A stretch of 36,592 bases of DNA from Coriobacteriia bacterium (GTDB taxonomy: Bacteria; Actinomycetota; Coriobacteriia; Coriobacteriales; JAEZZM01), in NCBI GenBank assembly GCA_030532415.1, contig JAUNLE010000009.1, positions 1 through 36,592 of the forward strand, in the 5' to 3' direction. The position numbers were made by a program, and so were the translations under genes. Under the pieces are notes generated by a model. That model had not been told where the DNA came from. It was given only the letters and a program-made list of their open reading frames with translations, and did not search any database. Numbering within the stretch: the stretch's first letter is position 1; each line of letters begins with the position of its first letter. Of the stretch, positions 1 to 36,592 are shown in pieces.

Positions 1-3
1 CAT

Positions 4-546
4 TTATAAAGGAGCCTGTTCAGGTGGTAGCAGTTTTAATGCATGCCACATACGCTGCTTTTCGTAACTATCGTCAAGTGACTTGGCAAAACCGCTTAAG
101 TTAAGCACACGTCTGCCCAAACACTCATACAGCTGTCCAAAATTAAAGCTTTCCATCTCAAAGGCTTGAGCGAGCACCTTACTCGATTCAGTATCCAAGC
201 TCACAATACTAATGGGATCGATTACTTCTACCGAAAGTCTAATAAGCTCGCGAGGGAGCAACACTGCTTTTTTCTCAGAATGTATTTCAGTCAGCGAAAC
301 AGAGGATAAAATACTGTAGGCCTTATCTAAATATCCAAGTGCCGACAGCGATTTTTCAAGCGCATCAAGCGCATGAGGGTCAATGAGCTGAGTTTCATCA
401 AATGAATCTTTCGCAAAATTGGCTATAAACAAGACTTCACTTGGTATATTTCCGTCTAAAAGCACGCCGGTATCGCGCAAATCATCAAGCTCTTGCTGTA
501 GTTGTTCTACATATGCTTGTGCGCGTTTTTTATCACTTGTTGCCAT
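4..546 (-). CDS. Hypothetical protein, 180 aa
   Basis: I do not recognise this protein. It is soluble-looking, with no signal peptide or membrane segment, is rather acidic, and begins with a probable helix (residues 6-24, rich in Q, E, L and D). The ATG is at 546-544. A CTCCTT on the plus strand at 557-562 is an AAGGAG Shine-Dalgarno for it, at a rather long 10-nt spacing. It is transcribed divergently from the gene at 620, and only 73 bp separate them. The stop TAA (6-4) is followed at once by ATG (3-1), which could begin another gene beyond the window edge, although no ribosome site precedes that ATG. It is a real gene by length, start context and position; its function is unknown. Confidence 0.7.
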   Translation of the reverse strand: MATSDKKRAQAYVEQLQQELDDLRDTGVLLDGNIPSEVLFIANFAKDSFDETQLIDPHALDALEKSLSALGYLDKAYSILSSVSLTEIHSEKKAVLLPRELIRLSVEVIDPISIVSLDTESSKVLAQAFEMESFNFGQLYECLGRRVLNLSGFAKSLDDSYEKQRMWHALKLLPPEQAPL

Positions 547-619
547 GTGCTGTGTGCTCCTTAGCTTTTGGATACTATTACTATAGCGAAATTTTTCACC
601 TATGAGTTAAGGATGGGGC

Positions 620-2926
620 ATGCCTTACAAGAAACTGCCTAAGATATCGTTTCATCTGCATCTTGTAAACTTGTGCTTTGCACTGTGCCTAGTTTTCTTT
701 TTCTCTTTTGTCGCCCACAGCTTTTTTGCTTTGAATGCGTATGCAGCAAGCACTCAAGAGGCTTCAAGTGATGCCTGGCTTTTGTCGAAGGTCAAAAACC
801 CCGACAACATATTAGTAAGCTTTGAGCCTAAGCCTTTTATGAGCACCGAAGAAGCATTTTCAGCTGAAATTAGTTTAAACGCACTTGGAGGCGATGAAGA
901 ACTATTTGTTCGCCTTGAGCTTAAAGACAGCTCGGGTGTACTGCTTGCATCAAGCGAGCGCAGCTTAAGTGCCTCTCAAAAAAATGCAGATGGCAGCGCA
1001 CACCTTCGCTTACCTTTGATAAACAGCACGCCTGATCCAGCGCAAAAAGGTACTTCTAACATACTAAACAAGCCAAAGCCTGGCTTTTATTCACTTGAGC
1101 TACAGATAGAACTTACGAATAAACAAGCAGGCAGGCAGCAGACTAAAGATAATATAGTTTATAGCTCGAGTCATGCGCTGTACATATACGACGATGCTCA
1201 AGATCCGCTTGCAAGTGCCTTAGTCTTAGAAGTAGAAGTCCCACCCTTGCTTGGTCAAAACCAAATGCCTAACTTGGATTTGATTCAGGACTTTGAAATG
1301 CTTGCTCGTCAGCTTTCTGAACTTATCTATCACCTTAACCAAAGTGAAGAAATGAAACTCACCTTGTCACTTCCCTATGTCACCTTAAAAGACTGGACTA
1401 TGCTTGCTAATCTAGGCAAAGTCCCTTCTCCGCTCGATCTAAACCAGCAGCTTGTGTATAAAAATCTCATCGAGCAAGTTCACCAGGCCTATGAATCAGG
1501 AAAGCTTGACTTCGCTTTTTTGGGATACTCAAATCCGCCCCTTGCCCTCTTGTATGACCAGGCCGATGAAGATTTTGCTGCACTACAAATAAATCCTCAA
1601 ACCTTTGATGACAATCGAGTTGCGCTGGACTTTGAAGGAAAACCCGTGTATGCGGCTGTGCAGTCCGATTTATCTAAAGAAACGGCTGCCCTTCTCAAGA
1701 AAAACAAGATCAACACGATCCTTGCAAGTGCCTCGCAGCTTGATTATGGAGGCAGTGGCGCCGACTTCATGAGCGCAAAAGCGCAGGTTGATGGGCTTGA
1801 AGGAGTGACCTTCTTGCAAAGTTACCCTGACCTTCGCGCCGACTTTCTTCCAAGTGCGCCGGGAAGTTCTTACCAAAAGGTTTTTGAGACCTATCTAAAA
1901 CAAGCTTGTGAAAATGACGAGCTGGCTCAAAGGGCTCAAGAGAATTTACCTGCCCTTATCATGCGCTTTAACATCAACGGAAGTAAGAATGATTTTATAG
2001 CACTCAAAAATATAATCATGCAGGCAGAAGCGCTCCCTTGGATACGCATCGAGAGCCTAGACGAAGTTTCTTCTCTTATGAAAGAGCATCCGGCAAAGCT
2101 TACCTTTACGCTTGACGATTTTACTTCCGCTTCTAATTCACAGTATTACCTTTTGCAAGAAGATGCGCTTGCAAAATTAAACGACTTTAAATCTGCAAGC
2201 AGCGAAAGTACTGCCAACAAAGACCTGATAAGACAATATGAAGCAGATATTTTACAAGCTCAATCAAGATCCTTTGATAAGCTTGGCTCGATTGGACATT
2301 CCAAGCGCTTAGCACTCCTTCAAAATGTGACCAATGGCATTCATGCAATCTTTGCAAGTCTTACGATTAGCACGAATTTTCAACAACTGAAGTCTGCCCA
2401 AGGTAGTGTTCCTATTAAGGTAACTTCGAAAGAAGGCTATGAGCTTAATTTGCTCTTGCGCGCGCAAAGCAACGACACGCTTGAGATTAGCAAGGATGAA
2501 TTTATTGAAGGCGTGGCTATAAGCACGAAGGCAGGAGCCAATTACACCTTAGTACCCATACGCGTTACGAAAACAAACGTACCCCACCATGAGGTAAAAG
2601 TCACAATTTTAGCAGGTACGACCGAAGTGCTTAGCGAGACGATACGATTTGACACCTTGCGCATTGATATTATCCTCGCGCTTGTTTCGATTGCCCTCGT
2701 ATTTATTGCGTTAATAATGTATATGCGAACGCAATTAAGACAGTCACGTGTTACGCTTGCATTACCTAAAAATCCTCAGGAACACGATATTGAGGATCTT
2801 GCCTCAAACCTCTTTGAGGATCGAGTGATGAGCGAGGCAGACGATCCAGAATCACTCAAATTCTGTGGTGATGGAATTGATCCCGAGGAACGTGAACCCG
2901 TAAGTAGTGCACCTGATAAAAAATAG
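620..2926 (+). CDS. Secreted/membrane-anchored protein of unknown function
   Basis: 768 aa. The N-terminus has a long hydrophobic signal segment (about residues 15-43, ending near NAYAAS). A large extracytoplasmic region follows, then one membrane helix at about 682-702 (IDIILALVSIALVFIALIM) and a roughly 65-residue acidic cytoplasmic tail. The layout (signal, big outer region with alpha/beta-like stretches, single C-terminal helix, charged tail) resembles the actinobacterial DUF6049 type of envelope protein, but I cannot confirm homology. The start is ATG 620 with AAGGAT at 609-614. The next gene starts 26 nt after its stop, so the two are probably cotranscribed. Two TACTAT -10-like hexamers lie at 573-584 without a clear -35. 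Topology is fairly sure; function is unknown. Confidence 0.8.
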   Translation: MPYKKLPKISFHLHLVNLCFALCLVFFFSFVAHSFFALNAYAASTQEASSDAWLLSKVKNPDNILVSFEPKPFMSTEEAFSAEISLNALGGDEELFVRLELKDSSGVLLASSERSLSASQKNADGSAHLRLPLINSTPDPAQKGTSNILNKPKPGFYSLELQIELTNKQAGRQQTKDNIVYSSSHALYIYDDAQDPLASALVLEVEVPPLLGQNQMPNLDLIQDFEMLARQLSELIYHLNQSEEMKLTLSLPYVTLKDWTMLANLGKVPSPLDLNQQLVYKNLIEQVHQAYESGKLDFAFLGYSNPPLALLYDQADEDFAALQINPQTFDDNRVALDFEGKPVYAAVQSDLSKETAALLKKNKINTILASASQLDYGGSGADFMSAKAQVDGLEGVTFLQSYPDLRADFLPSAPGSSYQKVFETYLKQACENDELAQRAQENLPALIMRFNINGSKNDFIALKNIIMQAEALPWIRIESLDEVSSLMKEHPAKLTFTLDDFTSASNSQYYLLQEDALAKLNDFKSASSESTANKDLIRQYEADILQAQSRSFDKLGSIGHSKRLALLQNVTNGIHAIFASLTISTNFQQLKSAQGSVPIKVTSKEGYELNLLLRAQSNDTLEISKDEFIEGVAISTKAGANYTLVPIRVTKTNVPHHEVKVTILAGTTEVLSETIRFDTLRIDIILALVSIALVFIALIMYMRTQLRQSRVTLALPKNPQEHDIEDLASNLFEDRVMSEADDPESLKFCGDGIDPEEREPVSSAPDKK

Positions 2927-2952
2927 CACCCAAGGTGCTTTGGAGTTTATTT

Positions 2953-4128
2953 ATGGCGATAGCTAAAAGCGATGGCTTTATATACGTACTTGACACTAAT
3001 GCGATTCTTACCGACGCAAACGTTTTAGATACCTATGGCGACAAATACATTGCCCTTCCCGATACTGTTTTATCAGAGATTGATAAGATCAAGCTCGGAC
3101 GCGCCGATGCAGACACCCGTTTTAATGGTCGCGAATTTTCTCGTATGCTCTTTGAACTTTCAGAAGGAAAGTCCCTTATCAATGGAGTAAGCCTTCCTCA
3201 AGGTGGAGAACTACACGTGCTTACCTTTGATGTGCGCCAAAATATGCCAGAAGGGCTTTCGTCGAAAAGTCCTGATGACCGCATCGTGGCCCAAGCAATT
3301 CGTCTGCAAAAACTCGAAAAGAGCATTGGTGGACAAGCTCGCACCGTATTGCTGGTGACTTCTGATTTAAACATGCTTCTTAAGGCACAGTCTTATGGAC
3401 TAGCTGTTTTGCAACATGAAGACAATATGAACGCTTCTTTCTCAAAGAAATATATTGTCAAGCCTTTTCAAAAGTACAAGACGCCGCTCACTATATTGAC
3501 GATTGCCCTTGCGATATTTTTAGCCACGATTTTTTCGCTCACACGCCTTTCTTCTAACCAAGCAAGCCCGTCAACTGCGCTTACTTCTTTGCCAAGCGAA
3601 TACCGAAACTTTGTAAACGAAAACCAGGCGACCATCGTTGATGCGCTCTTGCTCTTGCAAACACAACCCAATAACACAGCAGCACTTTCAACGGTGGGTA
3701 ACGCCTACTTTAACTTGTATCAAGAAAAAGTGACTGAAGACCCTGCAGCATCGGTAACCTTTGCCGAGCGAGGAACTGAGTACTTCAGCCGAAAGCTTGA
3801 GCAACAACCGCAAGACATTGACAGCCTTGCGAAACTAGGTATTTTATTCTTCTACACGGGAGACACCGACAAAGCAATTAGCACGCTTACCGACGCTTTA
3901 TCCATTGATTCTCGCGATGTGCCCTCAAACTATTACCTTGCCATTATTTATCTACAGGGACGACGTGATTTAGAACAGTCGAAGCAGCTCTTTGAAAATG
4001 TTATAGGCTTTGCAGGAAATCGAGAAGACCTTGTTCAGTACGTACAGTCATCTAAAAACTACATCAAACAGATTGATAATGAGCAGCAAAGACTTGGAAA
4101 TCCTACGCAAGATGGAATCGAGCTATAA
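2953..4128 (+). CDS. PIN-domain protein with membrane helix and TPR repeats
   Basis: 391 aa. Residues 10-157 form a PIN (PhoH-associated type) nuclease-like domain. The expected acidic positions are visible: D14 in LDTN, E42 and D44 in SEID, D108 and D109 in SPDDR, D138 in TSDLN. A single membrane helix follows at about 177-196, then a Ser/Thr-rich linker and TPR-like helices from about 220 to 385 (for example LAKLGILFFYTGDTDKAIST). The predicted layout is a cytoplasmic PIN domain with TPRs outside the membrane. PIN domains are usually Mg-dependent RNases; activity here is inferred. I chose ATG 2953 because TGGAG (2941-2945) sits 7 nt upstream; the in-frame GTG at 2935 has no ribosome site. 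It lies between two unknown genes, just ahead of hypF. Confidence 0.85.
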   Translation: MAIAKSDGFIYVLDTNAILTDANVLDTYGDKYIALPDTVLSEIDKIKLGRADADTRFNGREFSRMLFELSEGKSLINGVSLPQGGELHVLTFDVRQNMPEGLSSKSPDDRIVAQAIRLQKLEKSIGGQARTVLLVTSDLNMLLKAQSYGLAVLQHEDNMNASFSKKYIVKPFQKYKTPLTILTIALAIFLATIFSLTRLSSNQASPSTALTSLPSEYRNFVNENQATIVDALLLLQTQPNNTAALSTVGNAYFNLYQEKVTEDPAASVTFAERGTEYFSRKLEQQPQDIDSLAKLGILFFYTGDTDKAISTLTDALSIDSRDVPSNYYLAIIYLQGRRDLEQSKQLFENVIGFAGNREDLVQYVQSSKNYIKQIDNEQQRLGNPTQDGIEL

Positions 4129-4159
4129 TAACTTGAACCAATAAGGAAGGGGTCAATCT

Positions 4160-4414
4160 ATGTGCACTAATGGCGTTAATACCAACCAACTTAAGGCTAA
4201 TGTTGAGCAAATCGACGAGGTCATTGCACTTTCTCGTCGCTGGACACACCGCGCTTATCACCTAGCAGACGATGCACAATTTGAGCGCTCAAGCAAAAAA
4301 CTTGCCGAGATTCAGGCGCTTTTAGATGAGGTTCGCTCACAGTTTGACGAACTTGAAGATTTAATTGACAAAGATGACGCGGAATTTTCAAGCGGAACTG
4401 TAAATCTCGTTTAA
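4160..4414 (+). CDS. Small helical hypothetical protein, 84 aa
   Basis: I do not recognise this 84-residue protein. It looks mostly helical. Residues 45-74 (KKLAEIQALLDEVRSQFDEL and after) have coiled-coil-like spacing, and the tail is acidic. There is no signal peptide or membrane helix. ATG 4160 is preceded by AAGGAAGGGG about 8 nt upstream, a strong ribosome site. It begins 31 nt after the PIN-TPR gene and ends 6 nt before hypF, so it is probably in the same transcript. The position suggests, without proving, a link to the neighbouring membrane proteins or to hydrogenase maturation. It is not HypA, HypB or a hydrogenase subunit. Confidence 0.75.
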   Translation: MCTNGVNTNQLKANVEQIDEVIALSRRWTHRAYHLADDAQFERSSKKLAEIQALLDEVRSQFDELEDLIDKDDAEFSSGTVNLV

Positions 4415-4420
4415 TTCTGC

Positions 4421-6799
4421 ATGATTGCTCGCGATATATATATTACTGGCATAGTCCAAGGCGTCGGCATGCGCCCAAGCATTATGCGCGTGGCACTGAA
4501 GCACGACATTGCTGGCTGGGTGCTTAATTCTTTGGGCGGCGTACACATTCATGCCTTGGCTGCGCCATCAGTTCTTGACGATTTTGAACAAGAGCTTCAG
4601 GAGAATTTTCCTGTTCAGGCTCGAATCGAAAGCTACACGAGCATTGCTGGACTTATCGAAGCAGAAGACAAACTTGATGAGTTTTTCATCAAGTCATCTG
4701 ATGCGCAAGAGGAAAGTCCTAGTTTTGTTTCTCCCGACATTGCAACTTGTAATGCCTGCGAACAAGAGCTATTTGACCCCAAGAATCGGCGCTATCACTA
4801 TCCTTTTATAAACTGCACAGACTGCGGACCGCGCTACAGTGTTATTGATTCACTTCCCTACGATAGGGCAAACACTTCGATGGCTAGCTTTGAGATGTGT
4901 GATGAGTGTCAAGCAGAATACGATTCATACCACTCTCGTCGTCACCACGCCCAGCCCAATGCTTGTTTTATCTGTGGTCCTCAAATTTCGTTAAGAATCA
5001 AAGATGTCTGCCTTGACGTTCAAGGGCAAAGCTTAGAGGAGCGCCGGCAATCGAGCGACGAGCTTATCGAGCAGGCAGCACAGCTTATTTGTCAAGGTAA
5101 CATTCTTGCGATCAAGGGACTTGGCGGCTATCACCTAGCTTGCGATGCCACAAATGAGCAGGCAGTAGCAGAGCTGCGCACACGCAAACATCGTTTTGGT
5201 AAGGCGCTTGCAGTTATGATGCCAAATCTAAGCACGGCTCAGTCGGTGTGTGATATTCAAGCAAAAGAGGCAGAACTTTTGAGCGCAAGTATTCGACCCA
5301 TCGTGCTTTGCCGTATCAAAGACCTTGACTCAGGTGCTAAAAAAGCCGGTAAAGCCAGCTTAATTGCGCCAAACGTATATCAAGACCTAGTCGAACTTGG
5401 CATCATGCTTCCCTACACCCCGCTTCACCACCTCCTTTTAGCCTCTGTTAAAAGACCACTTGTGATGACAAGTGCAAACTTAAGCGAGGAGCCTTTAGTA
5501 AAAGATGATGACGAAGCCTTGCGCGAGCTTGCGCACCTTGCCGATGCCTTTCTCATGCACAATCGTCCTATTTTGCAGCGTATTGATGATTCAGTAGTGC
5601 GTGTGCTTGGGGATACAGTCCAGCTTATACGCCGTGCTCGAGGCTATGCGCCAGCGCCTTTGAAGCTTCCTAAGTATTTAGATAAGAATGCCCAGATCCT
5701 TGCAGCAGGGCCCGAACAAAAGCATAGTTTCGCACTTTCAAGGCACAACATTGCCTTTGTGAGTGAGCATATAGGCGATATGGAGAACAGAAAAACGCTT
5801 GACGCCTTCTCCGAACGCCTTGAAGGCTATGAGCGCATTTTGCGATATAAGCCCACACACATTGCTGTTGATTCTCATCCCGAATACATATCGACTAAAT
5901 ATGCCCGAGAGCTAGCGGCACAAGACAAGCTTCCCCTTATAGAAGTGCAACATCATCGGGCGCACATTGCAAGTGTGCTTGCAGAACACGCCGTAAGCGA
6001 TACGTGTTTTGGAATTGCCCTGGACGGCACGGGGCTAGGCGACGACCAAAAGCTTTGGGGTGGAGAGATTTTTGTCGGGGATTATAAGGATCTAAAGCGT
6101 GTTGGCCACTTGAGCTACCTTAAGCTTGCGGGTGGGCAAGCTGCAATAAAAAATCCTTGGCGCATAGCGCTTGGCGCCCTGAAAGACTTTGATTTGCTCG
6201 CTCATCCAGGTGCAGCACAATTCATGGCAAGCTTAGATGCACAGGAAAGTTCTCTCGTTCAACGTATGATCGACAAAGGAATCAATACTGCATATGCTTC
6301 TTCGGCAGGACGCCTCCTTGATTCGCTTAGCGCTCTTATAGGCCTGTGCCCACAGGCACGTTACGAGGGGGAGGCGGCAATCGTGCTTGAAGCGTGCGCA
6401 CATCGCCTGGACCATAAAACGCAAAGCTTGGAGCTTAAAGCGCGAAGCTATCTTCCCTATACCTTAAGCTTAAGTGAGGAAGGCGAGCTTAATTCATATC
6501 CCATGTTTAAGGCTTGCCTTGATGACCTTGCACGCAATGTGCGCCCACAGCTTATAAGCTGGCGTATACACCATGCACTTATTCATTCTTTTATCGAAGC
6601 ACTCAAGCCCCTATCAAAGCGCTACAATACTACAATAGTTGCATTGAGCGGCGGTTGTTTTATGAACAGAATTTTGGCCGAAGGCTTTAAGGATGAATTA
6701 ACTAAGCGCGGCTATACGGTACTGAGCAATCAAAACCTGCCGCCCAATGACGGATGTATTTCATATGGCCAACTTGCCTATGCACTCACTCGTATCTGA
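4421..6799 (+). CDS. hypF: HypF, carbamoyltransferase of [NiFe]-hydrogenase maturation
   Basis: 792 aa, usual length for HypF. HypF makes carbamoyl-AMP from carbamoyl phosphate and ATP and transfers the carbamoyl group to the C-terminal cysteine of HypE, the source of the CN ligands. Domains in order: acylphosphatase (residues 1-90, motif GIVQGVGMRP with R18; M17 replaces the usual F); two zinc fingers of form Cx2Cx18Cx2C (C110/C113/C132/C135 and C160/C163/C182/C185); a YrdC-like domain (about 205-400); and a Kae1-like domain with HHRAH at about 511-515 and ALDGTGLGDD after it. No Shine-Dalgarno precedes the ATG, which lies 6 nt after the previous stop, so translation is probably coupled. hypC follows after 12 nt. 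Confidence 0.97.
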   Translation: MIARDIYITGIVQGVGMRPSIMRVALKHDIAGWVLNSLGGVHIHALAAPSVLDDFEQELQENFPVQARIESYTSIAGLIEAEDKLDEFFIKSSDAQEESPSFVSPDIATCNACEQELFDPKNRRYHYPFINCTDCGPRYSVIDSLPYDRANTSMASFEMCDECQAEYDSYHSRRHHAQPNACFICGPQISLRIKDVCLDVQGQSLEERRQSSDELIEQAAQLICQGNILAIKGLGGYHLACDATNEQAVAELRTRKHRFGKALAVMMPNLSTAQSVCDIQAKEAELLSASIRPIVLCRIKDLDSGAKKAGKASLIAPNVYQDLVELGIMLPYTPLHHLLLASVKRPLVMTSANLSEEPLVKDDDEALRELAHLADAFLMHNRPILQRIDDSVVRVLGDTVQLIRRARGYAPAPLKLPKYLDKNAQILAAGPEQKHSFALSRHNIAFVSEHIGDMENRKTLDAFSERLEGYERILRYKPTHIAVDSHPEYISTKYARELAAQDKLPLIEVQHHRAHIASVLAEHAVSDTCFGIALDGTGLGDDQKLWGGEIFVGDYKDLKRVGHLSYLKLAGGQAAIKNPWRIALGALKDFDLLAHPGAAQFMASLDAQESSLVQRMIDKGINTAYASSAGRLLDSLSALIGLCPQARYEGEAAIVLEACAHRLDHKTQSLELKARSYLPYTLSLSEEGELNSYPMFKACLDDLARNVRPQLISWRIHHALIHSFIEALKPLSKRYNTTIVALSGGCFMNRILAEGFKDELTKRGYTVLSNQNLPPNDGCISYGQLAYALTRI

Positions 6800-6811
6800 A
6801 AGGTAAGCGAT

Positions 6812-7066
6812 ATGTGTTTAGCTGTTCCAGCAAAAGTTGTTGATATTCAAGAAAGTGGTATTGCAAGAGTAAACGTTTTAGGTCTTGAGCGTGACGTTGC
6901 AACCATGCTTACACCCCAGCTTAAGGTGGGCGACTATGTCTTGGTGCACGCAGGATTCACCCTTGAAATCGTAAGTGAAGAAGCTGCTCAAGAAACCTAT
7001 GATTTACTCAAAGAATTCCCCGAACTCTTAGGTGACAACAACCCTGAAATTACCCACATGGCATAA
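6812..7066 (+). CDS. hypC: HypC, hydrogenase maturation chaperone
   Basis: 84 aa. HypC carries the Fe(CN)2CO group with HypD and delivers it to the hydrogenase large subunit. The family start MCLAVPAKV is present; C2 is the iron-binding cysteine once Met is removed. The partner histidine is H46 in YVLVHAGF. Length is normal. It begins 12 nt after hypF and is followed by hypD after 74 nt. The C-terminus (after about residue 60) is acidic and variable, as usual in the family. Confidence 0.96.
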   Translation: MCLAVPAKVVDIQESGIARVNVLGLERDVATMLTPQLKVGDYVLVHAGFTLEIVSEEAAQETYDLLKEFPELLGDNNPEITHMA

Positions 7067-7140
7067 TTTGTCACGGTTTTTTAAGCCTTAAGAGCTTAGA
7101 TACCTGTTTGAGTTTAGACACAGCAATCGGAGCAAAACAC

Positions 7141-8229
7141 ATGGATTTATCTATTTTTGCAAACCCTGATCTTACAAAAGCAGAACTTTCACGTATTAAA
7201 GAGCGGGCGGCAGATACAAACATTACCTTGATGGAGGTTTGTGGTACTCATACGGTATCGATAGCGCGCTACGGTTTTAGAACGCTCCTTCCCCATAATA
7301 TTAAGCTGCTTTCAGGGCCTGGCTGTCCGGTTTGCGTAAGTGCAAATGAAGATATTGATACTGCAATCGCGCTTGCCAAACGCGAAAAAACTATCGTGTG
7401 CACCTTTGGCGACATGATGAGAGTCCCTGGCTCTTCAAGTTCACTTGCACAAGAAAAGGCAGGCGGAGCCGACGTGCGCGTAGTATACAGCCCCCTTGAT
7501 GCCTTAGCTGTTGCGAAAGAAAATCCCACTTACGATGTAGTATTTATTGGAGTGGGCTTTGAGACAACCGCCCCTGTTGTGGCTGGAGCTGCCCTGCAAG
7601 CACAGCAAGCAGGGCTGGAAAATTTAAGCGTTCTAGCTATTCATAAAACAATGCCCGGTGCCTTAGAGGCGCTCGTCAATGATCCTAACCTTAAGATTGA
7701 CGGCCTTATTCTTCCTGGTCACGTTTCGGTGGTTACGGGCATTAAGCCCTTTGAATTTTTAGCTGAAAAGTACCAGATACCTGGTGTAATTACAGGATTT
7801 GAGCCACTCGACATTTTAACGGGCATCTATGACCTAGTCGATATGGTAATCGATAAAAAGCCTGCAATTAAAAACGCCTATCCTCGAGGTGTAAGAGATG
7901 AGGGAAACAAGCACGCACAGGCCCTTATAGAGCAAGTCTTTGAACCTTGCGATGTTCAATGGAGAGGGCTTGGCTTGATTCCTCAATCAGGGCTTTGTTT
8001 TAGGCCTGAATTTGCCCACCTTGACGCTCGCAGACGACTCGATTTTGAAGTGGAAGCAACAAGAGAACATAAAGGATGCAAGTGCGGAGAAGTTTTGAAA
8101 GGCCAAATGAGGCCAGAAGCGTGCGCGCTCTTTGATAAAAAATGCTCCCCACAAAACCCAATTGGCCCGTGCATGGTTTCTTCTGAAGGATCATGTTCGG
8201 CTGCGTATCGATATAGAACGATTTCGTAA
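7141..8229 (+). CDS. hypD: HypD, iron-sulfur hydrogenase maturation protein
   Basis: 362 aa. HypD is the [4Fe-4S] scaffold on which, with HypC, the Fe(CN)2CO unit of [NiFe] hydrogenase is assembled. Conserved motifs are MEVCGTHT (C34), SGPGCPVCV (C62, C65), and the cysteine-rich C-terminus (CKCGEVLKGQMRPEAC, then KKC, GPC and GSC) that holds the cluster. I chose ATG 7141 because GGAG (7129-7132) lies 8 nt upstream and the protein then starts at the usual family length; the in-frame TTG at 7108 would add 11 residues without a ribosome site. hypE starts 10 nt after its stop. Confidence 0.96.
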   Translation: MDLSIFANPDLTKAELSRIKERAADTNITLMEVCGTHTVSIARYGFRTLLPHNIKLLSGPGCPVCVSANEDIDTAIALAKREKTIVCTFGDMMRVPGSSSSLAQEKAGGADVRVVYSPLDALAVAKENPTYDVVFIGVGFETTAPVVAGAALQAQQAGLENLSVLAIHKTMPGALEALVNDPNLKIDGLILPGHVSVVTGIKPFEFLAEKYQIPGVITGFEPLDILTGIYDLVDMVIDKKPAIKNAYPRGVRDEGNKHAQALIEQVFEPCDVQWRGLGLIPQSGLCFRPEFAHLDARRRLDFEVEATREHKGCKCGEVLKGQMRPEACALFDKKCSPQNPIGPCMVSSEGSCSAAYRYRTIS

Positions 8230-8239
8230 AAGGAAGCTT

Positions 8240-9271
8240 ATGTCTCATACAGACCGCGTTTTGCTTGCCCATGGTTCGGGCGGCGTTATGATGAAAAATT
8301 TAATTGATGAAGTTTTTTACGAAGGCTATGGCAGCGACCTCCTTCTTACCGGTGATGATGCTGCGGTTTTGCAGTCGGATGCCTTAAAAGAAGGCCGCCT
8401 GGCATTTTCAACCGACTCCTTTGTTGTATCTCCCCAATTTTTCCCTGGTGGAAATATTGGACGTTTGGCCGTATGCGGAACAGTAAATGATGTGGCAACG
8501 GCAGGCGCCACTCCCTTGTACTTGTCGATTGGAATGATTTTAGAAGAGGGTTTTGAGCTCGAAAGCCTGAAAGAAATTGTGAAAACCATCAAAGAAACTG
8601 CACTTGAGGCTGGTGTGAGCATTGTTACCGGAGACACGAAAGTGGTCGAGCGTGGCAAGGCAGATAAGATCTACATCAACACCTCGGGAATTGGAGTTAT
8701 ACCGAAAGGTGTTGAAGTTTCAGGTCACCGAATTGCACCAGGAGACAAAATCTTGGTATCGGGCACCTTGGGCGATCACGGAATCGCAATCATTTCCCAG
8801 CGCGAAGGTTTAAGTTTTAGCACTACCATTCAATCGGATGCCGCTCCCCTGAACCACCTTATAAGCGATGTGTTAAAGGCTGTTCCACAAGCAAAGGCAT
8901 TTCGCGACCCTACCCGCGGAGGTCTTGCCTCGACGCTCAACGAATTTGCTGAGCAAAGCGGCTGCGACATAGTAGTTGAAGAGGCGGCAGTTCCCGTAAA
9001 GGCCGAAGTTAAAGCTGCCTGTGACATGCTTGGCTACGACATTTTCCAGGTAGCAAATGAAGGAAAGATGGTGATTGTGGTCCCACCTGAAGATGCGAAA
9101 GCCGCCCTTAGCGCCCTTCACGCAAATCCACTTGGTAAAGATGCGGCCATTATTGGAGAAGTAAAAAGCCCTCGTAAAACGGAAAAACCGCTGGTTTCGC
9201 TTAAAACTCCTTTCGGATCAGAAAGAGTCTTAGATATGTTAGTTGGAGAACAACTCCCAAGAATTTGCTAA
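8240..9271 (+). CDS. hypE: HypE, thiocarbamate/thiocyanate-forming maturation protein
   Basis: 343 aa, PurM/AIR-synthase fold. HypE dehydrates the carbamoyl group placed on its C-terminal Cys by HypF to a thiocyanate and donates CN. The N-terminus carries LLAHGSGG; the ATP-site stretches TGDDAA, GGNIGRLAVCGTVNDVA and RDPTRGG are present; and the protein ends in PRIC, with C343 as the required acceptor. ATG 8240 has AAAGGAAG just upstream. A longer open frame from 8132 overlaps hypD and adds a sequence unlike the family, so it was not used. This is the last of the hypF-C-D-E set; no terminator is obvious after it. Confidence 0.97.
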   Translation: MSHTDRVLLAHGSGGVMMKNLIDEVFYEGYGSDLLLTGDDAAVLQSDALKEGRLAFSTDSFVVSPQFFPGGNIGRLAVCGTVNDVATAGATPLYLSIGMILEEGFELESLKEIVKTIKETALEAGVSIVTGDTKVVERGKADKIYINTSGIGVIPKGVEVSGHRIAPGDKILVSGTLGDHGIAIISQREGLSFSTTIQSDAAPLNHLISDVLKAVPQAKAFRDPTRGGLASTLNEFAEQSGCDIVVEEAAVPVKAEVKAACDMLGYDIFQVANEGKMVIVVPPEDAKAALSALHANPLGKDAAIIGEVKSPRKTEKPLVSLKTPFGSERVLDMLVGEQLPRIC

Positions 9272-9286
9272 GAACTTGTGTATCAA

Positions 9287-9315
9287 TTGTTTTAATTAAA
9301 ATTTTTGGGTATGAG
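9287..9315 (+). promoter_or_regulatory. Candidate promoter for trxA
   Basis: TTGTTT at 9287-9292 and TATGAG at 9310-9315 with a 17-bp AT-rich spacer, 71 bp ahead of the trxA ATG. The -10 matches the consensus at only four of six positions, so this is a guess supported mainly by spacing and by the lack of another candidate. Confidence 0.35.
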
Positions 9316-9385
9316 TATTCAAGTCACAAAAAAAGACTTTTATGGTTACACGCAGCAATGGCTGTATTGAAAGGAGCATTACATA

Positions 9386-9703
9386 ATGCCAGACAAATTA
9401 ACTTCAGCAGATTTTGATGAAAAGGTTTTAAAATCTGACAAACCTTATCTTGTAGATTTTTGGGCTTCATGGTGTGGTCCTTGTCGTTCACTTGGTCCTG
9501 TTATTGAAGAAATTGCACAAGAGAACTCTGATCGTTTTGGCGTAGGTAAAGTAAACGTTGAAGAGAACCAAGATCTTGCAGCTAAATACCACGTACTTTC
9601 AATTCCAACAATGATTTTATTTAAAGGTGGTCAACCAGTTGCAACTATGGTTGGTGCTGCACCAAAGGCATCTATCATGCAACAAGTTGAAGAACATCTT
9701 TAA
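9386..9703 (+). CDS. trxA: Thioredoxin
   Basis: 105 aa, normal thioredoxin size. It is a cytoplasmic protein-disulfide reductase. The redox site is WCGPC (W29, C30, C33) in the FWASWCGPC context, and the cis-proline loop SIPTM is present. The buried Asp of the family is D24. ATG 9386 is preceded by AAAGGAG. It stands alone: 114 bp after hypE, with its own candidate promoter and a strong terminator at 9737-9769. Its codon choice (many GTT, CCA, GGT) differs from the hyp genes just upstream, as expected for a highly expressed gene. Confidence 0.97.
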   Translation: MPDKLTSADFDEKVLKSDKPYLVDFWASWCGPCRSLGPVIEEIAQENSDRFGVGKVNVEENQDLAAKYHVLSIPTMILFKGGQPVATMVGAAPKASIMQQVEEHL

Positions 9704-9736
9704 TTTTTAACAATACAAGTTTGTAAGATGTTTGAG

Positions 9737-9769
9737 GTGGGCAGACATAAAGTTCTGTCCACTTTTTTA
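9737..9769 (+). terminator. Rho-independent terminator of trxA
   Basis: The 9-bp stem GTGGGCAGA (9737-9745) pairs with TCTGTCCAC (9754-9762), with one G-T wobble and an 8-nt loop. TTTTTT follows at 9763-9768. It starts 33 nt after the trxA stop. Confidence 0.9.
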
Positions 9770-9908
9770 TTGCTCAACTACCCTAGCTTTCAATTCGCTT
9801 AGTTTCACATCCGCCTAGCTTGAAAGTTGCAAGTTTATTTCAAAAAAACGTGTGCATATAAGCTCTGCTAAACTATGAGCTGTAAAAATTTGCTAAAAGA
9901 AGGAAAAT

Positions 9909-11582
9909 TTGTCCAGAAAACGACTACAGGCTCGAGAATTAAGAACCCTCCAAGAGCTTATTGACAAGCGCCTTGCATCTCGAATAGCACAAAAAGATGC
10001 TACGCTCTACGACTTTACCGATGACGCCTTTTGGCATGCCCAACATTTTATGGGATGGACAGATCTTGCTTCAAACCCACCTTATGAGCCACAAGCGCTT
10101 ATGGATTTTGCTCAGGAAGTTCACCAAGACGGAATTGAGCAGGTCGTTTTAATAGGTGAAGGCGGTTCATCTCAAGCGCCCTTAACGATTGCTCGAATTT
10201 TCGAGCATTTCTCCCACACACTTCCCTTAACGATTCTCGATTCACTTTCTCCTTTGTACGTACAAAGCCATATGAAGGATATCGATATTGCTAAAGCCAT
10301 CGTTATCATTTCGTCTAAGTCGGGTACTACGCTTGAAACAAGGTCTTTAGCTCGAGTTATCTGGGATTATGCAAAATCAGTCTTGGGAGAAGCCGAAGCT
10401 GCAAAGCACTTTGTCGTGATTACCGACCCAGGATCGCGTATGCAAAAACTTGCAGAAGACCTTAATTTTCGTGCCGTCTTTTTAGGGCAAGCAAATGTTG
10501 GTGGACGTTTTTCAGCCTTAAGCGTGTTTGGACTTGTGCCCGCAGCGCTCATAGGTGTCGATCTTGTGTCCTTTGTGAATCGAGCCAAAAAAGCCGAAGA
10601 ACGCTATGCGCAAGATTCTCACGATAACGAAGCGCTTAAACTTGCCGCTTTTCTGCATAGCTATGCGAATATCTCGGTTGGTTTCACCTTCAGTATTTTT
10701 GGACCAAAACCCGTGAGAAGCTTTGGTTTGTGGATAGAACAAATGGTTGCGGAGTCTTTGGGGAAACACGGTAAGGGAATTGTGCCACACATCGAGGTTG
10801 ATCCGGCGCTCTTGCGTGAACCGCAAGCACACAGGCCAGTTATTGTGTATGACATTGCGCATGAAGAGCCCGCAAAGTTAAGCGCCTTAAGCGATAATTT
10901 TCCCTTCATGCACTTCGAAATTACCGAAGCAAACGATATAGCAGACTATTTTTTACAATGGGAGTTTGCTACATCTGCGCTTGGCTACCTGATAAAAATT
11001 AATCCTTTTAGTCAGCCAAATGTCGCAGAAGCGAAAACAAATTCTTCACGTGCACTTCATGGACTCCTGCCCTCTTCGGCAAAGGTACTAGATGAAGGCT
11101 GGCTTATTGGAGAAGCGTCAAATTACTTCTTCGACACCCAGGCAAGCTCGGGACACGAGCTCTTAAAGAATCTCTTTGCCTCTGCTGAAAAGGGAGATTG
11201 GCTATCAATCAACGCATTTCTACCATTTTTTGGAGTGCGAAGAGAGCCGCTTGAAAGAATGCGCCATGAAATATCTGAGGTTTTAAAGATTCCAGTGTCT
11301 TTGCAAATTGGCCCACGTTTTCTGCATTCAACCGGACAACTTCACAAGGGTGGTCCCAACAACGGCTTGTTCATCACCTTATCTGCAGGAGAAGATGATG
11401 ACTTTTTAGTGCCTGGAGAATCCCATTCGCTCTCTGACATTATGATTGCACAATCCAAAGGCGACCTATATACCTTAAGTGAGCGTGGTCGCAGGGCAGT
11501 TCATTTGCATTTAAGCAACAACCATCCTGATACGCTTGACTGCCTTGCTCATATCGTCGCAGAAGCGCTCAAGGAAGCGTAA
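9909..11582 (+). CDS. pgi: Glucose-6-phosphate isomerase of the Tal-Pgi fusion lineage
   Basis: 557 aa. It interconverts glucose-6-P and fructose-6-P in the cytoplasm. Two SIS-type sugar-phosphate regions are visible: GEGGSSQAPL and SSKSGTTLETRS in the first half, then FVVITDPGSRMQKLA and VGGRFSALSVFGLVPAALIG. The C-terminal HSTGQLHKGGPNNGLF is characteristic of the phosphoglucose isomerase part of the bifunctional transaldolase/isomerase found in Actinobacteria. Here there is no transaldolase half, so it is a stand-alone form. The start is TTG 9909 with AGAAGGA about 6 nt upstream; no ATG lies near the conserved N-terminus. The 139 bp after the trxA terminator holds a 7-bp inverted repeat (9787-9793 with 9820-9826) and a possible TATAAG -10 near 9858. 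Its stop is 6 bp from the convergent gene. Confidence 0.88.
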   Translation: MSRKRLQARELRTLQELIDKRLASRIAQKDATLYDFTDDAFWHAQHFMGWTDLASNPPYEPQALMDFAQEVHQDGIEQVVLIGEGGSSQAPLTIARIFEHFSHTLPLTILDSLSPLYVQSHMKDIDIAKAIVIISSKSGTTLETRSLARVIWDYAKSVLGEAEAAKHFVVITDPGSRMQKLAEDLNFRAVFLGQANVGGRFSALSVFGLVPAALIGVDLVSFVNRAKKAEERYAQDSHDNEALKLAAFLHSYANISVGFTFSIFGPKPVRSFGLWIEQMVAESLGKHGKGIVPHIEVDPALLREPQAHRPVIVYDIAHEEPAKLSALSDNFPFMHFEITEANDIADYFLQWEFATSALGYLIKINPFSQPNVAEAKTNSSRALHGLLPSSAKVLDEGWLIGEASNYFFDTQASSGHELLKNLFASAEKGDWLSINAFLPFFGVRREPLERMRHEISEVLKIPVSLQIGPRFLHSTGQLHKGGPNNGLFITLSAGEDDDFLVPGESHSLSDIMIAQSKGDLYTLSERGRRAVHLHLSNNHPDTLDCLAHIVAEALKEA

Positions 11583-11588
11583 GTCCTC

Positions 11589-12146
11589 TTATATTCTTTT
11601 TTCATCAAGCCTTACGAGGGCAAAATATACGACTTCATCGTGGTTGACAATAAGTCTTGCTACGGTGTGCCCATAACTTGAGCGCGAGCGACTACAAGAC
11701 CCGGGATTAATCAAAAGCGTCTTGCCATACTCGCTTTGTGAATCGATGTATTCAAAGTGAGGGCGATGCGTATGGCCAAAGACAATTACGTCTTGGTCGT
11801 ATGGTCCAATATCGCTTGGTTTATGTATTAATTTAAAGCGCAAATTCCCTGCTTTAAACACATCGAAGAAACCTATAGCAGGACCGTATTCGCCCACATA
11901 ATCGTTGTTACCAAGCACAGCTCTAAGCGGAGCGATAGTTTCGAGCTCATCAATAATTTCCTGCCCGACAATATCGCCTGCATGCAGTATAAGCTCGCTA
12001 TGTTCAAGCGCCTTATAAGCCTGGGCGCTAAGCTTGCCGTGAGTATCTGCAATAAGTCCAAGTTTTATGCCTTCATATTCTGGCCACGCTTCATCCGGAG
12101 CTATTTCCAGTATATGATTCGGGTCAATGTGTTCAGATAAGTTCAT
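11589..12146 (-). CDS. YfcE/MJ0936-type metallophosphoesterase
   Basis: 185 aa. Calcineurin-like phosphodiesterase of the YfcE family, needing two metal ions. Motifs in order: LIADTHGK (D and H ligands, about residues 33-36), HAGDI, GNND, an IHKP His, and GHTH near 125. The substrate in the cell is not known for most members. The N-terminus has about 25 residues before the first motif, slightly long for the family; no good ribosome site precedes ATG 12146, so a later start is possible. It begins 6 nt after the LytTR regulator stop and is the last gene of the reverse run; its stop nearly touches that of pgi, with no terminator between. Confidence 0.9.
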   Translation of the reverse strand: MNLSEHIDPNHILEIAPDEAWPEYEGIKLGLIADTHGKLSAQAYKALEHSELILHAGDIVGQEIIDELETIAPLRAVLGNNDYVGEYGPAIGFFDVFKAGNLRFKLIHKPSDIGPYDQDVIVFGHTHRPHFEYIDSQSEYGKTLLINPGSCSRSRSSYGHTVARLIVNHDEVVYFALVRLDEKRI

Positions 12147-12152
12147 CTACGT

Positions 12153-12866
12153 TTATAAACCTAAAGCTTTTTTAATTGATGAAACACGACGGCGCGATAC
12201 AGGAATTTTGTCCTCTTCGCCTCGAAGTGTTAACAACAAGGTGCTTCCTGAAACAGGCTCGACCTCAATCACATAAGCAAGATTCACAAGGTAACGTCGA
12301 TGAGCCCTGAAAAAGCCTTGACTTCCTAAACGGTTTTCAAGCTGGGCTAGCGAAATGGTTGAAAGATAACGATCATCTTCGGTAAAGATATATGAATAGT
12401 CATCCTTTGCCATTACATAATGAATCTTTTCAGTGTTAATCAGGATTTTCTTACCGTTTTTTTCTACCGGAATTCTTTCGTTCGAAGTGAGCTTATGCAG
12501 AGCGCTAAAATGTTGGTTTACCTTGATAAGCGCCTGTTTTAAACGCTCAGTTTCTACCGGTTTTACCAGATAATCAATGGCGTTTACTCCAAACGCATCG
12601 GCTGCATATTCACTATAGGCAGTTACAAAAACCACAGCAGGTGGGTTTTTAAGCTTATCAAGCGCATCGGCAAACTGCATACCATTGACTTCAGGCATAT
12701 TTACGTCGAGAAAAATTAAATCAATGTGCACATCTTTAAGTTTTTCGATAGCTTCGCGTACACTCGAAGCTTCTGCTGCGACCTCTGCAAGACCAACTTC
12801 GTCTAAGAGATAGGCAAGTTCTGATCTTGCTGGTGCTTCATCGTCTACAACCATAGCTCTAAGCAT
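12153..12866 (-). CDS. LytTR-family response regulator
   Basis: 237 aa. Receiver domain at residues 1-120 with acidic pair D8/D9, phospho-acceptor D54 in LIFLDVNMPEV, and K in DYLVKPV. A LytTR DNA-binding domain runs from about 135 to 237 (KIHYVMAKDDYSYIF, then FFRAHRRYLVNL). LytTR proteins bind short direct repeats and often control surface or export genes. I chose ATG 12866 because it gives the normal receiver start (MLRAMVVDDE) and overlaps the end of the kinase gene by 8 nt, a sign of translational coupling; a 12-residue longer frame exists from 12902. It pairs with the kinase directly upstream. Confidence 0.95.
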   Translation of the reverse strand: MLRAMVVDDEAPARSELAYLLDEVGLAEVAAEASSVREAIEKLKDVHIDLIFLDVNMPEVNGMQFADALDKLKNPPAVVFVTAYSEYAADAFGVNAIDYLVKPVETERLKQALIKVNQHFSALHKLTSNERIPVEKNGKKILINTEKIHYVMAKDDYSYIFTEDDRYLSTISLAQLENRLGSQGFFRAHRRYLVNLAYVIEVEPVSGSTLLLTLRGEEDKIPVSRRRVSSIKKALGL

Positions 12867-14169
12867 CTTGAGTATCCTCTCCTTGCTGCTCGGCGGCACC
12901 ACCCAAATGGAGCGTTGTCACCGTCCCCTCGTTCGGCTCGGAACGCACTACCATACTCGAATCTGAATCGAAGTATCCCCTTAAGCGTCCTGCCACATTC
13001 TTCAGTGCAATACCGGTACCCTTTTCGTTTGGTTTGGTCTTACCCAGCGCTTTCAATTGCGCTTCATTCATTCCAATACCATCATCTGCAACCGATATTA
13101 CAACATCTTCACCGTCTTTGTAGACTTTAATTTGAATCGTAAGCGGCACGCCGTCACGCATTCCATGCTGAATAGAGTTTTCTATTATAGGTTGTATTAT
13201 AAACGATGGAACTAAGGTTTCCTCGAATTCAGGGTCAATATCGGTTTTTACGACAATCTTATCCTCCCCAAAACGAGCCTTTTCAAAGGTTACGTAGCGC
13301 ATCGTCTGCACAATTTCTCGAGAAAGCGGTATTGCAGTCTCGGAGTTTTCGAGCGTTTGTCTATAAAACTGGGCAAATTCGCGCAAGAGCTCGCGTGCAC
13401 GCTTGGGGTCGGTACGAATGAGCGAGGCAATCGTATTGATGGTGTTAAACAAAAAATGTGGATTAATCTGCGACTGCAAAGCTCGAAGTTCTGCTCGTGT
13501 TGCAAGTTCAGACTGGCGATCAAGCTCGCTTAAAGAAAGTTGTGTAGACAAAAGTTCTGATAAGCCGCGCACGATTGCAATTTGAGTCTTGTCAACCAGA
13601 GGGCGCGCACTGTAATAAAACTTTAAGGTTCCAACTGAATTGTCGCGAATAACTAAAGGAGTGATGACCACCGCTTCTACTCGAAAGCCAATTTGCTCTG
13701 AAAGCTGGGCAAGCGTTTGGGAGTTCGTAATAATCATCATTTCGCGCGTTTGCAAAACATGGTGAATTTCTTTGGTCATCAAGGGTTTACCCGTTACCAG
13801 ATTCGGGACTTTATTTCCCGTAAAACCAAGGTGCGTTTGGGTGTCGGTAATGGATATTGCCCGTGCCTGCGATGAGGGAAGTAAGATGTCACAAACCGCT
13901 TGAGCTGAATCGGAATCCAAACCAGAGCGCATATGTTCCAAGGTTTGAGATGCAAACTTAAGTGTTTTAGAAATTTGTGTTGCCCGTACTTGATCAGGTG
14001 AAAGTGTTGAGCGAATGACCACAAAAGCTATGATAACCAAGCCAATAGCAGCAACACCAGGATAAATAATTGCCGCACCTGAAAGTAAACCCCACACCAA
14101 GGTCATCACTAAGATAGCAACTATCGTAGTGAGGATTGTTTCGCTCATCCCATATTTACGGTAATCCAT
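12859..14169 (-). CDS. LytS-like sensor histidine kinase with GAF domain
   Basis: 436 aa. Two membrane helices lie in the first 55 residues with almost no outer loop. A GAF-like sensor region follows (about 60-215). The His_kinase domain has the phospho-acceptor H238 in QSQINPHFLFNTINTIA, and an HATPase region with PIIENSIQHG, DDGIGM and GTGIALKNV. The small membrane part and GAF domain mean it probably senses an internal or membrane signal rather than an outside ligand. ATG 14169 was chosen because GGAAG sits 5 nt upstream; the in-frame ATG at 14181 has AAAGGG only 2 nt away, too close. It overlaps its response regulator gene and starts 23 nt after the TauE-type permease gene. Confidence 0.93.
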   Translation of the reverse strand: MDYRKYGMSETILTTIVAILVMTLVWGLLSGAAIIYPGVAAIGLVIIAFVVIRSTLSPDQVRATQISKTLKFASQTLEHMRSGLDSDSAQAVCDILLPSSQARAISITDTQTHLGFTGNKVPNLVTGKPLMTKEIHHVLQTREMMIITNSQTLAQLSEQIGFRVEAVVITPLVIRDNSVGTLKFYYSARPLVDKTQIAIVRGLSELLSTQLSLSELDRQSELATRAELRALQSQINPHFLFNTINTIASLIRTDPKRARELLREFAQFYRQTLENSETAIPLSREIVQTMRYVTFEKARFGEDKIVVKTDIDPEFEETLVPSFIIQPIIENSIQHGMRDGVPLTIQIKVYKDGEDVVISVADDGIGMNEAQLKALGKTKPNEKGTGIALKNVAGRLRGYFDSDSSMVVRSEPNEGTVTTLHLGGAAEQQGEDTQDA

Positions 14170-14192
14170 AGAAACTTCCATACCCTTTATAG

Positions 14193-14987
14193 TTAGAGTA
14201 GTTCATTTATTGCAAGTGCAACTCCAGCGAGCATCAAGACTATGGCAAAGGCGATGGTAAGTCCTCTGTTTGAGACCTTCTTTACGATAAGAGAGCCCAA
14301 CTTTGCACCCGGTATTGAACCTATGATAAAAGAGATTCCGAGCAAATAATCGATATTTCCATAAAAGGCGTGTGTTATGACGCCAGGAAGACCAAGAATT
14401 ACAATGGCGACCAAGGAAGTAGCCGATGCCTCTTTGATATTCATCCCCAAAAGGTAGCTTAAGAGTGGAACGACAATGAATCCGCCTCCAAGTCCCAAAT
14501 ATCCTGAGAAAACGCCAATAAATAAACCAAGAGCAGCAACGGCAAGATACTGGTATTGAGCTGGTATTTTATTAGTATTCCTATAGTTGTCACCCTTATC
14601 ACCAAGGCGTTTGGCATCCAAAATTTGTTTGACTGCCGTAAACACAATAACAACAGCCGTGATAACCATGGCATATATTCCTGGAAGACTTGAACCCAAG
14701 CTTGCACCTAAAGGCGAGGTTAGAGCACCTGCAACACCAATAACTGCCCCAACTTTATAGTTAGTATTGCCCTCCTTATGGCGCGAAATTACACCCGTTA
14801 CCGAAGTGGGAAAAATTGCAAAAAGAGAAGTTGCCGAAGACACGACTGCTGTCCGACTGAAGATTAAGCGGATGATAGGAATCATGACCACGCCTCCGCC
14901 AATACCAAAAAGCGCAGATAAAATGCCGACGATTACACCGGTGGCAATCGTGGCAAGAAAGGTAAGCAGTGTGGCAGTAGAAATCAT
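14193..14987 (-). CDS. TauE/SafE-family membrane permease
   Basis: 264 aa, about eight membrane helices. The two halves carry the family's paired glycine motifs: LFGIGGGVVMIP (about residues 26-37) and YLGLGGGFIVVP (about 167-178), typical of PF01925. Members export sulfite, sulfoacetate or other organosulfur anions, or are uncharacterised; the substrate here cannot be read from sequence. ATG 14987 lacks a clear ribosome site, but the preceding glycosyltransferase gene ends 34 nt earlier. It lies between that gene and a two-component pair, so it may be regulated with them. Confidence 0.9.
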   Translation of the reverse strand: MISTATLLTFLATIATGVIVGILSALFGIGGGVVMIPIIRLIFSRTAVVSSATSLFAIFPTSVTGVISRHKEGNTNYKVGAVIGVAGALTSPLGASLGSSLPGIYAMVITAVVIVFTAVKQILDAKRLGDKGDNYRNTNKIPAQYQYLAVAALGLFIGVFSGYLGLGGGFIVVPLLSYLLGMNIKEASATSLVAIVILGLPGVITHAFYGNIDYLLGISFIIGSIPGAKLGSLIVKKVSNRGLTIAFAIVLMLAGVALAINELL

Positions 14988-15021
14988 GACTTGACTAACA
15001 ACTCTTTTCTCTTATCAAACA

Positions 15022-16215
15022 TCAAGCAGGGCTTTTCGTAAGGTATTCTTGCAGCTCCTCGTTTTCCCAAAGCAAACGAATGATGTCAGGCCAAAGCTCC
15101 TGAAATTCAAGGTATTTAGCAGTATTTTCTTCTGCATAACTTTGTGCTTTTTGAATTCCATGAAGGAAAATATCAAAATAAGCAGCTTTTTCATCAGTTC
15201 CAAGAGCACGGCGAAGTGCTGTTGACTTTATGCGTCCAAAAAGCTCGTCTCCAAGCCACTTACCTGGATAGGGCAAGAGCGATTCTGGGCTTACTGGAAT
15301 TAAATCAATCTTAGAATTTGCGTACTCAAGTTTTTTATACTCGTAGACCCAGCGATAAATATTCTGCATAAAGCGTGGAGCTGTGCTTCTTTCTTTTGGT
15401 GGCATATGTTTCACAGACCACTTGTTATCAAACCACACATCAAAGCCGAAAAGGTGAAGATTGATTAAATAGTCAAGATCTTCACCGCGGGTAATCCAGG
15501 AATCGAAGGCAACTTTAGTGAAGGCTTCTGCATGTACTGCAAAAATACCTCCCACTAAAATATTTGAATGAGAAATTCTGGGGCCAGACTGAGCCTGATT
15601 CATCCATTCATTAAATTCTTCACGCTTTGCCCAGCGCTTGTTATACCAACGAGCATGGCGCAATTCTGCATATGGGGAATTACGACGATCCAAAAAATAG
15701 CCTGACTTTACTAAAACTGAAGCACCGGAAATCGTTTGTTGACCCAAGCCATATACGGCATTTATAAGGAAGTTTTCATCTAAAACGACCTCGTCATCAT
15801 CTAAAAAGACTGCCACATCATGGCCAAGGATTGAGGCGACGCAAAGTCCCAAATTCTTAATTGCCCCGTAACCGCGAAGAGAAATTGGCTCACCGTCAAG
15901 AGTATCGAAGCGACTTTGGATGAAGTCTTGCAAATAATTCGAAAACTCGCGATCGACAATGATGCTTGGAATATTTGGATGCGCATCGCAGATTTCTTTT
16001 ACACGCGCATAGGCACGGTCGCGCACCGATGGCTCTGCTACAAGAATTACTGCCACCTGCGTAATGCCCGCAACCTGGTCAAGCGAATCAAAGCAGTCTG
16101 CCAGTTCGGCCTTTCCACGAACATCAGTAGCATGGTCGTAGTTGCCAGGTTTTGCGCTCTCAATTTCTTCTATATTATCCGTCCAGTATGACGGAATGAG
16201 TATAATCGGATTCAT
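15022..16215 (-). CDS. Glycosyltransferase, GT-A (family 2-like)
   Basis: 397 aa, soluble, no membrane helix. The start MNPIILIPSY is the nucleotide-binding strand, and a metal-binding acidic motif is seen at D139-D141 in VFLDDDEVVLDEN. Downstream GEDLDYLINLHLFGFDVWFD fits the acceptor-side acidic region of GT-A enzymes. The length and the form of the DDD region suggest a divergent family-2 glycosyltransferase, perhaps for a cell-surface or compatible-solute sugar; donor and acceptor are unknown. It starts 15 nt after the queT-like stop. Confidence 0.8.
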   Translation of the reverse strand: MNPIILIPSYWTDNIEEIESAKPGNYDHATDVRGKAELADCFDSLDQVAGITQVAVILVAEPSVRDRAYARVKEICDAHPNIPSIIVDREFSNYLQDFIQSRFDTLDGEPISLRGYGAIKNLGLCVASILGHDVAVFLDDDEVVLDENFLINAVYGLGQQTISGASVLVKSGYFLDRRNSPYAELRHARWYNKRWAKREEFNEWMNQAQSGPRISHSNILVGGIFAVHAEAFTKVAFDSWITRGEDLDYLINLHLFGFDVWFDNKWSVKHMPPKERSTAPRFMQNIYRWVYEYKKLEYANSKIDLIPVSPESLLPYPGKWLGDELFGRIKSTALRRALGTDEKAAYFDIFLHGIQKAQSYAEENTAKYLEFQELWPDIIRLLWENEELQEYLTKSPA

Positions 16216-16230
16216 AATTAGCTCTTATAC

Positions 16231-16785
16231 TTACTCTTCACTAATAACTTCGAATTTTTTCAAAGCCCTATACAAGGGATAGCCAATAAGATAGATTACG
16301 ACGCCCTGCCCTATTGCAGTTGCAATAAAACCGAAAAGGTACATCCAAAGATAGAAACCATCAAGCGCTATCGTAGTAAATGGAATCGTATAATAACCAA
16401 TCCCCTTAAGGATTAAGGGCAAGTAGGCAGAAACGATTAAAGCATTAATTAAAACAGGAGCTAGGAGCGCAAAGCGTGGGCGCTCTTTAAATTTGCGGAT
16501 AAAAAGCATGGATAGAAAGGTTGCAAGAGAACCAAAGACTACGTCGAGCATGCCAAGGGCTCCCGTACCAGAAAGCGGTATGTTGATTAGATTTGCAAGC
16601 AAGCAACCAAGCGTCATACCTGGTACAGCAGCAGGCGTAAACAGCGCAGTTATAACCATCAACTCAGATATTCTAAATTGGATAGGACCCCAAGCGAGCG
16701 AGCCTAAAAAGAGGATGGATATAAGCGTAAAAGCAGCATATGCAGCAGCTATAATGCCTGTTTGCGCGACATATCTAGAGTTCAT
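16231..16785 (-). CDS. queT: QueT-family transporter (ECF S component-like)
   Basis: 184 aa, five to six membrane helices. The family segment is clear: GPIQFRISELM (about residues 33-43), FTPAAVPGMTLGCLLANL, and GTGALGMLDVVFGSLATF. QueT proteins are predicted substrate-binding subunits of ECF transporters for queuosine precursors. The usual preQ1 riboswitch is not expected here because the gene is internal to an operon: its ATG overlaps the end of asd by 11 nt. No ECF energising subunits are in the window; a shared ECF module elsewhere is likely. The substrate is inferred from family. Confidence 0.88.
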   Translation of the reverse strand: MNSRYVAQTGIIAAAYAAFTLISILFLGSLAWGPIQFRISELMVITALFTPAAVPGMTLGCLLANLINIPLSGTGALGMLDVVFGSLATFLSMLFIRKFKERPRFALLAPVLINALIVSAYLPLILKGIGYYTIPFTTIALDGFYLWMYLFGFIATAIGQGVVIYLIGYPLYRALKKFEVISEE

Positions 16786-17803
16786 AAGTAAGCAAAACCT
16801 CCGCTATCTGTACTGCATTTAAGGCAGCACCTTTTTTAATTTGATCGGCAACATTCCAAAAGGAAACGCCACTGTCTACACTGAAATCTTGACGAAGTCG
16901 TCCTATATACACCTCATCTTTACCTTGCGTAAATGCAGGCATAGGGTACAGATTTTCGTCGGGATTATCCATCATAATAATTCCTGGTGCCTTTGCAAGC
17001 GCATCTTGTACTTCATCGAAAGAAACTTCATCTTCAAATTCGACATTTATGTATTCTGAATGCGAACGCAAGACTGGTACACGAGCACAGTTTGCAGCAA
17101 CTTTAAGATCCGGTTCATGAAGAATTTTCTTGGTTTCTTCAATCATCTTCCATTCTTCTTTGGTAGACCCATCATCTAAAAAGACATCGATATGTGGGAT
17201 TACATTAAATGCAATTTGATCGGAGAAAGCTTTCACCGTAAGCTCTTTGCCATCTAGAAAATCCTGCGTTTGATCATAGAGCTCTTGCATTGCAGGTGCT
17301 CCTGCACCTGATGCTGCCTGATAGGTTGTAACAACAACGCGCTTAAGCGGACATAAATCATGAAGCGGTTTGAGTGCTACCAGCATTTGAATAGTAGAGC
17401 AATTTGGATTTGCAATGATGCCCTGGTGGGTGAAGACGTCTTCTGGATTTACCTCAGGCACAATTAGGGGTACATCTTCATGCATTCGAAAAGCGCTCGA
17501 GTTATCAATCATAATAACTCCCTTTTCGCGCAAAATATCTTTGTATGAAAGTGACATTTCGGATCCTGCCGCAAAGAAAGCAAGGTCAACCCCATCAAAA
17601 GATGAAGGACTCATTTCCTCCACTTCAATTGCTTCGCCTTTCACCGTAATCGTTTTACCGGCAGAGCGAGCAGAGGCTAAAAGTTTCAGTTTTGAATAGG
17701 GGAAGTCTCGCTCTTCAAGTACCTTGATCATTTCTTGTCCAACAGCTCCCGTACAACCAGCAAGGGCAATAACAGGATTTTGAGGAAGTGCGTGAAAACT
17801 CAT
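16775..17803 (-). CDS. asd: Aspartate-semialdehyde dehydrogenase
   Basis: 342 aa, normal size. It reduces aspartyl phosphate to aspartate semialdehyde with NADPH, feeding lysine/diaminopimelate, threonine and methionine synthesis. The NADP site GCTGAVGQE (residues 16-24) and the catalytic cysteine C134 in NPNCSTIQ are present. The acid-base His lies in VPVLRSHSE; the family more often has G in place of the S before that His. ATG 17803 overlaps the upstream traX-like stop as ATGA, and AGGAG lies 6 nt ahead of it inside that gene. Coupled to queT downstream. Confidence 0.97.
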   Translation of the reverse strand: MSFHALPQNPVIALAGCTGAVGQEMIKVLEERDFPYSKLKLLASARSAGKTITVKGEAIEVEEMSPSSFDGVDLAFFAAGSEMSLSYKDILREKGVIMIDNSSAFRMHEDVPLIVPEVNPEDVFTHQGIIANPNCSTIQMLVALKPLHDLCPLKRVVVTTYQAASGAGAPAMQELYDQTQDFLDGKELTVKAFSDQIAFNVIPHIDVFLDDGSTKEEWKMIEETKKILHEPDLKVAANCARVPVLRSHSEYINVEFEDEVSFDEVQDALAKAPGIIMMDNPDENLYPMPAFTQGKDEVYIGRLRQDFSVDSGVSFWNVADQIKKGAALNAVQIAEVLLTYEL

Positions 17804-18660
17804 AACAAACTCCTAATAAAAGATAGTATTACGCTTGAGCTATGATCAGGCGCAAGGCTTATCATATCTGGAAGCGGACTAAAACCCAATTTGTATGCCA
17901 GTAAACTCAAGACAATAAATTGTAGTGGATATACCAGGTAGAAAAGCTTCGATAGCTTTTTGCTTCGCAAAGAAAACTTGGCCGGATACGCGTTTGAAAA
18001 CACCAGGATTAAAAGGGCAAAAGCCGCATAAATCTGTAAGGAGATTCTTGTAGTTTGATAAACAATCATCAATTTGAGTACATAACCAAGGGAAATAACA
18101 GCGACACCTGCTGCTTGTCCTAGGTGCGCTCGTAATTTATCGCTCTTCGCACCAAAAATTACGAGTTTAAAGACCAAGACCGTCATCACACCAATGCCAC
18201 CGTAGTCGACTCTTAAGAGCTCAGCTAAGACATAGCCGACAATGAAGGCCAAAAGCCACGACCACCAGGCACCTTTGAATTTCTTGACGAATATATACAT
18301 AAGAATGGCAATGCTAAAAGTGAACAAGACGTTTTGTCCCAAAAGACTAAAAACGCTGTGCCGCGTAGCAATATTAAAGGGAATTTCTGAGATCAAGGCG
18401 AAAAGGAAGATGCGGCTTAAATACTTCCACTCTGAACGCGTGTACTGCAAACCAATCGCAACGGCATAGGCAAAGAGCGGAAAGGCAAGGCGACCTATAA
18501 TTCGACCAATTTCAGCATCATAAAAAAGCATGAGGGCTGTATGGTCGACAATCATGAGAATCATCGCCGCCCACTTTATAATCGTTAACACCTGAGCCTC
18601 ACGTTTTGATTCGGCAAGTGAGGGCGCATGTGCCACAGTATTTCGAAGCTCTTCTTGCAT
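17800..18660 (-). CDS. TraX-family membrane protein
   Basis: 286 aa, about eight membrane helices after a 25-residue soluble N-terminus. It begins with the TraX hallmark IKWAAMILMIVDHTALMLF, followed by GRLAFPLFAYAVAIGL and SEIPFNI. TraX of the F plasmid acetylates pilin, but chromosomal relatives are common in Gram-positive bacteria without any conjugation system and may acylate cell-surface molecules. No conjugation genes are near. AAGG lies 6 nt before ATG 18660, and a TACAAT -10-like hexamer (reverse strand, 18699-18694) is just upstream. First gene of the eight-gene reverse run; overlaps asd by 4 nt. Confidence 0.88.
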   Translation of the reverse strand: MQEELRNTVAHAPSLAESKREAQVLTIIKWAAMILMIVDHTALMLFYDAEIGRIIGRLAFPLFAYAVAIGLQYTRSEWKYLSRIFLFALISEIPFNIATRHSVFSLLGQNVLFTFSIAILMYIFVKKFKGAWWSWLLAFIVGYVLAELLRVDYGGIGVMTVLVFKLVIFGAKSDKLRAHLGQAAGVAVISLGYVLKLMIVYQTTRISLQIYAAFALLILVFSNAYPAKFSLRSKKLSKLFYLVYPLQFIVLSLLAYKLGFSPLPDMISLAPDHSSSVILSFIRSLL

Positions 18661-18791
18661 ACCTAACCTTATCTGTTAAAAGAGTTTTATCCTATTGTAC
18701 GCGTAAGTTTGGATAGCTAAGATAAGATGTTAATTACTCTTACTTTACACATCCTTTTAGGTACCTTCCTAATTTGATTTAAGGAGCTAAG

Positions 18792-19757
18792 ATGCCTGCA
18801 TTAATCACCCATGCTTTAATGGGCGAAAACGTGTTAGAAAATCTAGCGCACGCGCAAACATATTCACATAATGAACGACGTGCTTTTTTACTTGGGACAC
18901 AAGGTCCTGACCCGTATTTCTTCAGATTTTCTAACTTACATGCAACGCCCGCTCATCACTTAGCTAAAAACTTACACTACTACAAGATAGCCGAACAATT
19001 TTATTCCTACTACGACGCCCTCTTATATTTGGACGAAGCAGATAAGCCACTTGGCAAGGCTTATCTCTTGGGATTTTTGACCCACTATAGCTTAGATAGC
19101 CTTGCGCATCCTTTTATTTATGCGCAGCAAGCCGAACTAATTCAAGCAAGCCCCGACTTATCGTTAGCCGCACGCGAACTTCATTCAGCTATAGAGTCTG
19201 ATATTGATACCAGCATGCTTATGCATATGCATCAGTATGAGGTGAGCCATGCCTATATTTTGTCGCTACTCAAAGCGCCCCGTGAAGTCATTGAAATTGC
19301 CGGGCTTTTGCATGCGTATGTGGCACGCAATGTCTATAGCTTAGACATTCATGAGGATGAATTTAAACACTCCCTTGCCGATATGCGTGCTATATACCAC
19401 CTTGTTGAGGATGAATCGAGCTCTCATGCACAATTGGCATCAAAACTTGAGCAGCTCATAAGAAAAAAGTCTATCTTAGGGGCGCTTGCCCATCGCAGTC
19501 AATCCGACAAGACCGACCTTGCGCTCAATCTTGAGCACCACGCATGGAAAGACCCTTATCACCGACACACAAGTCATGAAAGTTTTATTGACATATTCGC
19601 GAAGGCAAGCGAAGCATTTCAAAAGAATTGCCAGGTCTTTTTACAAGGCGGACCTATGGAAGATATTTCTAAGCACACCAATTATTATGGGCAGCCTTTA
19701 GATGAATCTGAATTGTTTACGCTTGTCGAAAACGAGGATGAAAAATCTTGGGAGTAA
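18792..19757 (+). CDS. Zinc-dependent phospholipase C-like protein
   Basis: 321 aa. Matches the Zn_dep_PLPC family (PF00882) by MPALITHALMG at the start, LGTQGPDPYFF (about 37-47), YLLGFLTHYSLDSLAHPFI (about 92-110) and ELHSAIESDID. These His and Asp residues are the metal ligands of phospholipase C. It lacks a signal peptide, unlike secreted toxins of the family, so it is probably an intracellular or housekeeping relative of unknown substrate. AAGGAG lies 6 nt before ATG 18792. It is divergent from the traX-like gene and convergent with porB. Confidence 0.9.
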   Translation: MPALITHALMGENVLENLAHAQTYSHNERRAFLLGTQGPDPYFFRFSNLHATPAHHLAKNLHYYKIAEQFYSYYDALLYLDEADKPLGKAYLLGFLTHYSLDSLAHPFIYAQQAELIQASPDLSLAARELHSAIESDIDTSMLMHMHQYEVSHAYILSLLKAPREVIEIAGLLHAYVARNVYSLDIHEDEFKHSLADMRAIYHLVEDESSSHAQLASKLEQLIRKKSILGALAHRSQSDKTDLALNLEHHAWKDPYHRHTSHESFIDIFAKASEAFQKNCQVFLQGGPMEDISKHTNYYGQPLDESELFTLVENEDEKSWE

Positions 19758-19768
19758 GAGCAAATAAA

Positions 19769-19835
19769 ACTAGTAAGTAAGCCTTTCGGGCTTAATTTCC
19801 TTTCAAGCCTGTTTTGAAAAGACTTACTTACTAGT
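19769..19835. repeat. Branched palindrome between convergent genes
   Basis: A perfect 13-bp inverted repeat, ACTAGTAAGTAAG (19769-19781) with CTTACTTACTAGT (19823-19835), encloses 41 nt. Inside are AAGCC/GGCTT around TTTCG (19779-19793, sharing three bases with the outer stem) and the perfect TTTCAA/TTGAAA (19801-19806, 19814-19819). Read as RNA it could form a three-way junction. It lies between the stops of the phospholipase C-like gene and porB. There is no strong T-run on the plus strand; the reverse strand has TTTTATTT after it, so it may end the por transcript. A structured RNA or small mobile repeat is also possible. Confidence 0.75.
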
Positions 19836-19848
19836 AAGGCGTGCTTAT

Positions 19849-20811
19849 TTAAGATTCTTGCGTTTCTTTTTTCACGAGATATTGTGAACCTAAAACACGA
19901 TTGCGCAGGTATTCCATTTGTTCGTCAACCATTGCTTGCATCTCTTGGCGAACTTCTTCCATGCCCGGCTTAAATAAGTGCTTAAAACGGCCCTGTGCTT
20001 TTAGGAATTCATCCAAAGGCTTTGGTCGCTTTGGATCTTTGAGCGTCCACACACCATGGTCTACCTCGAACAGTGGCCAGTAGTTCGTATCGACACCTAA
20101 CTTCGCAATAGAAATCGTGCTTTGTGAAGGATGTCTCCAACCACGTGGACATGGGGCCAAAATGTTCAAGAAGGCAGGTCCTTCATACCTAATGGCTTTT
20201 TCAGCCTTAGTTACTAAATCTTGCCAGTGCGAAACCGAAGCTTGAGCTACATAGGGAATATGGTGTGCTGCCATAATCGAAGTTAAATCCTTAGAACGCT
20301 GCACCTTTCCGTGTAGGACTTCTCCAACTTCAGAGGTGGTAGTCCATGCACCAAAAGGAGTAGCTCCGCTTCGTTCAATACCCGTGTTCATGTAAGCGCC
20401 GTTGTCGTAGCACACATACACCATGTCATGACCGCGCTCCATAGCACCAGAAAGTGCCTGCAGGCCTATATCGTAGGTACCACCATCTCCACCAAAGGTA
20501 ATAAACTTAATCTCTTTATCTTGAGGAATTTGTCCTGAACGCTTCATCGCTTTATAGGCAGCTTCTACACCTGACATAGTGGATGCTGCATTCTCGAATG
20601 CATTGTGGATGAAGGGCGTATTCCAGGCAGTATAGGGAAAGAGCGTGGTTGAAACTTCTAAACAACCCGTTGCGCAACCCGTTACGACTGGGGTGTCTCC
20701 CGCTGCCATTAAAACTTGACGAACCGCAATTGAAGCGCCACAGCCAGGACAAAGGCGATGACCAGCCTCAAGACGTTCGTCAATTTGCGTTAAGTCTTTT
20801 ATATTAGCCAT
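19849..20811 (-). CDS. porB: Pyruvate:ferredoxin oxidoreductase, beta subunit
   Basis: 320 aa. The thiamine-diphosphate-binding subunit; the complex splits pyruvate with CoA to acetyl-CoA, CO2 and reduced ferredoxin. Cluster cysteines C21 and C24 (LCPGCGAS), CATGCLEV (C46, C50), the TPP motif starting at G108-D109-G110 (FGGDGGTYDIG), and DNGAYMNTGIERSG, which follows the pyruvate-type PorB pattern, are all present. APCPRGW supplies the later cysteine. A 2-oxoisovalerate enzyme (VOR) is the alternative. ATG 20811 has AAGGAG that overlaps the porA stop. Last gene of porCDAB. Confidence 0.92.
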   Translation of the reverse strand: MANIKDLTQIDERLEAGHRLCPGCGASIAVRQVLMAAGDTPVVTGCATGCLEVSTTLFPYTAWNTPFIHNAFENAASTMSGVEAAYKAMKRSGQIPQDKEIKFITFGGDGGTYDIGLQALSGAMERGHDMVYVCYDNGAYMNTGIERSGATPFGAWTTTSEVGEVLHGKVQRSKDLTSIMAAHHIPYVAQASVSHWQDLVTKAEKAIRYEGPAFLNILAPCPRGWRHPSQSTISIAKLGVDTNYWPLFEVDHGVWTLKDPKRPKPLDEFLKAQGRFKHLFKPGMEEVRQEMQAMVDEQMEYLRNRVLGSQYLVKKETQES

Positions 20812-20814
20812 CTA

Positions 20815-22011
20815 TTACTCCTTAGAGCGGCCGCCAACGTAGCTTACTTCACGCGCGGGCTTTTTGTTGTTCATCAGGTCGTCTAGGTCTTCGAAAACTT
20901 TTTGACACAGTTCCATAGTGACATCGGCACCACCAAGACCATAAACGTAGTTTCGTACCAGTGGTCGATTTTCAGCATCGTAAAGCGCGCTTTTTACCTC
21001 TAAACATAAGGGCGCTTCACGAGATCCAAAGGAATCGGCGCGGTCAAGCACAGCAACTGCCTTGGCTTTCGAAAGGGCTTCTGCAAGCTCTTGGTATGGG
21101 AAAGGTCTAAAGAGCCTTACGCCAATAACGCCAACTTTTTCGCCTTGTGCTCTGAGTTCGCGTGCTTTAGCTCTAAAGTTTCCTGCAGCCGAACCAATGA
21201 TGACCACCACTTTTTCAGCATCCTCAAGACCAAAGGTATTGATTGGAGCAAAGGGGCGACCGCAAACTTGCTCCCATTCGTCTCCAATGTTTTTGATGAT
21301 AGGAAGTGAGTTTTCCATCGCAAGGCGCTCGGCATACTTAACTTCCATATACACGTTGCCTAGGTTTGCAAACATACCATGTGAAACAGGATTATCGGTA
21401 TCGAGCAGGGCATTTTGTGGCTTATTTGGTCCTACGAAGTCTTTAACATCCTGATCATCGTTAATTTCGCAGCGCTCAAGCGCGTGAGAGGTAACGAAAC
21501 CATCAAGGCAGCTCATGACTGGCAGGCGTACCTCGGGGTGTTCGGCAATCTTAAACGCTAAGATTGTATTGTCATAGGCTTCTTGGGCATTTTCAGCAAA
21601 AAGCATTATCCAGCCTGTGTCGCGCGAACCCATGGCATCTGAGTGATCGCCGTGGATGTTAATAGGAGCAGAAAGCGCACGGTTTGCATTTGCCATCACA
21701 ATTGGAAGCCTCATACCGGAAGCTACGTGCAGCTCTTCCCACATGAAGGCAAGACCTTGAGATGCCGTTGCCGTTGCCGCGCGTGCTCCAGCTGCAGAAG
21801 CACCAATAGTTGCCGACATCGCAGAGTGCTCAGATTCAACCTGAACATATTCGGTATGTACCAGACCATCGGCAACAAACTTCGCAAAGCGCTCAACGAT
21901 AATCGTTTGAGGAGTAATTGGATAGGCGGCTACTACATCGGGGTCAATTTGTCTGAAAGCTTCAGCGATCATTAAGTCGCCTGAAGATGCTACTACTTTT
22001 ACATCTCGCAT
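20815..22011 (-). CDS. porA: Pyruvate:ferredoxin oxidoreductase, alpha subunit
   Basis: 398 aa. Carries the pyrimidine-binding and transketolase C-terminal-like parts: AAYPITPQTIIVERFA (about 34-49), VQVESEHSAMSATIGASAAG, ATASQGLAFMWEELHVASG, and VGVIGVRLFRPFP with VAVLDRADSFG near residue 320. The gene order C-D-A-B equals that of hyperthermophile and other anaerobe por operons. Its ATG overlaps the porD end by 13 nt, so synthesis of the subunits is probably coupled. Normal length. Confidence 0.94.
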   Translation of the reverse strand: MRDVKVVASSGDLMIAEAFRQIDPDVVAAYPITPQTIIVERFAKFVADGLVHTEYVQVESEHSAMSATIGASAAGARAATATASQGLAFMWEELHVASGMRLPIVMANANRALSAPINIHGDHSDAMGSRDTGWIMLFAENAQEAYDNTILAFKIAEHPEVRLPVMSCLDGFVTSHALERCEINDDQDVKDFVGPNKPQNALLDTDNPVSHGMFANLGNVYMEVKYAERLAMENSLPIIKNIGDEWEQVCGRPFAPINTFGLEDAEKVVVIIGSAAGNFRAKARELRAQGEKVGVIGVRLFRPFPYQELAEALSKAKAVAVLDRADSFGSREAPLCLEVKSALYDAENRPLVRNYVYGLGGADVTMELCQKVFEDLDDLMNNKKPAREVSYVGGRSKE

Positions 22012-22328
22012 ACGCCAATTCCTTTCGCATCTTCTTCATTCATCATGCTTAGCGCATCGAAACGACATACTTCAACGCAGATGCCACAACCTTTGCAGTG
22101 AAAGAGGTCGATTCCTGTCATCACCTTGTCGGCTACGAGAACTGAAGAATCTGGGCAGTGCATCCAGCACAGCATGCAGTCGGTGCATTTTTCTCTATCG
22201 TAAATTGGGCGCTCGGTACGCCATGCGCCCGTATTATATTGAGCGGAAGTTCCTGCCTCAATTGCAACGAGACCTTCCGGAAGTTCTTGGTAGGTCCATT
22301 CAGGCTCTTTTGATATATCCCATGCCAT
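21999..22328 (-). CDS. porD: Pyruvate:ferredoxin oxidoreductase, delta (ferredoxin) subunit
   Basis: 109 aa. Two [4Fe-4S] ferredoxin motifs: C48/C51/C54/C58 (CTDCMLCWMHCP) and C78/C81/C84/C88 (CKGCGICVEVC). The second motif has the usual basic-hydrophobic follow-on rather than a proline. This subunit passes electrons from the TPP site to ferredoxin. Its ATG shares one base with the porC stop (TAATG). Confidence 0.95.
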   Translation of the reverse strand: MAWDISKEPEWTYQELPEGLVAIEAGTSAQYNTGAWRTERPIYDREKCTDCMLCWMHCPDSSVLVADKVMTGIDLFHCKGCGICVEVCRFDALSMMNEEDAKGIGVCEM

Positions 22329-22900
22329 TAATAACTCACATCCTCATAGGCCATTTGTATTGACTCAAGATTACCTTGGACAACTTGTTGTGAGAATTTT
22401 TCAGAAAACGAACGCTCAACATGGTCAAGCAAGTTATCAAGGCTGATAAGCTCGGTGAACTTGGAAAGCGCTCCAGCTATCGGAGCATTAGGGATGTCGC
22501 GGCCAATAGTATCAAGCGCAATATCGGTTGCAGGCACAACTGCGACCTCAATACCTTCAGAACAGCCAAGCTTTTCTTCCATATCCTCTTTACAAAGGCG
22601 TGTATTTACTAGAATCTTTCCATTAGGTTTGATTCCTTCAAGAACATCAGTCAATTCAATTAAGGTATCATCCAAAATAATTACGATATCTGGATGAGTA
22701 ACATTGTTATGAATTTCAATTGGTTCATCTGATACACGCGTATACGCACGTAAAGGAGCGCCCGTACGTTCTGGGCCATATTCTGGCATCGATTGCATGA
22801 ACTTGCCTTCTTCAAGAGCAGTCTCTGCAATAAGTTGAGATGCCGTGACCGCGCCTTGACCAGCGCGAGCATGCCAACGAATTTCAACCAATCCTTGCAT
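22328..22900 (-). CDS. porC: Pyruvate:ferredoxin oxidoreductase, gamma subunit
   Basis: 190 aa. The CoA-side gamma subunit, recognised by EIRWHARAGQGAVTASQLIA (about 6-25) and MPEYGPERTGAPLRAYTR (about 39-56). ATG 22900 has GGAGG 8 nt upstream. First gene of the operon, with a good -10 hexamer 40 bp upstream. Confidence 0.94.
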   Translation of the reverse strand: MQGLVEIRWHARAGQGAVTASQLIAETALEEGKFMQSMPEYGPERTGAPLRAYTRVSDEPIEIHNNVTHPDIVIILDDTLIELTDVLEGIKPNGKILVNTRLCKEDMEEKLGCSEGIEVAVVPATDIALDTIGRDIPNAPIAGALSKFTELISLDNLLDHVERSFSEKFSQQVVQGNLESIQMAYEDVSY

Positions 22901-22939
22901 TAAGCAACCTCCAATGTAGTGGGTCGGCGAAGTACATTA

Positions 22940-22968
22940 ATTATAAGAGAGGATAATAGAAAATGGAA
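22940..22968 (-). promoter_or_regulatory. Candidate porCDAB promoter
   Basis: On the reverse strand a perfect -10, TATAAT (22945-22940), with 17 bp to a weak -35, TTCCAT (22968-22963). It lies 40 bp before the porC ATG. Confidence 0.6.
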
Positions 22969-23055
22969 AAGGGAGGCGAAAAAAGGCAGTAAACGGGCTT
23001 AAAAATTGATTTTAATCACATTTACGATGAAAATTTTGGCTTTTAATTCAAACTC

Positions 23056-23652
23056 TTATAATTCGCGTCTATCACTTAAGGCACGGCCGAGCGTAACCTC
23101 GTCGGCATAATCAAGGTCCCCTCCTACGGGAAGGCCACTTGCAAGACGACTTACTGTAAGTCCAAGAGGTTTTAAAAAACGAGCGATATAGCTTGCGGTT
23201 GTTTCGCCTTCAAGGTTTGGACTTGTTGCTAGAATAACTTCTTCAACTGGCTCTTGAGCAAGGCGAGATAGAAGCTCTTGTATATGAAGTTGTTCAGGAC
23301 CTATCTTATCCATAGGCGAGATAAGCCCGCCAAGAACATGATAATACCCGTTAAATGCACCTGTACGTTCAAGCGCGCCAACATCACGAGGCTCTGCAAC
23401 AACACAAAGCATGCTTTGGTCACGAGATTCGTCTTGGCAAATCTCGCATAAATCATCGGTCGCATATGAAAAACAGCGAGAACAAAAATGCACGTCGCGC
23501 TTTGCCTCAAGAATTGCTTGGGCTAGTCGACGTGCTTGTTCTTCATCTGCATTTAATAGAAAATAAGCGATGCGTTGAGCTGATTTTGGTCCAATTCCTG
23601 GAAGACGCCCAAATTCGTCGAGCAATCGCTCAAAAACATCGCTATGTTTCAC
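23056..23652 (-). CDS. recR: Recombination mediator RecR
   Basis: 198 aa, standard size. RecR works with RecF/RecO to load RecA at gaps. Helix-hairpin-helix GRLPGIGPKSAQRIA (15-29), zinc finger C57/C60/C69/C72 (FCSRC, LCEIC), and Toprim starting VVAEPRDVGALE (about 84-95) are all intact, as is the C-terminal SGLPVGGDLDYAD. The start is GTG 23652, whose G is the last base of the ybaB stop (TAGTG), so translation is coupled. Confidence 0.97.
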   Translation of the reverse strand: MKHSDVFERLLDEFGRLPGIGPKSAQRIAYFLLNADEEQARRLAQAILEAKRDVHFCSRCFSYATDDLCEICQDESRDQSMLCVVAEPRDVGALERTGAFNGYYHVLGGLISPMDKIGPEQLHIQELLSRLAQEPVEEVILATSPNLEGETTASYIARFLKPLGLTVSRLASGLPVGGDLDYADEVTLGRALSDRREL

Positions 23653-23960
23653 TAGAATAATCCTGGTAGATTTAAATTACCGGTTACTGAACCCATGCGC
23701 TGTGTGCTTAGTTCGTTTGCTGAACGAAGTGCCTCGTTAACTGCAGCAACAATCATATCCTGCAAAAGCTCAACATCTTCTGGATCTACCGCTTCTTTAT
23801 CAATTGTGATTGACTTGAGCTCTCCGGTTCCACTTACGACAGCCTTAACCATGCCGCCGCCAGCAGTTGCATCGACTTCAACATCTTGCATTTGATCTTG
23901 AATCTGAGCAAGCTGTTCTTGCATTTTACGAGCTTGCTTCATCATTTGTTTCATGTCCAT
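23652..23960 (-). CDS. ybaB: YbaB/EbfC nucleoid-associated protein
   Basis: 102 aa. Small DNA-binding dimer usually encoded between dnaX and recR. The start MDMKQMMKQARKMQEQLAQI and the central VVSGTGELKSITID follow the family. ATG 23960 is preferred: GAGAAAG lies 9 nt upstream, and the six-residue longer TTG frame from 23978 has no ribosome site. Here dnaX is more than 4 kb upstream rather than adjacent, so the gene needs its own promoter or read-through from the wall-protein gene; a TAGAAT -10-like hexamer lies in the 84-bp gap. Confidence 0.93.
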   Translation of the reverse strand: MDMKQMMKQARKMQEQLAQIQDQMQDVEVDATAGGGMVKAVVSGTGELKSITIDKEAVDPEDVELLQDMIVAAVNEALRSANELSTQRMGSVTGNLNLPGLF

Positions 23961-24044
23961 ACGAATTAACTTTCTCAAGAAGGTGTTATTGCTGCTTATT
24001 CTATCAAGTCTTCAAGCCATAAAGAAAGCGCTAACTAAAATTCC

Positions 24045-26555
24045 TTATTCTTCAAGCTTACGCGACCTTTTATTTTGACTAAACATAAAGCCCATTGCAC
24101 CTGTGGCAGCAAAAACGCTTGCCAAAGCTAAACTCCAAAGAGCCCTGTTATCATCGCCTGTTTTAGGAATAACTACCTTTGACGACGGATAGTATGGTCT
24201 TGTTGAAGGTGGCGTATGTGGTGGATTGTAAGGCGGTGTTGAAGGTGGTGTTGAAGGAGGGGTGTCTGGTGGAGTTTTAGTATTAGTTAAGATAAAGCCT
24301 TCTTCTGCACTACCGCTAATTGTTGCGCTATACCCTTCTACAGGCTCTTCTTCTACACGATAAGAGGTTTCTTTCCCGTTCGAGGTCTTTGGCAGATGGG
24401 TGAAGGTATAAGACCACCCATTTTCTTTATTGAGTATTTGTTGATCTATGATGTTCTCAACAAGTTGCTCTTTACCGTCTTTTTCAAGCTTTACGCTTGC
24501 GATTAAGCTTATTTTTATCTGATCAGGTCGAGCATCTATAGCATCCTCGTCACCTGCCCAGATCTTTTTTACTGGCACTTCAATCGTATCGGCTTCTGTT
24601 CCTATCACAACGGTACCGTTACTACCAATGCCACCACCTCTTGTTGCGGATTTGTTACCACTAATAATAACTTTTGCAAGTGCTTGCGTAAGTTCAGAGC
24701 CTTTTTCATCGGTATATAAAGATAGCGTTTCTCCCTCTGCAGTTAAGGTTCCCTCATACTCCGCTTCAGCAAGCAAGCTGCCGTCATCATTTTTCCACTG
24801 GTAAGGCACGCCACCAAGCATTCTTTTCGATAGCTCATATTGAGGAGTTCCGCTATGTAAACCTAAGGCAAAACTACATAAGACATAGACATCCTTGCCT
24901 TTATCAGCCTGATTGTTATAAATCGCAGCTCCATCAGTCACGTATATCTTTGTTTTTGTTATAGGGCAAGCCGCATAGCCTCCCCCAAAAACTTCTGCAG
25001 TATTGTCTGTGATGATTGCGTTTGTCAGATAGAGCTCGCCATTGCTTCCTTCTACGCCGCTCCAAGGTGCGCCATTGACATAGATTCCTCCGCCACCGAA
25101 ATAATTATTTCTGTAACCCGTGCCATCCATTATGTTATTTGTGATTTTTCCTGCAGAAATATAGGCTTTTGAGGGATTCAATCCAAGATAACCAGCTTGA
25201 ATAAATATGCCGCCGCCGCAAGATCCTGACGAATTGCCATCTATTATACCTCCATCCATGTAAAAAACGCAGTCTCCACCCGTATGTGTAGAGTTTACGC
25301 TTATACCTCCGCCAACCTCTGCAGAATGGTTGTTGAGTACTTGCGCGCTGCCTGACATTTTGAGTACTGATTTTTCCCGAAGCAGCACTCCGCCACCAGC
25401 AGAATAGTGCACATCACCATAACTGTCATAAGCACGTTGCGACTCATTGTTTTGAATAGTTCCGCCTATAAAGTCCATGTTCGACTGGGAAAGATAAATA
25501 CCGCCACCAAGAACGGCTTTGTTATTTTCAACCGAGCCACCAGACATATTTATCTTTGCAGAATAAGCAGCAATTGCTCCACCATTTGTTTCTTTATCAC
25601 CTAAATTTCTAATATGATTGTTTTTTAGAATTGCACCGTCTTGGATATTCAGCGTGGCTTTCTTATTTACCAAAATGAGCGATTTTGTTACTTCTTTATT
25701 ACCTTCTGAATTTCCATCAATTTCAATATGTGATAAGGTAGCCGTCTTACCTGAAGGAACGCTAAATAGATAATCGCCATAACTATTTTCTTCATCCGGA
25801 GAATCCCTTATTATTTTAGCGTTCGTTCCTGCTAAAGAAATATCGCCTTCAATAGGGGTTGTACCTTGTACAATAATTTCTGTGATAAACCTATTGGCTA
25901 AAACTCGAGCTTTAGCTTCCTCAAAGGATTTAACTGCAGTTTCAGATTCAAAACCATCAAGAGCGTCATCGCCTGATTCGCCATTTAAATACAGAGTCTT
26001 TCTTAACTGTAAAAGTTTTTCATCACCCGTTAATTCGACAGGCCCAGTTTTAGTAGGCTTGAGTTTTGGGATACGCAAAACCATAAAGCCATCTGCTTTA
26101 TCTAAATATAAGTCGTAATGAAGAAGATAAGGCTCAATATGATCGCCGTTTTCATCTAGATAATATTCGACCTTTATATCATTGTAAGGGACTGGGATAT
26201 TACGAAATGCTATTTCACCATTCCATTGGTAGTCTGATGCTACATAAGTCATTGATTCTATGTAGCTTTGAGATTGCCCCTCAACATGAAGCTCAAAATC
26301 AACTGAAAAATCGTTAAGGCTCCATTCGTCAAGATCCACCACTCCGGCCTCAGGATAATTCCTCCAATAATTAAAATAAATGGGATAAACATTATCGAAA
26401 TCACTTATACTATCGCGTGTAATATCGAAATCGATACTATGTTCTTGAGGTGTGGATTCGCTAGCATATGCAGTTCTTTGCATAAACGCCATACAAATAG
26501 CGCAAAGGATAAGAAATACGAGGGGTAAAATTCTGGTTTTGATTGTCTGAAACAT
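24045..26555 (-). CDS. Sortase-anchored beta-helix/Cna-B surface protein
   Basis: 836 aa. Signal peptide (residues 1-31, hydrophobic LPLVFLILCAICMAFM). An N-terminal region of unknown fold runs to about 210; a right-handed beta-helix-like region (about 215-640) carries repeats with GGAI, GGGI and GGGIY; a Cna-B domain (about 655-760) has the likely isopeptide Lys in VPVKKIW and Asn in ILTNT; a proline-rich wall linker follows; then IPKTG at 796-800 (variant of LPXTG), a membrane helix and KRSRK tail. It is probably a wall-linked adhesin. ATG 26555 gives a standard signal peptide; an ATG at 26594 would add 13 residues. More AT-rich than its housekeeping neighbours; sits between dnaX and ybaB. 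Confidence 0.9.
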   Translation of the reverse strand: MFQTIKTRILPLVFLILCAICMAFMQRTAYASESTPQEHSIDFDITRDSISDFDNVYPIYFNYWRNYPEAGVVDLDEWSLNDFSVDFELHVEGQSQSYIESMTYVASDYQWNGEIAFRNIPVPYNDIKVEYYLDENGDHIEPYLLHYDLYLDKADGFMVLRIPKLKPTKTGPVELTGDEKLLQLRKTLYLNGESGDDALDGFESETAVKSFEEAKARVLANRFITEIIVQGTTPIEGDISLAGTNAKIIRDSPDEENSYGDYLFSVPSGKTATLSHIEIDGNSEGNKEVTKSLILVNKKATLNIQDGAILKNNHIRNLGDKETNGGAIAAYSAKINMSGGSVENNKAVLGGGIYLSQSNMDFIGGTIQNNESQRAYDSYGDVHYSAGGGVLLREKSVLKMSGSAQVLNNHSAEVGGGISVNSTHTGGDCVFYMDGGIIDGNSSGSCGGGIFIQAGYLGLNPSKAYISAGKITNNIMDGTGYRNNYFGGGGIYVNGAPWSGVEGSNGELYLTNAIITDNTAEVFGGGYAACPITKTKIYVTDGAAIYNNQADKGKDVYVLCSFALGLHSGTPQYELSKRMLGGVPYQWKNDDGSLLAEAEYEGTLTAEGETLSLYTDEKGSELTQALAKVIISGNKSATRGGGIGSNGTVVIGTEADTIEVPVKKIWAGDEDAIDARPDQIKISLIASVKLEKDGKEQLVENIIDQQILNKENGWSYTFTHLPKTSNGKETSYRVEEEPVEGYSATISGSAEEGFILTNTKTPPDTPPSTPPSTPPYNPPHTPPSTRPYYPSSKVVIPKTGDDNRALWSLALASVFAATGAMGFMFSQNKRSRKLEE

Positions 26556-26607
26556 CTTACAATCATCCTTACAAGTACGGTTTTCTACATTCATGTTGCG
26601 TTTATCT

Positions 26608-26636
26608 CTTTGAGCGCTTCAAAGAAGCATTCAAAG
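26608..26636 (-). repeat. Hairpin upstream of the wall-protein gene
   Basis: Two nested perfect stems: CTTTGA (26608-26613) with TCAAAG (26631-26636), and GCTTC (26616-26620) with GAAGC (26624-26628), a 3-nt loop and a 2x2 internal loop. It would lie in the 5' leader of the wall-protein mRNA. On the plus strand it is followed by TTTTTC, which looks like a terminator, but no plus-strand gene is near. Confidence 0.6.
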
Positions 26637-26743
26637 TTTTTCTGCACTTACAATAGGTTCAGAAATATTATTGCGATTGCATTAGTCTCATTTTACATGC
26701 TTTGGATGAATTTATGTTCTTATTTTAGAAATTATTGAAATCT

Positions 26744-27355
26744 TTAACTAAAAGCGACTGCCATAACTTTTTGCACGCTTTCATCTTGTTCCATAGCTTC
26801 AGCGAAGGCTTGAACATGAGGATATGAGCTTAAGGGCTTGTAGGTGTAATTCGACCACTGTGACATTACGTATGCATAGGCATCTAAAACAGTTTTCTTA
26901 TCTTTGTAGATATGCTTTTTATCAACAAGCATGGCATCCAAGCGGTTCATAACTTTATCAATCAGTACCATTGCTGCTTCTCTTACTTGTTCGATTGATT
27001 CAGTGTCAGTGGCAGTTGTATATCTTTCTGGACTGAAATAAGGCCAAAATGCTGGATGGAAATCACCCGTTAAAAATGCTGCAATTTCATTGAAGAGAAA
27101 TTCATCTTCAGCCCCTAAATCTGGACCTAGATCAGCTTCAGGATATTTTGCGACCAGGTACTGCAAAATAGCATTTGCCTGTGTTTTGATGACGCCAGGT
27201 TCCGACTCGAGCGCAGGAACAGCACCCGATGGATTAATTTTCATGTATTCAGGAGAGCCTAATTCAACAGCTTCTAGCTCATAGTCGGCGCCCATCCATT
27301 CGAGCGCAATCCATACAGCAACAGCACAGGTACCTGGAGCATAATATAACTTCAT
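26744..27355 (-). CDS. Glutathione S-transferase-like protein (beta class-like)
   Basis: 203 aa. Thioredoxin-fold N-terminal domain starting MKLYYAPGTCAVAVWIALEW; C10 is at the position of the catalytic Cys of bacterial beta-class enzymes. The cis-proline segment NPSGAVPAL is present. The family E-S/G step before AILQYL reads TQANAILQYL, so the usual acidic residue that holds glutathione is Gln here. The C-terminal all-helical domain runs from about 85. ATG 27355 has AAAGGAG 6 nt upstream; a longer frame to 27418 is unneeded. Such proteins are mainly proteobacterial, so gene transfer is possible. The actual thiol substrate is unknown. Confidence 0.88.
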   Translation of the reverse strand: MKLYYAPGTCAVAVWIALEWMGADYELEAVELGSPEYMKINPSGAVPALESEPGVIKTQANAILQYLVAKYPEADLGPDLGAEDEFLFNEIAAFLTGDFHPAFWPYFSPERYTTATDTESIEQVREAAMVLIDKVMNRLDAMLVDKKHIYKDKKTVLDAYAYVMSQWSNYTYKPLSSYPHVQAFAEAMEQDESVQKVMAVAFS

Positions 27356-27430
27356 GCGTTTCTCCTTTATTGCAAAATCATTTGTTTTTAAAAAGTGCCT
27401 TACACAAGCGCCTTTCACAAAAGCTTCTAA

Positions 27431-27472
27431 AACAAAAAACGGCGCCTAGCTCGCATACGTGAGTAGGCACCG
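27431..27472 (-). terminator. Rho-independent terminator after the 92-aa gene
   Basis: On the reverse strand a stem between 27472-27461 and 27452-27440 (CGG-GCC core, one mismatch, one bulged base, GCATAC-side loop) is followed by TTTTTTGTTTT (27439-27431 and beyond, reading leftward). It separates the 92-aa gene from the glutathione S-transferase-like gene. Confidence 0.85.
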
Positions 27473-27506
27473 TAATTGCTGGTTTTAAATACAGCTAGAT
27501 TTTAAA

Positions 27507-27785
27507 TTATATTTCAACGAAGTAGTCGAATGGTCTTGGGAGCTTGCTGATGTGCTTCCATTCTTCAAATGCAGCCTCTAGCTCTGGTAAGTAATCCTCG
27601 AGTGAGCGATTTTGTCTGAATGAGAATGAACCATAGTTGTGTAATGGTTGGGTGCAGATAGAAGCATAGTTAAGTACATCAGGCTCACCGTTTACAGTTG
27701 TGTAAACTGGTGGATTTTGCCATTTAACTTCAAAATCTAAGCCATCTTTTGATTCTAACCAGTTCTCGAATTCTTGTGGAGTCAC
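27507..27785 (-). CDS. Hypothetical protein, 92 aa
   Basis: I do not recognise this 92-residue soluble protein. It is acidic and aromatic-rich, with no cysteine cluster (one Cys), and starts MTPQEFENWLESKDG. Start GTG 27785 with AAAGGA 6 nt upstream. Its mRNA appears monocistronic: a terminator follows, and a perfect 9-bp inverted repeat lies 24 bp ahead of the start. The good ribosome site and terminator make it a convincing gene despite the lack of a known family. Confidence 0.75.
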   Translation of the reverse strand: MTPQEFENWLESKDGLDFEVKWQNPPVYTTVNGEPDVLNYASICTQPLHNYGSFSFRQNRSLEDYLPELEAAFEEWKHISKLPRPFDYFVEI

Positions 27786-27808
27786 TTTGTATCCTTTCTC
27801 TCCCTTTG

Positions 27809-27829
27809 CATTTGAGTTAGACTCAAATG
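27809..27829. repeat. Perfect inverted repeat ahead of the 92-aa gene
   Basis: CATTTGAGT (27809-27817) and ACTCAAATG (27821-27829) with a 3-nt centre. It lies between the candidate promoter region and the ribosome site of the 92-aa gene, so it could be a repressor operator or an mRNA hairpin. Confidence 0.6.
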
Positions 27830-28099
27830 TCCTTTCGCACTAGGCCTATGTTTTCTCAAACAATAGCCCTAAAGTCGTACCCCCATACCAATAATGGATG
27901 AGACATGCCACGAGAAAGCATTCGACACCCATGTAAAACGCTTGTGTACGTCCATTACTGGTAATGAACTGACATAAGTATAGCGTATAAACAAGTTTTC
28001 GATAGCTCATAACTGAAATCTTAACGAAAATTCTGAAAATCTTATGGACGCCCATATAAGCCTTTGCTTTTATTCCCACTATGTGCAAAAAGCTTAGAC
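27830..28099. other. Intergenic stretch after dnaX, no gene recognised
   Basis: Together with 27786-27829 this is the only gene-free stretch over 300 bases. It holds a perfect CATTAC-TG-GTAATG inverted repeat (27953-27966), a distant inverted pair CGTCCAT near 27947 with ATGGACG near 28044, and an imperfect direct repeat of GACRCCCATRTAA form (near 27934 and 28047). A frame of 80 codons on the reverse strand (27846-28088) starts with TTG without a ribosome site and looks non-coding. A structured RNA or an old repeat remnant is possible; I can name none. Confidence 0.4.
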
Positions 28100-30004
28100 C
28101 TATTCGTCAGGGTTTTGCTTAATTTTCCAACCTTCTCCAAAACCTTCAGTCAACATTTGAGCAACTTCAGGAGGCAGTGCATCGGACTCGTCTGATTGCT
28201 TTGCAACAACTGCTTTTGCAGAAATAGCATCTTGCTCTGGATTCACTGCTTGGACCGGCGCTTCCACCTTCGCAGAAATTTCTTCCTGCGCTGCCTTTTC
28301 AGCAGGCTCAGGAGTATCCGGCGCTTTCGGTTCATCCATTCGTTTTAGTTCATCTGCCTGTTCAGGAAGGTTGTCTTCAACTGCGCTTGCATCGTAGGCA
28401 CAGGCATGACCCAAACAGTAGGTAAAAGGAACAGTAAAACCAAAGGCGTCTTCTAGCGCTTGGCTTACCAGCTTAAGATTATCTTTGCGCATGAGCATCG
28501 ATAAGGTGAACTCGGAATCTTTAGGAAGCTCGATCGAAAGCGTAAAATCGTCGGTCACATTCACAAAGGTGTTAAGCAGTAAGACACCTTTTGCCTGCGA
28601 CTTCGCGCTCACCGCTTGCTTAGCTCGATCCCACGCCCGCTCAATTGCTGATACATCAAGTGTGGCGAGGCTTTTGTCTTCAGGTTTAGAAGACGCTTCG
28701 GCTGGCCTTTGGTTTTTTACTGAAGAGGCATCGCCGAAACTCTCTTTTTCAGCCTTCGATACTTGGCGTACCTGCACTTGGCTCACTGCTGATTGGCTAG
28801 GCTTTACCTGGCTTACCTGGGATATCGTAGAATTCTGTTCCTGTTTAGCCTGAGTCAGCATGCCAGCTTCAAGTCGCTCAAGTCGCTCGGCAAGCGCCTC
28901 AAGACTTAAGTCACTGTGCACGCGGGCAAGCTTGGCGCTCGTAATTTCTAGCGCAAGGCGCGGGTCGGATGTATATTTCATGGTTTGAACAAGTTTTTCC
29001 AACTCGCTTAAGGTGCGCGAAAGCGCTTCAGCCCCGCTAAAGGCATGCGAGACTTCACTTAAGGACTCTAATTCTTCTGGACTCCTACTTTTTTCAAGCG
29101 ATTTTTTTGCACCAATTACAATGAGATAGACATCACGAATGTAGCGGATTAAATCTTGTGCGAATTGCTGAAAATTTATGCCTTCTTGTGACGAGCGTTC
29201 AATTTCAGAAAATACCTGCAGGGCATTTCGTGCGCCTAAGGCCAAGCTGAAACGCTTAAGACTTTCCTCATCGGTTTCACCCAAAATTGCCCGTACATCT
29301 GCAGTTTCTACCCTGCCATCACCAAAGGTAGCAATTTGCTCTAAACTTGAAAGCGCATCGCGCATTCCGCCTTGCGCATGTCGAGCTATTAAGCTCAGTG
29401 CTTGCGCCTCGTAGCTCATACCCTCGCTTTTTGCTACATGTTCGAGGTTCTTCTCTATATCACTTGTCGCAAGTGCTCGAAAATCAAAACGTTGCAAGCG
29501 AGACAAAATCGTGTCGGGAACTTTTTGAGGATCGGTGGTACATAAAACAAAAACAACATGAGCAGGTGGTTCTTCAAGTGTTTTAAGCAGGGCATTAAAG
29601 GCGGCGGTAGTAAGCATATGAACTTCATCGATGATATAAATTTTATAGGCGCCTTGCGTAGGAGCAAAATTTACTTTATTAATGATTTCATCTCGCACAT
29701 TATCCACACCCGTGCGCGAAGCGGCATCCAATTCATAGACATCAGGATGTATCCCCTGAGCCACCAGTTCGCAAGATTCACAGCTACCGTCGGGTCTCTT
29801 GTCTTGTTGCGCTTCACACAAAAGTGACTTGGCAAGTAGGCGTGCCATGGTGGTTTTACCCGTACCTCTTGGACCAGAAAAAAGGTAAGCATGGGCAATT
29901 TTGTTATCAGACAAAGCACGAATAAGTGTAGAGACAATATGTTCTTGCCCTACAACATCTTTAAAGGTTTTTGGACGATATGCTCGATACAAGGATTGAA
30001 CCAT
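28100..30004 (-). CDS. dnaX: DNA polymerase III subunit gamma/tau
   Basis: 634 aa. Clamp-loader ATPase. Walker A GPRGTGKTT (44-52, K50), Walker B IIDEVHML (124-131) and sensor SRLQRFDFR (168-176) are present. Of the four zinc cysteines usual in the family, C63, C75 and C78 are seen and one appears replaced (PDGSCESC). The oligomerisation domain follows, then a long charged low-complexity linker (about 370-470 and 550-610) and a C-terminal tau part. An A7 run (29108-29102) at codons K300-K301 is in slippage phase; a -1 shift there gives a stop after two codons. ATG 30004 has only a weak ribosome site. Divergent from ffs. Confidence 0.97.
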   Translation of the reverse strand: MVQSLYRAYRPKTFKDVVGQEHIVSTLIRALSDNKIAHAYLFSGPRGTGKTTMARLLAKSLLCEAQQDKRPDGSCESCELVAQGIHPDVYELDAASRTGVDNVRDEIINKVNFAPTQGAYKIYIIDEVHMLTTAAFNALLKTLEEPPAHVVFVLCTTDPQKVPDTILSRLQRFDFRALATSDIEKNLEHVAKSEGMSYEAQALSLIARHAQGGMRDALSSLEQIATFGDGRVETADVRAILGETDEESLKRFSLALGARNALQVFSEIERSSQEGINFQQFAQDLIRYIRDVYLIVIGAKKSLEKSRSPEELESLSEVSHAFSGAEALSRTLSELEKLVQTMKYTSDPRLALEITSAKLARVHSDLSLEALAERLERLEAGMLTQAKQEQNSTISQVSQVKPSQSAVSQVQVRQVSKAEKESFGDASSVKNQRPAEASSKPEDKSLATLDVSAIERAWDRAKQAVSAKSQAKGVLLLNTFVNVTDDFTLSIELPKDSEFTLSMLMRKDNLKLVSQALEDAFGFTVPFTYCLGHACAYDASAVEDNLPEQADELKRMDEPKAPDTPEPAEKAAQEEISAKVEAPVQAVNPEQDAISAKAVVAKQSDESDALPPEVAQMLTEGFGEGWKIKQNPDE

Positions 30005-30070
30005 TTTAGCTACCCACTTTATCTGAAGTCTTATAAAAAGTATTTACCTACATCCTATGTTCTTATCTAA

Positions 30071-30090
30071 CATATAGGTTATACTATATG
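30071..30090. promoter_or_regulatory. Palindromic divergent promoter region, ffs/dnaX
   Basis: CATATAG (30071-30077) and CTATATG (30084-30090) form a perfect inverted repeat. It contains the ffs -10 TATACT (30080-30085) about 9 bp before the predicted RNA start, and on the other strand TATAGT. The -35 for ffs is weak (ATGTTC, 30057-30062). A second reverse-strand TATAAG nearer dnaX could serve that gene instead. Confidence 0.55.
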
Positions 30091-30093
30091 TTT

Positions 30094-30210
30094 ATGAGCG
30101 TTCTCGATGGATTCGGGCGGCGTTATGCCACGAACCTGGTCAGGACCGGAAGGTAGCAGCCATAAGTGGTCTATGGCGAGCGCCCGGGTCTATCGAGGAC
30201 GCTTATTTTT
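30094..30210 (+). ncRNA. ffs: Signal recognition particle 4.5S-type RNA
   Basis: About 115 nt. The universal SRP core is clear: CAGGACCGGAAGGTAGCAGCC (from 30141), with the GGAAG tetraloop region that binds Ffh. The long closing stem pairs 30098-30111 (GCGTTCTCGATGGA) with 30189-30202 (TCTATCGAGGACGC). The RNA ends in a T-run at 30206-30210. It is the short bacterial form without an Alu domain. The 3' side of the stem overlaps the end of tadA on the other strand, including its stop codon. The ends are estimated to within a few bases. Confidence 0.95.
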
Positions 30211-30675
30211 ATGCCTGAGTTCCTTGAAGAATCTTCTCAAGAGCTCGGAACACTCGTCTTCTAATACACCAGAAACTACTTCAAAGCCATGATTAAGTCG
30301 CTTGTCTTCGCCCAGCTTATACAAGGTTTCAAGGGCTCCACCTTTAGGATCTTTTGCGCCAAACACACAGCGTTCTATGCGTGCATTCACCATCAGACCT
30401 GCACACATCACGCAAGGCTCAAGGGTTACAAATACCTCAAGACCCGAAAGACGCCAGCGATCTTGCTTGAGCGAAGCCGCCTCGAGCGCTATAAATTCTG
30501 CATGACCAGCGGGATCTTTTAGGAGCTCTCTTACATTATGTGCATGAGAGATAATTTGATCATCGTATACACATACCGCACCAATAGGTACTTCGCCTAA
30601 GTCATATGCAATTTGAGCCTCGCGCAAGGCTTCGCGCATGTAAAACTCATATCGAGCTTGATTCTTGCTTGTCAC
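30190..30675 (-). CDS. tadA: tRNA-specific adenosine deaminase TadA
   Basis: 161 aa. Deaminates A34 to inosine in tRNA-Arg(ACG). Zinc site HAE (H58, catalytic E60) and PCVMC (C88, C91), with MVNARIERCVFGAKDPKGGA after it. The start GTG 30675 has GGAG 6 nt upstream; the in-frame ATG at 30639 would remove part of the first helix. The last codons and stop lie within the complementary strand of the ffs 3' stem. Confidence 0.95.
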   Translation of the reverse strand: MTSKNQARYEFYMREALREAQIAYDLGEVPIGAVCVYDDQIISHAHNVRELLKDPAGHAEFIALEAASLKQDRWRLSGLEVFVTLEPCVMCAGLMVNARIERCVFGAKDPKGGALETLYKLGEDKRLNHGFEVVSGVLEDECSELLRRFFKELRHKNKRPR

Positions 30676-30770
30676 TCCATACTCCAGCTAACGAAATTAC
30701 GTTTCTAAAATTCTACTATTGAACAATAAAACTTGTAGGTAATGTGTATAAGATAATTTTTTGATAATAC

Positions 30771-30800
30771 TTGCTCTGTAAGCTACTTCTTTGCTACTAT
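30771..30800 (+). promoter_or_regulatory. Promoter of tRNA-Ser
   Basis: TTGCTC (30771-30776), an 18-bp spacer and TACTAT (30795-30800), placing the start about 10 bp before the mature tRNA. Confidence 0.6.
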
Positions 30801-30817
30801 TAACTTCGCTAATTTCT

Positions 30818-30910
30818 GGAGGGATGGCAGAGCGGTTGAATGCGGCGGTCTTGAAAACCGTTAGGCGGGCAGCCCCCGTCTCCAGGGTTCGAATCCCTGT
30901 CCCTCCGCCA
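30818..30910 (+). tRNA. tRNA-Ser (anticodon TGA)
   Basis: 93 nt including encoded CCA. The acceptor stem GGAGGGA pairs with TCCCTCC; the discriminator is G. The anticodon loop CTTGAAA in the stem CGGT/ACCG gives TGA. The long variable arm (GGCGGGCAGCCCCCGTC region) marks a class II serine tRNA, and the T arm has GGTTCGAATCC. Confidence 0.98.
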
Positions 30911-30993
30911 CCTTACGCCATCTTGCGTTCACCCTATTCTTTCTAACAAATTGATGACATACCTGCTCCAATATAGTACTTTTTGTTTTACTT

Positions 30994-31018
30994 AAAGTAT
31001 TTAGGGTAATACTTTTTT
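30994..31018 (+). terminator. Rho-independent terminator between tRNA-Ser and lemA
   Basis: AAAGTATT (30994-31001) pairs with AATACTTT (31008-31015) around TAGGGT, with a T-run to 31018. It probably ends the tRNA transcript. A possible lemA promoter (TTGATG 30951-30956, TATAGT 30972-30977, spacer only 15 bp) would place it in the lemA leader instead. Confidence 0.75.
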
Positions 31019-31049
31019 ATTGTCTAAAAATTTATATGACAGGAGGATC

Positions 31050-31667
31050 ATGGGTACTGCAATGCTTATCATCGTTATTATCATTGTTTTAATTGCTCTT
31101 TTTGTAGTCGCACAGTACAACCGCTTCATAGACTTAAGAAACCGTGTTAAAAATTCATGGGCTCAAATTGATGTGCAACTTAAAAGACGCGCCGACCTTA
31201 TCCCTAATCTGGTAGAAACCGTAAAGGGATACGCTGGACACGAATCACAAACCTTAGAGCGTGTTATCCAGGCACGTAACGCTGCAATTAGCGCACCTTC
31301 AACTGAAAGCCGTGCTGCAGCCGAAGGCGAACTTTCTGGAGCACTTCGTCAGCTCTTTGCTTTATCAGAATCTTATCCTGACTTAAAAGCAAACACTAAC
31401 TTCTTAGAACTGCAAGATCAACTTGAAAGCACCGAGGATAAAATTTCATACATGCGTCAGTCATATAACGACGTTGTACAAATGTATAACACTGCAATTC
31501 AACAATTCCCTGGCAATATCATTTCAGGCTTTACGGGCTTTACAGCTGCAGAAAGCTTCGAGGTACAAGACGAAACTGTAAGACAAGCACCACAGGTTAG
31601 TTTCGGCGAAACTAATTCACCATTTGCGTCCCAAAACAATTCAGATTCATCAAATCCTAAAGAATAA
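31050..31667 (+). CDS. lemA: LemA family membrane protein
   Basis: 205 aa. One N-terminal membrane helix (about residues 4-25), then the LemA coiled domain: RNRVKNSWAQIDVQLKRRAD, LIPNLVETVKGYAGHE and LQDQLESTEDKISYMRQSYN. The role of LemA is poorly known; it is often encoded with a DUF2207 or TPM-domain protein, as here. ATG 31050 is taken because AGGAGG (31041-31046) is just 3 nt upstream, a close but strong site; a frame 10 residues longer begins with TTG 31020. 9 nt separate it from the next gene. Confidence 0.94.
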   Translation: MGTAMLIIVIIIVLIALFVVAQYNRFIDLRNRVKNSWAQIDVQLKRRADLIPNLVETVKGYAGHESQTLERVIQARNAAISAPSTESRAAAEGELSGALRQLFALSESYPDLKANTNFLELQDQLESTEDKISYMRQSYNDVVQMYNTAIQQFPGNIISGFTGFTAAESFEVQDETVRQAPQVSFGETNSPFASQNNSDSSNPKE

Positions 31668-31676
31668 ACGAAGATT

Positions 31677-33608
31677 ATGGCCAAGCAAGCGCACAAACGA
31701 TTATTTCTATTTCTTCTGATTGCGATATCAATCCTGGTAAGCATAAGCGTAATACCAGGATTGGCTTTTGCTCGCTCGTATACCATGCCCCAAGTAGACC
31801 AAGATGTCACGATTGAAGAAGATGGAAGTATTCACGTAGTAGAAATACGTCGTTTTGACTTTGACGGTGAGTTTAGAGGCGTATACTGGAGCGATTATTT
31901 ACCAGAAAACGGTGAATATACGATACTCTCTGTGGGCGAAGTTATCGATGGAGAGCTCGTCGAGTATGAACGTGTGGCAGAGGACATGAAACGTGTCAGT
32001 CCTCGCACGTATTACTTGGAAGAAAACCGAGGTAATGGCCAATATTATCTTGAGTTGAGTTTTTATAAAAACTATGAGGAAACAGCCTTTAGGATTGAAT
32101 ACATTATTACAAACGCAGTGACTGCGTATAGTGATGTTGCAGAGCTTTACTGGCAGTATATTGGACCTGACTGGGAAGTTGATTCAAAGAACGTAAACAC
32201 ACGTTTCCACTTTGCAAATGTAGCAGAACCACTCGTGCCAGGTGAAAATGTTCACGCCTATGGTCATGGCATGTTAAATGGTGAAGTTACCTTTGATGGC
32301 AACGACATTATCTACACCGTGCCTTACGTTTACAGCGGCAATTTTGCAGAAGCACGCATTCTTTTCCCTTTAAGTTACGTCCCTCAAATGCAAGCTGGAA
32401 ATGATGAAGCCTATCAGAGCATTCTTTCTGAGGAGGCTGCTTGGGCAGACGAGGCAAACGCAAAACGCCAGCGTGCTCGAATTTTCAGCATCTTTATGGC
32501 GCTTCTACCAGCACTTATAACAATTGTTGGGTTCATCCTCCTGTTTAAAGCATTTAAGAAATACGGAAAAGATTACAAAGCAGATTTCCAAGGAAAATAT
32601 TTTCGTGAAAAACCCTCACAGCTTCATCCAGCTATCTTAGGTAATTTATGGAGAGGCTCAACCTCAGTTGATGATTTAAGCGCATCCATACTGAAATTGA
32701 GCGATTTGGGCTATATCGGGCTTCAGAAGGTACAAACCGAAAAAAGTGGCTTTCTTGGAATTATTGGAAATGCAGTAGAAGACGAATATATCCTTCATGA
32801 TTTAAGGCCACATGAAAGTACAAGCTTAGAAGATCCAATTGATCAGGCCACCATGGATTTGCTGTTCTATAATTTCGCTCAAAATAGTAAATCTCTTAAT
32901 TTATCTTCTCTTGAAGATTATGCACGAAAGCATGCCGAAAGCTATTCTCATGCTTATAAGTCTTGGTTTAAGACCGTTGATAATCTTGCAGAAGAACAAG
33001 AATTCTTTGAGCCTGAGGGCAATACATGGCAGATCATTGGCGTTATTATAGGTGTCATATCGTTCATTTCGTTTTTGATATCAGGCTTATTCATTACTAC
33101 CCTTCTTAGCATGCCTTTTATTGCAGTGTTTGCAGGGATAGCTGTTGTTTTGTTTATAGTAAATATAATTTTGACAATTTTTATGGGTCGTATGTCTCAA
33201 AGTGCAACCAATATTAAAGCTAAGCTTCAGGCACTTAGAAATTGGCTGCAGGACTTTACCCTTTTAAATGAAGCGCCTCCAACACACGTAAAGGTATGGC
33301 GCGAACTTATCGTGATGGCAACTACACTTGGCGTTGCTGAACAAGTTATGGATCAACTGAAAACAAAAATGCCCGAGATTTATAACGATCCAGGCTTAGT
33401 GCCTATGACTACATGGTATGCAGGCCAAAATCAAATGGACGCTATGAGCAACTTAACTCGTAACTTAGTCGCTTCAAACGAGATAGCTCGTAATATATCC
33501 ATGAAAGAACTTGCAAGTACAGCTATGTCGTCTTCAAGTGGATCTGGCGGAGGCTTTAGCTCTGGCGGAGGCGGCGGCTTTGGAGGCGGAGGCGGCGGCG
33601 CCTTTTAA
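31677..33608 (+). CDS. DUF2207 membrane protein with glycine-rich C-terminus
   Basis: 643 aa. Signal peptide (1-33, ends LAFARS). An outer beta-rich DUF2207 domain follows (about 38-235; DVTIEEDGSIHVVEIRRFDF, GEFRGVYW), then a membrane helix at about 272-292, a cytoplasmic part with a winged-helix-like segment, two more helices at about 454-508, and a Gly/Ser-rich tail with GGGFSSGGGGGFGGGG near the end. This architecture is the YciQ/DUF2207 type; function is unknown. It begins 9 nt after lemA, and the pairing with LemA is a known recurrent neighbourhood. A possible third partner with a TPM domain is absent. A long hairpin follows the stop. Confidence 0.9.
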   Translation: MAKQAHKRLFLFLLIAISILVSISVIPGLAFARSYTMPQVDQDVTIEEDGSIHVVEIRRFDFDGEFRGVYWSDYLPENGEYTILSVGEVIDGELVEYERVAEDMKRVSPRTYYLEENRGNGQYYLELSFYKNYEETAFRIEYIITNAVTAYSDVAELYWQYIGPDWEVDSKNVNTRFHFANVAEPLVPGENVHAYGHGMLNGEVTFDGNDIIYTVPYVYSGNFAEARILFPLSYVPQMQAGNDEAYQSILSEEAAWADEANAKRQRARIFSIFMALLPALITIVGFILLFKAFKKYGKDYKADFQGKYFREKPSQLHPAILGNLWRGSTSVDDLSASILKLSDLGYIGLQKVQTEKSGFLGIIGNAVEDEYILHDLRPHESTSLEDPIDQATMDLLFYNFAQNSKSLNLSSLEDYARKHAESYSHAYKSWFKTVDNLAEEQEFFEPEGNTWQIIGVIIGVISFISFLISGLFITTLLSMPFIAVFAGIAVVLFIVNIILTIFMGRMSQSATNIKAKLQALRNWLQDFTLLNEAPPTHVKVWRELIVMATTLGVAEQVMDQLKTKMPEIYNDPGLVPMTTWYAGQNQMDAMSNLTRNLVASNEIARNISMKELASTAMSSSSGSGGGFSSGGGGGFGGGGGGAF

Positions 33609-33616
33609 GCAAAATA

Positions 33617-33661
33617 AATCGCAATACTAAATGTAAAACGCCTACGTTTAGTATTGCGATT
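33617..33661. terminator. Long perfect hairpin after the DUF2207 gene
   Basis: A 15-bp perfect stem, AATCGCAATACTAAA (33617-33631) with TTTAGTATTGCGATT (33647-33661), continues by TGTA/TACG to 19 pairs with one wobble, leaving a 7-nt loop AAACGCC. No T-run follows on the plus strand, while ATTTATTTT follows on the reverse strand. A second perfect hairpin GCTCAA-TAG-TTGAGC abuts it (33662-33676). It probably ends or protects the lemA transcript. Confidence 0.65.
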
Positions 33662-33698
33662 GCTCAATAGTTGAGCGGTCAATTTATTTATCATTAAT

Positions 33699-33735
33699 AT
33701 TTCTTACATTCTTCTAAATTTCTTACATTCTCCTA
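33699..33735 (+). repeat. Tandem 18-bp direct repeat before the adhesin gene
   Basis: ATTTCTTACATTCTTCTA (33699-33716) and ATTTCTTACATTCTCCTA (33718-33735), 17 of 18 bases identical, period 19 bp. It lies just upstream of a TATTAT -10-like hexamer (33757-33762) whose -35 is poor, a position that fits an activator site. The site is about 85 bp before the adhesin ATG. Confidence 0.7.
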
Positions 33736-33756
33736 CATAAGTGATAGTAAATATCA

Positions 33757-33762
33757 TATTAT
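33757..33762 (+). promoter_or_regulatory. Candidate -10 of the adhesin promoter
   Basis: TATTAT with no convincing TTGACA at 17 bp upstream, where CTACAT from the repeat edge lies instead. A TGATA-GTAAA-TATCA inverted repeat (33742-33756) abuts it. Weak on its own. Confidence 0.3.
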
Positions 33763-33817
33763 TAGAGAATCTGAAAAATTAAACTATTCAGCAAAATTGT
33801 ATATAAGGAGCAATTAA

Positions 33818-36592
33818 ATGAAGTTTAGAAATGCAAGACCTATTTTCCTTATCTTTACCTTTGTTTTGCTTGTCTTTGCACTCGTTATGCCTCATGGCGT
33901 AGCTATCGCAACTGATACAGCAGCAAATGGTGAGACTCCCGTTCAAGAAGAATCCCCGAATAATACTGAAGCTCAAGAGCAGAATGTCAAGGCAAAGCAA
34001 GACAAAGCAGAACAGCTAAAAGAGGCTGTCGAAGAAACTGCTCCTATAGCGCTCAACAATGTCAAGACAAGACAAGCCTCATATGATCCAGAAAGCCAAA
34101 AAATCAACGGATTTTATTGGGGTACTCTAGCTAAATCAAGTGACGGAAAATATTACTTTGCTCCTGTAAAAGGTAATTCTAACGACGATCGCGAGCATGC
34201 TGACGAACTATATGAAATAGACCAAGCTACCTATGAAGCTGCTGTAAGTGATAGCATGGTCACCATGAAACGCATTGATGGTCAGGCGTTTAAGATGTAC
34301 AGCAGTTTTAGGGACGCTACATCTACTGATGCTTATATTGAAAATAAGAACGTTACCATAGTTCAGGTTGATTTCCATTTCCACGATGCATTTTCAAATT
34401 TATTTTTGCAAAACAACTTTGTTAGAGCCTCCGAAGTTCCAAGTAATAAGGATGTTGAATGGTCTTTAACGCTTAATAAAGATTGGGTAATCGAGCACAC
34501 CGAATACTTTGGCAACCCTGGAGCTACTTCTGCTTTCATTTCCTTAGAGTTTTTTGGTGTAGTAGATGGCCAGGGTCACAAAATTTATAGCAACAATTCT
34601 GAAAAAGATTTGTTAATGAGAATTGAAAAACCTATTCTTAGAGAAATCGATCCAGATGAAAACACAAAACTAGTACTAAAAAATATTACGCTTGATGGAA
34701 ATGGTTCTAAAACTGGAATTGTAACAGCTGAGGGAACCCATCTTTCACTCGAAGAAGGAACCACGATTCAAAATTGCTATAAAGAAGGATCTAACACTGG
34801 CGGCGGTGCGCTTATTGTTGGACATGAGATTAATGCGATGAGAGATTATAAAACACTCGTAAGCATGAGTGGCGGCGCAATTATCGAAAATAGTGTATCC
34901 AAAACTGATTTTGGTGGCGGAGCTATTGGATTTGTTAATGAACAGTGCGAATTGAACATAAATGGTGGAACTATACGTAACTGTAGTTCTGAAAATTATG
35001 GTGGAGCTATTTCCAGTTTACATGACGGAAATATCATTAACATTAACAATGCAAACATCCATAACAACACTGCTGTTAAACAAGGCGGAGCCCTTGCTGT
35101 TTTCGATGGCATAGTAAGGGTATCTAATAGTACGTTTACCGAAAACTCTAGCAAGGAATCATCAGGTGGAGCTATCTATATCACCAAACCTAAAGAAACT
35201 GTATCTATAGATGCGAGTGCGTTTACCAAAAACTCAGGAAAGTACGGTGGTGCTGTATACCTTAATCAAGCATCTAGCATAATAGGCAGCTCTAGTTTTA
35301 CAGATAATTCAGCAACTAAGGATGGCGGCGCTGTCTGTCTTTATTATTCAGCGGGAAAAATAACAGAATCTAAATTCTCTGATAATTCAGCTGCTTCGTT
35401 AGGCGGGGCTGTTTATACAAAGTTCAAAGATTTCGAAATTAGTGGTAGCGAGTTTAATGGCAATAAGGCAGACCTTTCAAACGGTTGGGGTGGAGCTATT
35501 TACGCCAATAAAGAAGCTGGCGACAAATTCAGCATTAGCGATTCTACATTCACTGCAAATTCTGGAGCCTTTGGTGGAGCATTAACCTTGCTTGGCAGTT
35601 TAAATAAAGAAGACTCTCTTATAAGCAACACTACTTTTGAAAACAACTTTGCAGTAAAGCAAGGTGGCGCAGCTTTGTTCAGAACCAACGCGAATATTGA
35701 TTCCAGCAGTATCCAAAATAATGGTGTCTCAGAAAATGGAGATGTTACCACTTTTGGTGGAGGTATACTTACTGATAAAGATGCTGATCTATCTATAAGC
35801 AAATCATTTATTAAGAACAATGAAGCAATCTTTGGTGGTGGCATTTATGCAATTTCATCAACAGTCGATTTCTCAAACACTGCATTTAATGACAACACTG
35901 CAGTCTGCGGTGGCGGCGCTTACGCTACAGCTTCAGTAATTAACTTCTCAGCTGTTGCCTTCAAGGATAATGTTGCTAAAACCTTGAAAGACGATGCAAG
36001 TAACAATGATGAAAGCAATGGCAGCTTAGGTGGAGCTCTTTATCTTAAAAAAGATGCTAACGCTTCTATTAGCAATAAATCCCAATTTACTAACAACAAG
36101 GCAAACTGGGGTGGAGCTATCTTTACTGAACTAAATAGTTTGGAAGATCCAATTCCACTAAGCAATCCCCTTGCAGCTACTGATCCGTATCAAAACCTAA
36201 CTATCGATAAAACAACCACCTTTAAAGCTAACCTTGGACATCAAGGACTGTTTGTACCACCAAGCAATTACGCTAAGTTTGAAAATCTAGCTTTCTCAGA
36301 TGACTCTGATGTTTTGCATCATGAAAACCAAAAGTACAAGAGCTTACTTAACAACTATGACGTTTACTACAAAGGTAAAAAGGTAGAAGAAACAGTCACT
36401 ACCCCTGATAACCTTCTAACCATTACCTATGATGCAAACGGTGGTCGCTTTGCGGATGGAACTACGATTAAAACCTTTAAATATGCTAAGGGCACCAAGA
36501 TAGAAATTATTGATGCACCTGAGCGCGCAGGCTATATATTTGATTACTGGAAGGGTTCTAAATATCTGCCAGGTGATAGCTATACGGTTGTA
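33818..36592 (+). CDS. Large secreted Pmp-like beta-helix adhesin, 3' truncated by window
   Basis: At least 925 codons, still open at the window end, so no stop is seen. ATG 33818 has AAGGAG 7 nt upstream. Signal peptide MKFRNARPIFLIFTFVLLVF and on to about residue 31; an acidic, Gln/Lys-rich stretch (35-75); a unique domain (about 85-320); then about 15 repeats of 20-35 residues from about 328 to 765, each with GGAI, GGAV, GGGI or similar and an asparagine-rich turn, as in polymorphic (Pmp-type) beta-helix surface proteins. From about 867 an InlB B-repeat/Flg_new domain begins (LTITYDANGGRF, later AGYIFDYW). Wall-anchor signals would lie past the edge. AT-rich compared with neighbours. Confidence 0.88.
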   Translation, partial: MKFRNARPIFLIFTFVLLVFALVMPHGVAIATDTAANGETPVQEESPNNTEAQEQNVKAKQDKAEQLKEAVEETAPIALNNVKTRQASYDPESQKINGFYWGTLAKSSDGKYYFAPVKGNSNDDREHADELYEIDQATYEAAVSDSMVTMKRIDGQAFKMYSSFRDATSTDAYIENKNVTIVQVDFHFHDAFSNLFLQNNFVRASEVPSNKDVEWSLTLNKDWVIEHTEYFGNPGATSAFISLEFFGVVDGQGHKIYSNNSEKDLLMRIEKPILREIDPDENTKLVLKNITLDGNGSKTGIVTAEGTHLSLEEGTTIQNCYKEGSNTGGGALIVGHEINAMRDYKTLVSMSGGAIIENSVSKTDFGGGAIGFVNEQCELNINGGTIRNCSSENYGGAISSLHDGNIININNANIHNNTAVKQGGALAVFDGIVRVSNSTFTENSSKESSGGAIYITKPKETVSIDASAFTKNSGKYGGAVYLNQASSIIGSSSFTDNSATKDGGAVCLYYSAGKITESKFSDNSAASLGGAVYTKFKDFEISGSEFNGNKADLSNGWGGAIYANKEAGDKFSISDSTFTANSGAFGGALTLLGSLNKEDSLISNTTFENNFAVKQGGAALFRTNANIDSSSIQNNGVSENGDVTTFGGGILTDKDADLSISKSFIKNNEAIFGGGIYAISSTVDFSNTAFNDNTAVCGGGAYATASVINFSAVAFKDNVAKTLKDDASNNDESNGSLGGALYLKKDANASISNKSQFTNNKANWGGAIFTELNSLEDPIPLSNPLAATDPYQNLTIDKTTTFKANLGHQGLFVPPSNYAKFENLAFSDDSDVLHHENQKYKSLLNNYDVYYKGKKVEETVTTPDNLLTITYDANGGRFADGTTIKTFKYAKGTKIEIIDAPERAGYIFDYWKGSKYLPGDSYTVV

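Follow-up and report, generated by a model that had tools for sequence, protein, structure and literature searches.

The 36,592-nucleotide stretch of Coriobacteriia DNA analysed here (the window) encodes a protein that joins a PhoH2-type PIN domain through a single membrane helix to a TPR domain. The domain family of this PIN-TM-TPR protein is known but its architecture is new, and both its anatomy and its location are well supported. No description of the architecture was found in the open literature searched, subscription papers lying mostly outside the search. We suggest that the protein is a membrane-tethered, probably active PIN endoribonuclease with an outer TPR part that reports on wall-precursor export, a reading to which we assign a probability of roughly 0.45. 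In the loci examined, the gene alternates with genes for kinase-like proteins in a slot that is often found beside the lipid II flippase MurJ. The observation from which the analysis started was confirmed, and its interpretation as an envelope-responsive RNase is partly supported: as a hypothesis it fits the gene context. The original prediction is extended by an assignment of the gene upstream and by the link of the locus to flippase genes.

Architecture, acidic site and predicted topology

All parts of the predicted PIN-TM-TPR protein were recovered in the 391-residue frame (Table 1). PIN_4 (PF13638) matches residues 11-153 over the Pfam cut-off (E 1.5e-18), as does TPR_17 (E 2.4e-6, best stretch 282-309), and hydropathy places one membrane segment at residues 175-201. 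An AlphaFold model built with a 78-row alignment (mean pLDDT 89.7, pTM 0.50) consists of the PIN domain at 9-155, a helix at 158-174, the membrane helix at 176-202 and TPR helices at 223-381, so the helix originally placed at 177-196 was right. Given the low pTM, the relative placing of the PIN and TPR halves is not fixed by the model. Foldseek searches with the model returned TPR proteins and, for the PIN part, 3ix7 from Thermus (E 1.9e-4, 24% identity), which we take to be a YacL-kind protein, as well as the SMG6 PIN domain 2hwx and 6h25_J, a chain of the nuclear exosome complex. The chains listed in a further structural comparison match the TPR part alone and include MamA (3vty_C; Z 16.3, rmsd 3.1, 148 aligned), a Z-score that is easily high for helical repeats. 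A PIN profile searched against PDB sequences gave weak matches only (best E 0.035, to EST1A). The PIN fold is evident from PIN_4, the confident model and the 3ix7 and 2hwx matches, and the helical-pair repeats of a TPR domain from TPR_17 and the MamA match.

Table 1. Features of the PIN-TM-TPR gene and its neighbours in the window
Feature	Coordinates	Strand	Basis and remarks
Upstream partner, DUF6049-type, GH57-like fold, 768 aa	620..2926	+	Profile, model; ends 26 bp before the PIN gene
PIN-TM-TPR protein, 391 aa, ATG start	2953..4128	+	Open reading frame, Pfam, conserved family
PhoH2-type PIN domain, residues 11-153	2983..3411	+	PIN_4 match, PhoH2 N-terminus match, model
D14 codon, putative catalytic acid	2992..2994	+	Conservation
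E42 codon, putative catalytic acid	3076..3078	+	Conservation
D108 codon, putative catalytic acid	3274..3276	+	Conservation
D138 codon, putative catalytic acid within the DLNMLLKA motif	3364..3366	+	Conservation
Juxtamembrane helix, residues 158-174, predicted cytoplasmic side	3424..3474	+	Model, charge
Single membrane helix, residues 176-202	3478..3558	+	Hydropathy, model
TPR domain, residues 223-381, predicted extracytoplasmic	3619..4095	+	Pfam, model, fold search
Small MCxxGxN-family protein, 84 aa, starts MCTNGVN	4160..4414	+	31 bp downstream of PIN-TM-TPR
Thioredoxin, beyond the hyp genes	9386..9703	+	Pfam Thioredoxin E 3.4e-32; in most relatives TrxB-TrxA directly follows the PIN gene

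The canonical acidic positions of PIN domains, which we take to correspond to D14, E42, D108 (with D109) and D138, are intact across the family. In 81 rows, made up of the window and 80 loci found by pattern, D14, E42 and D108 were kept in 80/80 rows covering them (L087 is truncated before these positions) and D138 in 81/81. The latter count is biased by the search, since D138 lies inside one of the two patterns used, and copies retrieved by profile provide the fairer test. All four acids were kept in 18/18 such copies, five of which are the same loci as pattern-found ones. The acidic quartet of PIN nucleases is thus conserved in every profile-found copy and every pattern-found row covering it. 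Loss of the acidic set in homologs, named beforehand as evidence against the proposal, was looked for and not found. The PIN domain is also the most conserved part of the protein, with a mean pairwise identity of 0.56 compared to 0.33 for the TPR part and 0.28 for the membrane segment, in a set of 99 rows that still includes repeat loci. The TPR part lacks cysteine in 94 of the same 99 rows and no row has two; the window protein carries none in either domain.

Topology predictions place the two domains on opposite sides of the membrane. The membrane segment is single in 78/81 rows, with a second weak one in the other 3. The 12 residues before it hold on average 3.7 K/R and 0.05 D/E and the 12 residues after it 0.88 K/R and 0.44 D/E, K/R being higher before than after the segment in 81/81 rows. 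One helix with positive charge on its N-terminal side predicts a single-pass protein with its N-terminus inside, and this charge bias supports the original assignment of the PIN domain to the inside and of the TPR domain to the outside. The architecture is also, as proposed, unlike that of PhoH2 (PIN plus PhoH ATPase; NCBIfam NF053827) or of VapC toxins. PhoH2 has the same PIN type, its N-terminus being matched by 33/33 family PIN rows (best E 5.8e-22), but the whole-protein score is only 40.6 bits against a cut-off of 680. The window protein has no Pfam PhoH match at E 1 and carries the membrane helix and TPR domain where PhoH2 has its ATPase. YacL-type PIN-TRAM proteins, to which the 3ix7 fold match relates, share a membrane-tethered PIN domain with PIN-TM-TPR. 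Their membrane helices precede the PIN domain, however, and they carry a TRAM domain and are not known to have an outer TPR part.

Distribution of the family

A scan with a three-row alignment recovered PIN-TM-TPR proteins at 80 loci or more in named genomes, nearly all titled Actinomycetota. The loci rest on two short patterns, hence no claim is made on other phyla; the taxon names are record titles. No relative was among the 23 stretches that matched the window protein searched alone against genome contigs. A set of 60 relatives yielded two near full-length copies, 45-46% identical to the window protein, one of which ends with its contig, and the membrane and TPR parts of both align with those of the window. 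When the window row and its two nearest kin were withheld, the resulting profile still matched the window protein over almost its full length (E 7e-112). A 91-row tree puts the window together with L012 and L013 (100/99) on a long branch. The idea of a one-off fusion from poor assembly was rejected, as PIN-TM-TPR is a widespread family.

The domain order, which had been proposed for a search across Coriobacteriia, is common in other orders of the class and rare in the window's own. In a class sample of 246 genomes, the family occurs in 80 of about 83 genomes of other orders, 75 with the whole model and 5 truncated or split (membership was read from genome numbering, and G306 appears in neither match table). 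Within the window's order, this sample contains the family in the window's own genome only, and a near full-length copy was found in just 3/297 sampled genomes of the order. The family extends to other classes as well: a copy covering most of the model was present in 35 of 346 genomes sampled across the phylum, 31 of these outside the class. Many further phylum genomes have matches to the PIN part only, mostly in frames of about 445-670 aa, which presumably encode PhoH2. The window genome has no second PIN domain of the same type at E 1.

Matches of Coriobacteriales to the membrane and TPR parts cover profile positions of about 140-365. In the seven loci inspected by eye (L004, L006, L096, L098, L099, L110 and L121), the TM-TPR protein lies beside TatA/TatC-like genes, which disfavours the idea that Coriobacteriales lost only the PIN part. 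Genomes with full-length PIN-TM-TPR can also hold a second TM-TPR gene, as in G357, and the TatA/TatC-side protein is possibly kin of the TM-TPR half. Two record titles, 'Aeromicrobium' for L032 and 'Slackia heliotrinireducens' for L080, look doubtful given the place of these loci in the tree. One genome (G683) has two full-length family copies, L154 and L155, on two contigs.

Gene neighbourhood and the flippase locus

The neighbourhood of the family was mapped in 93 loci on stretches no longer than about 13 kb. The set comprises the window, 79 of the 80 pattern-found loci (all but L087) and, after removal of five repeats, 13 of the 18 copies found by profile. Among recognised genes on the same strand, the nearest one upstream is of the DUF6049 type in 37 loci and encodes a small membrane protein, B, in 33, either of the two being nearest in 70/93 loci. 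Amj takes this position in 3 loci, MurJ in 2, an NlpC/P60 peptidoglycan-hydrolase-type gene in 2 (L146, L147) and Lon in 1. No upstream gene of these recognised kinds was found on the same strand in 15/93 loci, 7 of which have a divergent Lon, and Lon is divergent upstream in 63/93 loci altogether. Protein B is weakly TadE-like (TadE in 2/23, best E 0.059; Tad in 1/23, 0.0017). TrxB lies within 200 bp downstream in at least 69/93 loci and TrxA directly downstream in 7 others, the TrxB counts being lower bounds because some TrxB frames starting inside the PIN gene were not counted. The gap between the PIN gene and TrxB is between -4 and +4 bp in 35/48 measured loci, with start codons chosen by rule of thumb. 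Adjacency to TrxB or TrxA is far more regular in the family than adjacency to a flippase.

In the window, the run of genes is DUF6049-type, PIN-TM-TPR, small protein, HypF, HypC, HypD and HypE; TrxB is not adjacent to the PIN-TM-TPR gene, and the MurJ of this genome is on another contig. Both direct neighbours had been described as unassignable, which the family comparison corrects: the upstream gene is of the DUF6049 type and the downstream one belongs to a family that recurs after PIN-TM-TPR. This small MCxxGxN protein has nothing over the cut-off in Pfam or NCBIfam, its cluster occurs in 31/78 mapped loci, and a cluster that looks alike by eye occurs in 10. The MCxxGxN family recurs downstream of PIN-TM-TPR where NikR-, CbiM-, Hyp- and CooT-like genes also occur, the CooT-like gene identified by Pfam and most others by eye.

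The upstream protein joins the DUF6049-type family even when its own row is withheld from the profile (E 2.4e-47) and is a divergent member of it. Out of 44 family members, 17 match PF19516 (DUF6049; best E 2.5e-12) and 10 match GH57 of Pfam (best 4.5e-16), whereas the copy in the window lacks both matches and has no adjacent MurJ. It models as an exported protein (mean pLDDT 79.7) with long helices at residues 11-45 and 682-711, which by eye would be a signal or anchor and a membrane helix, respectively. The best structural match of the model is the GH57 amylopullulanase 7e1y (E 6.8e-23, TM-score 0.58 by target and 0.44 by query, rmsd 7.5), pointing to a GH57 fold. The acidic columns kept in at least 75% of the 44 rows are D220, D318 and D683. 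As no Glu column is kept at this level, a glycan-binding pseudo-enzyme appears as likely as an enzyme. Rv3909 of M. tuberculosis is presumably a DUF6049 protein too. According to the accessible text of one report, the gene adjoins mviN and is predicted to be essential there, and the protein is a two-hybrid partner of MmpL3 (PMC6656915). In the accessible part of another report, C. diphtheriae has a DUF6049 protein listed as putatively secreted (PMC12445094).

The family and its partner are largely retained together. In the class sample, a DUF6049-type gene occurs in 73/246 genomes, consisting of 72 from other orders and the window's own. Other-order genomes hold both genes in 70 cases, the family alone in 10 and the partner alone in 2 (G311, G355), and a divergent partner may have been overlooked in the 10. 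Within the window's order and outside the class sample, G015 has both genes (L012); G008 has the PIN-TM-TPR gene (L013), with no DUF6049-type partner recognised upstream.

Elsewhere in Actinomycetota, the gene order is DUF6049-(MurJ)-slot-TrxB-TrxA, as seen in 16 loci taken for comparison after PF19516 was sought in 119 phylum genomes and matched in 56. These loci were chosen by hand, mainly among the top matches and genomes lacking full-length PIN-TM-TPR in the phylum sample (sample membership from genome numbering), and together with the PIN loci they represent two selected sets rather than a census. Our DUF6049-type profile matches 12 of the 16 PF19516-found loci at 103-322 bits. MurJ is present in 13 of the loci, downstream TrxB in 12, a kinase-like protein in 14 and PIN-TM-TPR in none; conversely, no kinase match was found among all open reading frames of the 93 PIN loci, on stretches of at most about 13 kb. 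The kinase-like protein comes after MurJ in 10 loci, is fused to MurJ in L190 and occurs with no MurJ recognised in L182, L183 and L186. One membrane segment was predicted in 11 of these 14 proteins, two in L185 and none at the threshold used in L179, and in the L190 fusion the segments of MurJ were counted too. Pfam Pkinase matches four slot proteins with E 7.4e-48, 4e-45, 1.2e-14 and, below the cut-off, 2.2e-4 (L178), and F5/8 type C is over the cut-off in L192 and weak in L178. An extra kinase match in L180 is on the other strand and in another frame, and L188 and L189 have neither a kinase nor PIN-TM-TPR at the locus.

The slot kinase-like proteins, including mycobacterial MviN (Rv3910), resemble PIN-TM-TPR in lying downstream of DUF6049 and, where seen, before TrxB. 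They differ in having a kinase fold inside and an outer part other than TPR. A pseudokinase linked to MviN reportedly controls mycobacterial wall synthesis. FhaA interacts with CwlM and MviN, according to the accessible text of PMC7164672. The profile of protein B also matches within about 300 bp after MurJ in L192 (3.6e-8), L184 (6.5e-8) and L188 (1.7e-7), and the best match in the DUF6049 loci, in L187 (1.5e-10), is to a frame starting inside MurJ. A small membrane protein B after MurJ (L184 11033-11458, L192 10048-10443) is common to loci with a kinase and loci with PIN-TM-TPR in the slot.

A flippase stands directly upstream of PIN-TM-TPR in 5/93 loci, all deeper-branching, with MurJ in two and Amj in three. 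The order in L082 and L091 is DUF6049-type gene, MurJ (E 3.8e-93 and 1.3e-78), PIN-TM-TPR and a Trx gene. In L148, L149 and L151, an Amj gene lies 19-44 bp upstream. The gene in L148 (6863-7741) is Amj, 'Alternate to MurJ', with E 3.2e-88, and the other two were identified by similarity to it and by PF10997. In the window genome and the 31 phylum genomes with the family, MurJ is present in 29/32 and Amj exceeds the cut-off in 3/32. These are precisely the three genomes without MurJ (G381, G396 and G410; 91-95% complete), and Amj adjoins the PIN-TM-TPR gene in all of them; two more weak Amj matches fall on MurJ places. The three Amj cases form one clade in the tree and are thus possibly a single event, to be counted once. 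MurJ and Amj are perhaps not the sole lipid II transporters, as suggested in the accessible part of PMC12096821.

Possible roles of PIN-TM-TPR proteins

The PIN-TM-TPR protein would act as a single-pass membrane protein with its N-terminus inside and its C-terminus outside. The cytosolic PhoH2-type PIN domain, with its acidic site intact, most likely acts as a metal-dependent endoribonuclease tethered to the cytoplasmic face of the membrane. The TPR domain on the other side most likely docks extracytoplasmic partners, above all the DUF6049/GH57-fold protein, as well as the small TadE-like membrane protein where there is one. PIN-TM-TPR occupies, in the deeper order DUF6049-(MurJ)-(small protein)-slot-TrxB-TrxA, the place that a kinase-like protein has in other Actinomycetota. 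As the kinase-like proteins mostly share the layout of an inner domain, a membrane segment and an outer domain, PIN-TM-TPR might do the same kind of job by other means. Wall-precursor export or the state of the envelope could alter TPR contacts, which would change the activity or access of the PIN domain and lead to local RNA decay, perhaps of mRNAs of envelope proteins made at the membrane. The analysis establishes the architecture, the kept acids, the predicted topology, the conserved gene order and the alternation of slot occupants within the loci examined; we infer the nuclease activity, the TPR partners, the signal, the RNA targets and any effect on a flippase.

This reading of a membrane-tethered nuclease reporting on wall-precursor export draws on the kept acids, the PIN domain as the most conserved part, the charge bias and the partner genes upstream. 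Also in its favour are MurJ/Amj adjacency, with Amj in the only MurJ-less genomes, NlpC/P60 upstream, the kinase in 14/16 DUF6049 loci and in none of the PIN loci, and TrxB adjacency. Further support comes from co-retention with the DUF6049-type partner, the position of Rv3909 beside mviN and the RNase activity of PhoH2, which according to the accessible text of PMC7390352 has both RNase and helicase activity. Against it count the window itself, with MurJ elsewhere and TrxB not adjacent, and the 88/93 family loci in which no flippase is the nearest upstream gene. The Amj clade may be one event in genomes only 91-95% complete, 15/93 loci have no recognised upstream gene, 3/14 kinase loci have no recognised MurJ, and adjacency to Trx genes is more regular than to flippases. 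In the accessible part of the same report (PMC7390352), PhoH2 mutated in its helicase failed to act on sigF RNA, hence this PIN type may need the ATPase that PIN-TM-TPR lacks, and the PIN domain alone may be weak. A conserved acidic site could also serve to bind metal without cutting. A more specific version, in which the protein is a trans-envelope signalling ribonuclease, is possible, if doubtful. The outer TPR domain would here read the export state of lipid II, sensed through the DUF6049/GH57-fold protein, the TadE-like protein and either MurJ or Amj, and set the activity of the inner PIN nuclease.

PIN-TM-TPR could alternatively serve general RNA decay at the membrane, much as RNase Y does, with a TPR domain that only anchors or clusters and wall genes nearby as an inherited accident. 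We consider this somewhat unlikely. It would fit the strong conservation of the PIN domain, the wide spread of the family in deep lineages and the rarity of a flippase as nearest upstream gene (5/93), but sits poorly with the joint retention of the family and its DUF6049-type partner (70 both, 10 and 2 alone). Nor does it account for Amj adjoining PIN-TM-TPR in the only MurJ-less genomes of the 32, or for the kinase-like protein filling the slot in 14/16 DUF6049 loci without PIN-TM-TPR. The shared slot would also fit a non-cutting PIN domain that has RNA, metal or a phosphorylated ligand as its binding partner and exerts direct control over the flippase as a binding platform, for which we take the mycobacterial MviN pseudokinase as the model. 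The weak kinase match of L178 (E 2.2e-4, below the cut-off) is what a pseudokinase would give, and the helicase mutant of PhoH2, in the accessible part of PMC7390352, points to a PIN type that may be unable to cut by itself. A PIN domain used for binding only would be expected to lose some of the acids in some lineages, however, and all four are kept, which makes a non-nuclease regulator unlikely.

TrxB within 200 bp in at least 69/93 loci, TrxA directly adjacent in 7 others and the tight gaps to TrxB in most loci measured could indicate a redox-linked protein of a TrxB-TrxA operon in which thioredoxin status controls PIN activity. This is improbable given a TPR part free of cysteine in 94/99 rows and never with two, a window protein with none in either domain, and TrxB in the same region in 12/16 of the DUF6049 loci that lack PIN-TM-TPR. 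VapC toxins commonly have PIN domains, and a role of the PIN domain as the toxin of a toxin-antitoxin or anti-phage effector system was considered as well. PIN-TM-TPR differs from VapBC, in which a small PIN protein has an antitoxin gene beside it, in being a 391-aa membrane protein with no fixed-position antitoxin-like partner among recurring neighbour clusters of at least 60 aa. Neither the protein nor three neighbours had a PADLOC match, and the conserved neighbourhood is of the housekeeping kind. A TPR-GreA/B-C-PIN conflict system likewise combines TPR and PIN in one bacterial protein, but the accessible text of PMC8195603 describes TPR before PIN with GreA/B-C between them, a variable effector domain in front and a counter-invader setting. 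A toxin or defence role thus appears highly improbable, and we rejected it on account of the missing PADLOC match and the lack of a constant antitoxin-like partner.

With an RNase-type domain in the cytosol, a binding domain beyond the membrane and a slot in which relatives keep a kinase-type protein, PIN-TM-TPR suggests that RNA turnover is linked to the export of wall precursors, which can be tested. PIN-TM-TPR may thus link wall building to RNA decay. If this is true, RNA cleavage would take the place of control of the kinase type at the flippase locus of deep-branching Actinomycetota. The unrelated Amj in the place of MurJ beside the PIN-TM-TPR gene offers a natural test of whether flippase function itself is what the link concerns. 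The family also bears on lipid II flippase control and on the role of Rv3909, presumably of the DUF6049 kind, for which the GH57 fold of the protein upstream of PIN-TM-TPR in the window may hold too.
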